A DNA stretch of 64,000 bases from Rhodococcus xishaensis. GTDB lineage: Bacteria; Actinomycetota; Actinomycetes; Mycobacteriales; Mycobacteriaceae. Location: NCBI RefSeq assembly GCF_004011825.1, contig NZ_RKLO01000006.1, forward strand, positions 1-64,000, read 5' to 3'. The notes below the pieces were generated by a model, which worked only from the letters and a program-made list of their open reading frames with translations, had not been told where the DNA came from and ran no database searches. This document shows positions 1 through 64,000 of the stretch, piece after piece (the stretch's first letter is position 1; the number at the start of each line of letters is the position of its first letter). The position numbers were made by a program, and so were the translations under genes.

Positions 1-78
1 GAACCCGGAAGCTAAGCCCTCCAGCGCCGATGGTACTGCACTCGACAGGGTGTGGGAGAGTAGGACACCGCCGAACAC
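1..78 (+). rRNA. rrf: 5S ribosomal RNA, 3' part
   Basis: The first 78 bases match the 3' two thirds of an actinobacterial 5S rRNA: the stretch that begins gaacccggaagctaagcc and the closing strand ending ccgccgaaca are typical. The 5' end lies outside the window, so this is the tail of an rRNA operon whose 16S and 23S genes should be upstream. The exact 3' end may differ by one or two bases. A strong hairpin follows a few bases later. Confidence 0.93.
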
Positions 79-84
79 CCGTTC

Positions 85-120
85 CCGAAGGCCCCCACCA
101 AAGATGGTGGGGGCCTTCGG
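85..120 (+). terminator. rRNA operon terminator hairpin
   Basis: A perfect 15-bp stem (85-99 paired with 106-120) with a 6-base loop lies directly behind the 5S rRNA. There is no long T run, as is common for actinobacterial terminators. Its position supports intrinsic termination of the rRNA operon. Confidence 0.85.
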
Positions 121-200
121 CATACCCACGACCCCAACACCCGCCAGCATCGGGACCCCGACTGCGCCGCCGTCACCCCAACGGCGTATAAATACATCTT

Positions 201-854
201 GTGTCTAAGTTGCATTCAGCGGCAGAGCTGGCCTACCGCCAGGTCAAGGAGCTCATCCTGACCGGGGAGCTTCCGGGTGGAGAGCTCATCAGCGAGGGCG
301 AAATCGCTACACGCATGGGATCCAGCCGGACGCCCGTGCGGGAGGCGTTCCTCCGGCTCGAGGCGGAGGGCTGGATGCGGCTCTATCCGAAGCGGGGAGC
401 GTTGGTCGTGCCGGTCGCCGAGGGGGAGGCCGAGCACGTCGTCGATGCGCGCCTGCTCCTGGAGGTGCACGCCGTCGAGGCCGTGGTGGAAGATCGCCGC
501 ATTCGGGAGGAGCTGGTCGCGACGCTCCGGACCAACCTGGAGCAGCAGCGCCAACTGGTCACGTCCACGGGCGATGCCGCGCGGTTCAGTGTGCTCGACG
601 CCGACTTCCATCGGGCGCTGGTGCGTGCCGGGGGCAATCCATTGCTCGAGACCTTCTATGACGGGCTCCGGGAACGTCAGCGCAGGATGATGGCTCATTC
701 TCTCGCCCGCGATCCAGAACAGATCACCAAGATCATCGAGGATCACACCCGCCTGGCCGACTTGATCGAGGCCGGGGACGCGGGAGGATTCGCGTCCGCC
801 GTTCGGCGGCACATGCGAGAGGTTCACGCTCTCGGGATGGGTGGGCGGCGATGA
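201..854 (+). CDS. GntR/FCD-family transcriptional regulator
   Basis: A 217-residue regulator. Residues about 8-70 form the GntR winged helix-turn-helix, with the conserved RTPVREAFLRLE recognition segment near residue 43. The rest is an all-helical FCD effector domain with spaced histidines (DADFHRAL, EDHTRLA, RRHMREV) of the type that bind a metal and a small carboxylate ligand. The GTG start at 201 has no clear ribosome site, and an AT-rich tataaatac element lies just upstream, so a leaderless mRNA is possible. Its stop overlaps the ATG of the MFS gene by 4 bp (ATGA), so the two form an operon and the regulator probably controls the transporter. The ligand cannot be read from the sequence. 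Confidence 0.9.
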   Translation: MSKLHSAAELAYRQVKELILTGELPGGELISEGEIATRMGSSRTPVREAFLRLEAEGWMRLYPKRGALVVPVAEGEAEHVVDARLLLEVHAVEAVVEDRRIREELVATLRTNLEQQRQLVTSTGDAARFSVLDADFHRALVRAGGNPLLETFYDGLRERQRRMMAHSLARDPEQITKIIEDHTRLADLIEAGDAGGFASAVRRHMREVHALGMGGRR

Positions 855-2134
855 CCGCGGTCGAAGACCGAGTCGCCGTCACGACCACCGAGGCGCCCAC
901 ACGTCTGCGACCGTGGATGCTCGTTGCCGCGGGCATGTTCGCGGTGGCGTGGGGCGGCAACGAGTTCACGCCGTTGCTGGTGATGTACAGGCTCGAACAC
1001 GGATTTTCGCAGGTTATGGTCGATACCTTCCTGTTCGCGTACGTGCTCGGCATCGTCCCCGCGCTGCTGCTCGGCGGTCCGCTGTCGGACCGCCTGGGCC
1101 GACGCCCCCTGATGCTGCCTGCGCCGTTCATCGCGGTGGCAGGTTCCGTGGTATTGGCGGCCGGCTCGGAGTCTGCGGCCTCGTTGATCGTCGGGCGGAT
1201 CCTCTCTGGCGTAGCGCTGGGGCTGGGCATGGCGGTCGGCGGAAGCTGGCTCAAGGAGCTGTCGACGCCCGACCGAGATCCGTCGGCCCGGCCGGGATCC
1301 GGCGCCCGACGCGCCGCCATGAGTCTGACCGCCGGCTTCGGCATCGGCGCGGGCGTTGCCGGCGTCCTCGCACAGTGGGCGCCGTGGCCGAACGTGCTTC
1401 CATATGCCGTGCACTCGACGCTCGCCCTGGTCGCCGGTGTTGCGTTGCGGCAGGTGCCGGAGACCCGCGCAGCTACACAGGCCGACACGATCGGGTCCTT
1501 CACACAGGGCCTGAGGATCCCCTCCGCCGGGCACCGCCGGTTCCTGTACGTCGTGGCCCCGGTGGCGCCGTGGGTCTTCGGTGCGGCCGCGTCGGCGTAC
1601 GCGGTGATGCCGGCACTCATGACGAGCCGCAGTGGCGGTGTACCCGTGGCGTTCTCGGCATTGCTGTGCATGATTGCTCTCGGCTCAGGATTCGCGATCC
1701 AGGCACTCGGGCGCAGGATCGACACCCCACGCAACGGCCGCGCGATCGCGGTCGCCTTCGGGGTGCTCGTGCTAGGCATGTCTGTTGCGGCGGTCGCTTC
1801 GGGCGTTCTCACGGTGCCGATGTCGATGGTGGCGGCCGCGGTTCTCGGGTGTGGCTACGGTCTCGCCCTGGTATCGGGGCTGCTGGAGGTCCAACGGATC
1901 GCCGGCCCGGACGATCTGGCCGGTCTCACCGCAGTCTTCTACTCCCTCAGCTACCTCGGCTTCGCGTTGCCGGCCGTGATGGCTGTGATCACGGAGGCGA
2001 ACCCTGCGCTGACCTACCCACTGATGTTTGCCGTCGGAGCGATCGCCGCCTTGGCGAGCCTGGCTCTCGTCCTCGTCAAGTGGCGTCGGTATCTGCCCGA
2101 GCCCGCGGGGGATATGGCGTCAGAGCGCGGGTAG
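851..2134 (+). CDS. MFS transporter
   Basis: A 427-residue polytopic membrane protein with about 12 hydrophobic segments. The MFS loop signature GGPLSDRLGRRPL sits between helices 2 and 3 (residues about 76-87). It probably moves a small solute by proton coupling; substrate and direction are not evident. It is translationally coupled to the upstream GntR/FCD regulator, which suggests import or efflux of an organic acid or amino acid seen by that regulator. Its 3' end overlaps the convergent M1 peptidase gene by 15 bp. Confidence 0.88.
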   Translation: MTAVEDRVAVTTTEAPTRLRPWMLVAAGMFAVAWGGNEFTPLLVMYRLEHGFSQVMVDTFLFAYVLGIVPALLLGGPLSDRLGRRPLMLPAPFIAVAGSVVLAAGSESAASLIVGRILSGVALGLGMAVGGSWLKELSTPDRDPSARPGSGARRAAMSLTAGFGIGAGVAGVLAQWAPWPNVLPYAVHSTLALVAGVALRQVPETRAATQADTIGSFTQGLRIPSAGHRRFLYVVAPVAPWVFGAAASAYAVMPALMTSRSGGVPVAFSALLCMIALGSGFAIQALGRRIDTPRNGRAIAVAFGVLVLGMSVAAVASGVLTVPMSMVAAAVLGCGYGLALVSGLLEVQRIAGPDDLAGLTAVFYSLSYLGFALPAVMAVITEANPALTYPLMFAVGAIAALASLALVLVKWRRYLPEPAGDMASERG

Positions 2135-3436
2135 CGCCGTGTCGGTGAGCCACGCAACCCACAGGGAGTGCAGCGGCTTGTCGCTGAAATGCGCTGCCAG
2201 AGAGGTGAACTGTTCGGTGGATACCGTAGAGTGCCGGTACTTGACGGTCCACTTCCGAAGTAGGTCGAAGAAGGCGTCGTCGCCGATCGTCTGCCGCAAC
2301 GTGTGCAGGGTGAGGGCTCCACGCTTGTAGATGCGGTCGTCGAACATCAGCTGCGGGCCGGGATCGCCGAGGACGATGTCCTGTGGCTTGCAGCGGAGTT
2401 CGCGATGCGCCTCGAGCGCGTGGGTGTCGGCATCGGGTCCACCGGAGTTCTCGGACCACAGCCATTCCGCGTAGCATGCGAATCCTTCGTGCAGCCAGAT
2501 GTCCTTCCACATCCCGACGGTGAGGCTGTTTCCGAACCACTGGTGCGCAAGCTCGTGTGCGACAAGGCGTTCCGAGCCGCGACGTCCGTCACAGTGGTTG
2601 GCTCCGAAAATCGACATGCGCTGCGCCTCGATCGGGATCTCGAGATCGTCGCCGGTGATGACGACCGAGTAGTCAGCGAAGGGGTAAGGGCCGAAGAGTT
2701 CTTCGAAGACCGCCATCATCCGGGGCTGACGTCCGAAGTCGTGGTCGAATCGAGTGCGTAGGTCAGTGGGGTGCAGCGCGTACATCGGGACCCGGCCGCC
2801 GTCCACACGTCGGCGCACGTACGGGCCGATCTGGACGGTGGCCAGATAGCTCGCCATCGGTTCGGTCTGCTCGTAGACCCAGGTGGTCTGACTCGCCTTG
2901 GTCTGTCTGCTGACCAGCTTGCCGTTCGCGACCGCGTGGTACGGCGAGTCGGTGGTGATCGAGATCCGGTAACTGGCTTTGCAACTGGGGTGGTCATTGC
3001 AAGGGAACCACGAGGCCGCACCGTTGGGTTGGCTCGCGACGAGTGATCCTTCGGTCAGTTCCTCCCAGCCGACGTCGCCCCACATGCTCGCGATCGGCTG
3101 GGGGTTACCGGCGTACTGGACCGTGACCGCGAGGATGCCGCCCGCGGGGATCTTCTGGGCGGGAGTGATCGTCAGCTGGCCGCCACGGTGAGTGAACTTC
3201 GCACTGCGCCGGCCGTTCACCGACACCTTCGACACCTGCATCGCCTGGGCGAGGTCAAGAGTGAACCGGCTCCGGACATCGGTGGTGGTGGCGGTGATCG
3301 ACGCCGTGCCGGCGAGTCGGTTGCTGTGGACCTTGTAGACCAGCGCGAGGTCATACCGGGACACCCGGTACCCGCGGTTGCCGTGCCGCGGCAGGTACGG
3401 GTCGATCGGCTCGTCCGGAGCCTTGCCAGGCTTCAC
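2120..3436 (-). CDS. M1-family zinc aminopeptidase
   Basis: A 438-residue metallopeptidase with the M1 zinc site: HELAHQ at residues 294-299 and the third ligand in WLHEGF (Glu317), spaced HExxH-x18-E. The usual GAMEN exopeptidase motif is altered to PIEAQRM. The protein is shorter than classical M1 enzymes (about 850 residues), as expected for catalytic-core actinobacterial forms; no signal peptide is seen. I chose the GTG at 3436 because it overlaps the stop of the upstream synthetase gene as GTGA and follows a GGAGA ribosome site; an in-frame ATG lies 27 bases further upstream. Coupling to the poly(amino acid) synthetase suggests it trims or degrades that product. The epsilon-polylysine-degrading enzyme Pld is also an M1 aminopeptidase, which supports but does not prove this role. 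Confidence 0.88.
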   Translation of the reverse strand: MKPGKAPDEPIDPYLPRHGNRGYRVSRYDLALVYKVHSNRLAGTASITATTTDVRSRFTLDLAQAMQVSKVSVNGRRSAKFTHRGGQLTITPAQKIPAGGILAVTVQYAGNPQPIASMWGDVGWEELTEGSLVASQPNGAASWFPCNDHPSCKASYRISITTDSPYHAVANGKLVSRQTKASQTTWVYEQTEPMASYLATVQIGPYVRRRVDGGRVPMYALHPTDLRTRFDHDFGRQPRMMAVFEELFGPYPFADYSVVITGDDLEIPIEAQRMSIFGANHCDGRRGSERLVAHELAHQWFGNSLTVGMWKDIWLHEGFACYAEWLWSENSGGPDADTHALEAHRELRCKPQDIVLGDPGPQLMFDDRIYKRGALTLHTLRQTIGDDAFFDLLRKWTVKYRHSTVSTEQFTSLAAHFSDKPLHSLWVAWLTDTALPAL

Positions 3437-6400
3437 CGTGCTTCTCCGTCCGAGTCGTTCCATGGGGCAATCGGATTGCCCTGCCACCGTGTCGACGGTG
3501 GGAGGACGTCGCCGCGCATGACAAGGGATGCGGGCCCGACGGTGGCGCCGGCGCCGAGCCCGGCGGCGGGCAGTGCGACGCAGTGCGGACCCAGGGTGGC
3601 GCCGGCGCCCAACGTGACGGTGTTCATGGTCATGATCCGATCATGGAACAGGTGCGTTTGCACGACACACCCTCGTTCGACGGTCGCGCCGTCGTCGAGG
3701 GTCACCAGGTCGGCCTCAGGCAGCCAGTAGGTTTCGCACCACACGCCACGGCCGATTGTCGCGCCGAGCCCACGCAGCCATACGTTCATCACGGCGGTGC
3801 CGGTTGCGGCGCGGGCGAACCACGGCGCGGCGACGGTCTCGACGAACGCGTCCGACACCTCGTTGCGCCACACGAACGAACTCCACAGCGGGTGTTCGAC
3901 GGCGCGGATACGCCCGACGACGAGCCACTTCGCCGCCACCGACACCGCGCCCGCGACAGCGCCGGCAACTAGCAGCACCACCCCGCCGCCGAGTGCCGCG
4001 AGTCCGAACCCGCCGACCGAGACCAGCCATGCGAGCGCGAACAGCACGCCCAGACCGATGCCGAACGTGACCATCACGGGGATCAGTCGGCACGTCTCGA
4101 CCACAGCGCGGGCGATCTTCAGCTGCAGCGGTGGATCGAACGTGCGGGTGGCATCGGATTGGGTTGCAGCCCGGCGCAGCCGCGTCGGCGGGCTGCCCAG
4201 CCACGACGATCCCGACTTCGCCTTGCTCGGCGCCACCGACAACACCGCGACCAGTCCGTTCTTGGGGACACGTCGGCCCGGACCGGCCATGCCGGAGTTT
4301 CCGAGGAACGCTCGCTTGCCGACCTTGGCGGGTTCGATGCGCATCCAGCCGCCGCCGAGTTCGTAGCTCGCGACCATGGTGTCGTCGGCGAGGAAGGCGC
4401 CGTTGGCGACAGTCGTGAATTTCGGAAGGACGAGGACGGTGGAAATCTCGGTGTCGCGTCCCACCTTGGCGCCCAGCAGTCGCAGCCACAGCGGCGTCAG
4501 AAGGCTCGCGTACAGAGGGAACAGGAAGGTTCGAGCCGAGTCCATGAGACGCTCGGTGGCCCACGCCTGCCAGCCGACGCGGCTACGGACCGGGTGGTAG
4601 CCCTCGGTGAGCCCGATCGACAGCAGGCGCACCGCGATCACCGTGAGTGCGGCGAATACGAAAAGGCTCAGCACGGTTGCGACAGGCAGGACCGTAAGCG
4701 CTCGCAGGAAGGCGTCGCCGAGGTCAGCGGCATCGCGCGCCCGCCACCCGAGCAGGATCAGTCCGGCGGCGAGACCGAGAATCGGCAGGCCCGCCAAGGC
4801 GACGGACGTCGCGCCGAACACCGGAACCCAGTGTGCGGCGCGGCGCGGGGGATGGTCCGGCCAAGGGCGCGTCGCCTTGCCGACCTTGACAGCCGGTGAT
4901 CCGGCCCAGCGCTGACCAGCCTTGACCTTCCCGAATACCGCAGAGCCAGGTGCGACTTCGGCGCCACGGCCGATGCGGGCGCCCGGCAGCAGCGTGGACC
5001 GTGCGCCGACCGCGGCGCCGTCACCGATGCGGATCCTGCCGATGTGCACGACGTCCCCGTCGATCCAATGCCCGGACAGGTCGACCTCGGGTTCGACGGC
5101 GCAGCCGTCGCCGAGCTCGAGCATCCCGGTCACCGGTGGCAGGGTGTGCAGGTCGACGCGTCGGCCCACCCGAGCGCCGAGCGCACGAGCGAAGTAGAGC
5201 ATCCACGGAGCACCAGAGAGGTTGTCGGCACCACTGGCCTCGACGAGTCGCAGCGCGATCCACAGCCGCAGGTGCTCGGGTCCGCCGCGTGGATATGTTC
5301 CGGCCTTCAAACCCCGCAACAACAGTCGGGCCCCTGCGACGGCGATCGCCATGCGGCCGAGGGGTGTGACGAAGAGGACGAAGGCGAGCGCCACCCACCA
5401 CCACGAGAGCGTCGGGGCCCAGGAGACGTCGAACCAGGACAGCACGTTGCCGGTGATCGCCAGCCACGTCACCCACTGCAGGCCGGTCAGCGTCGTCAGC
5501 GGCACGGTCGCCGCGAACTGCGCGATCTGCGTCCGCCGCGGTGTGGGTTCGACGCGGCGGGGCGCGACCGTCTCGGCGGGAGACAGCTCGTCGAGATAGC
5601 CGGCTAGTGATCCCAGGCGGGGGTGGTCGTACAGCTGCGCGACGGTCACCTCGGGGAAGCGTTCGCGTAGCGCCGTCACGAGTTGGGCCGCAGACAGCGA
5701 GCCGCCCCCCATCTCGAAGAAGTCGTCGTCGGGTCCAGTGATTCCGACACCGAGGATCGGCGTCCACAACTCGGCGACCCAGGCGGCGGTGCCGTCGAGA
5801 TCGGGGCCGGGGGCCGCGCCTCCCGAGATCGCGGTGTTCAGCGGCCAGGGCAGCGCGTTCCGATCGACCTTGCCCGAGGTGCGGGTGGGCAGCTCGTCAA
5901 GGAGCGCCAGGCGAGGAACGAGGGCGTCGGGCAGGTGCTCGGACAGCCGCGTCCTCGCCGCATCGAGGTCGAAGTTCGGGTCGGTGCCGGCGAGGTAGCC
6001 GACGAGGATCGGAGTCCCGGCGGGTGTCTTGCGGATCGCGGCGGCGGCAGCGCTCACGCCGGGCAGGTTCTGGAGCGCGTTGTCGACCTCGCCCAGCTCG
6101 ATGCGCCGCCCGCCGACCTTGACCTGGTCGTCGGCGCGGCCCTGGAAGAGCAGGCCAGCGGGGTCGAGGCGCACCAGGTCCCCGCTGCGGTAGGCGCGAT
6201 CCCAGCCGAGCGTCGGCATGGGCGCGTACCTCTCGGCGTCCTTCGACGGGTCGAGATACCGCGCCAGACCCACGCCGCCGATGACGAGTTCTCCGATCTC
6301 GCCTTCGGCGACGGGTTCACCGCAGGTGTCTACCACCGCGAGATCCCAGCCGTCGAGCGGCAGTCCGATCCGTACCGGTCCGGTACCGTCCATCAGCGCG

Positions 6401-7341
6401 CCGCAGGCGACGACGGTGGCCTCTGTCGGGCCGTAGGTGTTCCACACCTCCCGGCCTGGGACCGCGAGTCGTTCGGCCAGCTCCGGTGGGCACGCCTCGC
6501 CACCGAAGATCAACAGCCGAACCGCCTCGAGCGCCTCCACCGGCCACAGCGCCGCGAGCGTCGGAACAGTGGAGACGATCGTGACGGAGCGAGACACCAG
6601 CCAGGGTCCGAGGTCCACGCCGCTACGCACCAGTGATCGTGGGGCGGGGACGAGCGTCGCGCCGTGCCGCCACGCGAGCCACATCTCCTCGCACGATGCG
6701 TCGAACGCGACCGACAGTCCCGCCAGTACGCGGTCCCCTGGTCCGATCGGTTTCTCCTGCAGAAACATCCGGGCTTCAGCGTCGACGAACGCGGCTGCGT
6801 TGCGGTGCGTGACCGCGACACCTTTGGGGGTGCCGGTCGAACCGGAGGTGAAGATGATCCAGGCATCGTCATCGGGTGTCGGCGGGTAGACGTCGAGAGC
6901 CGTGGCGCGGCTTACGGAGCCGGGCAGGATGCCGTCGGCGGTGAGGATCGCCGCCACCCGCGCCTCCCCGAACACCAGTTCGGCTCGCTCGTCGGGATCG
7001 TCGGCGTCGACGGGCACATACGCCGCACCGGCCGCCAGAACAGACAGGACCGCGACGTACAGCTCGCGCGAGCCGGACGGCATGCGTACCCCGACGCGGT
7101 CACCACTGACGACCCCCGCGTGGGACAGTCGGCGGGCCCCGGCCGCGATTTCGTCGAGCAGTTCTCGGTAGGTGACGGGCGCGGTGCCGTCGTCGATCGC
7201 CGCTGCGTCGGGATAGGCCGAGGCGGTGGCTTCGAGGATGTCGATGAGTGTGCGTGGGGCGGGTGCCAGGGAAGACCGCAGGAGGACGGCCGGAATCGCG
7301 GTCGCTCGGTGACCTGTGTCCGGGTGCGGGGGGAGGGGCAA
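3433..7341 (-). CDS. Pls/PosA-type membrane peptide synthetase
   Basis: A 1302-residue single-module nonribosomal peptide synthetase. Residues about 30-500 are an adenylation domain with FTSGSTGTPKGV (164-175), NTYGPTEAT (301-309), YRSGDL (384-389) and SGKVDRNAL (489-497). Residues about 515-585 are a thiolation domain whose phosphopantetheine serine is Ser548 (GGGSLS). The rest holds about six membrane helices separating three hexapeptide-repeat (left-handed helix, acetyltransferase-like) domains, with no canonical condensation or thioesterase domain. This is the layout of epsilon-poly-L-lysine synthetase Pls, which makes isopeptide-linked homopolymers at the membrane. The pocket residues read D-A-E-S-I-G-T-V-V-K, compatible with a cationic amino acid. 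The start is TTG at 7341 behind an AGGAC element and is less certain than the rest. The M1 peptidase follows with a 4-bp overlap. Confidence 0.88.
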   Translation of the reverse strand: MPLPPHPDTGHRATAIPAVLLRSSLAPAPRTLIDILEATASAYPDAAAIDDGTAPVTYRELLDEIAAGARRLSHAGVVSGDRVGVRMPSGSRELYVAVLSVLAAGAAYVPVDADDPDERAELVFGEARVAAILTADGILPGSVSRATALDVYPPTPDDDAWIIFTSGSTGTPKGVAVTHRNAAAFVDAEARMFLQEKPIGPGDRVLAGLSVAFDASCEEMWLAWRHGATLVPAPRSLVRSGVDLGPWLVSRSVTIVSTVPTLAALWPVEALEAVRLLIFGGEACPPELAERLAVPGREVWNTYGPTEATVVACGALMDGTGPVRIGLPLDGWDLAVVDTCGEPVAEGEIGELVIGGVGLARYLDPSKDAERYAPMPTLGWDRAYRSGDLVRLDPAGLLFQGRADDQVKVGGRRIELGEVDNALQNLPGVSAAAAAIRKTPAGTPILVGYLAGTDPNFDLDAARTRLSEHLPDALVPRLALLDELPTRTSGKVDRNALPWPLNTAISGGAAPGPDLDGTAAWVAELWTPILGVGITGPDDDFFEMGGGSLSAAQLVTALRERFPEVTVAQLYDHPRLGSLAGYLDELSPAETVAPRRVEPTPRRTQIAQFAATVPLTTLTGLQWVTWLAITGNVLSWFDVSWAPTLSWWWVALAFVLFVTPLGRMAIAVAGARLLLRGLKAGTYPRGGPEHLRLWIALRLVEASGADNLSGAPWMLYFARALGARVGRRVDLHTLPPVTGMLELGDGCAVEPEVDLSGHWIDGDVVHIGRIRIGDGAAVGARSTLLPGARIGRGAEVAPGSAVFGKVKAGQRWAGSPAVKVGKATRPWPDHPPRRAAHWVPVFGATSVALAGLPILGLAAGLILLGWRARDAADLGDAFLRALTVLPVATVLSLFVFAALTVIAVRLLSIGLTEGYHPVRSRVGWQAWATERLMDSARTFLFPLYASLLTPLWLRLLGAKVGRDTEISTVLVLPKFTTVANGAFLADDTMVASYELGGGWMRIEPAKVGKRAFLGNSGMAGPGRRVPKNGLVAVLSVAPSKAKSGSSWLGSPPTRLRRAATQSDATRTFDPPLQLKIARAVVETCRLIPVMVTFGIGLGVLFALAWLVSVGGFGLAALGGGVVLLVAGAVAGAVSVAAKWLVVGRIRAVEHPLWSSFVWRNEVSDAFVETVAAPWFARAATGTAVMNVWLRGLGATIGRGVWCETYWLPEADLVTLDDGATVERGCVVQTHLFHDRIMTMNTVTLGAGATLGPHCVALPAAGLGAGATVGPASLVMRGDVLPPSTRWQGNPIAPWNDSDGEAR

Positions 7342-8037
7342 TTCCGAAGTCCTGTCCTCGTCTGTGCTGTCGAGCAGTTTTTCGTTCCTGGGTTGCGCGT
7401 TGGTGAACCCGCCGCGGAGGCGACATGCCCTGAGTCTCGAGTATCGACGTAGGCGCAGCTGCGGAGTACAGCGACATGCGGATGGGGTGTTGTTACCGAA
7501 GGATCGTCCGTCGATGGGCTGTCGTCTCGTCCACTTCGGCGGTCGGGTCCGTCCGCCCGGGCGTCGGCAGCGTGGACGCGAGGTCTACCGGTATTCAGCT
7601 TCTTCTTGGTCGCTTTCTGAACACGGCTTTCTTGACATCGCTCAGGTCCCGCTGGTGGATGCGATCGACAAAAAGTTCGGCGATAGTTTCTTTGGCCGCG
7701 CCCCAGCCAAGGACCTGACAAGATCAGAAATCTTGTACCGAATACGGCCGGAGCGAAACAAGGCGGAGCGGTGCGATCAGGACGGGAAAGATCGTCGGAT
7801 CCGACACCATGCGAGCACCCCTTCGCCGCATGCCATGCGAACGATCGTTCACTCTGCGTACATTCGCACACCGTGTTCGGGTGCAGAAGATGTTGCTACC
7901 CCCTACCGTCACCAGGAATGTGACGAAATCAACCCAATCCGGACAATTTTTGGTTGTAGCCGGGTGATACGGTCTCTCAGCCCCTAGCGTCGGCGATGGT
8001 CTCAGGCCTGACTTGCCGGTCGCGTAAGGCCGATCAC
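7342..8037. other. Long intergenic region before the betaine operon
   Basis: About 700 bases without a convincing gene lie between the divergent synthetase and choline transporter genes. Open frames here are short, low in family-like character and overlap each other. Visible structure: a 7-bp inverted repeat acaagat/atcttgt at 7718-7736, a perfect 12-bp palindrome gaacgatcgttc at 7839-7850, and an AT-rich stretch at 7920-7970 just before the transporter. These are candidate operators or promoters for the betaine operon. Confidence 0.5.
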
Positions 8038-10269
8038 ATGAGGATTCTGGTGAAACCGACTAAAAGTGAAAACAATGTGCGCCCGACGGGCTCGAGTACT
8101 ACCGATCTAGTCCCTGACGGGCCACCTCCGCCACCGAATAAGCCCGAAGGCAAATCCGGGCCACCGGTTTCGGTAAACTGGCCGGTCTTCGTCGGTGCCA
8201 GCGTCGGCATCGTCGGCATCATTCTGTGGGCGTGGATCAATCAGGACAACGCGGAATCCGTAATCGGCACAGGGGTTTCTTGGGTCGCTAGCAACCTGGG
8301 CTGGTTCTACATCCTGTTGGTCACCGTGGTGCTGGGATTCGTCGTCTGGGCGGCTGTGTCCAGCGTGGGCAAAACCAAACTCGGACCGGATCACTCCAAG
8401 CCAGTATTCGGCCTGTTCTCCTGGACGGCAATGCTTTTCGCCGCCGGAATCGGCATCGATCTGATGTTCTTCTCGGTGGCGGAACCGGTCACGCAGTTCC
8501 TCCAGCCACCCACCGGAGCCGGTGAGACCAACGAGGCGGCCCGGCAGGCACTGGTGTGGACGCTGTTCCACTACGGCATCATCGGGTGGGGTCTGTACGC
8601 CCTGATGGGCCTGGCTCTGGGCTACTTCGCCTACCGTCACAACCTCCCGCTGAGCATCCGTTCGGCCCTCTATCCGATCTTCGGTAAGCGGATCAACGGC
8701 CCGCTGGGCAACTTCGTGGACATCGCCGCACTGCTCGGTGCCATCTTCGGGCTCGCCACCAGCCTCGGGATCGGCGTTGCTCAGCTCAACTACGGGCTGA
8801 GCGATTTGTTCGGGCTGCCCGAGGGGACACCCGCGCAGGCGGGACTGGTCGCTGTCGCCGTGATCATCGCAACTCTGTCGGCAGTGTCCGGCGTGAACCG
8901 TGGTGTGCGACGGCTCTCGGAGATCAGTGTGGTGGCGGCCATCGGCCTGCTGGTGTACATCCTCGTGACAGGATCCACATCGTTCCTGTTCAACGGCATG
9001 GTTCAGAACATGGGCGACTTCGCCAGCCGCTTCCCCGGCATGACGCTCGACACGTTCGCCTACGACTCGCAAGAGGAGTGGATGTCGGCGTGGACGCTGT
9101 TCTTCTGGGCGTGGTGGATTGCATGGGCGCCGTTCGTCGGTCTGTTCCTCGCCCGCATCTCCCGTGGCCGGACCATCCGTCAGTTCGTGGTCGGCACGCT
9201 GACCATCCCGTTCCTGTTCATCCTGGTCTACATCTCGATCTTCGGAAATAGTGCCATCGGCATTGTTCGCGGTGGCGACAGCGAGTTCGGCGAGACCGCC
9301 ATGGCCTCTCCCGAGCGGGCGTTCTACTCGCTGCTCGAGCAGTACCCGGGAGCCCCGATCCTCGCGGGGATCGCTACGTTCACCGGTCTGCTGTTCTATG
9401 TCACCAGCGCCGACTCCGGCGCACTGGTGATGGCTCGGTTCAGCTCACGAATCCAGGACAACGAATCCGACGGCCCCGCCTGGGTGCGAATCTTCTGGGC
9501 CGTCGCCACCGGCGTGCTGACCCTGGTAGCACTCATGATCGGCGGCGTGACCACGTTGACGAACGCCACGATCATCATGGGTCTGCCGTTCGCGGTCGTC
9601 ATCATGTTCATCATGCTCGGCCTGTTCAAGGCACTTCAGGTGGAAAAGAACTGGGCCGAGTCCCTGCGGAAGTCGCTGCCGAACGCGCTGTCCAGCCGCA
9701 GTGCCGGCGGCACCAGTCTGCACTGGCGCCAGCGCGTCGAGCGGTCGATGCGCTTCCCCGGCGCTGAGGCCACCGAGCGCTACGCGACGACGGTCGTCGG
9801 ACCGGCCCTTGCCGAGGTCGCGGCCGAACTCCGAAGCCAGGGGGCTGACGCGGCAGTCGGCGAACAAGTGGTCGAATCCTGCGGAATCCACTCCTACCAC
9901 CTCAACGTCCTGTTCGAGGGTGAGCGTTCGTTCCACTACCAGGTCTATCCCACCGAACACCAGACACCCAGCTACGGCCAGGGCGCACAGAAACTGGACA
10001 GGTACTTCCGCCTCGAGGTGTTCTCGGCTGACGGCAGCAACGGGTTCGACGTGTTCGGGTTCACCAAGGAACAGCTCATCAGCAACGTTCTCGACCACTA
10101 CGAGCGGCAACTCGAGTTCCTGCACCGCAGCCATGGCATCGACTCAACGGCTGTCGACGGCGATCCGGTCATCGACTGGTCGCACGATTTCGAGGCCCTC
10201 GATATCGGTGACCTGTCCAAGGCGGGCCGGGGCGCCGACGACGTGCGGCTCGAGATGGAGCCCAAGTGA
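8038..10269 (+). CDS. betT: BCCT choline/betaine transporter, BetT-like
   Basis: A secondary transporter of the betaine/choline/carnitine family, about 743 residues with 12 predicted membrane helices. The helix-8 region contains the tryptophan-rich FFWAWWIAWAPFVGLF segment that forms the substrate box in this family. A C-terminal cytoplasmic extension of roughly 190 residues (HWRQRVERSMRFPG onward) is typical of long BetT-type choline carriers and acts in osmotic regulation there. It probably imports choline for oxidation by the next two gene products; the dehydrogenase gene overlaps its stop by 4 bp. The start is uncertain: ATG 8038 has an aagg 10 bases upstream, while an ATG at 7996 and a GTG at 8050 are in frame. 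Confidence 0.88.
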   Translation: MRILVKPTKSENNVRPTGSSTTDLVPDGPPPPPNKPEGKSGPPVSVNWPVFVGASVGIVGIILWAWINQDNAESVIGTGVSWVASNLGWFYILLVTVVLGFVVWAAVSSVGKTKLGPDHSKPVFGLFSWTAMLFAAGIGIDLMFFSVAEPVTQFLQPPTGAGETNEAARQALVWTLFHYGIIGWGLYALMGLALGYFAYRHNLPLSIRSALYPIFGKRINGPLGNFVDIAALLGAIFGLATSLGIGVAQLNYGLSDLFGLPEGTPAQAGLVAVAVIIATLSAVSGVNRGVRRLSEISVVAAIGLLVYILVTGSTSFLFNGMVQNMGDFASRFPGMTLDTFAYDSQEEWMSAWTLFFWAWWIAWAPFVGLFLARISRGRTIRQFVVGTLTIPFLFILVYISIFGNSAIGIVRGGDSEFGETAMASPERAFYSLLEQYPGAPILAGIATFTGLLFYVTSADSGALVMARFSSRIQDNESDGPAWVRIFWAVATGVLTLVALMIGGVTTLTNATIIMGLPFAVVIMFIMLGLFKALQVEKNWAESLRKSLPNALSSRSAGGTSLHWRQRVERSMRFPGAEATERYATTVVGPALAEVAAELRSQGADAAVGEQVVESCGIHSYHLNVLFEGERSFHYQVYPTEHQTPSYGQGAQKLDRYFRLEVFSADGSNGFDVFGFTKEQLISNVLDHYERQLEFLHRSHGIDSTAVDGDPVIDWSHDFEALDIGDLSKAGRGADDVRLEMEPK

Positions 10270-11774
10270 GCGCTCGCACCCTGTTCATCGGCGGGACGTG
10301 GCAGGCCGCCACTGACGGAGGCGCAAGGGACATCGAGTGCCCCGCCACCGGTGAGCTTGTCGGGACGGTCAGCGAGGCCACCCGCGTCGATACCGAAAAG
10401 GCGATCGCTGCGGCGCGCGCCGCTTTCGACGATGGCCGCTGGTCCAGTGTCCCGGCAAGCGACCGCGGCGCCTTCCTGCTTCGGGTGGCGCAGCGGTTGC
10501 GCGAACGCAAGGCCGAGTTCGCGCGCGCCGAATCCCTGGACACTGGGAAACGGCTCGTCGAGTCCGAGATCGACATGGACGACATCACGGCGTGCTTCGA
10601 GTACTTCGGCCGCGTGGCCGCACAGGATGCGGGGCGACTGGTCGACGCAGGCAGCGCCAGCGTCGTCAGCCGCATCCAGTACGAACCGGTCGGCGTGTGC
10701 GGGATGATCACCCCCTGGAACTATCCGCTTCTCCAGGCCGCATGGAAGATCGGGCCCGCTCTGGCCGCGGGCTGCACTTTCGTGCTCAAACCGGCCGAGC
10801 TCACCCCGCACACCTCCATCCTCATGATGGAGGTGCTCGACGAACTCGGTCTGCCGGCGGGCGTCGCCAACCTCGTCACCGGCAACGGCCCCGATGCCGG
10901 CGCTCCCCTGAGCGAGCACCCGGACGTCGACCTGGTCTCGTTCACCGGCGGGCTGGTGACCGGCCGGGTCGTGGCCGCGGCGGCCGCCGCGACAGTGAAG
11001 AAGGTGGCTCTGGAGCTCGGCGGCAAGAACCCGAATGTGATCTTTGCCGACGCCGACTTCGATGCCGCCGTCGACAATGCCCTCAACGGCGCGTTCGTTC
11101 ACTCGGGGCAGGTGTGCTCCGCGGGTGCCCGGATCGTCGTGCAGGAGTCGATCGCAGAGAAGTTCACCGATGCGCTCGTCGCCCGTGCACAGCTAATCCG
11201 GCTCGGTGGTCCGTTCGATGAGCGGGCCGAGACCGGCCCGCTCATCTCGGCGGCGCACCGCGACAAGGTGGACGCGTACGTGAAGGCAGGTGTCGCCGAG
11301 GGTGCCCGCGTACGCTGCGGCGGCGCATTTGCCACCGGCACGTCCGGAGACACCGATCTCGACGCCGGCTACTACTACCTGCCGACCGTGCTCGACCAGG
11401 TACGCAGCGGGATGTCCGTCGTGGTCGACGAGGCCTTCGGCCCCGTCGTCACGATCGAGACGTTCACCGACGAGGACGATGCCGTGCGGATCGGCAACGA
11501 CACGCATTACGGCCTCGCCGGCGCGGTGTGGACTCAGGACGCCGGAAAGGCGCAGCGGGTAGCGAACCGGTTGCGCCACGGCACCATCTGGATCAACGAC
11601 TTCCACCCATACCTGCCTCAGGCGGAGTGGGGTGGATTCGGGCAGTCCGGGGTGGGTCGTGAACTCGGCCCCACGGGCCTCGACGAATACCGCGAGGCCA
11701 AGCACGTCTATCAGAACGTCGCACCGGCTGTCACCGGCTGGTTCGATGATGCATCACAGCAGGAGAACCGATGA
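10266..11774 (+). CDS. betB: Betaine-aldehyde dehydrogenase
   Basis: A 502-residue NAD(P)-dependent aldehyde dehydrogenase. The motifs are all present: the cofactor segment MITPWNYPLLQAAWKIGPAL, the catalytic-base segment ELGGKNPNV, the catalytic cysteine in GQVCSAGAR, and the late motif GPVVTIETF. It oxidises betaine aldehyde to glycine betaine, the second step from choline. The assignment rests on its position between a BetT-like transporter and a choline-dehydrogenase-like enzyme; by family alone it could be another aldehyde dehydrogenase. GTG start at 10266, overlapping the transporter stop (GTGA), and its own stop overlaps the next ATG, so the three genes form a tightly coupled operon. 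Confidence 0.87.
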   Translation: MSARTLFIGGTWQAATDGGARDIECPATGELVGTVSEATRVDTEKAIAAARAAFDDGRWSSVPASDRGAFLLRVAQRLRERKAEFARAESLDTGKRLVESEIDMDDITACFEYFGRVAAQDAGRLVDAGSASVVSRIQYEPVGVCGMITPWNYPLLQAAWKIGPALAAGCTFVLKPAELTPHTSILMMEVLDELGLPAGVANLVTGNGPDAGAPLSEHPDVDLVSFTGGLVTGRVVAAAAAATVKKVALELGGKNPNVIFADADFDAAVDNALNGAFVHSGQVCSAGARIVVQESIAEKFTDALVARAQLIRLGGPFDERAETGPLISAAHRDKVDAYVKAGVAEGARVRCGGAFATGTSGDTDLDAGYYYLPTVLDQVRSGMSVVVDEAFGPVVTIETFTDEDDAVRIGNDTHYGLAGAVWTQDAGKAQRVANRLRHGTIWINDFHPYLPQAEWGGFGQSGVGRELGPTGLDEYREAKHVYQNVAPAVTGWFDDASQQENR

Positions 11775-13351
11775 ACGAATCGGCTGCCGAAAGCACCTTC
11801 GACTACGTCGTGATTGGCGGGGGCTCGGCAGGTTCGGCCGTCGCGGCGCGACTGTCGGAGGACCCCACCGTCACGGTCGCGCTGGTCGAAGCCGGTCCTG
11901 ATGACCGCAACATCCCCGAGGTGCTGCAGCTCGACCGGTGGATGGAATTGCTCGAATCCGGTTACGACTGGGACTATCCCGTGGAACCGCAGGAGAACGG
12001 CAACTCATTCCTGCGTCACGCCCGCGCCAAGGTGATGGGCGGATGCTCCTCGCACAATTCGTGCATCGCGTTCTGGCCGCCGGCCGAAGACGTCGACAGC
12101 TGGGAGGCGGAGCACGGTGCCACTGGCTGGAACAAGGACACGCTCTGGCCGGTGCTCAAGCGTCTCGAGACCAACGAAGACGCCGGCCCGGACGCACCAC
12201 ATCACGGTGACAGCGGCCCCGTGCACGTGATGAACGTTCCGCCCGCCGATCCCTGCGGGGTGGCGCTGCTCGAGGCGTGCGAGCAGGATGGCATCCCCAC
12301 ATCGCGGTTCAACACCGGCACCACTGTGGTCAACGGGGCCAACTTCCTGCAGATCAACCGGCGCGCGGACGGCACCCGTTCTTCGTCTTCTGTGTCGTAC
12401 ATCCATCCGATCGCCGATCGGGAGAACTTCACGCTACTGACGGGTCTACGCGCGAAGCGACTGGTGTTCGACGGCACCCGGTGCGTCGGGGTCGAGGTGG
12501 TGGACAACCAGTTCGGGCGCCCGCGAGTCATCCGGGCAACCGGCGAAGTGGTTCTGTCCGCCGGAGCCATCGACTCGCCGAAGCTATTGATGCTCTCCGG
12601 CATAGGTCCCACCGACCATCTGCACGAGCACGGCATCGACGTCCTCGTGGATTCTCCCGGCGTGGGGTCCAATCTGCAGGATCATCCAGAGGGCGTCATC
12701 TCGTGGGAGGCGTTGCAGCCCATGGTCGAATCCTCCACTCAGTGGTGGGAGATCGGTGTCTTCACGACGGTGGACGAGGGCCTGGACCGGCCGGACCTGA
12801 TGATGCACTACGGGTCGGTGCCGTTCGATATGCATACTCTGCGGCAGGGCTACCCCACGGCTGAGAACGTCTTCTGCCTCACCCCCAACATCACGCACGC
12901 GCGTTCGCGCGGCACGGTGCGCCTGCGATCCCGGGACTTCAGGGACAAGCCGCGCGTCGATCCGCGGTACTTCACCGACCCCGAGGGCTACGACATGCGG
13001 ATCATGATCGCCGGAATCCGGCGCGCTCGTGAGATCGTCGCTCAGCCGGCGATGAGTGCGTGGACCGGCGACGAGTTGTTCCCCGGAAAGGACGTGCAGT
13101 CCGACGAGGAACTGGCCGACTACATCCGTCGCACGCACAACACCGTCTACCACCCTGTCGGCACCGTTCGGATGGGAGATGCCGGTGACGACATGTCACC
13201 GCTCGACCCGCAACTGCGTGTCAAAGGTGTACACGGACTGCGCGTCGCCGATGCCTCGGTGTTCCCGGAACACACCACCGTGAACCCGAACATCACCGTG
13301 ATGATGGTCGGCGAGCGGTGCGCGGATCTGATCAAGGCCGACCGGGGCTGA
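11771..13351 (+). CDS. betA: Choline dehydrogenase-like GMC flavoenzyme
   Basis: A 526-residue GMC oxidoreductase. The FAD-binding dinucleotide fold is at the N terminus (YVVIGGGSAGSAVAARLSE, residues about 12-30). The second GMC signature region GEVVLSAGAIDSPKLLMLSG lies near residue 260. The active-site histidine region is at the end (NTVYHPVGTVRMG and HTTVNPNITVMM). It oxidises choline to betaine aldehyde, feeding BetB. It is the last gene of the operon; a strong hairpin follows 31 bases after the stop. Choline specificity is inferred from context. Confidence 0.87.
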   Translation: MNESAAESTFDYVVIGGGSAGSAVAARLSEDPTVTVALVEAGPDDRNIPEVLQLDRWMELLESGYDWDYPVEPQENGNSFLRHARAKVMGGCSSHNSCIAFWPPAEDVDSWEAEHGATGWNKDTLWPVLKRLETNEDAGPDAPHHGDSGPVHVMNVPPADPCGVALLEACEQDGIPTSRFNTGTTVVNGANFLQINRRADGTRSSSSVSYIHPIADRENFTLLTGLRAKRLVFDGTRCVGVEVVDNQFGRPRVIRATGEVVLSAGAIDSPKLLMLSGIGPTDHLHEHGIDVLVDSPGVGSNLQDHPEGVISWEALQPMVESSTQWWEIGVFTTVDEGLDRPDLMMHYGSVPFDMHTLRQGYPTAENVFCLTPNITHARSRGTVRLRSRDFRDKPRVDPRYFTDPEGYDMRIMIAGIRRAREIVAQPAMSAWTGDELFPGKDVQSDEELADYIRRTHNTVYHPVGTVRMGDAGDDMSPLDPQLRVKGVHGLRVADASVFPEHTTVNPNITVMMVGERCADLIKADRG

Positions 13352-13382
13352 CGCCTCTTCCGGTCGGACCCGAAACGGTCGC

Positions 13383-13422
13383 AGGCGGCCGATGCCCCTA
13401 GTTGACGGGGCATCGGCCGCCT
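13383..13422 (+). terminator. Terminator of the betaine operon
   Basis: A perfect 16-bp stem (13383-13398 with 13407-13422) with an 8-base loop is followed by gtcttttgttg. The short T run and the position just after betA fit a Rho-independent terminator. Confidence 0.9.
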
Positions 13423-13523
13423 GTCTTTTGTTGGGGTCTCATCACACCGACAGATGACACCCCTCGGGTGCGGGGAATCAGCGGAGTTGACATCACCGGA
13501 ATCGCTCTGCCATCCTCGTCCCC

Positions 13524-13640
13524 AGGTCACGAGTACCAGCGTCAAGCCCCGGCTAGCTGGTCAGCAACCCTCCGACCGCGGTGGGGTGCTCCGGGTGACG
13601 ACCGGGCCATCGTCCACAAGGACATGGCAAGCGCGGACTC
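13524..13640 (+). promoter_or_regulatory. SAM-IV riboswitch
   Basis: The leader matches the actinobacterial SAM-IV class closely as I recall it: ggtcacgagtaccagcgtc, then aagccccggctagctgg, then gcaaccctccgaccgcggtg, then gggtgctccgggtgacgacc, and a 3' pseudoknot element ending ggcaagcgcgg at about 13636. SAM-IV RNAs bind S-adenosylmethionine and occur ahead of sulfur-metabolism genes. The ribosome site of the downstream gene (gaagga, 13681-13686) lies about 40 bases beyond the aptamer, so control of translation start is more likely than a terminator switch. Confidence 0.9.
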
Positions 13641-13693
13641 CGATGGCGCCAACTGTCACTGCCGACGAGTCCCTGGACTCGAAGGAAGTTGTG

Positions 13694-15010
13694 ATGACCG
13701 CTGTACTGACTGCCACCGACTGTGCCACCGCCCCGCTCGCTCGGGTGTCCGGCTGTGACCTGCAGGTTCCTCTCGTCGGAGGTGGGACCTGTGCCTACGC
13801 GAACTTCGACTACGCTGCCAGCGCGCCCGCCTTGGCGCAGGTCACCGAGCGCGTTCACGGATTGCTGCCGTTCTATGCCAGCGTCCACCGCGGCGCCGGC
13901 TACGCCTCCCGGGTGAGCACCGACGCCTACGAGAACGCCCGTGGCAGCGTCGAGCGCTTCGTCGGCGCCGACGACGACCAGGTCGTGGTGTTCACCCGCA
14001 ACACCACCGACTCGCTCAACCTCCTGGCGGGCTGCGTGCCCGGGGACGTGGTCGTCCTGGACATCGAACACCATGCAAATCTGTTGCCGTGGAAGAACTC
14101 CCGCGTCGTGGAGGCCGCCGATACCGTCGCCGAGACCATCCGGCGCCTGGTTGCCGAACTGTGCGCCAAGCCCGCTGCGCTGCTCGCGGTCACCGGCGCC
14201 TCCAACGTCACCGGTGAGGTCCTGCCGATCGGCGAGTTGGCCGAGGCCGCACATCGCTGCGGGGCGCGCATCCTCGTCGACGGTGCGCAACTCACTCCGC
14301 ATCGCCGCGTCAACCTGGCCGAGACCGGCGTCGATTACTTGGCTTTCTCCGGCCACAAGCTGTACGCGCCGTTCGGCGCCGGTGTGCTCGTCGGCCGCCG
14401 CGACTGGCTCGACGAGGCCGAGCCTTACCTGGCCGGAGGCGGCGCCGTGCGCGAGGTGACGATCGACGAGACCTGCTGGGCTCCGGCCCCGGCCCGTCAC
14501 GAGGCAGGTAGCCCAAACGTCCTCGGTGTCGCCGCGCTGGCCTCGGCGTGTGATGCGTTGTCTGCGTTGGATTTCGCCGCGATCGTCGAGCACGAGCGCG
14601 TCCTGTCGACTCGGCTGACGGAGGGGCTCGCCGAGATCGACGGCGTTCACCTGCTGCGCCTGTGGTCGGACGCTCCCGACAGCGTCGGCATCGTGACCTT
14701 CACGATTGACGGCTTCGAGCCCGGCCAGATCGCGGCATACCTTTCGGCCGAGCACGGCATCGGCGTGCGTGACGGTCGCTTCTGCGCCCACCCTCTACTG
14801 AACCGTATCGGCCGAGCCGAGGGCGCTGTGCGTGCGAGTCTCGGCCTAGGGACCGGATCCGAAGACGTCGATCGGCTCGTGACCGCCGTTCGGAAACTGG
14901 TCGCAGGCGAGGCGACCTGGAACTACGGCAAGACCGACGGTCTGTGGAACCCGGTTCCTGAGACCCGCGGTTTCACCGAGCGCATCGCCGGTGCCTCCGA
15001 GTGCGTGTGA
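13694..15010 (+). CDS. Class V aminotransferase, cysteine desulfurase-like
   Basis: A 438-residue PLP-dependent enzyme of fold type I. Visible elements are the FDYAASAPAL N-terminal segment shared with cysteine desulfurases, the PLP aspartate segment ILVDGAQLTPHR, and the PLP lysine in FSGHKLYAPFGAGVLVG. The C-terminal small domain contains the segment GVRDGRFCAHPLL with a cysteine (Cys-Ala-His) near the position of the desulfurase catalytic residue. The reaction is unknown; the SAM-IV riboswitch in its leader points to sulfur amino acid metabolism. I chose ATG 13694 because of the GAAGGA ribosome site 7 bases upstream; the open frame extends back to 13454 but would then translate the riboswitch. 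The gene appears to be monocistronic. Confidence 0.87.
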   Translation: MTAVLTATDCATAPLARVSGCDLQVPLVGGGTCAYANFDYAASAPALAQVTERVHGLLPFYASVHRGAGYASRVSTDAYENARGSVERFVGADDDQVVVFTRNTTDSLNLLAGCVPGDVVVLDIEHHANLLPWKNSRVVEAADTVAETIRRLVAELCAKPAALLAVTGASNVTGEVLPIGELAEAAHRCGARILVDGAQLTPHRRVNLAETGVDYLAFSGHKLYAPFGAGVLVGRRDWLDEAEPYLAGGGAVREVTIDETCWAPAPARHEAGSPNVLGVAALASACDALSALDFAAIVEHERVLSTRLTEGLAEIDGVHLLRLWSDAPDSVGIVTFTIDGFEPGQIAAYLSAEHGIGVRDGRFCAHPLLNRIGRAEGAVRASLGLGTGSEDVDRLVTAVRKLVAGEATWNYGKTDGLWNPVPETRGFTERIAGASECV

Positions 15011-15197
15011 CCCCCTCACGGGATATTCATCACGGCGTCGCATGGCCGGACGGCCAGGGAGCGGGACGAATACCGCGAATGTGAATGAATGTTCGACGCA
15101 AAGGGATTCACAGGAAGTCCGGAGGCGCAGCACAGTCAACGTGCAGATCGCGATCGTAGTGTCGAGGCCGTTCGACCCCACTACGAGAGGAAACCGC

Positions 15198-15614
15198 ATG
15201 CGTATCTCACGAACACGACTGAAGCTGGGCATTGCCGCCGCCGGTGCTGTCGCCGCCGCCGTCCTCGTTCCAGGCGTTGCCTCGGCCGAGCCGGGGGCCC
15301 TCGCTGGCACCACCTGCAGTGCCGACCAGATCGACGCGGCGCTCCGCGCCGAGGCCCCGAAGCTCGCCGCATGGCTGGACGAGCATCCTGAAGCCAAGGA
15401 GAAGCGCGAGGCGTTCTGGGCGATGTCGCCCGAGGAACGGCAGGACGTGATCGACAATCGCGACGAGAAGCGCGAGGCGTTCAAGGCGATGTCGCCCGAG
15501 GAACGGGAGGCCATCAGTGCGGACCGCGACCGTCCCGGGAAGCCCTCGACAAGCCAGCGGGTCGTGCTGAGTGAGAAGGCGCAGGTCATCGCGGACACCT
15601 GCGGCAACTACTGA
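15198..15614 (+). CDS. Hemophore-related secreted protein
   Basis: A 138-residue exported protein. It has a Sec signal peptide with predicted cleavage after ASA (residue 30), then a helical domain bounded by two cysteines (Cys40, Cys135) likely to form a disulfide. The segment CSADQIDAALRAEAPKLAAW followed by MSPEER repeats resembles the Rv0203/Rv1174c heme-binding family; that match is from memory. A 42-base segment is repeated in tandem, giving KREAFWAMSPEER (69-81) and KREAFKAMSPEER (91-103). Good ribosome site (gagagga) before ATG 15198. It may bind heme outside the cell, which would fit the heme-degrading MhuD encoded further along, though the two are not linked. Confidence 0.75.
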   Translation: MRISRTRLKLGIAAAGAVAAAVLVPGVASAEPGALAGTTCSADQIDAALRAEAPKLAAWLDEHPEAKEKREAFWAMSPEERQDVIDNRDEKREAFKAMSPEEREAISADRDRPGKPSTSQRVVLSEKAQVIADTCGNY

Positions 15615-15720
15615 CGGACCGCTGCCCGTGGGGTGGGCTGATCGTCCACCCCACGGAGGGTCGGCGACGCGCGACACGGATGCGCGGCAGTCAACCCATT
15701 CGGCAGTCCGCCGGAATCTT

Positions 15721-15833
15721 CGCTGTTCACCGGACATTCGCCCGCCTTCGCGATGTCGAGGTTCAGGACCGTGTTTGCGGTGGCACGTCCGGCCTCGCTC
15801 CGGCAGTAGCGGGCGAATGTCCCGTGAACAGCG
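15721..15833. repeat. 25-bp inverted repeat between convergent genes
   Basis: The arms 15721-15745 and 15809-15833 are 25 bases each and complementary at 24 positions, separated by 63 bases. They lie between the hemophore-like gene (+) and the flavin reductase gene (-). A separate hairpin cgtggggtgg/ccaccccacg follows the hemophore stop near 15627-15655 and is the better terminator candidate. The long repeat could be a bidirectional terminator or a small mobile-element remnant. Confidence 0.8.
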
Positions 15834-15858
15834 ATAGCGAGGTCCAGGAATGCTCGCG

Positions 15859-16488
15859 CTACGGGCCGAGTGGCGTCGGCCGGTGGTAGCGGCCCTCGTG
15901 GTACAGCAGCGGGGCGGAGGAGGCCTCGTCGTCGTTCTCGTTGTGCATGCGTGTGATCAGACCGATGACAAGTGTGTGGTCGCCGGCCGGGATCAGGCGA
16001 TGGATGGTTGCGCGCATCCAGATCGGAGTCCCGTGAAGGACGGGCTCACCCGTCTCGAGGCGACCCCACAGGGACTCGTCGCTGAAACGCTGATCGGAAC
16101 TGCGCGAGAACCGCTGCGCCAGGTGCTGTTGATGCTCGCCGAGCAGGTGCACGACGATCGAGTCGGCCGCATGGAGCGCCTTGATGCTCGACGAGCTGAG
16201 CGCGATATTGAACGAGATCAGCGGCGGGTTCATCGACAGAGATGCGAACGATGTCGCGGTGAAGCCGACCGGCCCGTCCTTCGAATCGAGGGTCACGATC
16301 GTGACACCGGCAGGATGACGTCGCATCGCAGCCTTGTACTCGTCGTTGCCGATGCCTCCCTCAGTGAAGGCCATGGCAAGTTCGGGTGCATTCTCGATGG
16401 ACTGCGACAAGGGATTCTCCGATTCGAACCTGGACGGCTGTCCGCCACTATAGGCCAGCCGCACCGGCCGGTCAGGATTCGCGTTCAT
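15859..16488 (-). CDS. Flavin reductase-like FMN-binding protein
   Basis: A 209-residue protein with the split-barrel flavin reductase fold. It has the N-terminal [12 protein letters not shown] segment, the flavin-contact [21 protein letters not shown] stretch and a late GRYHRP segment. Such enzymes reduce FMN or FAD with NAD(P)H, usually to supply a partner monooxygenase; no partner is encoded nearby, so its user is unknown. The first 45 residues are not part of the fold, so the true start may be ATG at 16374 (MAFTEGG) instead of 16488. The neighbouring ybaK-like gene reads in the same direction, 37 bases upstream. Confidence 0.82.
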
Positions 16489-16525
16489 CTAACGAGCGCG
16501 GGCATTCCGGGGGCGAAAGGCCGGC

Positions 16526-16999
16526 TCAGTCCATGTCGATTGCCAGGCCGGCCGTCACCCGCAGCAGTTCGGGGAACGTGGTGCGGAATACGGTATCGGG
16601 GTGACCCGCCGCCGCCCACAGCTCCGGGAACTCGCCGAGAGCGCTGTCGAGGTAGGTGGGCAGGTTGGTGGGATGACCCAGCGGGGCCACCCCGCCGATC
16701 GGCTGACCCGTCACCTCGCGGACGACGTCGAGCGGTGCCCGCGTGAGCGTGCCCTGGAGGCGGGCGCCAGTCGCCAGCAGGTTCACTTCGTGCGCTCCGG
16801 AGACCAGCAGCAGCACCGGTTCGTCGTCGAGGAGGAACACCAGTGACTTGACTATGGAACCGAGATCGGCGCCGAGTGCGGTCGCGGCCTCGGTCGAGCT
16901 GCGCGTCGGTGCGGGCTGGCTGACGATCACCCCGTGGTGACCGCGAGCGATCAACGTGTCGGCGACGTGCGCCGCATTGGGGTGCAGCAGCCTGGGCAT
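16526..16999 (-). CDS. YbaK/EbsC-family aminoacyl-tRNA deacylase
   Basis: A 157-residue protein of the YbaK/ProX editing-domain family. It shows the conserved lysine in GSIVKSLVF, the VSGAHEVNL segment and the family signature TGQPIGGVAPLGHP. Members hydrolyse mischarged Cys- or Ala-tRNA(Pro) in trans. ATG 16999 was chosen; a GTG two codons upstream (17005) is also possible and no clear ribosome site exists, so translation may be leaderless. It precedes the flavin reductase gene on the same strand. Confidence 0.85.
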   Translation of the reverse strand: MPRLLHPNAAHVADTLIARGHHGVIVSQPAPTRSSTEAATALGADLGSIVKSLVFLLDDEPVLLLVSGAHEVNLLATGARLQGTLTRAPLDVVREVTGQPIGGVAPLGHPTNLPTYLDSALGEFPELWAAAGHPDTVFRTTFPELLRVTAGLAIDMD

Positions 17000-17014
17000 G
17001 AACACAGAGTAAAG

Positions 17015-17332
17015 CTAGTTCGCGGTGGGGGCAGGAATATTCGCGTGCGATCTGCGGGCGCGACCGACCGGCCACGCGGTGAAGCCGATCAGCAGACCGG
17101 AGCTATGGCGGCATACAGCGTGAGAGCGACTGACGGCTGGCCCGAGCGCGACGCCTGTACTCAGGAACGACAGCGGGAACCAATGTCCGGCAAAGGTTCC
17201 CAGTACTGCGCTGGATCTCGCTCCTGGAGCAGCGCCAGACTTCGGCGGTCGCGGTTGCGCGATCGGTCCGGCCACGGGCACCCTCGATGTCGAAGTTGGA
17301 GCGAAACGACCCGAACGGGTTGTCATGACCAT
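17015..17332 (-). pseudogene. Probable frameshifted small membrane protein
   Basis: No intact gene fits this 300-base gap, but the minus strand carries membrane-protein-like fragments in two frames. One frame gives GTFAGHWFPLSFLSTGVALG. A second gives VALTLYAAIAPV and ends at a stop. The first frame then continues LLIGFTAWPVGRARR. Joining them would rebuild a two-helix C-terminal region, which suggests a decayed gene or a sequencing frameshift. I cannot name the family. Confidence 0.35.
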
Positions 17333-17337
17333 GGGTG

Positions 17338-17979
17338 ATGAATACCGTGGGTATCGTGTCTGAAGTCCGCCAAGACGGGGAATCCCCGACCGTGCGTCCG
17401 GGGCGAGACGTCGTGCGGGCGCGCGTTCTGGCCGCGGCAGCCGAGGAGTTCGCCGACAGGGGATTCCAGGGCGCGCGCCTTGCGGAGATCGCGCGCCGGG
17501 CCGGCTTCACCAAAGGCGCGGTGTACTCGAACTTCGAGTCGAAGCAGGACCTCTTCGTCGAACTGTTCGAACAACGTTGGCTCGATCTCATGGGTCGCGT
17601 GGCCGGTGAGATCGCCGGCCTCGATCTCTCCGACGCACTGGGCAAGGGTGGAGCCGCCATCGCATCCGCCCTCGTCGCTGACCCCGAGTGGTCGCTTCTC
17701 GTCCTCGAGTTCGGAGTCCAGGCCGTACGAGATCCCCAGATCAGACAGGCGTACCAACGTGAACGGCGCCTTCTGCGTGGCAAGCTCATCGAACTGATCG
17801 CCGACCGCGCCCGCGAGTGGGACGTGGACATCGATGTGCATACCACCGCCCTGTCGCTGACCGCGTTGATCTCGGGTCTGGTGCTCGAGCACGCCGTCGA
17901 TCCCGAGGAAGTGGACGAGCAGGCGATAGGGGCGGCCGTCACCGCACTGTTCGCCGGTGCTGTCGCCCGCGCCGGGTAG
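17338..17979 (+). CDS. TetR-family transcriptional regulator
   Basis: A 213-residue regulator. The N-terminal helix-turn-helix spans about residues 20-65 (RARVLAAAAEEFADRGFQGA, then FTKGAVYSNFESKQDLFVEL), followed by an all-helical ligand domain. The start is ATG 17338; a GTG one codon upstream is also open. The crotonase gene begins 55 bases downstream in the same direction, so the two may share a promoter and the ligand may be an acyl-CoA, but this is inference. The target operator was not identified. Confidence 0.87.
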   Translation: MNTVGIVSEVRQDGESPTVRPGRDVVRARVLAAAAEEFADRGFQGARLAEIARRAGFTKGAVYSNFESKQDLFVELFEQRWLDLMGRVAGEIAGLDLSDALGKGGAAIASALVADPEWSLLVLEFGVQAVRDPQIRQAYQRERRLLRGKLIELIADRAREWDVDIDVHTTALSLTALISGLVLEHAVDPEEVDEQAIGAAVTALFAGAVARAG

Positions 17980-18034
17980 AAGGCGACCGACTCTCGGTAA
18001 CTGCAAGGTTGGATCGAAAGGTTACTCTCCAGTA

Positions 18035-18865
18035 ATGACGGAACAGCAGATTTGGAATGCGTTCACAGTCGAACGCAAGGACCACGTCGCCCAGGTCACC
18101 CTGATCGGCCCCGGTAGGGGCAATGCGATGGGGCCGGATTTCTGGGACGAACTCCCGGGCGTCTTCGCCGAACTCGACGCCGACCCCGATGTTCGCGCCG
18201 TGGTGCTCGCCGGGTCTGGCAAGCATTTCTCCTTCGGGCTCGACCTACCGGCGATGAGCGGAAGGTTGGGTGAAGTGCTCGCGGAGAACGCGCAGGCCGG
18301 CCCGCGCACGAACTTCCACGAAATGATCAAGCGCATGCAGTCCGGCATCAATGCCGTCGCCGACTGTCGTAAGCCCGTCGTCGCGGCGATCCAGGGTTGG
18401 TGCATCGGCGGTGGCGTCGACCTGATCTCGGCCGCCGACATCCGCTACGCGAGCGCCGACGCCAAGTTCAGTATCCGCGAGGTCAAGGTTGCCATCGTCG
18501 CCGACATGGGCAGTTTCGCCCGTCTGCCCGCAATCATCGGCGATGGGCATCTGCGTGAACTCGCCCTGACCGGCAAGGACATTGACGTGACACGCGCCGA
18601 GAGGATCGGACTTGTCAATGATGTGTTCGACGACGCGGACGCGGTGCTCGCAGCGGCACACGCGACGGCTGCCGAGATTGCGGCGAACCCGCCGCTCGTG
18701 GTGCATGGCATCAAGGACGTGCTCGACCACAGCCGTTCCGCAGCAGTGGACGACAGCCTGCGTTACGTGGCCGCGTGGAATGCGGCCTTCCTGCCGTCGG
18801 AGGACCTGACCGAGGCCATCACGGCGGTCTTCCAGAAGCGTCCGCCCGAGTTCAAGGGGCGCTGA
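18035..18865 (+). CDS. Enoyl-CoA hydratase/isomerase (crotonase) family
   Basis: A 276-residue crotonase-fold protein. The oxyanion-hole segments are the first AGSGKHFSFGLDL (about residues 54-66) and the second AIQGWCIGGGVDLISAADI (about residues 115-133), and the acidic region is FSIREVKVAIVADMG. This is the arrangement of delta(3,5)-delta(2,4)-dienoyl-CoA isomerases and some hydratases, where the late Asp/Glu set the reaction; the substrate is unknown. ATG 18035 has no ribosome site and is preceded by gttactctccagta, so a leaderless transcript is possible. It follows a TetR regulator and precedes a DHA2 exporter gene. Confidence 0.85.
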   Translation: MTEQQIWNAFTVERKDHVAQVTLIGPGRGNAMGPDFWDELPGVFAELDADPDVRAVVLAGSGKHFSFGLDLPAMSGRLGEVLAENAQAGPRTNFHEMIKRMQSGINAVADCRKPVVAAIQGWCIGGGVDLISAADIRYASADAKFSIREVKVAIVADMGSFARLPAIIGDGHLRELALTGKDIDVTRAERIGLVNDVFDDADAVLAAAHATAAEIAANPPLVVHGIKDVLDHSRSAAVDDSLRYVAAWNAAFLPSEDLTEAITAVFQKRPPEFKGR

Positions 18866-18897
18866 CCGGCATGTGATGGCGACGGTGAGGAGCCGAC

Positions 18898-20574
18898 ATG
18901 GCACAGGATTACCAGGACACCGAGTCCGCCGTCGCGCCTGAGCAGCAGGTCACGTTCACGCATCGCCAGATAATGGCGATCCTGACCGGCCTGCTGCTCG
19001 GCATGTTCCTCGCCGCGCTCGACCAGACCATCGTGGCGACGGCTATGCGCACGATCGCCGACGATCTCAACGGCTACTCCCTGCAGGTGTGGGTGACGAC
19101 TGCGTACCTGATCACCGCTACGCTCGTCACCCCGCTCTACGGCAAGCTCTCCGACATCTACGGCCGCAAGTCGTTCTTCATGGCGGCGATCGCGCTGTTC
19201 GTGTTCGGTTCGGTCCTGTGCACTTTCGCGCAGTCGATGCCCATGCTCGCGGTTTTCCGCGCGATCCAGGGTCTCGGTGCCGGTGGCCTGTTCTCACTGG
19301 CGCTCGCGATCATCGGAGACATCGTCCCGCCCCGCGAGCGCGCCCGCTATCAGGGCTACTTCATGGCGGTGTTCGGCACGTCGAGTGTGTTCGGTCCCGT
19401 GATAGGTGGCCTGTTGGCCGGGCAGGAATCGATCCTCGGAATCGCTGGTTGGCGGTGGGTGTTCCTGGTGAACGCGCCGATCGGACTGCTCGCGCTTGCC
19501 GTCGTGTGGCGGGTGCTGCACCTGCCGCCGGTGCACCGGCTCGTGCGGATCGACTGGTGGGGTGCGCTGACATTGGCCATCGGTCTGGTTCCGGTGCTGG
19601 TGGTCGCCGAGCAGGGGCAGTCCTGGGGATGGGGTAGCCCCCGATCGCTGATCTGCTACGCGATTGGTGTCGTGGGAATCCTCGCCTTCGTCGTGGTCGA
19701 GTACTTCATGGGGGACTCTGCACTGTTCCCGCTGCGCTTCTTTCGCAACCAGACGTTCGCTCTGGGCGTGGTGATCAGCTTCCTGGTCGGCGCGGTCATG
19801 TTCGGTGCGATCATCATCGTCCCGCAGTACCTGCAAGTGGTGCACGGGTCGAGTCCGACGATGTCCGGATTCCAGATGCTGCCCGCGGTGCTCGGTATCG
19901 CGATCGGGTCGGTGCTGTCGGGACAACTGATCTCCAAGACGGGCCGCTACCGGATCTTCACCGTGCTCGGCTCCGTGTTCATCGCGGTCGCGGCACTGCT
20001 GCTGCACTCGGTGACTGCAGACACCAGCCTGCCGGTCTTCATGACGTTCATCTTCGTGCTCGGCCTGGGCCTCGGCAATCTGCTGCAGCCACTGACCCTA
20101 GCGATCCAGAACGCGCTGCCACCTAAGAACATGGGTGTCTCGACCGCCGCGGCGACCTTCTTCCGGCAGATCGGCGGCACGATGGGTGTGGCGATGTTCC
20201 TGTCGATTCTCTTCGCGAAGCTGACGCCCGCGATCACCACCCAACTGGAGGACGCGGCGCAATCACCGGAGTTCCGGCAGGCAGTTGCGGCCGGGCTGCA
20301 GAGCCCAGACCCGGCGGAGGCGGAAATTGCCCGCGCGCTGGCGACGGGAGACCCCAGTGCAACCCATGCCGCGATGCAGGACACGTCGTTCATCCAGCAC
20401 CTCGACGCGACGCTCGCGGCACCGTTCAAGAACGGGTTTGCGATTGCGTTCGAGGCCATCTACCCACCGATCGTGGTACTGGCCGTCGTCGCGCTCCTGC
20501 TGATCCTGGTCTGGCGAGAAGTGCCGTTGCGGAAGAAGTCGGGCCTTGACGACGCGGGTGCCGACACGGAGTGA
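18898..20574 (+). CDS. DHA2-family (14-TM) MFS drug exporter
   Basis: A 558-residue polytopic protein with about 14 membrane helices. It has the DHA2 motifs LDQTIVATAMRTI in helix 1 (LDxTIVNVALP type), the loop GKLSDIYGRKSFF, and motif C-like GPVIGGLLAGQ in helix 5. EmrB/QacA-type exporters expel drugs or lipophilic cations using the proton gradient; the substrate is unknown. Good GAGGAG ribosome site before ATG 18898, 32 bases after the crotonase stop, so the two are probably co-transcribed and may be under the nearby TetR regulator. Confidence 0.88.
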   Translation: MAQDYQDTESAVAPEQQVTFTHRQIMAILTGLLLGMFLAALDQTIVATAMRTIADDLNGYSLQVWVTTAYLITATLVTPLYGKLSDIYGRKSFFMAAIALFVFGSVLCTFAQSMPMLAVFRAIQGLGAGGLFSLALAIIGDIVPPRERARYQGYFMAVFGTSSVFGPVIGGLLAGQESILGIAGWRWVFLVNAPIGLLALAVVWRVLHLPPVHRLVRIDWWGALTLAIGLVPVLVVAEQGQSWGWGSPRSLICYAIGVVGILAFVVVEYFMGDSALFPLRFFRNQTFALGVVISFLVGAVMFGAIIIVPQYLQVVHGSSPTMSGFQMLPAVLGIAIGSVLSGQLISKTGRYRIFTVLGSVFIAVAALLLHSVTADTSLPVFMTFIFVLGLGLGNLLQPLTLAIQNALPPKNMGVSTAAATFFRQIGGTMGVAMFLSILFAKLTPAITTQLEDAAQSPEFRQAVAAGLQSPDPAEAEIARALATGDPSATHAAMQDTSFIQHLDATLAAPFKNGFAIAFEAIYPPIVVLAVVALLLILVWREVPLRKKSGLDDAGADTE

Positions 20575-20629
20575 ACGAAGGCGCTGTGTGAACGGAGACG
20601 CCGTGTGAACGACGATCAAGCGAGCCCGG

Positions 20630-21292
20630 TCAGATTCGCCGCATCACCGAGACGACCCGGCCGAGGATCACGGCTTCGTCGCCGTCGATGACCGGGTAGG
20701 AGTCGTTGCGCGGCTCCAGGTAGATATGCCCGCCACGACGCCGGAACACCTTGACGGTGGCTTCGCCGTCGATCATCGCGGCGACGATCTGTCCAGAGTG
20801 CGCTTCCTGCTGTTGCCGCACTACGACGAGGTCGCCGTCGCAGATCGCCGCGTCGACCATCGAGTCGCCTCGTACCCGCAGCGCGAATACGGTGCCCGAG
20901 CCGACGATCTCACGCGGCAGCGCCAGCACCTCTTCGGTGTGCTCCTCGGCAAGAATCGGCGTGCCGGCTGCGATGTCACCGACCACGGGTACGGTCACCG
21001 CGTTCTCCGGGGAATGCTCCGGTGCCGACCCGGTGAGGAATGGACGCACGTCGAGTTGCCGGGTCATCGATCCGCCACGACGGAGAAACCCTTTGTACTC
21101 CAGGCTCTTCAGGTGCTTCGACACCGACGAGGTCGACCGCAGACCCACCGCATGTGCGATCTCGCGGGTACTCGGCGGGCACCCGTGCGCCGACACCCAG
21201 TCGTGGATCGCTACCAGGATCCGCTGCTGGGTTGGCGGCAGGGTGGATGGGTCGAGTCCACCGAACATGTCGAGATCGTCGTAACCGGTCAC
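20630..21292 (-). CDS. LexA-like self-cleaving repressor
   Basis: A 220-residue S24-family repressor. The N-terminal winged helix includes STREIAHAVGLRSTSSVSKH (41-60). The cleavage pair is Ala109-Gly110 (IAAGTP). The catalytic dyad is Ser144 (RGDSMVDA) and Lys181 (ATVKVF), so autoproteolysis should be intact. The DNA-binding part differs from the typical actinobacterial LexA (STSSVSKHLKSLEYKGFLRR in place of [20 protein letters not shown], recalled), so it may be a second LexA with a different operator. No GAAC-N4-GTTC box is visible just upstream. GTG start with a TACGAT-type element 6 bases upstream suggests leaderless expression. Confidence 0.85.
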   Translation of the reverse strand: MTGYDDLDMFGGLDPSTLPPTQQRILVAIHDWVSAHGCPPSTREIAHAVGLRSTSSVSKHLKSLEYKGFLRRGGSMTRQLDVRPFLTGSAPEHSPENAVTVPVVGDIAAGTPILAEEHTEEVLALPREIVGSGTVFALRVRGDSMVDAAICDGDLVVVRQQQEAHSGQIVAAMIDGEATVKVFRRRGGHIYLEPRNDSYPVIDGDEAVILGRVVSVMRRI

Positions 21293-21335
21293 CCGGCGAA
21301 TCGTAACGGGGCCGGTGACCGGACCCGGAAACGGC

Positions 21336-21372
21336 GAAGGTGTGGGAGCAGCGCACGCGCTCCCACACCTTC
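21336..21372 (-). terminator. Terminator of ppa
   Basis: A perfect 14-bp stem (gaaggtgtgggagc at 21336-21349 with its complement at 21359-21372) lies directly downstream of the ppa stop on the minus strand, between ppa and the LexA-like gene. It probably ends the ppa transcript. Confidence 0.8.
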
Positions 21373-21385
21373 ACCGGTAGCTACT

Positions 21386-21877
21386 TCAGTGTCCGCCGTT
21401 CGCCTTCAGGCGCTCGATGGCCTCCGAGATGACCTTCTCGGCCTCCACACGGCCGACCCAGTCGGCTCCGGTCACGTACTTGTTCGGCTCGAGGTCCTTG
21501 TAGTGCACGAAGAAGTGCTTGATCGCGTCGAGCTCGAACTGCGGGACGTCCGCGATGTCCTGGATGTGATCCCAGCGCGGGTCGCCCGCGGGTACGCACA
21601 GCACCTTGTCGTCGCCGCCGGCCTCGTCGACCATGTTGAACATGCCGACCGGGCGAGCCTCGACGATGACGCCGGGAAACACCGGTTCGGGCAGCAGCAC
21701 CATCGCGTCCAACGGGTCGCCGTCCTCGCCGAGGGTGTTGTCGATGTAGCCGTAGTCGGCCGGGTACCCGAAGGAGGTGTAGAGGTAGCGGTCCAGCTTC
21801 ACGCGGCCGGTCTCGTGGTCGACCTCATACTTATTGCGCTGGCCCTTGGGGATTTCGATGGTGACGTCGAACTCCAC
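21386..21877 (-). CDS. ppa: Inorganic pyrophosphatase
   Basis: A 163-residue family I soluble pyrophosphatase, the usual bacterial length. It has the N-terminal [14 protein letters not shown] segment and the metal-binding signature [13 protein letters not shown] with three acidic ligands (about residues 51-63). It hydrolyses PPi to phosphate in the cytosol and drives biosynthetic reactions. It is divergent from dacB, as in mycobacteria (ppa next to Rv3627c). ATG start at 21877 with tgaggac upstream. Confidence 0.97.
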
Positions 21878-22058
21878 GTCATGTCCTCACTGTCTGCGTC
21901 TGACTGTCTGCATCTGCGACTGCCGCCCGAGTAGACGGTTCGGGAAAAGAGTAGCGGGTCGGCGATACTGTGTGATGCAGGTGGTGCAGGTGCTGGACAG
22001 CCTCCGGCCCTCGTTCGGAACGATCTGAGCGGTCCGCGGAATCAACGGTGGGAGTGCT

Positions 22059-23501
22059 GTGCGCTCCGGTGGGAAACTTGGGCGATTCGGAGGGAAGTTG
22101 GGGAGCGACGGAAAGAAGAAGGTCGGCATCCTGGCCGAGCGCCGACGTCGAAATGTTCGGATCCTGTTGTCGCTCGTCGCGGTCTTTGCCCTAGTCGTCG
22201 GCGGCGCCGCCGTGGTGCTGGCGCAACGCGGGAGCGCGACCGCGGCCCAGGGCGTAGCCGCAACCTCGCCGCAGCTGATCACCGCCACCCCGCGCGTCGC
22301 GCCGCTGCCCGACGATGCCCCGATGCCAACCCCCCAGGCTCTCGAGGCGGCCCTCGCCCCGGTCGTGTCGAACCCCGACCTGGGCGTCTTCACCGGGGTG
22401 GTGGCCGACGCGCGCACCGGCGCTGTGTTGTGGGCCCAGGACCCCGACACCCCGATGACTCCGGCGTCGGCGACCAAGATCCTCACCGCGGCCGCGGCAA
22501 TGCTGACCCTGCCCCCGGACCACCGCGTCGAAACCCGGGTGGTGCAGGGCTCGCGCGCGGGTGAAGTGGTGCTCGTCGGTGAGGGCGACCCGACGCTCAC
22601 CGCGCAGCCGCCCGGGCAATCGGGCTACTACCCGGGCGCGCCGCACGTCGCGGACCTCGTCGAACAGATCCGTCAGGCAGGGGTCCAGGTGGACCGGATC
22701 GTCGTCGACACCAGTGCATACACCGGCCCCACGATGGCGCTGGGGTGGGTGCCCGCCGATATCGCCGCCGGCTTCATCGCGCCCATCGAGCCGGTCATGA
22801 TCGACGGCGCGCGAATCGGACCGCTCGTCGACGAGTCGCCACGCAGCGCCACGCCCGCGCTCGACGCCGGTCGTACCCTCGCGCGGGAACTCGGCATCGA
22901 CCCTGCGCGGGTTGCCCTCGGCAAGGCCGAACCGGGCGCCGCCACCGTCGCGAGCGTGCTGTCGGCCCCGCTGCGGGACCGGTTGGGTCAGATGATGCGC
23001 ACCTCCGACAACGTGCTCGCCGAGGCGGTCGCGCGCGAGGTCGCCGGCGCGAAGAATGTCGATCGATCGTTCGCAGGATCCACGGCGGCCGTCGCGCAGG
23101 TCCTGTACGACGCCGGGTTCAAGATGGATGGGTTGATCCTGCACGACGGCAGCGGCCTGTCTGTCGACAACCGCGCTACGGCCCGTCTGCTCGACGGCGT
23201 CCTGAACGCGGCGGCCGGCGACTCGAAGCCGCAACTGCGGCCAATGCTCGACGACCTGCCCGTCGCCGGTGCCACCGGCACCCTGTCAGACCGGTACGCG
23301 TCCGGCGACCGGACGGGCGCCGGGTGGGTTCGGGCCAAGACGGGAACGCTCTCGATCGCTAGCGTGTTGACCGGATATGTAGTGGATGCGGACGGGCGCG
23401 TGCTGACGTTCACGTTGATGTCCAACGATCGTCCACCGACGGTGAGTCGGCCCGCGCTCGACGCGGTCGCTGGAGCGCTACGACAGTGCGGGTGCAGCTG
23501 A
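22059..23501 (+). CDS. dacB: D-alanyl-D-alanine carboxypeptidase, PBP4 type
   Basis: A 480-residue penicillin-binding protein of the S13 family. Residues about 32-52 form a single N-terminal membrane anchor (or uncleaved signal). The active-site motifs are SATK (in TPASATKILTA), SDN (RTSDNVLAEAV) and KTG (VRAKTGTLS), with the large insert typical of PBP4 between the first two. It trims or cleaves peptidoglycan stem peptides outside the membrane. GTG 22059 follows GGGAG with good spacing. It opens the conserved dacB, DUF2342 metalloprotease, tilS, hpt cluster known from mycobacteria. Confidence 0.93.
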   Translation: MRSGGKLGRFGGKLGSDGKKKVGILAERRRRNVRILLSLVAVFALVVGGAAVVLAQRGSATAAQGVAATSPQLITATPRVAPLPDDAPMPTPQALEAALAPVVSNPDLGVFTGVVADARTGAVLWAQDPDTPMTPASATKILTAAAAMLTLPPDHRVETRVVQGSRAGEVVLVGEGDPTLTAQPPGQSGYYPGAPHVADLVEQIRQAGVQVDRIVVDTSAYTGPTMALGWVPADIAAGFIAPIEPVMIDGARIGPLVDESPRSATPALDAGRTLARELGIDPARVALGKAEPGAATVASVLSAPLRDRLGQMMRTSDNVLAEAVAREVAGAKNVDRSFAGSTAAVAQVLYDAGFKMDGLILHDGSGLSVDNRATARLLDGVLNAAAGDSKPQLRPMLDDLPVAGATGTLSDRYASGDRTGAGWVRAKTGTLSIASVLTGYVVDADGRVLTFTLMSNDRPPTVSRPALDAVAGALRQCGCS

Positions 23502-23520
23502 ATTGCGGCGAGATGAGGTA

Positions 23521-24582
23521 GTGACGGTGGCTACGGCGGAGTCGGACAGCCGATTCGGTGGCGCGGTCGATTGGGGCCTCGCTGCTCGGACGGGCGTGCG
23601 TCTGGCGCCCTCCGGGCCCGTGACATCGCGGTACACAGCAGAGGCCGTCGTCGCCGAGCTCGAGAGTGCTTCGGTCCGCGCCGAGGGTCCGGTCCGCGAC
23701 GTTACCGGGCTGGCCGACGGGCTGCCGATCCCTTCTGCACAGGTCGTCGACCGTGCGGGCTGGGTCCGCGCGGCGGCGAAGTCGATGGCACATCTCACCG
23801 GATCGGACGTCGACCCGCAGCGTTCATCGTTGGCCGGAAAGCCGAGTGGCGTGCAGGCAGGTGCGATGCTCGCGTACCTTTCGTCCGCGATTCTCGGCCA
23901 GTACGACCCGTTCACAGGCGAGCACGGCACGCTGCTACTCGTTGCGCCCAACGTGTTGCAGGTGGAGCGGACGCTGGCGGTACCGCCCGCGGACTTCCGG
24001 TTGTGGGTGTGCCTGCACGAGGTCACCCACCGAGTCCAGTTCTCGTCGGCGCCCTGGATGGGTGACTACATGCGCAGCTCCGTCGCAACGCTCGGCGAGG
24101 CGTCGAAGGAACCGATGGCCGAGTTCGTTTCGCGACTCTCCTCGGCCCTGCGGGATCGTCGCCGCGGTGAGGACCTCCCTGTCGACCAGCGGGGCATCAT
24201 CGGACTGGTGCGTGCCACCCAGGCCGAACCTCAGCGTGCCGCGCTCGACCGCCTGCTTGTGCTCGGTACCGTGCTCGAGGGCCACGCCGACCACGTGATG
24301 GATGCTGTCGGACCCGACGTCGTGCCGTCGGTGGTACGCATCCGCAAGGCATTCGATGCGCGCCGCCGCCGCAAGACCACCCCCATTCAGCGAATCCTGC
24401 GGGCACTGCTCGGTGTGGACGCCAAGATGGCGCAATACGTGCGAGGCAAGCGATTCGTCGACGCCGTCGTCGACCGTGTCGGGATGGCAAGTTTCAACAC
24501 GGTGTGGACCGGACCCGAAGCGATGCCGACCCTCGAAGAAATCGAGCACCCCGATGCCTGGATCCCGAGGGTGCTGGGGTGA
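23521..24582 (+). CDS. DUF2342 zinc-dependent metalloprotease-like protein
   Basis: A 353-residue protein of the actinobacterial family often labelled zinc-dependent metalloprotease or F420-biosynthesis-associated. It carries HEVTH in the segment LWVCLHEVTHRVQF (about residues 162-175) and a second conserved histidine region EGHADHVMDAVG near residue 255. The biochemical role is not established. It sits between dacB and tilS as in M. tuberculosis (Rv3626c) and overlaps the tilS start by 4 bp. GTG 23521 was taken as start; an in-frame TTG exists at 23503. Confidence 0.88.
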   Translation: MTVATAESDSRFGGAVDWGLAARTGVRLAPSGPVTSRYTAEAVVAELESASVRAEGPVRDVTGLADGLPIPSAQVVDRAGWVRAAAKSMAHLTGSDVDPQRSSLAGKPSGVQAGAMLAYLSSAILGQYDPFTGEHGTLLLVAPNVLQVERTLAVPPADFRLWVCLHEVTHRVQFSSAPWMGDYMRSSVATLGEASKEPMAEFVSRLSSALRDRRRGEDLPVDQRGIIGLVRATQAEPQRAALDRLLVLGTVLEGHADHVMDAVGPDVVPSVVRIRKAFDARRRRKTTPIQRILRALLGVDAKMAQYVRGKRFVDAVVDRVGMASFNTVWTGPEAMPTLEEIEHPDAWIPRVLG

Positions 24583-25550
24583 GCCTCCTCCCGGAAACAC
24601 CCGCGATCCTCGAAGTGCGGCATGCGGTTCGGGCTTGGCTGGCGCGACACGAGCCGGCCGGGACGGTTGTCGTGGCGCTGTCCGGTGGCGCCGACTCCCT
24701 CGCCCTCACGGCGGCCGCGGTCGCAGAGGCGCCCTCGGTGCGTGCGCTCGTCGTCGACCATCAACTCCAGGAGGGCTCGGACCGCGTCGCTGCCACCGCG
24801 GCCGCGCGGGCACTGGACCTCGGATGTGCCCGAGCGGACGTCGTGCCGGTAGACGTCACCGCGTCCGGTGGACTCGAGGCTGCCGCGCGCAGCGCCCGGT
24901 ACGCGGCCCTCGACGCGGGCCGCGGCGGGCACCCCGTCCTGCTCGGACATACCCTCGACGACCAGGCCGAGACCGTGCTGCTGGGTCTGGCCCGTGGATC
25001 GGGTGGGCGGTCGATCCGCGGCATGGCCGAATACGACGCGCCGTGGGGCCGGCCCCTGCTCTGGGTCCGACGTGCTACTACCCGCCGCGCCTGCGCCGAC
25101 CTCGCGCTCGAGCCGTACGAGGATCCCCACAACTCCGATCCGGGGTTCACTCGGGTTCGGCTGCGTACCGAGGTGCTGCCGCTGCTCGAGGACGCCCTGG
25201 GCGGCGGGGTCTCCGCGGCGCTGGCCCGGACCGCGGGACAGCTCCGTGAGGACGGTGAGGTGCTCGACACCCTCGCCCGCCAGGCGCTAGCGTCGGCGCG
25301 GGACGGAGACGATCTCCTCGTCGAGCGTCTGCACGAGATTCCTGTCGCAGTGCGACGTCGGGTCTTGCGGGCATGGCTCCTCGACGCTGGCGCGAAAGCA
25401 CTGACCGACAAGCAGTTACGGGCCGTCGACGATCTGATCAGCCACTGGCGCGGGCAAGGCGGCGTCGCCGTCGGTGGCGGCGGTCCGGGCGTCAGGTTGG
25501 TCGCGTCCCGAAGCCGTGGCAGGCTGTCGGCGGACTTCGTGAACGATTGA
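24579..25550 (+). CDS. tilS: tRNA(Ile)-lysidine synthetase
   Basis: A 323-residue PP-loop ATPase with the signature LSGGADSLAL near residue 33, HTLDDQAETVLLGLARGSG near residue 126, and a C-terminal substrate domain. It converts C34 of the CAU-anticodon tRNA(Ile) to lysidine so that AUA is read as isoleucine; the enzyme is essential in most bacteria. The GTG start overlaps the preceding stop (GTGA). hpt follows 12 bases later, the classic tilS-hpt-ftsH order, although here the kinase and amidase genes separate hpt from ftsH. Confidence 0.95.
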   Translation: MSLLPETPAILEVRHAVRAWLARHEPAGTVVVALSGGADSLALTAAAVAEAPSVRALVVDHQLQEGSDRVAATAAARALDLGCARADVVPVDVTASGGLEAAARSARYAALDAGRGGHPVLLGHTLDDQAETVLLGLARGSGGRSIRGMAEYDAPWGRPLLWVRRATTRRACADLALEPYEDPHNSDPGFTRVRLRTEVLPLLEDALGGGVSAALARTAGQLREDGEVLDTLARQALASARDGDDLLVERLHEIPVAVRRRVLRAWLLDAGAKALTDKQLRAVDDLISHWRGQGGVAVGGGGPGVRLVASRSRGRLSADFVND

Positions 25551-25562
25551 AGGGAATGCTCC

Positions 25563-26117
25563 GTGTACGAGGGCGACATCGCATCGGTACTGATCTCCGA
25601 GGAGCAGATCAAGAAGCGAACGGCGGAACTCGCCGCGAAAGTCGCCGAGCGCTATCCGACCGGCGCCCCCGAGGGCGACTTGCTGCTGGTCGGTGTCCTC
25701 AAGGGCGCGATCTTCTTCATGACGGACTTCGCGCGGGCGTTGCCCATCCCCACACAAATGGAGTTCATGGCTGTCAGTTCGTACGGATCGTCGACGTCGT
25801 CGTCGGGCGTCGTGCGGATCCTCAAGGACCTCGACAAGGACATTGCCGGTCGGCACGTGCTGATCGTCGAGGACATCATCGATTCGGGTCTGACGCTGTC
25901 GTGGCTGATGCGCAACCTGAGGACGCGCAACCCTGCGTCGCTCGAGGTCGTCACGCTGCTACGTAAGCCGGAGGCGGTCAAGGTGGACGTCGAGGTCGCG
26001 TACGTCGGCTTCGACATCCCCAACGAGTTTGTCGTCGGCTATGGCCTCGATTACGCCGAGCGCTATCGCGATCTGCCCTATATAGGCACTCTCGACCCCA
26101 AGGTGTACGGCGGCTAG
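25563..26117 (+). CDS. hpt: Hypoxanthine phosphoribosyltransferase
   Basis: A 184-residue type I phosphoribosyltransferase. The PRPP-binding loop reads [16 protein letters not shown] (about residues 101-116), and the N-terminal [16 protein letters not shown] segment provides the pyrophosphate loop. It salvages hypoxanthine and guanine to IMP and GMP. GTG start 25563 behind gaaggga. It is the last gene of the dacB-DUF2342-tilS-hpt run and ends 5 bases from the convergent kinase gene. Confidence 0.95.
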
Positions 26118-26122
26118 CAGCT

Positions 26123-28396
26123 CTACGACACGACGCGCTCGAGCGCCCGCAGGTCCTCCTCGAGCAGGCGGAACAGCCAGTACACGAACACGAACGCGAT
26201 CACGCCGCCGACGCACAACACTCGCACCGCGACTATGACGGCTGAGATCTCGTCAGGGGGTAGGAACGTCGCCCCGGCGACCCCGACCAATGGCACCGAC
26301 GCAGCCACCGCGAGGTACTTGGTGCTGCGGCGCTCCAGTCCTCGTAGTCGGCGCTCGTCGCTGCTGCTGGTGATGCCGTGCGGCAACAGCGATGGATACA
26401 GGCACCGCACCGCGTAGAACGTGACCAGGAAGAACGGGTATGCGACCGCGATCGCCCCGCACACGATCTGCGAACCCAGGAAGTGCACATAGACGCCCTG
26501 TGGAAGGGCCCCGGCGGCGATTTGCAGCATGACCGGAAAGGCGATTCCCGCGATGAGCCACAGCGCGAACACCACCGCGACGATCCGGTCACCCATCAGC
26601 AGGGTGTCGGCGCGGGCACGAGAGAGGGTGGCAGCGTCGTAGCTTCTGCCCCTCCGGAGACCCAAGGGCACGTAGATGACGTAGCGGCAGAGGTACACGA
26701 TCAGCACGAACCCGAGCGGGAACACGATGCTGTTGATCACCTGCGAGATCTCGACGAATCGCTGCTGTGCCTCGGCGGACAGTTCATTGATGATCAGGGT
26801 CTGGTTGTGGTTGTAGTTGTAGATCGCCGCGAGGGTGTTCGGAACACCCACACCGAGTGCGACGATCGGAATCATCCACGGCAGCAGGCGGTGTCGCCAG
26901 CTGTGCGGTGGCGGGTCGACGAGGTCACGGGCCCGAGCATCGAGGCACAGGTCCAACTGTTGCGCCAGTTCCGCACCCGTCGACCAACGATCCTCGGGAT
27001 TCGGTGCCAGGCAGGTCAGTAGAACGCGGCGCAGCGCAGCCGGGCAGTCGTCGGGCAACTCCTCCTGGAACCGCGTATCGATCTCGTGTCGTCGCAGCGC
27101 CAGCATGCGTTCGAGCGATGTCGCCGACTCGCCGGCGTCGCGTTCGTCCGCGAACGGACGCCGCCCGGTCAGCAGTTCCCACAACATCACCCCGAGCGCG
27201 TAGATGTCGCTCCGCGCGTCGAGGTCGGTGGCCGAGCCGGGCAAATCCGGGTGGCAGGCCTCGAGTTGCTCGGGCGACATGTAAGCGAGGGATCCACCGA
27301 AGTACGCGACCGGACTGGTCCCGGCGACACGGTCGCTGAAGCTGATGTTGAAGTCTGCCAGCTTGGGAACGCCCTCCGAAGTCAGCAGGACGTTCGCGGG
27401 TTTGATGTCGCGATGCAGGACGCCGTGCTGGTCGGCGTAGTCGAGGGCGTCTGCGAGACGGCGGCCCAGCCACGCGACCGTTTCGGGCCAGCTGAGCTCC
27501 GCGATCTCGGCGCGCACGCTCGAGTCACTCGGCCGGATCTCACCCTTTCGTTCGAGGACGGCATCGATCGAGTCGAGCAAGAACCGGCCGGTTCGGGGGT
27601 GCTCGGCCGGATGTTCGCGGACCCGGCGCAGGACGTCGAGCAGGGTGCCACCCGGCACGTACTGCATGTACAGCAGCTTCAGTTCGCGATCGGGGAGTAG
27701 CCGCTGGTCGAACACCCGGACGATGTAGTCATGGTCGAGTTGGGCCAGTGTCTGTGGTTCGGTGCCGTGGTCGTGTGAGACCTTCACCGCGACGATCCGC
27801 TGCATCGACCGCTGCCGGGCCAGGAACACCCGCGCGAACGATCCGCGACCCAGCTCGGTGAGCAGGTCGAAGTCGTCGACGCGGTCGCCGACGTTGACCT
27901 GCTCGAGGGCCCGCTGCGCGCCCGGTTGCGCGACCAGGGTGCTGCGGTAGTCGTCGGGCTCGAGCAGGGTCGCCACCTGCTCCGCATTCTCGGGGAACTC
28001 GCGCACGTACGCGGCGGCGTCGACGGCGTGACCGCTGCGGCGACGCAGGTGGAAGTCCTCGTAGATGAGGTCTACCGGAAGCGGCTTCGACCGCAGCTCG
28101 GGGAACTCGTCGCGGTACTCGGAGAGCGGTTTCGGCCGGTTCGCATGCACCAGTCGGTACTCGAGATCCACCTTGATCAGCTCGACGATTGCGGCACGGC
28201 GCAGCGCATCACCGACGGGCAGCCCGCCGGGCAGGAACGATTCGATCTCCGGGGGGTCGTCGGCCGCCGCCCACCGGTCGGCGAACCGGGCGACGACGTC
28301 GGCGAGGAAGGAGACCGTTCGCGAGCCGAGATCCGGAGGCGGCCCGCCGTCGATAGTCGTGGAGGCCGTGGGGGTCGATGCGGTTGTGCCATCCAT
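26123..28396 (-). CDS. Membrane Ser/Thr protein kinase, unusual N-terminus
   Basis: A 757-residue kinase. Residues 40-145 form an unusual helical module (RFADRWAAADDPPEIESFLP, then EYRLVHANRPKPLSEYRDEF, then AAYVREFPENAEQVATLL) resembling the N-terminal regions of planctomycete kinases. The kinase domain spans about 176-450: glycine loop GRGSFARV (183-190), Lys205 in VAVKVS, catalytic HRDIKPAN (328-335), and DFN at 348-350 in place of DFG, then SPEQ. The C-terminal 250 residues hold about six membrane helices, with no PASTA sensor. The asparagine after Asp349 keeps the metal-binding aspartate, so activity is plausible. Start ATG 28396; GTG 28399 is adjacent. It is divergent from an amidase gene and lies in the hpt-ftsH gap. 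Confidence 0.87.
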   Translation of the reverse strand: MDGTTASTPTASTTIDGGPPPDLGSRTVSFLADVVARFADRWAAADDPPEIESFLPGGLPVGDALRRAAIVELIKVDLEYRLVHANRPKPLSEYRDEFPELRSKPLPVDLIYEDFHLRRRSGHAVDAAAYVREFPENAEQVATLLEPDDYRSTLVAQPGAQRALEQVNVGDRVDDFDLLTELGRGSFARVFLARQRSMQRIVAVKVSHDHGTEPQTLAQLDHDYIVRVFDQRLLPDRELKLLYMQYVPGGTLLDVLRRVREHPAEHPRTGRFLLDSIDAVLERKGEIRPSDSSVRAEIAELSWPETVAWLGRRLADALDYADQHGVLHRDIKPANVLLTSEGVPKLADFNISFSDRVAGTSPVAYFGGSLAYMSPEQLEACHPDLPGSATDLDARSDIYALGVMLWELLTGRRPFADERDAGESATSLERMLALRRHEIDTRFQEELPDDCPAALRRVLLTCLAPNPEDRWSTGAELAQQLDLCLDARARDLVDPPPHSWRHRLLPWMIPIVALGVGVPNTLAAIYNYNHNQTLIINELSAEAQQRFVEISQVINSIVFPLGFVLIVYLCRYVIYVPLGLRRGRSYDAATLSRARADTLLMGDRIVAVVFALWLIAGIAFPVMLQIAAGALPQGVYVHFLGSQIVCGAIAVAYPFFLVTFYAVRCLYPSLLPHGITSSSDERRLRGLERRSTKYLAVAASVPLVGVAGATFLPPDEISAVIVAVRVLCVGGVIAFVFVYWLFRLLEEDLRALERVVS

Positions 28397-28444
28397 CACA
28401 CGTCACTGTCCAAAGATGGGAGTGCGGCAGGGTGGGGCCAACTC

Positions 28445-28456
28445 ACCCCTAGGGGT
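28445..28456. promoter_or_regulatory. 12-bp palindrome between kinase and amidase genes
   Basis: acccctaggggt is a perfect palindrome centred in the roughly 100-bp divergent promoter region between the kinase and amidase genes. It could be a dimeric repressor site; no regulator is identified. Confidence 0.4.
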
Positions 28457-28494
28457 ACTCGAAATGATATCGCCCTTGGCGTCATACTCGGCAG

Positions 28495-29877
28495 GTGCGA
28501 GATCCGGGTGCCGAGGGGCCAACAGCTGAGAAGTTCACAGTCGACGAGTTCACTGCCGTTTCCATCGCCAGTCGAGTGCGTTCTGGAGCGCTGTCTCCAG
28601 TCGCTGCCGTCGACGATGCCCTCGGCCGTATCGAGCAGCGTGATCCCAGGATCCAGGCATTCGTGCGCGTGCTGGGGGAGCGGGCCCGTGCTGAAGCCGA
28701 GGCGCTTGCCGGCCGTACCGACCTCGCAAGCCTGCCGCTTGCCGGGGTTCCTGTCGCGATCAAGGACAACGTTCAGGTCCAGGGCGAACCTATGCGTGAC
28801 GGTTCGGCTGCGACCGATCCACAGCCGTCCGCGAGCGACCATCCGACCGTCGCCAGGCTGCGGGCGGCCGGCGCCATCCCGGTCGGTCTGACCGCAGTCC
28901 CGGAACTGTGCGTGTGGGGTGCCGTCGACTCGCCGGGTGTGATCACCCGCAACCCGTGGAACCCGGACCGGGTGCCCGGAGGATCGTCCGGTGGTTCCGC
29001 CGCCGCCGTCGCCGCGGGCATGGTGCCGATCGCGTTGGCCGCGGACGGCATGGGTTCGATACGGATCCCGTCGGCTGCATGCGGTGTGTTCGGCATCAAG
29101 CCCGGCCGCGGTGTCGTGCCGTCCGAGCTGGGCGAGCACTCGTGGTTCGGGATGTCGGAGAACGGGCCGATCGCGTCGACCGTCGAGGATGCGGCTCTGA
29201 TGCTCTCGGTGCTGGCCGACGAACCCGACCTCGGGCAGATCCCGCAGTCGCGGCCACTGCGAATCGGCGTGGCTGTCAACGCGCCGTCGCCTATCTTGCG
29301 GGTCGACCGCCAGTGGGCGAGTGGCGTCGAGAAAACTGCGGCGCTGCTCGCCGAGGCCGGGCACAGTACGTCACAGACACGGGTCCCGTATCCGCCCAAC
29401 ATGACGGCGGCGTTCGCGCGCTGGATGGCCGGGACTGCCGACGACGTTGCTGATCTGGATCCGGCCTTGCTGCAGCCACGCACCCGCAGGCACGCAGCGG
29501 TCGGTCGGATGATCAAACGGGCAGGGCTGGTGCGGCAGTCGCAAGTGGACCGCATCGAGGCCAGGATGCGTTCGTTTTTCTCGGCCTACGACGTCGTGGT
29601 GACGCCGTCACTCGCGCAGCCCCCGGTCGCGGCACTCCCGTGGAGCGAGAAGTCCTGGATATCCAACGTTGTCGCAAACGTGAGATATGCGCCGTTCAGT
29701 GCGATGTGGAACGTTCTCGGTTGGCCGGCTGCAAGCGTCCCGGTTGGTATGCACTCCGGGTCCCGGACACCATTGGCGGTGCAGATCGTCGCCCCACCCG
29801 GTGGGGAACGGACTGTGCTCGCGGTCGCAGCCGAGATCGAACATCGGCAGGGCTGGTTGCGTCACTCGCCTGTGTGA
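28495..29877 (+). CDS. Amidase signature family enzyme
   Basis: A 460-residue amidase-signature hydrolase with a complete Ser-Ser-Lys triad: the lysine in PVAIKDNV, the bridging serine in GGSSGGSAAAVAAG, and the nucleophile in ADGMGSIRIPSAACG. It resembles GatA-like or FAAH-like amidases, but no gatB or gatC is adjacent, so a role in amide or peptide hydrolysis is more likely than Gln-tRNA formation. GTG start 28495 lacks a ribosome site; catact lies 7-12 bases upstream, suggesting a leaderless mRNA. It is divergent from the kinase gene, with no other close partner. Confidence 0.87.
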   Translation: MRDPGAEGPTAEKFTVDEFTAVSIASRVRSGALSPVAAVDDALGRIEQRDPRIQAFVRVLGERARAEAEALAGRTDLASLPLAGVPVAIKDNVQVQGEPMRDGSAATDPQPSASDHPTVARLRAAGAIPVGLTAVPELCVWGAVDSPGVITRNPWNPDRVPGGSSGGSAAAVAAGMVPIALAADGMGSIRIPSAACGVFGIKPGRGVVPSELGEHSWFGMSENGPIASTVEDAALMLSVLADEPDLGQIPQSRPLRIGVAVNAPSPILRVDRQWASGVEKTAALLAEAGHSTSQTRVPYPPNMTAAFARWMAGTADDVADLDPALLQPRTRRHAAVGRMIKRAGLVRQSQVDRIEARMRSFFSAYDVVVTPSLAQPPVAALPWSEKSWISNVVANVRYAPFSAMWNVLGWPAASVPVGMHSGSRTPLAVQIVAPPGGERTVLAVAAEIEHRQGWLRHSPV

Positions 29878-30144
29878 GGTGCGCACCTTGGTCCCCGGCC
29901 TGGTGATCTGCGTCCCCGAGCGGGAACCGACACGGGGGTAGAGCGCGTTGAAACTGATGACGATACTTCCCGGGGACGCGGCCGGGGCAGCTGGCTGCTA
30001 CCAGGCATCGAGCATCTTCGTTCGCGGTAATCTGAGGTGTCTGGACAGTGGGACATCCACTCGTCTGGCCAGCCGGAACGGTGATTACGTACCTGAACGA
30101 CCGCCCGCACTATCGAAAGGACCGGCCGCGGTGGCCGAACCTGT

Positions 30145-32613
30145 ATGAACCGCAAGACTGTGTACCGCTACCTGGCGATAATCGCCGGTGTCCTGTTGGT
30201 GATCTACGCCTTCAGCTTCTTCGGCAACGACTCGCGGGAGTTCAAGTCGGTCGACACCTCGGTGGCGATCGCGCAACTCGACGCCAACAATGTCGACAAA
30301 GCGCAGATCGACGACCGTGAACAGCAGGTGCGACTGTGGCTCAAGAGCGGCAACGACGCCACTGACGGCAGCACCGAGATCATCGCCAAGTATCCGGAAG
30401 CGGCGTCCGAGCAGATCTTCGACAAGGTCTCGGGTTCAGGACTGCAGGAGTTCAACACGAACGTCACGCAGGAAAGCTGGCTGACGTCGACCCTGCTGTT
30501 CGTGCTGCCGATGATCATCCTGCTGGGCATCTTCCTGTTCGTGATGAACCGCATGCAAGGCGGTGGCCGCGGCGGAATGATGGGCTTCGGCAAGTCCAAG
30601 GCCAAGCAACTGTCGAAGGATCTACCCAGCACCACCTTCGCGGACGTCGCGGGTGCCGACGAGGCGGTCGAGGAACTCTACGAGATCAAGGACTTCCTGC
30701 AGCATCCCTCGCGCTACCAGGCGCTGGGCGCCAAGATCCCCAAGGGTGTGTTGCTCTATGGCCCGCCCGGCACGGGCAAGACGCTGCTTGCGCGGGCCGT
30801 CGCCGGTGAGGCCGGTGTACCGTTCTTCACGATCTCCGGCTCGGACTTCGTCGAAATGTTCGTCGGTGTCGGCGCCTCGCGTGTGCGTGACCTGTTCGAG
30901 CAGGCCAAGCAGAACAGCCCGTGCATCATCTTCGTCGACGAGATCGACGCCGTCGGTCGGCAGCGCGGCGCCGGCCTCGGTGGCGGACACGACGAGCGTG
31001 AGCAGACCCTCAACCAGCTGCTCGTCGAGATGGACGGCTTCGGTGACCGCACCGGCATCATCCTGATCGCCGCGACGAACCGCCCCGACATCCTCGACCC
31101 GGCACTACTGCGCCCTGGCCGCTTCGACCGCCAGATCCCGGTCAGCGCCCCCGACCTGGCAGGGCGACGGGCGATCCTCTCGGTGCACTCGCAGGGCAAG
31201 CCGCTCGACCCCAATGCCGATCTCGAGGGCCTCGCCAAGCGCACCGTCGGGATGTCGGGTGCCGACCTGGCGAACGTGATCAACGAGGCCGCGCTGCTAA
31301 CGGCTCGCGAGAACGGGACCGTGATCACGGAGACCTCGCTCGAGGAGTCCGTCGACCGGGTGATCGGCGGTCCGCGCCGCAAGAGCCGGATCATCTCCGA
31401 GCACGAGAAGAAGATCACCGCGTACCACGAAGGTGGTCACACGCTCGCGGCGTGGGCGATGCCTGACATCGAGCCGATCTACAAGGTCACGATCCTTGCG
31501 CGAGGACGCACCGGTGGTCACGCGATGACCGTTCCCGAGGACGACAAGGGCCTGATGACGCGGTCGGAGATGATCGCACGCCTGGTCATGGCGATGGGTG
31601 GTCGTGCCGCTGAGGAACTCGTCTTCCACGAGCCGACGACCGGTGCCTCGTCAGACATCGACCAAGCCACCAAGATCGCCCGGGCGATGGTGACCGAGTA
31701 CGGCATGAGCGCGAAGCTCGGCGCGGTCCGCTACGGGCAGGAACAGGGCGATCCGTTCCTCGGCCGCACGATGGGCATGAACTCCGACTACTCGCACGAG
31801 ATCGCGCGGGAGATCGATGAGGAAGTGCGCAAGCTCATCGAGGCCGCGCACACGGAGGCGTGGTCGATCCTGAACGAGTACCGCGACGTCCTGGACGAGC
31901 TGGCCGGTCAGCTGCTCGAGCATGAGACCTTGACCCGCAAGGATCTCGAGAAGATCTTCACGAGCGTGGAGAAGCGCCCGCGGATCACCGAGTTCGACGT
32001 CTTCGGTGAGCGCACCCCGTCCGACAAGCCGCCGATCAAGACGCCGCGAGAGCTCGCGATCGAGCGGGGCGAGACGTGGCCGCCGGCGCCCGAGCCGATG
32101 CGGGAGGCGCAGCCGACGTTCGCGCAGCGTCAGACGGCGCCGCCTCCGGTCAACGGGAACGCCGCTTCAGAGCCGTCCTACGGTCGGCCCGCGCCGCACC
32201 CGGGTCCTGCGCAACACGGTCCTGCGCAGCAGGGTCCTCCGCAACAGGGTCCTGTCCACCCGGGTCATGCGCAGCCACCCGCGCCGCCGGTTCAGGGCAC
32301 CCGTCCCGACTACGGCGCTCCCGCGGGCTGGTCCGCTCCGGGCTGGCCGCCCCGTGAGCCGGCCGACGGTGGTCACGGTCGGCGGGCTGACAGTGGTCAT
32401 GGTCAGCGGGCTGACAGTGGTCATGGTCAGCGGGCTGACGCTGGTCACGGCCAGCAGGGTGGACGGCAGCAGCACCCGCAATGGGATCCGTCGAACCAGC
32501 GCCCCGCCGGGCCCGAGGACGGTTCGGGCCGCCCACCTGGCGAAAGGGGCAGCGGACGGTCCGACAACGATGCTCCGACGCAGGCCTGGGAGGGGCCGAC
32601 CGGCCCGCAGTAA
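30145..32613 (+). CDS. ftsH: ATP-dependent zinc metalloprotease FtsH
   Basis: An 822-residue membrane AAA+ protease. Two membrane helices (about 8-25 and 112-132) flank a periplasmic domain. The AAA module has GPPGTGKT near residue 206 and [13 protein letters not shown], and the M41 zinc site is HEGGH at 428-432. It degrades misassembled membrane proteins and some regulators. The tail after about residue 625 is a proline/glutamine/histidine-rich extension containing 15-base and 24-base tandem repeats; such tails occur in actinobacterial FtsH but vary. It begins the conserved ftsH-folE-folP-folB-folK block. No clear ribosome site precedes ATG 30145. Confidence 0.95.
32371..32457 (+). repeat. 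24-bp tandem repeat in the ftsH tail
   Basis: Three full and one partial copies of a 24-base unit start at 32371, 32395, 32419 and 32443. They encode [24 protein letters not shown] and GHGQ. Copies two and three differ from each other only near their 3' ends. A second, 15-base repeat series encoding GPAQ/GPPQ units lies at about 32212-32270. Confidence 0.9.
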
Positions 32614-32690
32614 TCGACCCACAACTAGGCTTAGACCCGGCACACCCGTATGGTCCGGGGCATTGAGCCCCAATACTGGAGGTACGTCGG

Positions 32691-33308
32691 TTGTCGGTGA
32701 ATCAGCTGGGGAGTGAGCCGGTTGCGCTCATGACGGGGAGGCCGTTCGATCAGGCGCGCGCCGAAGCAGCAGTGCGTGAGCTGCTGATTGCGGTCGGCGA
32801 GGATCCCGACCGTCCGGGACTCCTCGACACTCCGGCCCGGGTAGCCCGCGCCTACCGCGAAGTGTTCGCCGGCCTGTACACCGATCCCGACGACGTCCTC
32901 AACACGACGTTCGACGAGGGCCATCAAGAACTCGTGCTGATCCGGGACATTCCGTTGTACTCGACGTGCGAGCATCACCTCGTCTCCTTCCACGGAGTCG
33001 CGCACATCGGCTACATTCCCGGGCCGACGGGACGGGTCACGGGACTGTCGAAGGTGGCCCGGCTGGTGGATCTGTACGCCAAGCGGCCGCAGGTGCAGGA
33101 ACGGCTCACGAGCCAGATCGCGGACGCCCTCACGAGCAGACTCGACCCGCGCGGTGTGATCGTCGTGATCGAGGCCGAGCATCTGTGCATGGCGATGCGC
33201 GGAATTCGCAAGCCGGGCGCGAGCACCACGACGTCTGCGGTGCGTGGGCTGTTCCAGACGAACTCCGCCTCCCGCGCCGAGGCGCTCGATCTGATCCTCC
33301 GCAGGTGA
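32691..33308 (+). CDS. folE: GTP cyclohydrolase I
   Basis: A 205-residue enzyme that opens GTP to 7,8-dihydroneopterin triphosphate, the first step of folate synthesis. Zinc ligands are visible in [13 protein letters not shown] and in the late [11 protein letters not shown] segment. The start is TTG 32691, 8 bases behind a GGAGG ribosome site; a GTG two codons later is the alternative. Its stop overlaps the folP start (GTGA). Confidence 0.96.
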
Positions 33309-34174
33309 TCGCCCTACCGCACCCCGGACGGCCCGTCGTTATGGGCGTCCTCAACGTGACTGCCGATTCGTTCTCCGATGGCGGCAAATTCCTTGACCGA
33401 GACTCCGCTGTCGAGCACGGCCTGCACCTGCAGCGACTCGGGGTCGACGTCGTCGACGTCGGTGGTGAGTCGACTCGTCCGGGCGCCACCCGTGTCGATC
33501 CCGAAGTCGAGGCGGCACGGGTTGTATCGGTAATCGCTGCACTCGCTGCCGAGGGTGTGACCGTCAGCGTCGACACGATGCGAGCGTCGGTGGCTCGAGC
33601 GGCGATCGAAGCCGGTGCGTCGATAGTCAACGACGTCTCCGGCGGCCGCGCAGATGTCGACATGGCACGGGTCGTCGCAGAGGCCCACGTGCCCTGGATA
33701 CTGATGCACTGGCGTCCCGCGGGCGAGTTCGTTCACGCCGGTGGATCGGCCCACTACGACGACGTGGTCCGTGAGGTGCGCGACGAGCTGATGGTGCAAG
33801 TGGACGCCGCGGTAGCGGCCGGCGTGGACCCGAGAGCGCTCGTGCTCGATCCGGGCCTCGGTTTCGTCAAGGCCGCCGACCACAACTGGCAGCTTCTGCA
33901 CCGGCTTCCCGAACTGGCCGAACTGGGTTTCCCGGTCCTGATCGGGGCGTCCCGCAAGCGGTTCCTCGGGTCGTTGCTGGCGGGTGCAGACGGAACCGAC
34001 CGCCCGCCGTCCGGCCGTGAAATCGCGACGGCGGTGATCTCGGCCCTGGCGGTCATGAACGGCGCCTGGGGAGTGCGGGTCCACGACGCACAGGCGTCGC
34101 TCGACGCGATCGCCGTCGCGGGTGCCTGGGGGCGGGGTGGTCAAGGCTCGGACGGGGAGGTGACGGATGAATGA
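33305..34174 (+). CDS. folP: Dihydropteroate synthase
   Basis: A 289-residue TIM-barrel enzyme condensing dihydropterin pyrophosphate with p-aminobenzoate. Signatures: [17 protein letters not shown] near the N terminus, GGESTRPGA, and the [14 protein letters not shown] and GASRKRFLG segments. It is the sulfonamide target. GTG 33305 overlaps the folE stop; the next gene starts inside its last codons (8-bp overlap). Confidence 0.96.
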
Positions 34175-34559
34175 CGTTGGTGGCGATCGAATCGAGTTGC
34201 GTGGACTGAAGGTTCGCGGCAACCACGGCGTATTCGATTATGAGAAGCGTGGCGGGCAGGAGTTCTTCGTCGACGTGACCCTGTGGATGGATCTCGCGCC
34301 GGCCGCAGCGTCCGACGACCTGGCGGACACCTTCGACTACGGTGATCTGGCCCGGCGCGCGGCCGCGATCGTCGCGGGACCGTCGCGGGACCTCATCGAG
34401 ACCGTCGCGGGGGAGATCGCCGATGATGTCATGGGCGATGCGCGCGTCGAGCGTGTCGAGGTGGCGCTGCACAAGCCGTCCGCACCGATCCCGTTGACAT
34501 TCTCGGACGTCGCTGTGGTTGCTACACGGTCGCGAACCACTGCCGAGGCCACCTGTTGA
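34167..34559 (+). CDS. folB: Dihydroneopterin aldolase
   Basis: A 130-residue aldolase converting 7,8-dihydroneopterin to the hydroxymethyl-dihydropterin. Family features are [19 protein letters not shown] near the N terminus (catalytic region), the DTFDYGDL segment and the LHKPSAPIP turn near the end. ATG 34167 has GGAGGTG upstream. It overlaps folP and folK, so the four folate genes form one coupled unit. Confidence 0.96.
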
Positions 34560-35062
34560 GCCGGGCGGTGCTGTCCATCGGTTCCAACATCGGGGACAGC
34601 CTCGCTCATCTGCAGGCGGTGGTGGATGGCATGCGCGAGTGGATCGTTGCGGTCTCGCCGGTCTATGCGACGTCGCCGTGGGGCGGCGTCGAACAGCAGG
34701 ACTTCCTCAACGCCGTCCTGATCGTGGACGATCCCGACGCCGACTGTCGGGACTGGCTGCGGCGCGGGCAGCAACTCGAGGCCGCCGCAGATCGGGTACG
34801 TGAGCAGCGGTGGGGTCCACGCACATTGGATGTGGACGTCGTGACGTGCAACGGGATCTGCAGCGATGATCCCGAGCTGACGTTGCCGCATCCACGTGCG
34901 CACGAACGGGCGTTCGTGCTGGCGCCGTGGCTCGACGTCGAACCGAATGCGACCATCGACGTCGACGAGACCGAAGTACGGGTCGACGACTTGCTCAGAC
35001 GCCTCGACGCGGCCGAGAAGGCCGGAGTTCGACGGACGACGCTGCAACTGGAACTACGGTAG
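34556..35062 (+). CDS. folK: Hydroxymethyl-dihydropterin pyrophosphokinase
   Basis: A 168-residue HPPK. Motifs are LSIGSNIGD near the start, the ATP-contact segment [15 protein letters not shown] and the [15 protein letters not shown] segment. It transfers pyrophosphate from ATP to the pterin, making the folP substrate. TTG start at 34556 overlapping the folB stop (TTGA). Confidence 0.95.
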
Positions 35063-35067
35063 CTGTG

Positions 35068-35535
35068 ATGAAACCGACCCGGATCTGGGACGTGTTGTCC
35101 CTGGCACTGCTCGCCGCAGTGGCGACCTGGTTGCTGGTCCGTGTCTGGTACGGGTCCATTCCCCCGATCCCCGTCTACGCGGGGGCGTCGCTGTACCCGG
35201 TTGCCGTCATCGAGACGGTGCTCGCGTTCGTGATCCGGGCGAGGATCCGCGACCACGCGATCGGTCCCGGCCCCCGACAATTGCATCCGATCACGGCCGC
35301 GCGCACCGCAGCACTGGCCAAGGCATCCGCGCTGGTCGGTGCGGCCAGTGCGGGCGTATGGGCGGGATTGCTCGTCTTTCTGTGGCCGCAGCGCTCGGAG
35401 CTGCGGGCCGCGGTCTCGGACAGTCCGGGTGCGATCGTCGGTCTGGTCGCCGCAGTCCTACTGGTTGTGGCGGCGTTGTGGCTCGAACACTGTTGCCGGA
35501 CGCCGGACGTGCCGCCCGAGGAGCCAGCCCCCTGA
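35068..35535 (+). CDS. DUF3180 membrane protein
   Basis: A 155-residue protein with four predicted membrane helices and no catalytic motif. It corresponds in position and character to the DUF3180 protein that follows folK in mycobacteria (Rv3605c). ATG 35068 lies 5 bases after folK; GTG 35065 is an alternative. Function unknown; the constant linkage to folate genes suggests a shared regulon more than a shared step. Confidence 0.85.
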   Translation: MKPTRIWDVLSLALLAAVATWLLVRVWYGSIPPIPVYAGASLYPVAVIETVLAFVIRARIRDHAIGPGPRQLHPITAARTAALAKASALVGAASAGVWAGLLVFLWPQRSELRAAVSDSPGAIVGLVAAVLLVVAALWLEHCCRTPDVPPEEPAP

Positions 35536-35616
35536 CACCTCGGGGCGGCCGAGCAGGATTGTACCCACCGTTGTATCCGGATTGGGTTTCGGGCGTGTGC
35601 GGCTACCCTGATTTGC

Positions 35617-36738
35617 ATGACGGTTCCGAGTCGCGCCAAGTCGGTCCGCCGCAATCGACGCACTACGAGCCAGATGATCAGTGCCGGGCTTGTGTTGCTC
35701 GCCGTTGCGGCATCACTGTTCATGATCTTCAGCGACAGCGTCAAATTGCTTCGGGTAGGCCTGGTCGTCGCATTGTGGGCCGCAACACTGGGCGCCATCG
35801 CGATGACGAAGTACCGGCGCGAGTCCTCCAGGGAAAAGGCCAAGGTTCGTGACCTGCAGAGGGTGTACGAGCTGCAGCTGGAGCGCGAGATCAGTGCACG
35901 TCGTGAGTACGAGCTGGGCGTCGAGGTCCGGGTTCGGAACGAGATGAGTGCCGAGGCCGCGACCATGAATGCGCTGCGCGACGAGCTCGCTGCGCTTCGC
36001 CGGAACCTCGAGATGCTGTTCGACGGTCGACTTCCGGAGGACCGTGTGGCGCTACGCGCGGAGTCGACACGAGTGCAGGAGTTGGCGGGCAGCTACCACC
36101 CCGCCGCGTCGGGCCTGTTCGTTCCGGGAGCACAGGCGCCCAGCCACAATGCTCAGGCGCCCAGCCACAATGCTCAGGTTCCCGGCCCCAATGCTCAGGT
36201 TCCCGGCCCCAGTGCTCAGGTTCCCAGCCCCAATCCGGCACGGCACCCGGCGCCCCAGGCCCCCGGCTTCGCAACCCCGTACGACGACCCGGTCACGGCG
36301 GAGACGACGGTGATTCCGCCGATAGACGTCGAGACGTTCGACGGCCCCGGCGCCAACTACGACTTCGGCAGCCCCTTCACCAGCGACGTCGCCTCTGCCG
36401 ACGAGGTTGTCGGTGGCCCGGAGCCTCCACTCGAAGAGCCCCTCTTCGCTAGATCGGTCCCTGAATACGAGCCCGCGCCGCCGGCGGATACCTTTCCGCC
36501 GAGGAGCGAGGAGCCCATGGCACCCGTCCCGTCAACCACGCCAGAACCGGTCGAACACCGACAGTTCAGGGGTGCGCACTCCGAGACGCCGCGGCCGGCC
36601 TCCCGTCGCGCACGTCGGTTGGCTGAGGACTCCGGTGGTGCGCACACGAACGGCCTTTCGGTTGCCGAGATCATGGCGAACCTCAAATCCGATGACGCGG
36701 GGGACGCCGCGCCGCGCAACCGCCATCGCGCAGAGTAG
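35617..36738 (+). CDS. DUF6779-like membrane protein with heptad repeats
   Basis: A 373-residue protein. Two membrane helices lie at about 22-40 and 48-63. A charged coiled coil follows (about 70-140, REKAKVRDLQRVYELQLERE onward). Then comes a proline-rich tail in which a 7-residue unit (AQAPSHN, AQAPSHN, AQVPGPN, AQVPGPS, AQVPSPN) repeats five times. It sits where mycobacteria carry Rv3604c. Domain name from memory; function unknown. Confidence 0.78.
   Translation: MTVPSRAKSVRRNRRTTSQMISAGLVLLAVAASLFMIFSDSVKLLRVGLVVALWAATLGAIAMTKYRRESSREKAKVRDLQRVYELQLEREISARREYELGVEVRVRNEMSAEAATMNALRDELAALRRNLEMLFDGRLPEDRVALRAESTRVQELAGSYHPAASGLFVPGAQAPSHNAQAPSHNAQVPGPNAQVPGPSAQVPSPNPARHPAPQAPGFATPYDDPVTAETTVIPPIDVETFDGPGANYDFGSPFTSDVASADEVVGGPEPPLEEPLFARSVPEYEPAPPADTFPPRSEEPMAPVPSTTPEPVEHRQFRGAHSETPRPASRRARRLAEDSGGAHTNGLSVAEIMANLKSDDAGDAAPRNRHRAE
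36130..36234 (+). repeat. 21-bp tandem repeat, five copies
   Basis: Five in-frame copies of a 21-base unit begin at 36130, 36151, 36172, 36193 and 36214, encoding a Pro/Gln/Asn-rich heptapeptide within the DUF6779-like protein. The first two copies are identical and the last is most diverged. Confidence 0.9.
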
Positions 36739-36884
36739 CGCCAACGAGATCGAAACCGCTCTCGCCGTCAAGTGAGCTGTAGATCACGTCGGACGGCCGG
36801 TGGTCCGCTTCTTCGCACGCGCTATTCTCTCCGCAGGACGTCTGGTACCCGCCACGCGGGACTGGAACGAACGAGAGGACGAAA

Positions 36885-37811
36885 GTGGTCTCCTTTGGGA
36901 TCGCCAACGGTCCCGCGCCCGCACGGTTGACGATCGGTATCGTCTCGGCGGGACGGGTCGGGACAGCAATCGGTGCCGCGCTGGAGCGAGTCGGACACGT
37001 CGTTGTCGCCTGCTCAGCCGTCTCCGACGCCTCCGTTCATCGCGCGGAGACCCGACTACCCGACACCGAGATCCTGCCCGTTCCGGAGGTCGCAGCCCGG
37101 GCCGAACTGCTGATCCTCGCGGTTCCCGACGACGAACTCGCCGGCCTCGTGGGAGGTCTGGCGGCCACCGAGTTGGTGCGCAGGGGAACGATCGTCGTCC
37201 ACACTTCCGGCGCCAACGGCGTCGGTATTCTCGCACCGCTCTCCGAGCAGGGCATCGTGCCGCTGGCGATCCATCCCGCGATGACCTTCACCGGCCACAC
37301 CGAGGACAGTGCCCGACTGTCCGACGCCTGTTTCGGGATCACCGCGGCCGACGACATCGGCTATGCGATCGGGCAATCCCTCGTCCTCGAGATCGGTGGA
37401 GAGCCGGTCCGGGTCCGCGAGGAAGTCCGCCCGCTCTACCACGCAGCCCTCGCACATGGCAGCAACCACCTGGTCACGCTCGTCGTCGACGCGGTCGCCG
37501 CGCTGCGGGTGGCGCTCGAAGGGCAGGAACTGCTAGGCCAGGAACTGGTCGGCGACGACCCGAACGGACTGCCCGAACGGGTGCTCGGTCCGCTGCTGTC
37601 GGCAGCGCTCGACAACGCCCTGCGGCGCGGGCAGTCTGCGCTGACCGGACCCGTGGCACGCGGTGACGCGGCCGCCGTTGCGAAGCACCTCGAGGTGCTC
37701 GAGGACGTCGACCCGAGGCTGGGCGCGGGATACCGGGCGTTGGCGTTGCGGACTGCGCAGCGCGCGGGGGCGAAGCCGGAACTGATGGAAGTGCTCGAGG
37801 ATGGAGGATGA
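36885..37811 (+). CDS. Rossmann-fold and DUF2520 protein
   Basis: A 308-residue protein with an N-terminal dinucleotide-binding fold ([17 protein letters not shown], residues about 16-32), the HPAMTFTG segment, and a helical DUF2520 C-terminal domain. It resembles 6-phosphogluconate or ketopantoate reductase-type dehydrogenases. It lies directly before panC, as Rv3603c does in M. tuberculosis, which makes a ketopantoate-reductase-like role tempting but unproven. GTG 36885 behind gagagga. Its stop lies 7 bases before the chosen panC start. Confidence 0.85.
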
Positions 37812-37818
37812 GCCGAGG

Positions 37819-38778
37819 ATGAGCACTGCGAACGAAGCTCCTGTTCTGCAGGGCGGATTCAAGCGCGGCGAACTGACCGTGCACCACGACCCCGAGGTCC
37901 TGACGCGGGTGTCGAAGGCGTTGCGCGGTGTCGGGCGCCAGGTGGCGCTGGTGCCCACGATGGGTGCACTGCATGCCGGTCACCTCGAGCTGGTGCGACA
38001 GGCGAAGGTGACTGGCGCCGTCGTGATCGTGTCGATCTTCGTCAATCCGCTGCAGTTCGGTGCGAACGAGGATCTCGACGCCTACCCGCGCACCCTCGAT
38101 GCAGACCTGGAACTGCTGCGTGAGGTCGGGGTCGAGCTGGTCTTCGCCCCGACGCCGTCCACGATGTACCCCGACGGCCCGCGCACGACCGTCCTCCCAG
38201 GACCGCTCGGAGCCGACCTCGAGGGCAAGAGCCGGCCGACGCACTTCGCGGGCATGCTCACGGTTGTCGCCAAGCTGCTCCAGATCGCCGCACCCAACGT
38301 CGCGTTCTTCGGTGAGAAGGATTACCAGCAGCTCGTGCTGATCAGGCAGATGGTGCGTGATCTCAACTTCGACGTGCGAATCGTTGGCGTTCCGACGGTC
38401 CGTGAACAGGATGGTCTGGCCCTGTCCTCGAGGAATCGCTACCTCGAACCTGAGCAGAGGCAGCTGGCCACCACGCTGTCGGCTGCGCTGGTCGCGGGTG
38501 CGCACGCCGCGTCCGGCGGGGAGGAGGCGATTCTCGCCACCGCGCGCGAGGTGCTCGCCTCCGCGCCCGAGATCGAGGTGGACTACCTCGAGGTCCGCGG
38601 CGTGGATCTCGGCCCAGCCCCCGAACGCGGAGACGGTCGGCTCCTCATCGCGGCGCGAATCGGCAGCACGCGACTGATCGACAACGTCGGTGTTGCGGTC
38701 GGTACCGGGTTCCTCGAACGAACTAGCACAGACCCCACCACATCCTCCGCTCCCGTTGACGACCTCCTCTCCCACTGA
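37819..38778 (+). CDS. panC: Pantothenate synthetase
   Basis: A 319-residue ATP-dependent ligase joining pantoate and beta-alanine. The nucleotidyltransferase HIGH-like motif is [12 protein letters not shown], and the KMSKS-like region is [10 protein letters not shown]. The EKDYQQL segment is conserved. ATG 37819 has GGAGG 11 bases upstream; an ATG at 37801 overlaps the previous gene and is less likely. It precedes panD, which supplies beta-alanine. Confidence 0.96.
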
Positions 38779-38795
38779 AGACCGAAGGGCCGAAC

Positions 38796-39218
38796 ATGCT
38801 GCGCACCATGATGAAGTCGAAGATCCACCGTGCCACTGTCACGCACGCCGACCTGCACTACGTCGGCTCGGTGACCGTCGACCAGGATCTGATGGAGGCC
38901 GCCGACCTGCTCGAGGGTGAGCAGGTCACGATCGTCGACATCGACAACGGCGCCCGTCTCGAGACCTATGTGATCACCGGTGAGAGAGGCTCGGGTGTCA
39001 TCGGGATCAACGGTGCCGCAGCGCATCTGGTCAACCCGGGTGATCTGGTGATCCTCATCGCCTACGGTGTGATGAACGAACAAGAGATCCGCGAGTACTC
39101 GCCGCACGTCGTGTTCGTCGACGGCGACAACAAACCGGTCGAACTCGGGTCGGACCCGGCGCATGCGCCCGAGGGCTCAGGTCTGGTCACGCCGCGGATG
39201 CTCTCCAGTCTGGTGTAG
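38796..39218 (+). CDS. panD: Aspartate 1-decarboxylase proenzyme
   Basis: A 140-residue proenzyme. Self-cleavage at Gly-Ser in YVGSVTVD (about residues 24-25) creates the pyruvoyl cofactor; the segment [20 protein letters not shown] is typical. It makes beta-alanine for PanC. Ribosome site gaagg lies ahead of ATG 38796. The tail beyond about residue 115 is variable in the family. Confidence 0.96.
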
Positions 39219-39222
39219 TACG

Positions 39223-40035
39223 GTGCTGCTCACGGTCGATGTCCGAAACACCAACATCGTTCTCGGACTCTTCACCGGCACCGGCTCTCACTCGAAGTTG
39301 GTGCGGGACTGGCGGATGCGCACCGATGCGCGGATGACCGCCGACGAGTTGGCGCTCAAGTTTCGCGGATTGGTCGGACCGCACGCCGATCAGATCACCG
39401 GTGTCTCCGCGCTCTCGACGGTGCCGTCGGTGCTGCGCGAGATACGCATAATGCTCGGCAGGTACTGGGATCATGTCCCGCACGTGGTCGTGGAGCCCGG
39501 CGTGCGCACCGGGGTGCCACTGCTGGTCGACAATCCCAAAGAAGTGGGCGCCGACCGCATCATCAATAGCCTTGCAGCGCACCACTTGTACGAGAGTGCT
39601 TGCATCGTAGTAGATTTCGGTACGTCGACATGTGTCGACGTCGTCTCCGACAAGGGCGAATTCCTTGGCGGCGCCATCGCGCCCGGCCTCGAGATCTCCA
39701 CGGACGCACTGGCGTCGCAGTCGGCGGCGTTGCGGAAGGTCGAACTGGTCCGGCCCCGCTCGGTGGTCGGCAAGAACACCGTCGAGTGCATGCAGTCCGG
39801 TGCCGTGTTCGGATTTGCAGGTCTGGTAGACGGTTTGGTGTGCCGAGTTCGCCGTGAGCTCGCCGCCTTCAATGGGCCGGACGTCGCGGTGATCGCAACG
39901 GGGGACAGTGCACCGCTGATCATGCCCGAGTGCGAGACCATCGAGCACCACGAGCCTGACCTCGCGCTCGAGGGCCTGCGCATGGTTTACGAGCGCAACC
40001 TCGCACGGCGGAAGTCGCGCCGGAGCGAGGTCTGA
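39223..40035 (+). CDS. coaX: Type III pantothenate kinase
   Basis: A 270-residue ASKHA-fold kinase. Phosphate-1 motif [12 protein letters not shown] lies at the start, and [20 protein letters not shown] forms the second acidic motif; [17 protein letters not shown] is family-typical. It phosphorylates pantothenate, the first CoA step, and usually needs a monovalent cation. GTG 39223 starts 4 bases after panD. The panC-panD-coaX order matches mycobacteria. Confidence 0.95.
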
Positions 40036-40124
40036 CCACCGGGTAGCCCGCGTCACTCGCACGAGGGGTTCCCTCGACGTCGATGTTGTGTAAGACTGCT
40101 CGACGTGTTCCGTTGCATGAGTGC

Positions 40125-40176
40125 CCAGGAGTGTTGTCGAGGCTGAACGCTGCCTCGATCGTCTTCACTCTCCTGG
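40125..40176 (+). other. Compound hairpin between coaX and rhodanese
   Basis: The arms ccaggagtg (40125-40133) and cactctcctgg (40166-40176) pair with a 2-base bulge, and the inner arms tcgaggc and gcctcga (40137-40143, 40152-40158) pair perfectly. This could be a coaX terminator or a leader structure of the lost cysteine dioxygenase gene. Confidence 0.45.
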
Positions 40177-40306
40177 AGCTTTACTCGTGCATTCTGCATA
40201 TCCTTTAGGCGTCCGCGCGTCTGCACACGTTGCGACCTCGCTGCCTACGCCATTGTTTCCCGCCGATTCGCTGCGGATGACTGATCAGGGCGCCTCCGGC
40301 GCCAAG

Positions 40307-40417
40307 GCGTACTCGACGCCCCTCATCGTGATGCCCTACTACGAGGTCGCCGGGCGCGGGGCGCTGCGCCGCAGTCGCCTCGAGCTGACCGTTCTGCTCG
40401 AAGGAAGCCTGAAGTGA
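40307..40417 (+). pseudogene. C-terminal remnant of a cysteine dioxygenase
   Basis: The 36 codons before the rhodanese gene read AYSTPLIVMPYYEV, then GRGALRRSRLELT. This resembles the C-terminal end of actinobacterial cysteine dioxygenases (AYSPPLxxMxYYxV..G.LRRTRxxLT, recalled). The cupin core with its iron-binding histidines is absent upstream, so the enzyme is truncated. The remnant ends in TGA overlapping the GTG of the rhodanese gene, the arrangement seen in intact dioxygenase-rhodanese operons. The upstream frame stays open to 40121 but shows no recognisable dioxygenase sequence. Confidence 0.6.
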
Positions 40418-40836
40418 CCATCGACCAAATGCTCGACGACGCCCGCACTCACATTGATCGCATGTACGTCTTCGAGATCGCCGAGGCCGTCCGACGCGGC
40501 GCGATCTTCGTGGACATCCGACCCCAGGCCCAGCGGGCGCTCGAGGGCACGCTGCCGGGCGCGCTCGCGATCGAGCGAAACGTGCTCGAGTGGCGCCTGG
40601 ACCCAACCAGCAGCGCCCACCTTGCGCTCGCCGTCGACCACGACGTCGAATGGGTGATCGTGTGCTCCGAGGGGTACACCTCGAGCCTCGCGGCCGCTGC
40701 CCTTCGGCAGCTCGGGCTGCACAAGGCCACCGACCTCGTAGGCGGCTACAAGGCCATCAAGGCCGCCGGCCTGCAGGGTGTCCTGATCGGACAGCGGCAT
40801 TGCGTCCGAGAGTTGGCCACTGTTTCGGCGCACTGA
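40414..40836 (+). CDS. Rhodanese-like sulfurtransferase
   Basis: A 140-residue single-domain rhodanese. The active-site loop is VIVCSEGYTSSLAA with the catalytic cysteine near residue 89, and the CH2-like DIRPQAQRALEGTLPGAL segment lies near residue 35. It should transfer sulfane sulfur from a persulfide or thiosulfate. GTG start overlaps the stop of the cysteine-dioxygenase remnant (GTGA), so it was probably the second gene of a cysteine catabolism operon. Its current promoter is unclear. Confidence 0.85.
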   Translation: MTIDQMLDDARTHIDRMYVFEIAEAVRRGAIFVDIRPQAQRALEGTLPGALAIERNVLEWRLDPTSSAHLALAVDHDVEWVIVCSEGYTSSLAAAALRQLGLHKATDLVGGYKAIKAAGLQGVLIGQRHCVRELATVSAH

Positions 40837-40852
40837 CCGGATCCCCGTTCGA

Positions 40853-40867
40853 CGTCCCCGGGGGACG
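40853..40867 (+). terminator. Small hairpin after the rhodanese gene
   Basis: cgtcccc/ggggacg forms a short perfect hairpin 16 bases after the rhodanese stop and before the lysS promoter. There is no T run; a weak terminator is the simplest reading. Confidence 0.35.
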
Positions 40868-40904
40868 CCGTACTACCGGCGCACACGCTCGGCGAATGCG
40901 GCCC

Positions 40905-40910
40905 TATAGT
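40905..40910 (+). promoter_or_regulatory. Minus-10 element of lysS
   Basis: TATAGT ends 10 bases before the GTG of lysS and no ribosome site lies between, so transcription should start at or next to the start codon (leaderless mRNA). No good -35 element was seen. Confidence 0.55.
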
Positions 40911-40920
40911 CTTGTACCCC

Positions 40921-42432
40921 GTGAGTGAAGCACCAGCCCAGCCAGTCGACGACACCCCCGAGCAGCTCCGGATCCGCCGCGAGAAGCGGGAGCGTCTGCT
41001 CGCCCACGGCCAGGAACCGTACCCGGTGTCGGTTCCGCGCACTCATTCGCTCTCGGAGATCCGCGCCAAGTACCCCGATCTGGAAGTGGACTCGAGCACG
41101 GGAGAGGTGGTCGGCGTGGTCGGCCGCGTCATCTTCCTCCGCAACACCGGCAAGCTGTGCTTCGCGACCCTGCAAGAAGGCGACGGGACTCAGCTGCAGG
41201 CGATGCTCAGCCTCGCCAATATCGGCGAGGACGTCCTAGCAGCCTGGAAGGCCGATGTAGATCTCGGCGACTTCGTGTTCATTCACGGCGAGGTAATCAG
41301 CTCGCGGCGCGGCGAGCTCAGCGTAATGGCCGACTCGTGGCAGATCGCGGCCAAGGCCCTGCGTCCGCTGCCGGTCGCACACAAGGAGATGAACGAGGAA
41401 TCCCGGGTGCGGCAGCGCTACGCGGACCTCATCGTCCGTCCGCAGGCCCGCGAGATGGCGCGCAAGCGGGTCGCCGTCGTTCGGGAATTGCGCAACGCGC
41501 TCGAGCGCCGCGGCTTCCTCGAGGTCGAGACGCCGATGCTGCAGACACTGCATGGCGGTGCGGCGGCGCGTCCATTCACGACTCACTCGAACGCGCTGGA
41601 CATCGACCTGTACTTGCGAATCGCGCCGGAATTGTTCCTCAAGCGATGCGTCGTCGGCGGTATCGAGAAGGTTTTCGAGATCAACCGCAATTTCCGCAAT
41701 GAGGGTGTGGACTCGACGCACTCGCCGGAGTTCGCGATGCTCGAGACGTACGAGGCTTACGGTACCTACGACGATTCCGCGAAGATGACCCGTGAACTCG
41801 TGCAGGAGGTCGCGCAGGGCGCTTTCGGCTCCCAGGTCGTCACGCTCGCTGACGGTTCCGAGTACGACCTCAGCGGCGAGTGGAAGACGATGGAGATGTA
41901 TCCCTCGCTGTCCGAGGCGATCGGCGTTCAGGTCACCCCGGACACCTCGGTCGAGGACCTGTTGGCGCTGGCTGCGAAGGTCGGCCTCGACGTCCCGAAG
42001 GACAAGGGGTACGGCCACGGCAAGATCGTCGAGGAACTGTGGGAGCACCAGTGCGGTGACCAGTTGTACGAGCCCACATTCGTGCGGAATTTCCCGGTCG
42101 AGACGTCGCCACTCACCCGTCAGCACCGGAACCTGCCGGGTGTGACTGAGAAGTGGGATCTCTACATCCGCGGATTCGAACTGGCGACGGGGTATTCGGA
42201 GTTGGTCGACCCGATCATTCAGCGTGAGCGTTTCATGGATCAGGCGCGCCTTGCCTCGGCCGGCGACGACGAGGCGATGATTCTCGACGAGGAGTTCCTC
42301 GCTGCGATGGAGCAGGGTATGCCGCCGACCACCGGGACAGGTATGGGAATCGATCGCCTTCTGATGGCACTTACTGGATTGGGAATCAGGGAAACCATCT
42401 TGTTCCCAATTGTCCGACCGTCCACGCGCTGA
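40921..42432 (+). CDS. lysS: Lysyl-tRNA synthetase, class II
   Basis: A 503-residue class IIb synthetase. An OB-fold anticodon domain occupies about residues 50-150. The catalytic domain has motif 2 [20 protein letters not shown] and motif 3 [15 protein letters not shown] near the C terminus. It charges tRNA(Lys). GTG 40921 was chosen over the in-frame TTG at 40912 because a TATAGT element fits a leaderless start. It precedes lsr2, as in mycobacteria. Confidence 0.96.
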
Positions 42433-42514
42433 CCGGCAGTTCAAAACCCTCGATATTGATGAGCCATCATTTTCGAGGATTCAGGGTACTATTGCTTTCG
42501 AGTTGCCCCGGCTG

Positions 42515-42529
42515 GGACGCTTCGCGTCC
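42515..42529 (+). promoter_or_regulatory. Hairpin in the lsr2 leader
   Basis: ggacgc-ttc-gcgtcc forms a perfect 6-bp hairpin in the untranslated leader, about 35 bases before the lsr2 ATG and after a TACTAT -10-like element at 42487-42492. An AT-rich imperfect inverted repeat (cctcga/tcgagg) lies further upstream at about 42447-42478. These may serve Lsr2 autoregulation or end lysS transcripts. Confidence 0.4.
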
Positions 42530-42564
42530 GAGCGACGACGCGTCATTCGGAAGGAATCGACCCC

Positions 42565-42906
42565 ATGGCAAAGAAGGTAACTGTAACGCTCATCGATGAC
42601 GTCGATCAGGATGCCACCGCCGACGAAACAGTCGAGTTCGGCCTTGACGGGGTTGCGTACGAGATCGATCTGTCTTCCGAGAATGCAGCAAAGCTGCGTG
42701 AGCAACTCGACGTGTGGGTTTCGCATGCTCGGAAGGTGACGGCTCGTCGCCGTGGCAAGGGGGCGGCCGGTGCGGCTTCCCGTGGTGGGGCAGACCGAGA
42801 GCAGAGTGCCAAGATCCGTGAATGGGCACGAGGCCACGGCTACACGGTGTCCTCGCGCGGTCGGATCTCCGCCGAAATTACCGAGGCGTACAACAAGGAA
42901 CACTGA
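42565..42906 (+). CDS. lsr2: Lsr2 nucleoid-associated xenogeneic silencer
   Basis: A 113-residue H-NS-like protein. The N-terminal half ([13 protein letters not shown], then [15 protein letters not shown]) forms the oligomerisation domain, and the C-terminal domain ends with the AT-hook-like RGR in [11 protein letters not shown]. It binds AT-rich DNA, bridges it and silences acquired genes. Good ggaagga ribosome site before ATG 42565. The length matches the family. Confidence 0.97.
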
Positions 42907-42934
42907 TCACGGTCGCAACACGGCCGGTGATCTG

Positions 42935-42962
42935 TTGCCGATGTAGAACGGTCTGCTACCAT
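42935..42962 (+). promoter_or_regulatory. Promoter of the lipase gene
   Basis: ttgccg (42935-42940) and taccat (42957-42962) are spaced by 16 bases, and the GTG start lies 8 bases after the -10, with no ribosome site. This fits a housekeeping-sigma promoter with a leaderless transcript. Confidence 0.5.
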
Positions 42963-42970
42963 CTCGCTCC

Positions 42971-43915
42971 GTGCAGCTGAGACGATTCATTGCGGGCGTA
43001 CTTCTTTCTGCGGTGTCACTGCTTGGTGTGGCAGTGCCGGCAACGGCCCAGGAGGCCTACCCGGTGCCCTACAACTTCCTTGCAGGAATTTCGCTGGAAT
43101 TGAGTAATCCGGGCGGGTCCGCGCCGGGCTCGAACGACTGGTCGTGCAAACCGTCGGATGAGCGCCCGAATCCCGTCGTGTTGGTGCACGGAACCTTTGG
43201 CAACCGCCAAGACAATTGGGGTTCGTTTGCTCCGCTTCTCGCGAACGAGGGATATTGCGTCTTCGCGCTCACTTACGGCGCGCTCGAGGATCAGCCGTGG
43301 CCGATTTCAGCGATCGGCGGATTGAAGCCCATCGAAGAGAGCGCCGAGCAACTCCGTGAGTTCGTCGACCGCGTCCTGCAGGAGACCGGCGCGGAGAAGG
43401 TTGATCTGATCGGCCATTCACAGGGCACCCTGATGCCGACGTACTACGTCCAGCAACTCGGCGGTGCCGACAAGATCGACAAGTACGTGTCGCTGGCGCC
43501 GCTGTGGGACGGCACCGATGGGTCCGGCGGAGACAGTTCGATGGACACTCTGATGGATGCCATGAGCGCCCTCATCGATGACGGAAGCGGCGAGCTCTGC
43601 CTGGCGTGCCCGCAGATGGCGACAGGCTCGGAGTTCTTGCAGGCGCTGCAGGCGAACGGAATCTACGCGCCCGAGGTGACCTACACCAACATCCTGACTC
43701 GCTACGACCAAGTGATCGTCCCCTACACCAGCGGGTACCTCGAGGGGCCCAACGCGACCAACATCGTCTTGCAGGACGAGTGCAGCACAAACTTCGGTGA
43801 GCATCTTGCCGTTGCTGCGGACTCCGTCGCGGCCGTGCACGTTCTGAACGCTCTGGATCCAGACAACCAACGTTCGGTACCGTGCCAGTTCGTGGTGCCG
43901 ATCCTGGGCGGCTGA
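42971..43915 (+). CDS. Secreted lipase/esterase, alpha/beta hydrolase
   Basis: A 314-residue exported hydrolase. The signal peptide covers about residues 1-25 (cleavage after ATAQ or nearby). The oxyanion-hole segment is VLVHGTFGNRQDNW and the nucleophile elbow GHSQG is in DLIGHSQGTLMPTYY (serine near residue 153). The catalytic Asp is probably in the ILTRYDQVIVPY segment and the His in AVHVLNAL. Four cysteines may form disulfides. This matches class 2 lipases (triacylglycerol or short-chain ester substrates). It is inserted between lsr2 and clpC, which are adjacent in M. tuberculosis. Confidence 0.87.
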   Translation: MQLRRFIAGVLLSAVSLLGVAVPATAQEAYPVPYNFLAGISLELSNPGGSAPGSNDWSCKPSDERPNPVVLVHGTFGNRQDNWGSFAPLLANEGYCVFALTYGALEDQPWPISAIGGLKPIEESAEQLREFVDRVLQETGAEKVDLIGHSQGTLMPTYYVQQLGGADKIDKYVSLAPLWDGTDGSGGDSSMDTLMDAMSALIDDGSGELCLACPQMATGSEFLQALQANGIYAPEVTYTNILTRYDQVIVPYTSGYLEGPNATNIVLQDECSTNFGEHLAVAADSVAAVHVLNALDPDNQRSVPCQFVVPILGG

Positions 43916-44007
43916 GCTTCAACAGCTTTCTCCCTCGGACGTCCGCGTACTGATCTGCGCGGATAGGGTTCCGCCTCGGCGCCGCGTTCGTAGGAAGGAG
44001 TGTGTGC

Positions 44008-45882
44008 GTGCGAGCGGTTCCGGACGTCGACGCGAAAGAGGTCGTCGAATCCGACGTCCGTTCGCCTGGGAGTCGGCAGTCGTCACCGACGAGGAGTCGA
44101 CAGTGGTCACCGACCTCCCGGAAGGTGTTCGTCGCGGCACTGGCACTCATTGCTGTGCAGATCGTGGTTCGATCTGTCGTAGCGTTCTCGGGCGACTTCT
44201 ACTGGGACGACCTCATCCTGATCAGCCGCTCCGGCGAGTTGCCTGCTCTGTCGACTGAATTCCTCTTCTACGACCACGACGGTCATCTCATGCCGGCTGC
44301 CTTCCTGGTCGCGTGGTTGTCGACCGCAGCGGCACCGCTGAGCTGGACGGTTCCTGCGGTGACGCTTGTCGTGGGGCAGGCGCTCGCGTCGCTTGCGGTG
44401 CTGCGGATCCTCCGCCTGCTCGTAGGCACCCGGCCGGTGCTGCTGCTGCCGTTGGTGTTCTACCTGTTCTCCCCGCTCACACTGCCGTCGTTCGCGTGGT
44501 GGGCGGCAGGCCTCAACTCGTTGCCGATGCAGATCGCGCTGGCCTGGGTGGCGGGTGACGCGATCCGGCTGTGCCGGACCGGACGTGCCCGGTTCGCGGT
44601 GTCGGGCGCAGTGGTAACGGCACTGTCGTTGGCGTTCTTCGAGAAATCGATTCTGGTACCGGTGGTCGCGTTCGCGGTGGTCGCGCTCGCGTACCGAGTC
44701 GACGGTATCGAGCGTCCAATCCGCACGGCACTGGACCGGGGGAAGGCGCTGTGGATCCCCCTCGCCGTAGTCGTCGCGCTGTGGGCGGCGACGTACCTTC
44801 ACTTCACTCACTCCCGGTTGGTATTCCCGTCCGCCACCCAGACCGCGGGGCTCGCGCACCACGGGACCTCCCTGGGCCTGGTGCCAACGTTGCTCGGCGG
44901 GCCGTGGAGTTGGGATCGTTGGCCCCCGAGCCCGCCGTGGGCGACGCCGCCCACCGTTCTCGTCGTCCTCGGCTGGGCGGCCGTGGCGGCCGCGCTCGTG
45001 TGGTCGCTGCGGTATCGGCAGCGCACAGTCGGCGTCTGGGTGTCGATGGCGGTGTACGTCGCAGTGTCCGAGGCGGCGATGATCCTGACCCGTTCCGGCC
45101 CGGATACCGCGTACGAGTTGGCCCAGACGCTGCGCTACGTCGCCGACAGCGCGGTCGTGATCGCGATCGGCTGGGCGCTGATCGTGCGGGCGCCCCGCAG
45201 GCCAGCGGTGCGTCCGCTTCCACGGCCACGGCCAGTTTTCATCGTCGGCTTGGTGGCACTGTTCGTCGCGAGCAGCCTGTGGTCGACAGCGACCTTCGTG
45301 CAGCGATGGCGCGACAACCCGACCGTGGACTACCTCGCGAACGGTCGCGCCGCCCTCGCTGCGAACCAGGAGACCCCGATGCTGGATCAGCCCGCGTCGA
45401 TCTATGTCTTACTTCCCGTCGCGTTCCCGCACAACATGGCGAGCCGCATCTTCGGTCCGCTGCACGACCGCCCCGAGTTCGGGCGGTCGACGAACTATCT
45501 ACAGGTCTTCGACGACTCCGGGCACTTGATCCCGGGCGCCGTCGTGCGGATCCGCAGCATCGGGCAGGGGCCCGTCCCCGAGTGTGGCTATCGCATCGAG
45601 AACGATCCGGTCGACCTGCCGCTCGACGGTCCGCTCATCGACTGGGAGTGGACGGCCCAGCTCAACTACTTCGCGAGCACCGACGGCACCATCGAAGTCA
45701 GCTTGAATCGCAGTGGGGACACGGTGACGGTCCCGGTACAGGCCGGGCTGAACCAGGCATTCGTGAGGCTGCTCGGGGCAGGTGACGGGATCCGGGTCCG
45801 CCCGGTGACTCCTGGACTGGAGTTGTGCATCGGTGCCGGCCCCGTCGGGGCCGTCGGGCCGGCGCCGGAGGCGGGATCGTGA
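44008..45882 (+). CDS. GT-C-like polytopic membrane protein
   Basis: A 624-residue protein with about 11 membrane helices and a soluble C-terminal domain of roughly 180 residues rich in predicted beta strands. The first extracytoplasmic loop has an acidic FYWDD (64-68), the kind of motif that coordinates metal in GT-C glycosyltransferases using lipid-linked sugars. No closer family is recognised. GTG 44008 lies 7 bases after an AGGAAGGAG ribosome site. It overlaps the following acyltransferase gene by 4 bp, suggesting joint decoration of a cell-envelope glycan or glycolipid. Confidence 0.75.
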   Translation: MRAVPDVDAKEVVESDVRSPGSRQSSPTRSRQWSPTSRKVFVAALALIAVQIVVRSVVAFSGDFYWDDLILISRSGELPALSTEFLFYDHDGHLMPAAFLVAWLSTAAAPLSWTVPAVTLVVGQALASLAVLRILRLLVGTRPVLLLPLVFYLFSPLTLPSFAWWAAGLNSLPMQIALAWVAGDAIRLCRTGRARFAVSGAVVTALSLAFFEKSILVPVVAFAVVALAYRVDGIERPIRTALDRGKALWIPLAVVVALWAATYLHFTHSRLVFPSATQTAGLAHHGTSLGLVPTLLGGPWSWDRWPPSPPWATPPTVLVVLGWAAVAAALVWSLRYRQRTVGVWVSMAVYVAVSEAAMILTRSGPDTAYELAQTLRYVADSAVVIAIGWALIVRAPRRPAVRPLPRPRPVFIVGLVALFVASSLWSTATFVQRWRDNPTVDYLANGRAALAANQETPMLDQPASIYVLLPVAFPHNMASRIFGPLHDRPEFGRSTNYLQVFDDSGHLIPGAVVRIRSIGQGPVPECGYRIENDPVDLPLDGPLIDWEWTAQLNYFASTDGTIEVSLNRSGDTVTVPVQAGLNQAFVRLLGAGDGIRVRPVTPGLELCIGAGPVGAVGPAPEAGS

Positions 45883-47075
45883 CGGCCACTACCGGCACTG
45901 CGACGCCGGGATACGTGAAGTCGCTGACGGGCCTGCGCGCGATCGCGGCGCTGATGGTGATCTTCGCGCACGCTGGGTTCTGGACCGGTCGGTACACGCC
46001 CGATCCCACAGGTGCCGCGTTTTCCCGGCTCGAGGTCGGCGTCACGATGTTCATGGTGCTGTCGGGCTTCCTGCTGGCACGCCCTTGGCTCAAGGCCGCC
46101 GCAGGGCAGGGGGAGTTGCCGTCGACGCGGGTCTACGCGTGGCGCCGGGTGCGACGAATCCTGCCTGCGTACTGGATCACCATTATCGCGACGTATGCGA
46201 TCTACCTGTTCCGGGAGGATTCCGGGGAAACGGGGAAGGGCTGGTCCGGGTTCCTGCGGAACATGACCTTCACCCAGATCTACGGGGCCGGGCACCTGCA
46301 CACCGGACTCACCCAGATGTGGAGCCTCGCGGTCGAGGTGGCCTTCTATCTCCTGCTTCCGGTGATCGGGTGGTTCTTGGTGGTGGTCGTCTGCCGCCGG
46401 CGATGGCATCCCGTCCGCCTCGCGGTCGCCCTGCTCGTCCTCGTTGCGATCACGCCGCTGTGGACGCTGATCACCCACAACACCGACATCGACTTCACGG
46501 CCCGGCTTTGGCTGCCTGGGTTCATCGCCTGGTTCGCCGGCGGCATGCTGCTTGCGCTGGCCTCCGTAACCATCAAGCGCTGCAACCCGTACGGGATGGG
46601 CCTGCTGGCGATCTACTTCCTGCTGCTCGTGTGCACACCGCTTGCGGGGGAAGCGACCATCGTGCCCATGGACGCCACTGAGGCGGTCACCAAGTCGATG
46701 CTGTATCTGCTGTTCGCGACGGCATTGATAGCGCCGCTCGTCATCGGTGATAGGCCGGGACCGCTCGGACGCCTGTCATCGTCGGCCCCGATGGTGTGGC
46801 TCGGCGAGATCTCCTACGAGATCTTCCTCGTGCACCTCGTGGTGCTGGAGTTCGTCGTCGACATGCTGGGCTACCAGACGTTCCAGGGCTCGACGGTCGG
46901 TGTCTTCGTCGTCACCGTCGCGTTCTCCGTCCCGATTGCGTGGGCGTTGCACCGAACCCTGTTGCGGTTCATCGAGAGTGGGCCCAAACAAGAGCGCCGG
47001 CCGATGGAGGTATCTCGGCGCGAGACCCGCGCCGTCGACCAGCCGGTCGCGCCTACTCCCACCCGAGTCGAGTGA
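45879..47075 (+). CDS. Acyltransferase 3 (OafA-type) membrane protein
   Basis: A 398-residue integral membrane acyltransferase with about 10 helices. The family signature is at the N terminus: SLTGLRAIAALMVIFAHAG, with the catalytic histidine near residue 33, and a later RRILPAYW segment. Such enzymes O-acetylate or O-acylate exported glycans and lipids. GTG 45879 overlaps the GT-C-like stop (GTGA), so the products likely act on the same envelope molecule. A hairpin follows 64 bases after the stop. Confidence 0.87.
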   Translation: MTATTGTATPGYVKSLTGLRAIAALMVIFAHAGFWTGRYTPDPTGAAFSRLEVGVTMFMVLSGFLLARPWLKAAAGQGELPSTRVYAWRRVRRILPAYWITIIATYAIYLFREDSGETGKGWSGFLRNMTFTQIYGAGHLHTGLTQMWSLAVEVAFYLLLPVIGWFLVVVVCRRRWHPVRLAVALLVLVAITPLWTLITHNTDIDFTARLWLPGFIAWFAGGMLLALASVTIKRCNPYGMGLLAIYFLLLVCTPLAGEATIVPMDATEAVTKSMLYLLFATALIAPLVIGDRPGPLGRLSSSAPMVWLGEISYEIFLVHLVVLEFVVDMLGYQTFQGSTVGVFVVTVAFSVPIAWALHRTLLRFIESGPKQERRPMEVSRRETRAVDQPVAPTPTRVE

Positions 47076-47139
47076 CGACTGTCGTCATCGGAGACAACTA
47101 CCACCAGTGCTGGCTCCCGCGCGGTCGACGTAGCAACTA

Positions 47140-47171
47140 GGGGAGAACTCGTTCCATGGGCGAGTTCTCCC
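47140..47171 (+). terminator. Terminator after the acyltransferase gene
   Basis: The arms gggagaactcg (47141-47151) and cgagttctccc (47161-47171) form a perfect 11-bp stem with a 9-base loop. The position downstream of the GT-C/acyltransferase operon supports a terminator; there is no T run. Confidence 0.7.
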
Positions 47172-47193
47172 GTGGCCCCTGCCGCTGTGTCGA

Positions 47194-47382
47194 CTAACCG
47201 GACACGATGCCGACGATCGCGACAAGCGCGAAAATAGGCGAACCAGGTCCACCATGCACAGAGGCCTCCATCTCTCGGAGGCGCCCGGGGGGCAGGCCGT
47301 GGAGCCACTCCGACGCCGTGTTCGCTTCAGGCGTACAGGGCGCGGGAAACGATTCCGCGACCTGCGACGTTGAGGAGTTCAT
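47194..47382 (-). CDS. Candidate small hydrophobic-tailed protein
   Basis: A possible 62-residue gene on the minus strand. ATG 47382 follows ggagcg with suitable spacing. The product has a polar first half, the segment SEWLHGLPPGRLREMEASVH, and a hydrophobic tail (FALVAIVGIVSG). About 73 percent of its codons end in G or C, lower than core genes here but above random expectation for short noise. Family unknown; it could be a small membrane or peptide-like product, or a spurious frame. Confidence 0.3.
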   Translation of the reverse strand: MNSSTSQVAESFPAPCTPEANTASEWLHGLPPGRLREMEASVHGGPGSPIFALVAIVGIVSG

Positions 47383-47583
47383 GCAGGTTCGCTCCACTCG
47401 CCCGACGGGCGGAGGAGCGGCAGGCCGAAGAGTCGCCCACTAGAGTGTGAAGTGGGGTCGTGGAACCTTCGGTTCCGGAGGCCGTCAGCCTGTTGTGCCG
47501 GAGCGAGACTCGGCGGAAAGGTGCGAGACACCGAGAAAGGCGGGGCCTCGTACCTGGACCACCGGAAAATGTGAGGGAGAGCG

Positions 47584-50130
47584 ATGTTCGAGAGGTTCAC
47601 CGATCGCGCGCGGCGCGTCGTCGTCCTGGCTCAAGAAGAAGCGAGGATGCTCAACCACAACTACATCGGCACGGAGCACATCCTGCTGGGTCTCATCCAT
47701 GAGGGTGAGGGCGTAGCGGCCAAGTCGTTGGAGTCGTTGGGTATTTCCCTCGAAGGTGTCCGCAGCCAGGTCGAGGAGATCATCGGGCAGGGCCAGCAGG
47801 CGCCGTCCGGCCACATCCCCTTCACTCCCCGCGCCAAGAAGGTCCTCGAGCTCAGCCTGCGAGAGGCGCTGCAGCTCGGCCACAACTACATCGGGACCGA
47901 GCACATCCTGCTCGGTCTGATCCGCGAGGGCGAGGGTGTCGCCGCCCAGGTCCTCGTCAAGCTGGGTGCCGACCTCAACCGCGTGCGCCAGCAGGTCATC
48001 CAGCTGCTGTCGGGTTACCAGGGCAAGGAGCCGGCCGAGGCCGGCGGCAGCCGCGGCGAGGCGGGCACCCCGTCGACGTCGCTGGTCCTCGACCAGTTCG
48101 GCCGGAACCTCACCCAGGCCGCCCTCGAAGGCAAGCTCGACCCGGTCATCGGTCGTTCGAAGGAGATCGAGCGCGTGATGCAGGTTCTGAGCCGCCGCAC
48201 CAAGAACAACCCGGTTCTCATCGGCGAGCCCGGCGTCGGCAAGACCGCGGTCGTCGAGGGCCTCGCACAGGCCATCGTCAACGGCGAGGTGCCGGAGACC
48301 CTCAAGGACAAGCAGCTCTACACGCTGGACCTCGGTTCCCTGGTGGCCGGCAGCCGGTACCGCGGTGACTTCGAGGAACGCCTCAAGAAGGTCCTGAAGG
48401 AGATCAACACTCGCGGCGACATCATTCTGTTCATCGACGAGCTGCACACCCTGGTTGGTGCGGGCGCGGCCGAGGGCGCCATCGACGCCGCTTCGATCTT
48501 GAAGCCGAAGTTGGCTCGCGGCGAGCTGCAGACCATCGGTGCGACCACCCTCGACGAGTACCGCAAGTACATCGAGAAGGACGCCGCCCTCGAGCGCCGC
48601 TTCCAGCCGGTGCAGGTCGGTGAGCCGACGGTCGAGCACACCATCGAGATCCTCAAGGGTCTGCGGGACCGTTACGAAGCGCACCACCGTGTCTCCATCA
48701 CCGACAGTGCGCTGGTTGCGGCGGCCACCCTGGCCGACCGCTACATCAACGATCGTTTCCTGCCGGACAAGGCCATCGACCTCATTGACGAGGCGGGTGC
48801 CCGGATGCGCATCCGCCGGATGACCGCGCCGCCGGATCTGCGTGAGTTCGACGACAAGATCGCCGATGCCCGCCGCGAGAAGGAGTCTGCGATCGACGCG
48901 CAGGACTTCGAGAAGGCCGCGAACCTGCGCGACAAGGAAAAGCAGCTCGTCGGGCAGCGCGCCGAGCGGGAGAAGCAGTGGCGGTCCGGTGACCTGGACG
49001 TCATCGCCGAGGTCGACGACGAGCAGATCGCCGAGGTCCTGGGCAACTGGACCGGCATCCCGGTCTTCAAGCTCACCGAGGAGGAGACCACGCGTCTGCT
49101 CCGCATGGAGGAGGAGCTGCACAAGCGGATCATCGGCCAGGAGGACGCCGTCAAGGCCGTCTCGAAGGCGATCCGCCGTACCCGCGCCGGCTTGAAGGAC
49201 CCGAAGCGTCCGTCCGGCTCGTTCATCTTCGCCGGACCGTCCGGTGTCGGTAAGACCGAGCTGTCCAAGGCGCTCGCGAACTTCCTGTTCGGCGAGGACG
49301 ATGCGCTCATCCAGATCGACATGGGCGAGTTCCACGACCGGTTCACCGCGTCGCGTCTGTTCGGTGCCCCTCCCGGCTACGTCGGCTACGAAGAGGGCGG
49401 CCAGCTCACCGAGAAGGTGCGCCGCAAGCCGTTCTCGGTGGTCCTGTTCGACGAGATCGAGAAGGCGCACCAGGAGATCTACAACACTCTCCTCCAGGTC
49501 CTTGAGGATGGCCGTCTCACCGATGGTCAGGGTCGTACGGTCGACTTCAAGAACACCGTGCTGATCTTCACCTCGAACCTGGGTACCGCGGACATCTCGA
49601 AGGCCGTTGGTCTGGGCTTCAGCCAGGGCACGGGCAGCGAGTCGAACTACGAGCGCATGAAGCTCAAGGTTCACGACGAGCTCAAGAAGCACTTCCGGCC
49701 CGAGTTCCTCAACCGCATCGACGACATCATCGTCTTCCACCAGCTGACGCAGGCCGAGATCATCGAGATGGTGGACCTGATGATCAGCCGCGTCGAGGCG
49801 CAGCTGAAGAACAAGGACATGGACATCGAGCTGACCGAGCAGGCCAAGGCGCTGCTCGCAAAGCGCGGCTTCGATCCGGTGCTCGGCGCACGTCCCTTGC
49901 GTCGCACTATCCAGCGCGAGATCGAGGACCAGTTGTCGGAGAAGATCCTCTTCAACGAACTGGAGCCGGGCCAGATCGTGCTCGTCGATGTCGAGGGCTG
50001 GGACGGCGAGGGAGCCGGCGAGAACGCGAAGTTCACGTTCCGTGGCACCCCCAAGCCGGTCACGGTCCCGGATTCACCCGCCGAAGCGCTCGCGAGCGCC
50101 GGTGAGCCCGAGAGCGGCCCCCAGGAGTAG
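47584..50130 (+). CDS. clpC: Clp protease ATPase ClpC
   Basis: An 848-residue HSP100 chaperone. The N domain has two Clp repeats ([20 protein letters not shown] and a near-identical second copy). The first AAA domain has GEPGVGKT near residue 214, a UVR-like coiled-coil middle region lies near 430-480, and the second AAA domain has GPSGVGKT near residue 551. It unfolds substrates for ClpP1P2, and in mycobacteria ClpC1 is essential. ATG 47584 follows gagggagag. A perfect 15-bp hairpin follows. Confidence 0.97.
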
Positions 50131-50164
50131 CGCTTCCAGCACAGAGAAGCCGCTTGCATCGCAA

Positions 50165-50198
50165 CGATGCCCCGGACGCAATTGCGTCCGGGGCATCG
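50165..50198. terminator. Bidirectional terminator after clpC
   Basis: cgatgccccggacgc (50165-50179) pairs perfectly with 50184-50198 across a 4-base loop. It lies between the convergent clpC and TIGR03086 genes, so it can serve both strands. Confidence 0.8.
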
Positions 50199-50220
50199 TC
50201 GGTTCAAGAACCGTTTTCCA

Positions 50221-50802
50221 TCAGGCGCTGACCCGGCCGGACCAGTTGGCCAACTGCTCGGTGGGTCCGGCCTGCGCAGAGGGAGTGACGACGGGGCCGT
50301 ACGGCATCTGCCCGCCGCGCGGTTCCGCGGGGATCGCGTGCTGTGCGACGGCGAGTACCGCCTCGGCCAGTTCGGGACGGCTCTCGGCGGGCTGGCCCGT
50401 GGCGGTCGCAAGGTCCCAGCCATGCACAAGGGTTTCGATGATGTAGACCCAGATCGCGACCCGGCCGGGGACGGTGCCCCACGGTGCAGTCACTTCGGCG
50501 TCCAGTCGGTCGTCGGTCCAAGCAGGCAACATGCGGTCGGTGGCGGACCGATACGCGGCCACAAAGTCGTCGTCGGAGATACCGGTGACGATGGTTGGGG
50601 CGGCGGACGGGTCGCCGCCTTCCCCGATGATCCGGGCAATCTCCACGCCGGCCACGTGGTGACCGAGGAGGGCGCGGACGTCGAATTCGGTGCAGGGGGT
50701 CGATGCTGTCAGCTGGTCCCGGCGAACACCGGCAATGAGTTCGGTTGCCCAGGCCAGCGCTTCGCGGTAGAGGGGACGTGGATCTGTTGTCGCTTGGGTC
50801 AT
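50221..50802 (-). CDS. TIGR03086 / DinB-like family protein
   Basis: A 193-residue protein resembling the TIGR03086 and mycothiol-dependent maleylpyruvate isomerase N-terminal families, four-helix bundles that can bind a metal through spaced histidines. Candidate ligands are in ALLGHHVAGVE and ETLVHGWDLATATG. The reaction is unknown; some relatives use mycothiol. ATG 50802 (MTQATTD) was chosen; the longer open frame crosses the divergent regulator region. It lies back to back with a WYL regulator and shares a 25-bp palindrome in the gap, so it is the likely target gene. Confidence 0.8.
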   Translation of the reverse strand: MTQATTDPRPLYREALAWATELIAGVRRDQLTASTPCTEFDVRALLGHHVAGVEIARIIGEGGDPSAAPTIVTGISDDDFVAAYRSATDRMLPAWTDDRLDAEVTAPWGTVPGRVAIWVYIIETLVHGWDLATATGQPAESRPELAEAVLAVAQHAIPAEPRGGQMPYGPVVTPSAQAGPTEQLANWSGRVSA

Positions 50803-50820
50803 GAGCAAACTATCGGTGCA

Positions 50821-50845
50821 ATACATGACATCTTGTGTCGTGTAT
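50821..50845. promoter_or_regulatory. Palindromic operator of the WYL regulator
   Basis: atacatgaca-tcttg-tgtcgtgtat is a 25-bp inverted repeat with 9 of 10 arm positions matching. It lies in the 61-bp gap between the divergent TIGR03086 and WYL genes. Binding here would control both genes. Confidence 0.65.
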
Positions 50846-50863
50846 TTCTGGCAAACTTTCCTC

Positions 50864-51814
50864 GTGCGCGCCGACCGTCTGCTCTCGCTCGTTCTGTTGC
50901 TTCGCAACCGCGGGCGCATGTCGGCTTCGGCTCTGGCCCGCGAACTCGAGGTATCACCTCGCACTGTGTTGCGTGACATCGATGCGCTGTCGACCGCAGG
51001 CATACCCGTCTACGCCGAACGGGGCCGCGATGGCGGATTCGAGCTGTTGCCAGGGTTCACGACCGACCTGACCGGCCTGACCGCCGACGAGGCCAAAGCG
51101 CTCATGACGGCGAGTTCGGCCGCGACCTCGGAATCGCTGGGAATGGGGCCGGCCTTCGCATCGGCGATCCGCAAGGTGGTGGCGGCGATACCGCAACCGC
51201 ATCGCGTGGCTGCGCAGAAGGTTGCAGAGCGGGTACTGGTCACGCAGGGGACCTGGCTGACGGATCCGAAGCCGACCGACCCGTTCCTCGGACTGATCCA
51301 GCAAGCGGTGTTCGTGGGCCGACGGCTGAGCATCCTCTACGCGTCGGAGAGTAGCGGCCCCACGTGGCGGATCGTCGACCCTGTCGGACTCATCCATGCA
51401 TCTGGTCGGTGGTACCTCGTGGCGACGGATGCCGGCAGGGAACGAGCCTATCGAGTGGAGAAGATCGAGGACGTGCGCCAAGTCGATGAAGCGGCGGTGC
51501 GCCAGCCCGACGTCGACCTAGGCGCAGTCTGGGAGCGGCTCCGTACTGCGTTCCGGTCGCCGAGAGAACCGCTGGTGGTCGCCGTTCTCGTGCGCGCGGA
51601 GCATCGAGAGGAACTTGCCGAGCGAACGCTGGGGGTGTTGTCCGAGTCGCCGTTCGACAGCGAATGGGTGCGCCTCGAGGTGGCGTTCGGCGGCGACTCC
51701 CACGCCGGCGAAGTGTTGTGGGCTATGGGGGAGAACGCCAAAGTGTTGGCACCGGAACGCCTGCGGGTCGCGATGGAGTCTCGGGCGCGGCGAATGGCCG
51801 ATCTCTACGAGTAG
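50864..51814 (+). CDS. HTH-WYL transcriptional regulator (YafY type)
   Basis: A 316-residue regulator. An N-terminal HTH_11 winged helix (RADRLLSLVLLLRNRGRMSA, ELEVSPRTVLRDIDALSTAG) precedes a WYL ligand-sensing domain (residues about 140-220, with RRLSILYASE and IHASGRWYLVATDAG) and the WCX C-terminal extension. GTG 50864 was chosen because it begins the HTH at the usual distance; the ATG at 50801 would put the operator inside the coding region. The ligand is unknown. It probably autoregulates and controls the divergent TIGR03086 gene. Confidence 0.87.
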   Translation: MRADRLLSLVLLLRNRGRMSASALARELEVSPRTVLRDIDALSTAGIPVYAERGRDGGFELLPGFTTDLTGLTADEAKALMTASSAATSESLGMGPAFASAIRKVVAAIPQPHRVAAQKVAERVLVTQGTWLTDPKPTDPFLGLIQQAVFVGRRLSILYASESSGPTWRIVDPVGLIHASGRWYLVATDAGRERAYRVEKIEDVRQVDEAAVRQPDVDLGAVWERLRTAFRSPREPLVVAVLVRAEHREELAERTLGVLSESPFDSEWVRLEVAFGGDSHAGEVLWAMGENAKVLAPERLRVAMESRARRMADLYE

Positions 51815-51853
51815 GTTCGAGACGTAACCCGAACAACCAGGAGAGGATGTGGC

Positions 51854-52288
51854 ATGCCGACACGTACTGCGCGCACCGCTTGGAATGGAACCCTCGAGAA
51901 GGGTTCCGGGCAGGTCGAACTGACCAGCTCAGGAGTCGGAACGTACGAGGTGTCGTTTCCCAAGCGGGCCGCCGAGGACGCCGGCGGAACGACCAGCCCC
52001 GAGGAGTTGATCGCGGCCGCCCATTCGTCCTGCTACGCGATGCAGCTGTCGGCGCTGATCGGGGAGGCCGGGGGAACGCCGCAGAGCCTCGACGTCCGTG
52101 CCGACGTCTCCCTGGGACCGGACAAGCCGGGCTTCAAGCTCACGGGTATCGCCCTCACCGTTCGGGCGGAGGTCGATGGACTCGATGCCGACGGGTTCGC
52201 CCGCGCTGCTCAGGCGGCCAAGGAATCCTGCCCGGTGAGCAAGGCCCTCACCGGTGTCGCCATCACGCTCGACGCCGCGCTCGAGTAG
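51854..52288 (+). CDS. OsmC/Ohr-family peroxiredoxin
   Basis: A 144-residue thiol peroxidase. The two reactive cysteines are Cys60 (AAHSSCYAM) and Cys126 (ESCPVSKAL), the spacing and context of OsmC rather than Ohr. It reduces organic hydroperoxides. ATG 51854 follows aggagagg. It lies 39 bases after the WYL regulator, so read-through is possible. Confidence 0.9.
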   Translation: MPTRTARTAWNGTLEKGSGQVELTSSGVGTYEVSFPKRAAEDAGGTTSPEELIAAAHSSCYAMQLSALIGEAGGTPQSLDVRADVSLGPDKPGFKLTGIALTVRAEVDGLDADGFARAAQAAKESCPVSKALTGVAITLDAALE

Positions 52289-52396
52289 CTTGCGTGGCCG
52301 GCCCGATCGGCCTGTGGCTGAGACTCTTTGCTCTGACGTAGCTGACTCCGCGCCGGGTGCGGAACAACGCCGGACCGGCATGTGTTCGAATGTCTC

Positions 52397-53137
52397 GTGA
52401 CGATCGAGAGAAACACCGAAGCTCTGCCTGCCGAACTCCCGCCGGGGACGGTCCCGATCGAAGTGTGGTCGGATGTTGCCTGCCCTTGGTGCTACATCGG
52501 CAAGCACCGGTTCGCCGCGGCACTCGACGAGTTCCCGCAGCGGGATCGTGTCGCGGTGGTGTGGCGGTCGTACCAGATCGCGCCGGACACACCCGTGGGA
52601 GCGCGTCACACCGAACTCGAGGCTCTCGTCGAGCACAAGGGCATGTCGGGCGATCAGGTCCGTCAGATGTTCCGCCACGTCGCCGGCATCGCCGCTGCGG
52701 ACGGGTTGGTCATGGACTTCGAGAACGCATTCGCGGCGAACACGTTCGACGCGCACCGCCTCCTGCATGTGGCAGGGGAGCGGCAGGAAGCGCTGCTCGA
52801 GGCGCTGTTCCGGGCTCACTTCACGGACGGGAAGGTGCTCGACGATCGCGCGGTGCTGGTCGAGATCGCGGTGAGCGTCGGCATGGATGCCGAGGAGGCG
52901 GCCGCGGCGCTCGATGGCAATGCCGGCGCGGATTTGGTGCGCGCCGATCTCGAAGCGGCCCGGCAGCTGCGGATCTCGGGCGTGCCGTTCTTCGTCGCGA
53001 ATCGGAGCCTCGCGGTCTCGGGCGCGCAGCCGAAGGAGGTCTTCACGGAGTTGCTCCGTCAGGCGGTCGAGCAGACCCAGGGCGAAACCGGGGAAAGCAG
53101 TGCAGGTCTCGGCGGGAACGCCGAGACCTGCAACTGA
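52397..53137 (+). CDS. DsbA-family oxidoreductase (FrnE-like)
   Basis: A 246-residue thioredoxin-fold protein. The active-site CPWC lies in SDVACPWCYIGKHRF (about residues 29-32), and the cis-proline loop is ISGVPFFVANR. There is no signal peptide, so it acts in the cytosol, like FrnE proteins that isomerise disulfides in oxidative stress. GTG 52397 was taken as start; a GTG at 52382 adds five codons. Its last 12 codons contain a perfect 14-bp hairpin, so the terminator is inside the gene. Confidence 0.87.
   Translation: MTIERNTEALPAELPPGTVPIEVWSDVACPWCYIGKHRFAAALDEFPQRDRVAVVWRSYQIAPDTPVGARHTELEALVEHKGMSGDQVRQMFRHVAGIAAADGLVMDFENAFAANTFDAHRLLHVAGERQEALLEALFRAHFTDGKVLDDRAVLVEIAVSVGMDAEEAAAALDGNAGADLVRADLEAARQLRISGVPFFVANRSLAVSGAQPKEVFTELLRQAVEQTQGETGESSAGLGGNAETCN
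53101..53132 (+). terminator. Terminator hairpin inside the dsbA-like 3' end
   Basis: Arms 53101-53114 and 53119-53132 are perfectly complementary (14 bp) with a GGAA tetraloop. The stem ends just before the TGA at 53135, so the terminator overlaps the last codons. Confidence 0.7.
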
Positions 53138-53150
53138 CCACCCTTACGGT

Positions 53151-53182
53151 GGCGCGCGATCCGGCCTACCGGATCGCGCGCC
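53151..53182 (-). terminator. Terminator hairpin inside the cbtA 3' end
   Basis: Arms 53151-53163 and 53170-53182 are perfectly complementary (13 bp) around a 6-base loop. The structure overlaps the last codons of the minus-strand cbtA gene (stop at 53166), mirroring the hairpin in the convergent dsbA-like gene. Confidence 0.65.
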
Positions 53183-53981
53183 GCTGGGCACGTTCGGTGA
53201 GGAAGGCGAAGGCCAACCCCAGTCCGAGCCACAGCGCTGTCTGAGTCGCGAACGACGAGATGCGGAACTCCCACAGCAGCGTGGCGGGGAAGTCCTCACC
53301 GACCTCGTTGACGCCGGGTAGCGCAACGTAGCCGATCGCGACGACGAGGAGGAACGCTGCGATCGTTCCGATGACCCGGACGGACACCATCTGTTGGTCG
53401 GCGAGCCGTCGGACGACGTACACCGCAGCCGCGACCGCAGCCAGGCCGACGATTACCGAAGCTAGCCAAAGCAGGGTCCGCTCGTTCACCGTGTCCGGGT
53501 CGCCGACCGCCGGAGGGTTGGCCGGGTACTTGAAGAACGGCACGGCTTGGATTGCGAGCCAACCGCATCCGGCCACCACCGCGGCGAGCAGCGGCATGGG
53601 CAACGTGGTCCACCGGCGTGCGTAGTGCACGACGACCGCAAAGATCGCGCCGAGCGCCACCCCGGCGAGGCCGGTGGCGAGGAACAGGCCGGCGCGTTGT
53701 CCGGTGCGGCTGACGGTTGCGTCGCCGCCATGTGAATGGCCCCCGGATGCTTCCGTCTCGTCCGTGGCAGCCGCGGTGTGGTCGTGCGCCGCAGTCGAGC
53801 TCTCGGCGGCGTGATGATCCGGTGCTGCCCCCATTGACTCCTCGATTTCGATGGCCGCCTCTACGTGCGGCTCACCGAGCGTGAATGCGACGACGCCGCC
53901 CAGAAGGCCGGCGATCAGGCCTGCGAGCAGGCCGCGGAGGAGTAGCGTCTTCAGGCTTTCGGTGACTGTTGCTAGTGGCAC
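53166..53981 (-). CDS. cbtA: CbtA-family cobalt transport protein
   Basis: A 271-residue membrane protein with about 6-7 helices and a histidine-rich extracytoplasmic loop (DHHAAE, AHDHTAA, GGHSHGG) between helices 1 and 2, likely to collect metal ions. It corresponds to CbtA, the larger part of the two-component cobalt transporter found under B12 riboswitches. Its start overlaps cbtB by 10 bases. Transport of cobalt is inferred from the family and the riboswitch. Confidence 0.87.
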   Translation of the reverse strand: MPLATVTESLKTLLLRGLLAGLIAGLLGGVVAFTLGEPHVEAAIEIEESMGAAPDHHAAESSTAAHDHTAAATDETEASGGHSHGGDATVSRTGQRAGLFLATGLAGVALGAIFAVVVHYARRWTTLPMPLLAAVVAGCGWLAIQAVPFFKYPANPPAVGDPDTVNERTLLWLASVIVGLAAVAAAVYVVRRLADQQMVSVRVIGTIAAFLLVVAIGYVALPGVNEVGEDFPATLLWEFRISSFATQTALWLGLGLAFAFLTERAQRRAIR

Positions 53982-54166
53982 GGCAGGCCCAGCAGATGGC
54001 GACCGTCATGCATGAGCTCGTGCATGAACATGCCACTACGGGAGATTGCGCCCTGGTCGAATCCGACCAAGTAAAGGGCGACCATTGCGAGCAGTACCAC
54101 TGCCGCGGCGATGAGTGCGACAGCGGCCGACTCGGTCGACTTGTCGGGCGAATAGACGAATGCCAT
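53972..54166 (-). CDS. cbtB: CbtB cobalt transporter subunit
   Basis: A 64-residue single-helix protein. The C-terminal metal-binding signature reads MHELMHDGRHLLGLPCH, with five histidines and a cysteine. It is the small partner of CbtA and is translated first, right behind a cobalamin riboswitch. ATG 54166 follows aggaggc with good spacing. Confidence 0.9.
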   Translation of the reverse strand: MAFVYSPDKSTESAAVALIAAAVVLLAMVALYLVGFDQGAISRSGMFMHELMHDGRHLLGLPCH

Positions 54167-54197
54167 TGGTGCCTCCTGGGATTTCGCGTCCCGCTAG

Positions 54198-54335
54198 GTC
54201 CATGCGATGGCCGGGGTGTCTGGCTCTCGGGGGCAGCCCCCGAACACAGTGGCGCGACCGCTCCGGAATGGCACCGGATTACCGTCGATCCATCGCTCTG
54301 TCGAGCGAACTTTGGCACCCTTCAGGTCGTGGTGT
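54198..54335 (-). promoter_or_regulatory. Cobalamin (B12) riboswitch
   Basis: The minus strand carries the B12 aptamer elements in order: gacctgaagggtgcc, then ggtaatccggtgccattccg, then gcgccactgtg, and a B12-box-like gagccagacacc, ending about 30-40 bases before the cbtB ribosome site. High cobalamin should lower cbtBA expression. Boundaries are approximate. Confidence 0.85.
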
Positions 54336-54400
54336 CAATTGAGCGGTCAACATCGCCGCGAAATATCCGACGCTTCCGTTCCCTGTCGGGTCGGTGGAAA

Positions 54401-54715
54401 TCAGGCTTCGCCCGTCGCGGTCACGTCGAGCACCACCTCGAACTCGAGCAGCGACGCGCCGGAGGCGACGGGCTTGGCCCGTTCACCGGCGTGGGCCTCG
54501 CGGGCCGGCCCGCTCACCCACGCCTGGAACGCCTCCTCGGATTCCCACTGCGTCACAACGAAGTAGCGGTCATCGCCCTTCACCGGACGCAGGAGCTGGA
54601 ACCCGAGGAATCCGGGGGAGTTCTCGACCGCGTGTGCGCGATTGGCGAACCGCTTCTCGAGTTCGGGGCCCGCGCCCTCGGGAACCTCGATTGCGTTGAT
54701 CTTCACGACTGCCAT
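54401..54715 (-). CDS. mhuD: Heme-degrading monooxygenase MhuD
   Basis: A 104-residue IsdG-type ferredoxin-like enzyme very close to M. tuberculosis MhuD (Rv3592). The key residues are present: Asn7 (KINAIE), Arg26, Trp66 and the heme-ligand His75 (REAHAGE). It opens heme to mycobilin and frees iron in the cytosol. It is divergent from the alpha/beta hydrolase gene, as in mycobacteria, and lies upstream of cbtBA on the same strand; the B12 riboswitch separates the two. Confidence 0.95.
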   Translation of the reverse strand: MAVVKINAIEVPEGAGPELEKRFANRAHAVENSPGFLGFQLLRPVKGDDRYFVVTQWESEEAFQAWVSGPAREAHAGERAKPVASGASLLEFEVVLDVTATGEA

Positions 54716-54780
54716 GGATGTGAGAGTACTCCTGGGATGCGTGTTCTCCGGGGTGCGCGTGTTCGGCTACCGTCGATTCC

Positions 54781-55518
54781 GTGTTGCACGACGAGGGTGG
54801 GACCGGACGACCGATACTGCTGCTGCACGGGTTGATGGGGAGCGCACGGACGTGGTCGCGGCACGTGTCGTGGCTGCGTGAACACGGCCGCGTCTACACG
54901 TTCGACGCGGCTGGACACGGGCGGCCGATCGACAGTCTTCCGACGACCGAGCTGTTCGTCGAAGACCTCGCTGAGGCGCTCGACGGGCTCGACGAGCCGC
55001 TCGCCGTGATCGGGCACTCAATGGGTGCCCTGCACGCGTGGTGTTTCGCGGCCGCCTATCCGGACCGGGTCCGGGCACTCGTGCTCGAGGACATGGCACC
55101 CGACTTCCGCGGTCGCACCGCAGAGGACTGGGCAGCAATGATTTCCGCTTGGCCGCAGCCGTTTCCCACCGAGGAGTCGGTACTCGAGTACTTCGGTGAG
55201 GTTGCCGGTCGCTACTTCCTCGACTCGTTCGAACAGCGCGCCGACGGCTGGTACCTGCACGGCGACGTCGAGACGTTCCGCGACATCTCGGAGGAGTGGG
55301 GAACCCGCGACTTCTGGGCACAGTGGGACGCCGTCCGCGCGCCTGCGCTGCTCATCGAAGGCGAGTTCACGATCACCCCGGAGGGGCAGATGCGCCGCAT
55401 GCTCGAAGGCCACGACGCCCGCTACGTGTGGGTGGCCCAGGCCGGGCATCTCGTCCACGACGACCAGCCCGAGCGGTACCGCGACGCTGTCGAGGAGTTC
55501 CTCGAATCCCTCGAATGA
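54781..55518 (+). CDS. Alpha/beta hydrolase
   Basis: A 245-residue hydrolase. The oxyanion segment is LLLHGLMGSARTW, the nucleophile elbow is GHSMGALHAW (serine near residue 81), and the catalytic histidine is in VAQAGHLVHDDQP. It matches the position of Rv3591c beside mhuD. The substrate is unknown. GTG 54781 has no ribosome site; ggctaccgt 8-16 bases upstream may be a -10 for a leaderless transcript. Confidence 0.88.
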   Translation: MLHDEGGTGRPILLLHGLMGSARTWSRHVSWLREHGRVYTFDAAGHGRPIDSLPTTELFVEDLAEALDGLDEPLAVIGHSMGALHAWCFAAAYPDRVRALVLEDMAPDFRGRTAEDWAAMISAWPQPFPTEESVLEYFGEVAGRYFLDSFEQRADGWYLHGDVETFRDISEEWGTRDFWAQWDAVRAPALLIEGEFTITPEGQMRRMLEGHDARYVWVAQAGHLVHDDQPERYRDAVEEFLESLE

Positions 55519-55544
55519 CGGGCGCCTCTCTCGAATGACTGGCG

Positions 55545-56429
55545 TCAGCTGCCTTCTCCGGCGAGTGCGAACAGGCCGTCCTCGGTCTGCTCGATCAACC
55601 CGTCGACCAGCAGTGAGTCCAGTGCCCGGTCCCGCTGGCCGGGGTCGCTGAGCCACACGAGGTCGAGCCGTTCGCGCTCGACGGGGTGTTTGCTGCCTCG
55701 CAGCACATCCAGGAGCTTCCCGCGGACTTGACGATCGGTTCCGGCGAACTTCTGCACCTTGCGCGGCTCACCCACGAACGCGGGTCGGCCCGCCTCCACC
55801 CAGGCGCAGCGAGTCAGCGGGCAACCGTCGCAGTCCGGGGTCCGGGCGGTGCAGACAGTCGCCCCGAGTTCCATCAACGCCGCCGAGAATCGGGCCGCCC
55901 GCTCCCGGGTGCGAGGAAGCAGCGCGTCGACGTCGGCCATGTCGCGCTTGGCCGAAGGGTTGCCCTGATCGGCACGGCCGTGGACGGCGCGGGCGACGAC
56001 ACGTCGAACATTGGTATCCACCACGGGGACTCGCTGCCCATACGCGAAGCATGCGACCGCGCGGGCGGTGTAGTCGCCGATGCCGGGCAGGCGGAGCAGC
56101 ACGTCGATGTCGGTCGGGACCTCGTCACCGTGCTCGGCGGCCAGCACCGCCGCGCACTCGTGTAGGCGCAGGGCGCGTCGCGGGTACCCCAGTTTGCCCC
56201 AAGCCCGTAGGACGTCGGCCTGGCTCGACGCTGCCATCAGTGACGGCACCGGCCAGCGGCGCACCCAATCTCCCCAGACCGGGGCGACGCGGGCGACGGG
56301 GGTCTGTTGCAGCATGACTTCGCTCATCAGGATCTGCCAAGCCGTCACACCCTCGCGGCGCCACGGCAGATCCCTGGCCTGCTCCTCGTACCACGGAAGC
56401 AGCGCCGAACTGTCCACCGACATCGACAC
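55545..56429 (-). CDS. mutY: A/G-specific adenine DNA glycosylase
   Basis: A 294-residue HhH-GPD glycosylase. Helix-hairpin-helix LLRLPGIGDYTARAVACFAY with the catalytic aspartate in VPVVDTNVRRV, and a 4Fe-4S cluster site CTARTPDCDGCPLTRC (C-x6-C-x2-C-x5-C). It removes adenine mispaired with 8-oxoguanine. GTG 56429 was taken because of GGAAGGG upstream; ATG 56423 and ATG 56447 are possible. It is divergent from canB. Confidence 0.95.
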   Translation of the reverse strand: MSMSVDSSALLPWYEEQARDLPWRREGVTAWQILMSEVMLQQTPVARVAPVWGDWVRRWPVPSLMAASSQADVLRAWGKLGYPRRALRLHECAAVLAAEHGDEVPTDIDVLLRLPGIGDYTARAVACFAYGQRVPVVDTNVRRVVARAVHGRADQGNPSAKRDMADVDALLPRTRERAARFSAALMELGATVCTARTPDCDGCPLTRCAWVEAGRPAFVGEPRKVQKFAGTDRQVRGKLLDVLRGSKHPVERERLDLVWLSDPGQRDRALDSLLVDGLIEQTEDGLFALAGEGS

Positions 56430-56521
56430 GCTCACCCTTCCCTGCATCCGGCACGGGCATGCGCCGCCCGATTTGCGGTGTCCGACGAGACGGCGAAGGC
56501 CTGGGCGTGCACAATTGCCCC

Positions 56522-57148
56522 ATGCCTGATTCCAACCCGATCTCCGCTTGGAAAGCCCTCAAGCAGGGTAACGAGCGTTTCGTCAGTGGTACCCCGCTGC
56601 ACCCGAGCCAGGGTAGCGCCGACCGCGCGAAGCTGGTCGACGGCCAGCACCCGACTGCCGCGGTCTTCGGCTGCGGCGACTCCCGAACCGCAGCCGAGAT
56701 CATCTTCGACCAGGGTCTCGGCGACATGTTCGTCGTCCGTACCGCCGGTCACGTGATCGACAGCGCGGTACTCGGTTCCCTCGAGTACGCCGTCGGAGTC
56801 CTAGGCGTCCCGCTGGTCGTCGTGTTCGGTCACGAAAGCTGCGGCGCCGTCAAGGCAACGATCGACGCACTCGACAACGGAACCGTCCCACCCGGCTTCA
56901 TCCGTGACGTCGTCGAGCGCGTCTCGCCGTCGATCCTGGCGGGCCGTCGCGAGGGTCTTACAACCGTCGACGAACTCGAAGGCCGGCACGTCGTAGAGAC
57001 CGGTTCGCTGCTGATGCAGCGGTCGCGGATCATCTCTGAGGCAGTCGAGGCCGGCAGGTGCGCGATCGTGGGCGTCACCTACAAGTTGGCCGACGGCGAT
57101 ATCAAGCTGCAGAGCACCGTCGGCGACGTCGGCGACGGGGTCGGCTGA
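56522..57148 (+). CDS. canB: Beta-class carbonic anhydrase
   Basis: A 208-residue enzyme that interconverts CO2 and bicarbonate. Zinc ligands are Cys51 (FGCGDSR, with Asp53), His104 and Cys107 (GHESCGA). The layout matches mycobacterial CanB (Rv3588c) next to mutY. ATG 56522 has no ribosome site; a cacaat element upstream suggests a leaderless mRNA. A 13-bp inverted repeat follows the gene. Confidence 0.95.
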   Translation: MPDSNPISAWKALKQGNERFVSGTPLHPSQGSADRAKLVDGQHPTAAVFGCGDSRTAAEIIFDQGLGDMFVVRTAGHVIDSAVLGSLEYAVGVLGVPLVVVFGHESCGAVKATIDALDNGTVPPGFIRDVVERVSPSILAGRREGLTTVDELEGRHVVETGSLLMQRSRIISEAVEAGRCAIVGVTYKLADGDIKLQSTVGDVGDGVG

Positions 57149-57186
57149 GCCCCCGCCGTCTGGGCGCCCGGCCACCCGAGTCGAAC

Positions 57187-57249
57187 CGTGTCGCCCGGCC
57201 GCACCGAGTCGAAGCTGACCGTGCGAGCCGGGCGACACGCCGGGACCCC
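57187..57249 (+). terminator. Inverted repeat after canB
   Basis: Arms cgtgtcgcccggc (57187-57199) and gccgggcgacacg (57237-57249) are perfectly complementary; inner arms gcac/gtgc also pair. It lies between canB and the next gene and is a candidate terminator or attenuator. Confidence 0.55.
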
Positions 57250-57287
57250 TGAGGCAAGCGCCAGTGGTATGGAACTACCGTTGATTC

Positions 57288-57929
57288 GTGTTTCAACCGA
57301 CCGGCCCGCTGCCCCCCGAGGTCTACTGGCGTCGGCGCCTGGTCGCTCTCGGCGTGCTCGTCGTGGTGATCGCGCTGATCGTCTGGATCATCTCAGCAGT
57401 CACCGGCGGGGGCTCCTCGGAACCGGCGGCTGCGGCTGACACAGCCGAACCCACCGAGGCCAGTACCCCGACCGAGTCATCGGATGCGACGGAGGCTTCG
57501 GAGGCCGCCGCTCCCGAACCAATAGATGCCGCGCCCGTCTACTGCGAGGACCAGTCCTTGGCGATCAAGGCGACACCCGACCTGCCCCAGTACTCGGTAG
57601 GCCAGGAGCCAAGCTTCACAATCGCGATCACCAACATCGGCACCGCCAAGTGTGAACGCGACCTCGGTTCGGGTCTGCAACAGGTGCTCGTGTACACCCT
57701 CGACGGGAACGAGCGGTTGTGGTCGAACACCGACTGCTACCCGTACGGCGAGCCGGGGGTGGAGGTCCTCGAGCCGGGTGGGCAGAGGTTCTTCACGATC
57801 AGGTGGTCGGGTACGACGTCGGACCCGGGCTGCCTTACTACGCGCAACCAGGTTCAACCCGGCGCCTACACACTGGTCGCCCAGCTTGGTGAGCTGCGCA
57901 GTTCCCCGGAGCCCTTCAACCTCGTCTGA
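57288..57929 (+). CDS. Membrane-anchored extracellular protein (Rv3587c-like)
   Basis: A 213-residue protein with one membrane helix (about 18-38), a Thr/Glu/Ala-rich linker (about 48-80) and an extracytoplasmic beta-type domain with four cysteines (VYCEDQ, AKCERD, TDCYPY, PGCLTT) that probably form two disulfides. Its position between canB and disA matches Rv3587c. Function unknown. GTG 57288. Confidence 0.8.
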   Translation: MFQPTGPLPPEVYWRRRLVALGVLVVVIALIVWIISAVTGGGSSEPAAAADTAEPTEASTPTESSDATEASEAAAPEPIDAAPVYCEDQSLAIKATPDLPQYSVGQEPSFTIAITNIGTAKCERDLGSGLQQVLVYTLDGNERLWSNTDCYPYGEPGVEVLEPGGQRFFTIRWSGTTSDPGCLTTRNQVQPGAYTLVAQLGELRSSPEPFNLV

Positions 57930-57946
57930 CGATCGGCTCGGGTTCG

Positions 57947-59032
57947 CTACTCGTAGGGGCCGGTGATCGAAGCCTCCGCGAGACGGGAGAGCCCCTCGCG
58001 GATGTGCCGCGCCCAAAGACCCCCGATGCCGTCCACCGACTGCAGGTCCGCGGAGGTGGCTGCGAGCAACGCTTGCAGTGTGCCGAACGAGCTCACCAGC
58101 CGGTTGATCTGCACGAACTGCAGTCGCGGAACCCGGGTCAGGATCCGGTAGCCGCGGGGGCTCATCGGTGCGTCGAGCGCCTCGATGGTGTCGGGGTATC
58201 CGAACGTGCTTGCCAGGATCGTCAGGTTCAGCAGGTCGACGTCGGTGAGCTTGTCGAGCGAGGTGAGGGTGTTCTCGACCGCCTCCGTCGCCGCCGGCTC
58301 GGGCCCCGCCAGGTAGTCGCGAACCATGAGGTTGCGGACAGCGTCGTTGTCGCCGACCAGTTCTTCGCGCTGCAACGCTAGCTGCCGACCGTCGGTGCCG
58401 AGCTCGAGCACGTCCTGCTCGATCTCGGCGGACGTGCGCCGCACCATCTCGAGCCGCTGCACGACGGTGAGCGCGTCACGCAGCGTCACGAAGTCCTCGA
58501 TCTCGACGACCGAGAGCCGTCGCGTCTCCTCGTCGAGGCGCGCCTTGTACCGCTCGAGCGTCGCAACGGCCTGGTTCGCCCGCGACAGGATGGTTTCCGA
58601 CGGCTTGATGACGTGACGGATCCCCCTGACGTACACACTCACGATGCTCATCGACTGGCTCACCGACACGACCGGGTAGCCGGTCTGGATCGCCGTGCGT
58701 TCGGCGGCACGGTGTCGGGTGCCGGACTCCACGGTCGGGATCTTGTGGTCGGGCACCAACTGCACATTGGCGCGCAGGATGCGGGTGCCATCGGTAGAGA
58801 GCACGACGGCACCGTCCATCTTGGACAACTCGCGCAGACGGGTCGGCGCGAACTCGACGTTCAGCTCGAATCCGCCGTCGCACAGGGCTTCTACCTGTTC
58901 GTCGTACCCGAGGACGATCAGTGCACCCGTGCGGCCACGGAGGATGCGTTCGAGCGCGTCACGCAGGCTGGTTCCGGGAGCTAGGCGGGCGATGGTGCCG
59001 CGGAGCACAGCCTCTGGCGTGGCATCGTTCAT
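57947..59032 (-). CDS. disA: DNA integrity scanning protein, c-di-AMP synthase
   Basis: A 361-residue diadenylate cyclase. The DAC domain has DGA (73-75, KMDGAVVL) and RHR (106-108, [11 protein letters not shown]). A helical spine follows, and the C terminus carries helix-hairpin-helix motifs ([17 protein letters not shown]) that bind branched DNA. It makes c-di-AMP, which in other bacteria controls potassium and osmolyte transport. The radA gene lies further along on the same strand, as in many Gram-positives. Confidence 0.96.
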
Positions 59033-59168
59033 CGCGGGATCCCCCTGGTGCGGTTGTGCTTGGCAGTCTGCACTTCGAATTCGATCCGCGTGATCCGACT
59101 GAGTTCGACGTCACATCTGGCCGAGCCGTGTTCGGGCCGCGGTCTGGACGGCTCTACATTACCTAGTT

Positions 59169-59729
59169 GTGAGCAGTACTTGGACCTTGCCCGATGACCT
59201 CGTCAAGCCGGAAGTGCCGGACTTTTTCCCGGCTCCCGGCGACCCGCTACCCCAGCACTGGTCGAAGTGTTTCGGTTGCGGTGACGACCAGCCCGCCGGC
59301 ATGGCGATGAGCTTCACCGCCGGCGAGAACTGCTCCGTGACGGGTCGACTGGAGGTCGCCAAGCGATACCAGGGCGGTCCGGGCGTGATCCACGGCGGCA
59401 TTCTCTCGTCCGCGTTCGACGAGGTGCAGGGCACGGCGTGCATGATTCTCGCCGTCCCGGTCGTGACCGCACACCTCGAGGTCGACTTCGCCCGTCCCAT
59501 CCCGCTCGGCGCGGTGCTCGAGTTCCGGGCGCGTCTCGAAGGCACGGTCCGCCGCAAGGTGTACACCTCCTCGGAGGCGTACATCGTCGAGGGGCCAGGC
59601 GCCGACCCCAACACCCCGGTCGCGACGTCACGGGGCCTGTTCCTGACGGTCTCGTCCGAGCACTTCGCGCCGACCGCGGCTTTCGTCGACGGGGTCCCGA
59701 CGTCGCCGTTCGAAACCTCCGCGGTCTGA
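59169..59729 (+). CDS. PaaI/hotdog-family thioesterase
   Basis: A 186-residue hotdog-fold protein. The N-terminal CFGCGDDQPAG segment and the helix region VIHGGILSSAFDEVQGTA, with the likely catalytic residue, are typical of acyl-CoA thioesterases; substrate unknown. GTG 59169 has TACATT about 10 bases upstream and no ribosome site, suggesting a leaderless mRNA. It is divergent from disA and convergent with radA. Confidence 0.85.
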   Translation: MSSTWTLPDDLVKPEVPDFFPAPGDPLPQHWSKCFGCGDDQPAGMAMSFTAGENCSVTGRLEVAKRYQGGPGVIHGGILSSAFDEVQGTACMILAVPVVTAHLEVDFARPIPLGAVLEFRARLEGTVRRKVYTSSEAYIVEGPGADPNTPVATSRGLFLTVSSEHFAPTAAFVDGVPTSPFETSAV

Positions 59730-59732
59730 TAT

Positions 59733-61121
59733 TCAGCGAAGGCGCAACGCTCGCAAGGCGTCACCTACGTTCGAGACTTCGACGGGGCGGATGCCCTTCG
59801 GGAGGTCTCCGGAATCGACGGGTACCACCGCGCGGGTGAATCCCATCCGCGCGGCCTCCGCGAGCCTGCGGCCGACACCGGTGACTCGGCGGACTTCGCC
59901 GGCCAGTCCCACCTCGCCGAGCACGATCGTGCCGGCGGGGATCGGCCGGTCCTTGCCGGCCGAGGCGACCGCGATGGCCAGCGCGAGGTCACACGACGGG
60001 TCGGTCATCCGCATCCCGCCGACGGTCGCGGCGTAGACCTCCCGGTCGGACAGCTTGATGCCGTGGCGTCGTTCCAAGACCGCCAACACCATCGACACCC
60101 GGGCCGAGTCGAGCCCACTCACTGCGCGACGGGGCGAAGGGTTGTGGGTGGGGGCGACCAGCGCCTGTACCTCGCCGAGCAGCGGACGTTTCCCGTCCAT
60201 CGTGACGGTGACAGCGGTGCCGGACACCTCGTCGGCTTGATGATGGAGAAAGAGTCCGGACGGGTCGCTGACTCCGGCGATGCCGTCCTCGCGTAGTTCG
60301 AAGCAGCCCACCTCGTCGGCCGCGCCGAACCGGTTCTTGATGCCGCGGATCATCCGAAGCGTTGAGTGCCGGTCGCCCTCGAAGTGCAGCACGACGTCCA
60401 CGAGATGTTCGAGCGAGCGAGGGCCGGCGACCGCGCCGTCCTTGGTGACATGGCCGATCAGCAACACGGGAATGCCGCTGGCCTTCGCGAGCGACGTCAG
60501 CGCACTGGTAATGGCCCGCACCTGCGTAACGCCGCCGACGACGCCCTCGACGTCGGCGGCGAGCATCGTCTGCACCGAGTCGACGATCAGCAGTGTGGGG
60601 CGGACCTGCTCGATGTGGCCCAGTACCGTCGCGAGATCGGATTCGGCCGCAAGGTATACCCGCTCATGCACCGCGCCGGTGCGATCCGCCCGCAGTCGTA
60701 CCTGACCGGCCGACTCCTCGCCGGTCACGTACAGAGCTCGGTCGTCGGGCCCACGCGACGCCCACCGGCGGACGACCTCGAGCAGCAATGTCGACTTCCC
60801 GACGCCGGGCTCACCGGCGAGCAGCACCACCGAACCGGGGACGACGCCACCACCGAGCACCCGATCGAGTTCGTCGACACCAGTGGGCTTGGCGCGGGTG
60901 GCCGTGCCGTCGATCTCGGTAATCGGCGCCGCTGGTGTGGTCGGCAAGAGCGCCGCGGCGCCGCTGCGGGCCAGCGAAACGCCGGGACGGGCCGCCACCG
61001 CCGCGAGAGCGGGCGCCTCGTCCATCGAACCCCAGGTGCCGCACTCGGGGCAGCGGCCCACCCACTTCGCGACCGTGTGCTGGCATGACGAACACCGGAA
61101 GCTCGACTTCGCTCTTGCCAC
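59733..61121 (-). CDS. radA: DNA repair protein RadA
   Basis: A 462-residue RecA-like repair helicase. Zinc ligands Cys10, Cys13, Cys24 and Cys27 are at the N terminus, Walker A is GEPGVGKST near residue 103, the KNRFG motif is in [13 protein letters not shown], and the C-terminal Lon-like domain includes [14 protein letters not shown]. It drives branch migration in recombination. Its stop lies 3 bases from the convergent thioesterase gene. Confidence 0.96.
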
Positions 61122-61196
61122 GCCGGCAGCCTAGTGGGATCACCCGACACCAGACGGTATCCACGCCCGCTCGGTTCTGAAGGCAACCCGACGAAA

Positions 61197-61235
61197 CAGA
61201 TGATCCCAGGTGACAGAGTCACCTGGGATCATCTG
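61197..61235 (-). terminator. Terminator of the lpqE-like gene
   Basis: A perfect 17-bp stem (61197-61213 with 61219-61235) with a 5-base loop is followed on the minus strand by tttcg. It lies directly downstream of the lpqE-like gene and upstream of radA. Confidence 0.85.
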
Positions 61236-61276
61236 GAAGCGCTGCGGAGAATCCAGGCTGCGGAGAATTCAGTGGG

Positions 61277-61879
61277 TCAGTGGGCACCTTCGGTCACCAC
61301 GTCGGGGGACAACTCCGACTCGTGACGCTCGGTGGTGGGGCCGGCATCGACCGGAACCTGCACGACGACGTCGCCGGCGTTCTGGAACGTGAAGGTCACC
61401 GGGAAGGTCAGGCCCGGTCGGACGCCCTCCGTGATGTCTTCGAGGGTGACGTCGATCAGGCTCAGGGTCTCGGGGGCCTCCTCGGGAACCGTGATGTCCG
61501 GATTGCCAGCACCGAGGGAGGTCTGGGGCCTGATCTCGAGGGTGCCGTCGAGCTCGTCGACGGTGACGGAACCGGCGAAGTCGGTCTGGATGGCCGTCAG
61601 CTGGTCGGTCTGGTGCTCGCTGAGGTTGATTGCGGTGAACGCGAGCTGGACGTCGCCGCCGGGCTCGAGGCTGTACTCCTCGGAGTTGGGGTAGACGACG
61701 TGCACGTTGCGCAGTGCGATGTTGTCGGCATCGGCCTTGTTGCCGTTCACGGCTGCGACCTGGGTGGCCGTCTGAGAGATCTGACCTGCGCCGCACGCGG
61801 ACAGCACCAGCGTCGCGCCGGCAGCGAGAGCGACGGCGGTGGCGACTCGACGAGTAGGCGACGCCTTGAGAGCAGTCAC
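61277..61879 (-). CDS. lpqE: LpqE-like lipoprotein
   Basis: A 200-residue exported lipoprotein: signal peptide with lipobox LSAC (acylated cysteine near residue 29), then a beta-rich domain. It occupies the position of M. tuberculosis LpqE (Rv3584) between radA and carD. Function unknown. GTG 61879 was chosen because of a GGAGG ribosome site; an upstream ATG at 61912 is in frame. Confidence 0.87.
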   Translation of the reverse strand: MTALKASPTRRVATAVALAAGATLVLSACGAGQISQTATQVAAVNGNKADADNIALRNVHVVYPNSEEYSLEPGGDVQLAFTAINLSEHQTDQLTAIQTDFAGSVTVDELDGTLEIRPQTSLGAGNPDITVPEEAPETLSLIDVTLEDITEGVRPGLTFPVTFTFQNAGDVVVQVPVDAGPTTERHESELSPDVVTEGAH

Positions 61880-62143
61880 GGGTTGTCCTCCATGGGTCAG
61901 TTTCACATCCACTAGGCAGAGTAGTAGTCAGCCTCGACCGGTAGTTCGGTGGGTACTCGTAACGACCTCGTGACGGGTCCACAGCAGAGCCTGCGTCGGT
62001 CCCCGAAGGTGCCCAGGCGTTCCCGATCCGGCACTTCGGACGGTCGGAAATGCACGATTGAGGCCTCCTGTCAAGCCCTAAGATCAGGCAAGGAAGCCCC
62101 TGACCTGCACCGTTGATGAGCCGATCCTTTGGTCACGTGTTAA

Positions 62144-62662
<519 letters not shown>

Positions 62663-62664
62663 CG

Positions 62665-63339
62665 GTGAGCGAGAATCGAGGGCCGGTCGTTGCACTGGTC
62701 CCGGCCGCCGGACGCGGAGTTCGGCTTGGTGAATCGATTCCGAAAGCCTTCGTCGAACTGGCCGGTCGAAGCATGCTTTGTCGGGCCGTCGACGGCCTGC
62801 TCGAATCCGGGGTCGTGGACACGGTCGTAGTGATCGTGCCCGAGGAACTGGTCGATCGTGCGCGGGCGGATCTACCCGACAGCGTTGTGGTCGTCGCCGG
62901 CGGGGATGAGCGGGCCGATTCGGTTCGCGCCGGACTCGCTGCGGCGACCGACGCCGAACTAGTGCTGGTGCACGACGCGGCTCGAGCGCTCACGCCACCG
63001 TCGCTGATCGCGCGTGTCGTCGCCGAACTGCACGCGGGCCGCACCGCGGTGATCCCGGTGCTGCCGGTCAGCGACACCATCAAGACGGTCGACGTGCTCG
63101 GCACCGTAACGGGCACACCACCGCGTTCGGAGCTGCGAGCGGTCCAGACGCCGCAGGGCTTCGACGCGAACCTACTCCGCCGCGCCTACCGCGACGTCGA
63201 CGGTGACGCGACCGACGACGCGGGACTTGTCGAACGGCTGGGCGAGCGGGTACGCACCATCGTCGGTGAACCCCAGGCATTCAAGATCACGACACCGTGG
63301 GATCTCGCTTTGGCCCGGGCTCTGCTCGGGCAGGCCTGA
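62665..63339 (+). CDS. ispD: 2-C-methyl-D-erythritol 4-phosphate cytidylyltransferase
   Basis: A 224-residue nucleotidyltransferase of the MEP isoprenoid pathway. CTP-binding signature is [19 protein letters not shown], and [16 protein letters not shown] is the family segment. It activates methylerythritol phosphate to CDP-ME. GTG 62665 follows carD directly. ispF lies 43 bases downstream, so carD-ispD-ispF form one unit. Confidence 0.96.
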
Positions 63340-63382
63340 ACCGCGAAACTCCGGGCAGTCCTCGAGCAAGGGAGCTTCACGC

Positions 63383-63859
63383 GTGCGAGTAGGAATCGGC
63401 ACCGACGTTCATCCCGTCGAACCCGGCCGCCCGTGCTGGATGGCGGGTCTGTTGTTCGAAGACGCGGACGGTTGCGCCGGACACTCCGACGGCGACGTCG
63501 CGGCACACGCGCTGTGTGATGCCCTGCTGTCGGCCGCGGGACTCGGTGACCTCGGCTCGGTGTTCGGCACCGGCCGACCCGAGTGGGACGGCGTCAGCGG
63601 TGCGCGGATGCTTGCCGAGGTTCGGCGGCTGCTCGAGGACGCCGGCTACGTCGTGGGTAACGCGGCGGTGCAGATCATCGGCAACAGTCCCAAGATCGGC
63701 CCGCGTCGCGAGGAAGCCCAGCGCGTGCTCGGCGACGTCCTGGGTGCACCCGTGTCGGTATCTGCGACGACCACCGACGGACTCGGACTCACCGGTCGCG
63801 GTGAGGGCGTCGCCGCGATGGCGACCGCGCTGGTCATCCCCACCGATAGCGCCCGGTAG
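63383..63859 (+). CDS. ispF: 2-C-methyl-D-erythritol 2,4-cyclodiphosphate synthase
   Basis: A 158-residue enzyme with zinc ligands in GIGTDVHPV and [16 protein letters not shown], and the [20 protein letters not shown]-terminal segment. It cyclises the CDP-ME 2-phosphate product. GTG 63383 follows an aagggagc ribosome site. The -10 element of cysS overlaps its stop codon. Confidence 0.95.
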
Positions 63860-63862
63860 AAT
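63857..63862 (+). promoter_or_regulatory. Minus-10 element of cysS
   Basis: TAGAAT overlaps the ispF stop and ends 8 bases before the cysS GTG, with no ribosome site between, consistent with a leaderless cysS mRNA. Confidence 0.55.
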
Positions 63863-63870
63863 CGCACGTC

Positions 63871-64000
63871 GTGACCCTGCGCCTATACGACACCGTGACA
63901 CGGGCTTTGCGCGACTTCGTTCCGCTGACCCCCGGGCATGCGTCGGTGTACCTGTGCGGCGCCACCGTTCAGGGCGAGCCCCACATCGGGCACGTCCGCA
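63871..64000 (+). CDS. cysS: Cysteinyl-tRNA synthetase, 5' part
   Basis: The first 43 codons of a class I synthetase. The zinc cysteine segment [18 protein letters not shown] contains the HIGH motif of the active site. The gene runs off the end of the window. GTG 63871, leaderless. Its position after ispF matches mycobacteria. Confidence 0.9.

Follow-up and report, generated by a model that had tools for sequence, protein, structure and literature searches.

The two overlapping genes at positions 2120–7341 of the window, that is, of the whole 64,000-nucleotide stretch of Rhodococcus xishaensis DNA that was analysed, very probably form a pls-pldII operon encoding an epsilon-polylysine synthetase and the hydrolase of its product. 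The pair is a further, well conserved example of a kind already described in Streptomyces and Corynebacterium. A sequence-only reading of this DNA had drawn the span exactly and had recognized both a Pls-type synthetase and an M1 peptidase in the gene that follows it, all of which is borne out below; its suggestion of a possibly undescribed homopolymer or lipid-linked product is not, in view of a substrate code of the epsilon-polylysine type and of the prior publication of the same operon.

Gene arrangement and the 4-bp overlap

The two genes are arranged head to tail on the minus strand, with the synthetase gene first. The latter (3433–7341) starts with TTG and encodes a 1302-residue Pls-type protein, the predicted epsilon-poly-L-lysine synthetase, while the M1 zinc peptidase gene (2120–3436) starts with GTG and encodes a PldII-type protein of 438 residues, the predicted epsilon-polylysine hydrolase, in which no export signal was seen. 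The synthetase stop codon (3435–3433) and the GTG codon (3436–3434) share the 4-bp sequence GTGA (3433–3436, minus strand), so that the overlap proposed from the sequence holds if this GTG is the start. Other in-frame starts are present upstream (ATG at −31, GTG at −55), and the GTG at 3436 appears to be the likeliest of them. An in-frame M1 start at −4 was found in 50 of 80 loci, comprising the window and 79 of the best 80 of at least 585 relatives; among the 79 related loci, where the start was chosen as the one farthest upstream with an overlap of at most 4 bp, it lay at −4 in 49 and at −1 in 17. The remaining locus (L077) ends before the M1 gene and was dropped from this tally and from the pocket counts.

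On the other side of the M1 gene, an MFS transporter gene (851–2134, plus strand) converges on the M1 gene and runs 15 bp into its end; the start of the transporter gene is overlapped by 4 bp by a gene for a GntR/FCD regulator (201–854). Divergent from pls, positions 7996–13351 carry genes for a BCCT transporter, an aldehyde dehydrogenase and a GMC oxidoreductase, joined by successive 4-bp overlaps, a row that looks like a choline-to-betaine uptake and oxidation pathway.

The synthetase and its predicted product

The synthetase consists of an adenylation domain (residues 19–503, positions 5833–7287, delimited on the alignment to PDB entry 7wew; Pfam AMP-binding match at residues 36–361), a thiolation or carrier domain with a GGGSL motif (residues 521–583, positions 5593–5781; PP-binding, 2.4e-13), and a C-terminal membrane and hexapeptide-type region (residues 607–1291, positions 3469–5523), all on the minus strand. 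The last of these matches TIGR02353, ‘Pls/PosA family NRPS’, scoring 743 bits where the cut-off is 423 (2.7e-223). Neither a condensation nor a thioesterase domain was found in the synthetase, in which the adenylation and thiolation domains lead into the Pls/PosA-type membrane region. Hydropathy analysis located hydrophobic blocks at residues 648–671, 839–867, 876–913 and 1079–1143; a further hydrophobic stretch at residues 93–113 sits inside the adenylation domain and was taken for a false positive rather than a transmembrane segment. On the strength of the TIGR02353 match and of the hydrophobic blocks at residues 648–671, 839–913 and 1079–1143, the region fits a layout in which three membrane-rich blocks each precede a soluble domain, provided that the first helix of block 1 falls below threshold. 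The layout read from the sequence alone, an adenylation and a thiolation domain followed by three membrane-hexapeptide units, thus stands as regards the two N-terminal domains, the family match and the hydrophobic blocks, while Pfam recognizes a single hexapeptide stretch (residues 770–802). The closest synthetases in the best 80 loci of at least 585 relatives are those of Prescottella equi (88%) and Rhodococcus sp. OK519 (87%), in keeping with the Rhodococcus-like host that had been proposed.

The substrate pocket argues for lysine. The best PDB match of the adenylation domain was 7wew, a Streptomyces epsilon-poly-L-lysine synthase (phmmer, 2e-196, 659 bits), followed by linear gramicidin synthase (1.3e-120). 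Ten pocket residues, placed by motif and then read on alignments, spell DAESIGTVVK in the window synthetase (D214, A215, E218, S257, I278, G280, T302, V310, V311 and K491), and the same residues occur in 7wew. Every one of the 83 sequences compared has this code: the window, 79 of the 80 related loci (without L077), two Streptomyces and one Kitasatospora. As those 80 loci were themselves the top of at least 585 relatives, conservation is gauged here among close relatives. The code also occurs in all seven plasmid-borne relatives examined out of 19 records; three of the seven are already among the 83. According to passages of PMC10522769, pocket position 2 is Ala in lysine, Met in ornithine and Phe in PDAP/PDAB synthetases. 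The Phe that marks the PDAP/PDAB type is absent from the window synthetase, which has Ala instead. Based on the lysine-type pocket and on the position-2 rule as it appears in those passages, lysine is the predicted substrate.

A control for this prediction was provided by second synthetases of relatives, which read DFEYLGTVTK in six of six cases at 32.5–35.6% identity. These six, three of them from the genus of the window, were drawn from 11 whole second synthetases recovered in genus and family surveys; a twelfth, in genome G003, is in three pieces and was left out. No M1 match was found in the 7 kb examined for each of the six. Three loci from the window's genus (L134, L135 and L136), with no M1 nearby, have a second Pls/PosA synthetase with the DFEYLGTVTK pocket near a frame with a conserved ALVYRG-LPGC-like stretch, which in L134 and L136 is preceded by an RRGF signal-like segment.

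These observations bear on the idea that the synthetase makes, and the M1 enzyme degrades, some other cationic homopolymer, such as poly-ornithine, poly-diaminobutyrate or poly-diaminopropionate. The name of TIGR02353 covers Pls as well as PosA, and a pocket code predicts a substrate without proving it. PosA, the delta-poly-L-ornithine synthetase of Acinetobacter baumannii, belongs by name to the same Pls/PosA family; its pocket, given in the same passages of PMC10522769 as DMEHNGTVSK, differs from DAESIGTVVK. Such a product is very improbable given that the window pocket is of the lysine type and has Ala at its size-reading position, where those passages place Met or Phe in the other synthetases, and given that the six Phe-type second synthetases differ in their pockets and have no neighbouring M1. 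For the same reasons, identity to the lysine type and contrast with the DFEYLGTVTK control, an undescribed product was rejected as the leading reading.

The M1 peptidase

The 438-residue protein matches Peptidase_M1 (3.1e-24) and Peptidase_M1_N (5.2e-16) in Pfam and contains an intact HELAH-x18-E zinc site (H294, E295, H298 and E317; positions 2486–2557, minus strand). These four residues, as well as E270 and Y370, are invariant in 33 of 33 aligned M1 sequences (the window, 30 of the 79 related loci with an M1 gene, and two plasmid relatives); we take all six to be zinc or catalytic residues from their roles in M1 enzymes. The best PDB matches, 6a8z and 6iff (3.7e-49), are those of a likewise short M1 peptidase of 474 residues, presumably from Deinococcus.

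Hydropathy revealed no signal-like N-terminus in the window M1, in which just 11 residues precede the conserved core, and the longer forms that would begin at the upstream starts were non-hydrophobic by eye. N-terminal hydropathy was below 1.0 in 77 of 79 related loci; the exceptions are L024 (1.22) and L042 (2.01), the latter value arising in a 126-residue upstream frame, which is unlikely to mark the true start. In two Streptomyces loci, the M1 partner opens with a hydrophobic stretch that contains RR (hydropathy 1.65 and 1.75). Among the plasmid-borne relatives, in which five of seven loci have an adjacent M1, these two Streptomyces proteins are signal-like and those of Kitasatospora, Embleya and Nonomuraea are not. 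Hydropathy, the single line of evidence here, suggests a cytoplasmic site for most members. Passages of PMC9223678 place the S. albulus PldII outside the membrane, which counts against our explanation of the pair.

Co-occurrence of the two genes

Both proteins were searched for in 121 genomes sampled evenly across the family (E at most 1e-100 for the synthetase, found in 109, and at most 1e-40 for M1, found in 110). Both genes were present in 109 genomes and neither in 11, one genome (G038) had M1 only, and none had the synthetase only (Fisher p 9.4e-15, relatedness ignored). Co-conservation of the pair, which the sequence-only reading had proposed checking in other Mycobacteriales, is therefore strong in the sampled family. 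The 11 genomes without either gene come from six genera; in four of these, other genomes have both. Two of the 11 are just 81% and 85% complete. In the genus of the window, the genes are side by side in 14 of 14 genomes. The G038 protein (L137), the sole M1 copy without a synthetase in the 121 genomes, is 53% identical to the window M1; a search of G038 with the whole synthetase yielded NRPS-type adenylation-thiolation matches, one weak hexapeptide-region stretch (1.7e-4) and nothing else.

The M1 and synthetase matches are within 200 bp of each other in 72 of the 109 genomes and 201–3000 bp apart on the same strand in 25; in the other 12 the M1 match is more distant, or lies on the opposite strand or a different contig. 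The two matches are thus not within 200 bp of each other in 37 of the 109 genomes, which counts against the pls-pldII reading, as does the lack of M1 beside two of seven plasmid synthetases with an identical pocket. The latter are on Streptantibioticus and S. viridifaciens plasmids (L143 and L144), each of the lysine type and with no M1 in the 3-kb downstream flank. Among the 80 closest loci, again of at least 585 relatives, M1 is downstream on the same strand in 79 (L077 being the truncated one), its start being no more than about 120 bp from the synthetase stop in 74 and farther away in five, from Tsukamurella and Williamsia. Six genomes of one genus (G015, G045, G065, G081, G109 and G121) keep both genes with M1 away from pls, on the other strand or another contig, at 47–50% identity, and a seventh sampled genome of that genus (G096) has neither. 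A locus titled as a Bifidobacterium breve metagenome bin (L096) carries the pair as well; its synthetase, 69% identical to that of the window, falls in the Mycobacterium/Mycolicibacterium range, and the contig is possibly misassigned.

Some loci have a gene between pls and M1. In Tsukamurella (L032, L036 and L038), and also in L102 and L104, this is a GNAT acetyltransferase gene, the family call coming from a Pfam run on L036 (9950–10426), and its product could acetylate polylysine. A gene on the opposite strand, which we take to be DoxX-like, intervenes in L034, L109, L110 and L128. Searching the window with the GNAT query gave nothing better than E 0.59, and the intervening genes were left out as parts of the system, the window having neither kind between pls and M1.

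M1 enzymes are common housekeeping peptidases, and two further M1 matches, at 27–30% identity, are present in the genome, as might be expected if the M1 of the pair were a general aminopeptidase that merely neighbours pls. This is unlikely in light of the distribution just described: M1 is missing from 11 of the 12 genomes that lack the synthetase (two of them the 81% and 85% complete assemblies), is present in 109 of 109 that have it, and is retained together with it even in the 12 genomes where the two genes do not lie close together.

Comparison with known pls-pldII systems

The make-and-degrade pair envisaged from the sequence fits the published pls-pldII operon as described in parts of PMC4361855 and PMC8117764. 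The sequence-only reading had named Pld; the partner in the published operon is PldII. In S. albulus, pldII adjoins pls and overlaps it by 4 bp within a single operon (passages of PMC4361855), and the two genes are called translationally coupled in passages of PMC9223678. The likeness to the window extends to the synthetase family and pocket (7wew), the peptidase gene directly downstream and the 4-bp overlap. Excerpts of the literature conflict on the effect of PldII on the polymer: repression of pldII by CRISPRi led to longer chains (PMC9223678), whereas a review states that PldII inactivation had no effect on chain length (PMC8506220).

For sequence comparison, Streptomyces sp. NBC_01454 stands in for S. 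albulus. On a plasmid of this strain, a gene annotated as epsilon-PL synthase Pls, whose adenylation domain is close to 7wew (983 bits), is overlapped by 4 bp by an M1 gene. The synthetases of NBC_01454 and the window are 56% identical over 1287 aligned positions, and the M1 proteins 40% over 436 (1e-112); the Streptomyces M1 has an RR-containing signal-like start that the window M1 lacks. The alignment also shows PIEAQ in the window M1 where the Streptomyces partner has PVENQ, at what we assume to be the exopeptidase motif. This difference and an identity of only 40% count against our explanation of the pair.

The operon of Corynebacterium variabile, from a different genus, is likened to that of the window by its published description. 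In passages of PMC8117764, its synthetase made epsilon-PL of 26–35 residues in S. coelicolor, no epsilon-PL was detectable from C. variabile itself, and C. glutamicum carrying the gene contained the protein and likewise no detectable epsilon-PL; the two negative results count against epsilon-polylysine production by the window pair. The same passages name Rhodococcus as one of the genera that have homologues. Elsewhere, antiSMASH is reported to have found an epsilon-PL cluster in R. erythropolis (part of PMC10819586), and Nocardia to have a predicted Pls (part of PMC4035055).

In Mycobacteriales, the pair might alternatively make a lysine product that is associated with the cell or linked to lipid, rather than a secreted polymer. 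The near-ubiquity of the genes (109 of 121 genomes) suggests a role beyond that of an occasional antibiotic, and C. variabile secreted none of the polymer under the conditions described in the passages of PMC8117764. We regard this as having a low probability: as reported there, the C. variabile enzyme yields free epsilon-PL of 26–35 residues in S. coelicolor, and a Pfam search found no lipid-handling family among five neighbours in the window.

Under the preferred reading, a pls-pldII operon for epsilon-polylysine, the synthetase would activate L-lysine to lysyl-AMP and load it onto the carrier domain, and the membrane-embedded C-terminal domains would link lysines by epsilon-amino bonds into epsilon-poly-L-lysine. 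The M1 enzyme, probably translationally coupled to the synthetase, would hydrolyse this polymer. As no export signal is apparent in it, its most likely place of action would be the cytoplasm, where it may act as a safeguard against, or recycle, polymer that is retained or taken up again, rather than trimming it outside the cell. Since 11 of 12 genomes without a synthetase also lack M1 and no synthetase occurs without M1, we tentatively raise the further possibility, on balance doubtful, that the Mycobacteriales pair is near-core and co-inherited, that its epsilon-polylysine is cell-associated, and that the coupled M1 without export signal is an obligatory cytoplasmic safeguard.

Our analysis adds counts (109 genomes with both genes, 11 with neither, one with M1 alone and none with the synthetase alone, of 121) that link a known polymer synthetase to the enzyme likely to degrade its product, the family being one for which, to our knowledge, native production of the polymer has not so far been shown. 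It raises the testable questions of why nearly all sampled members retain the pair and whether the degrading enzyme is intracellular.
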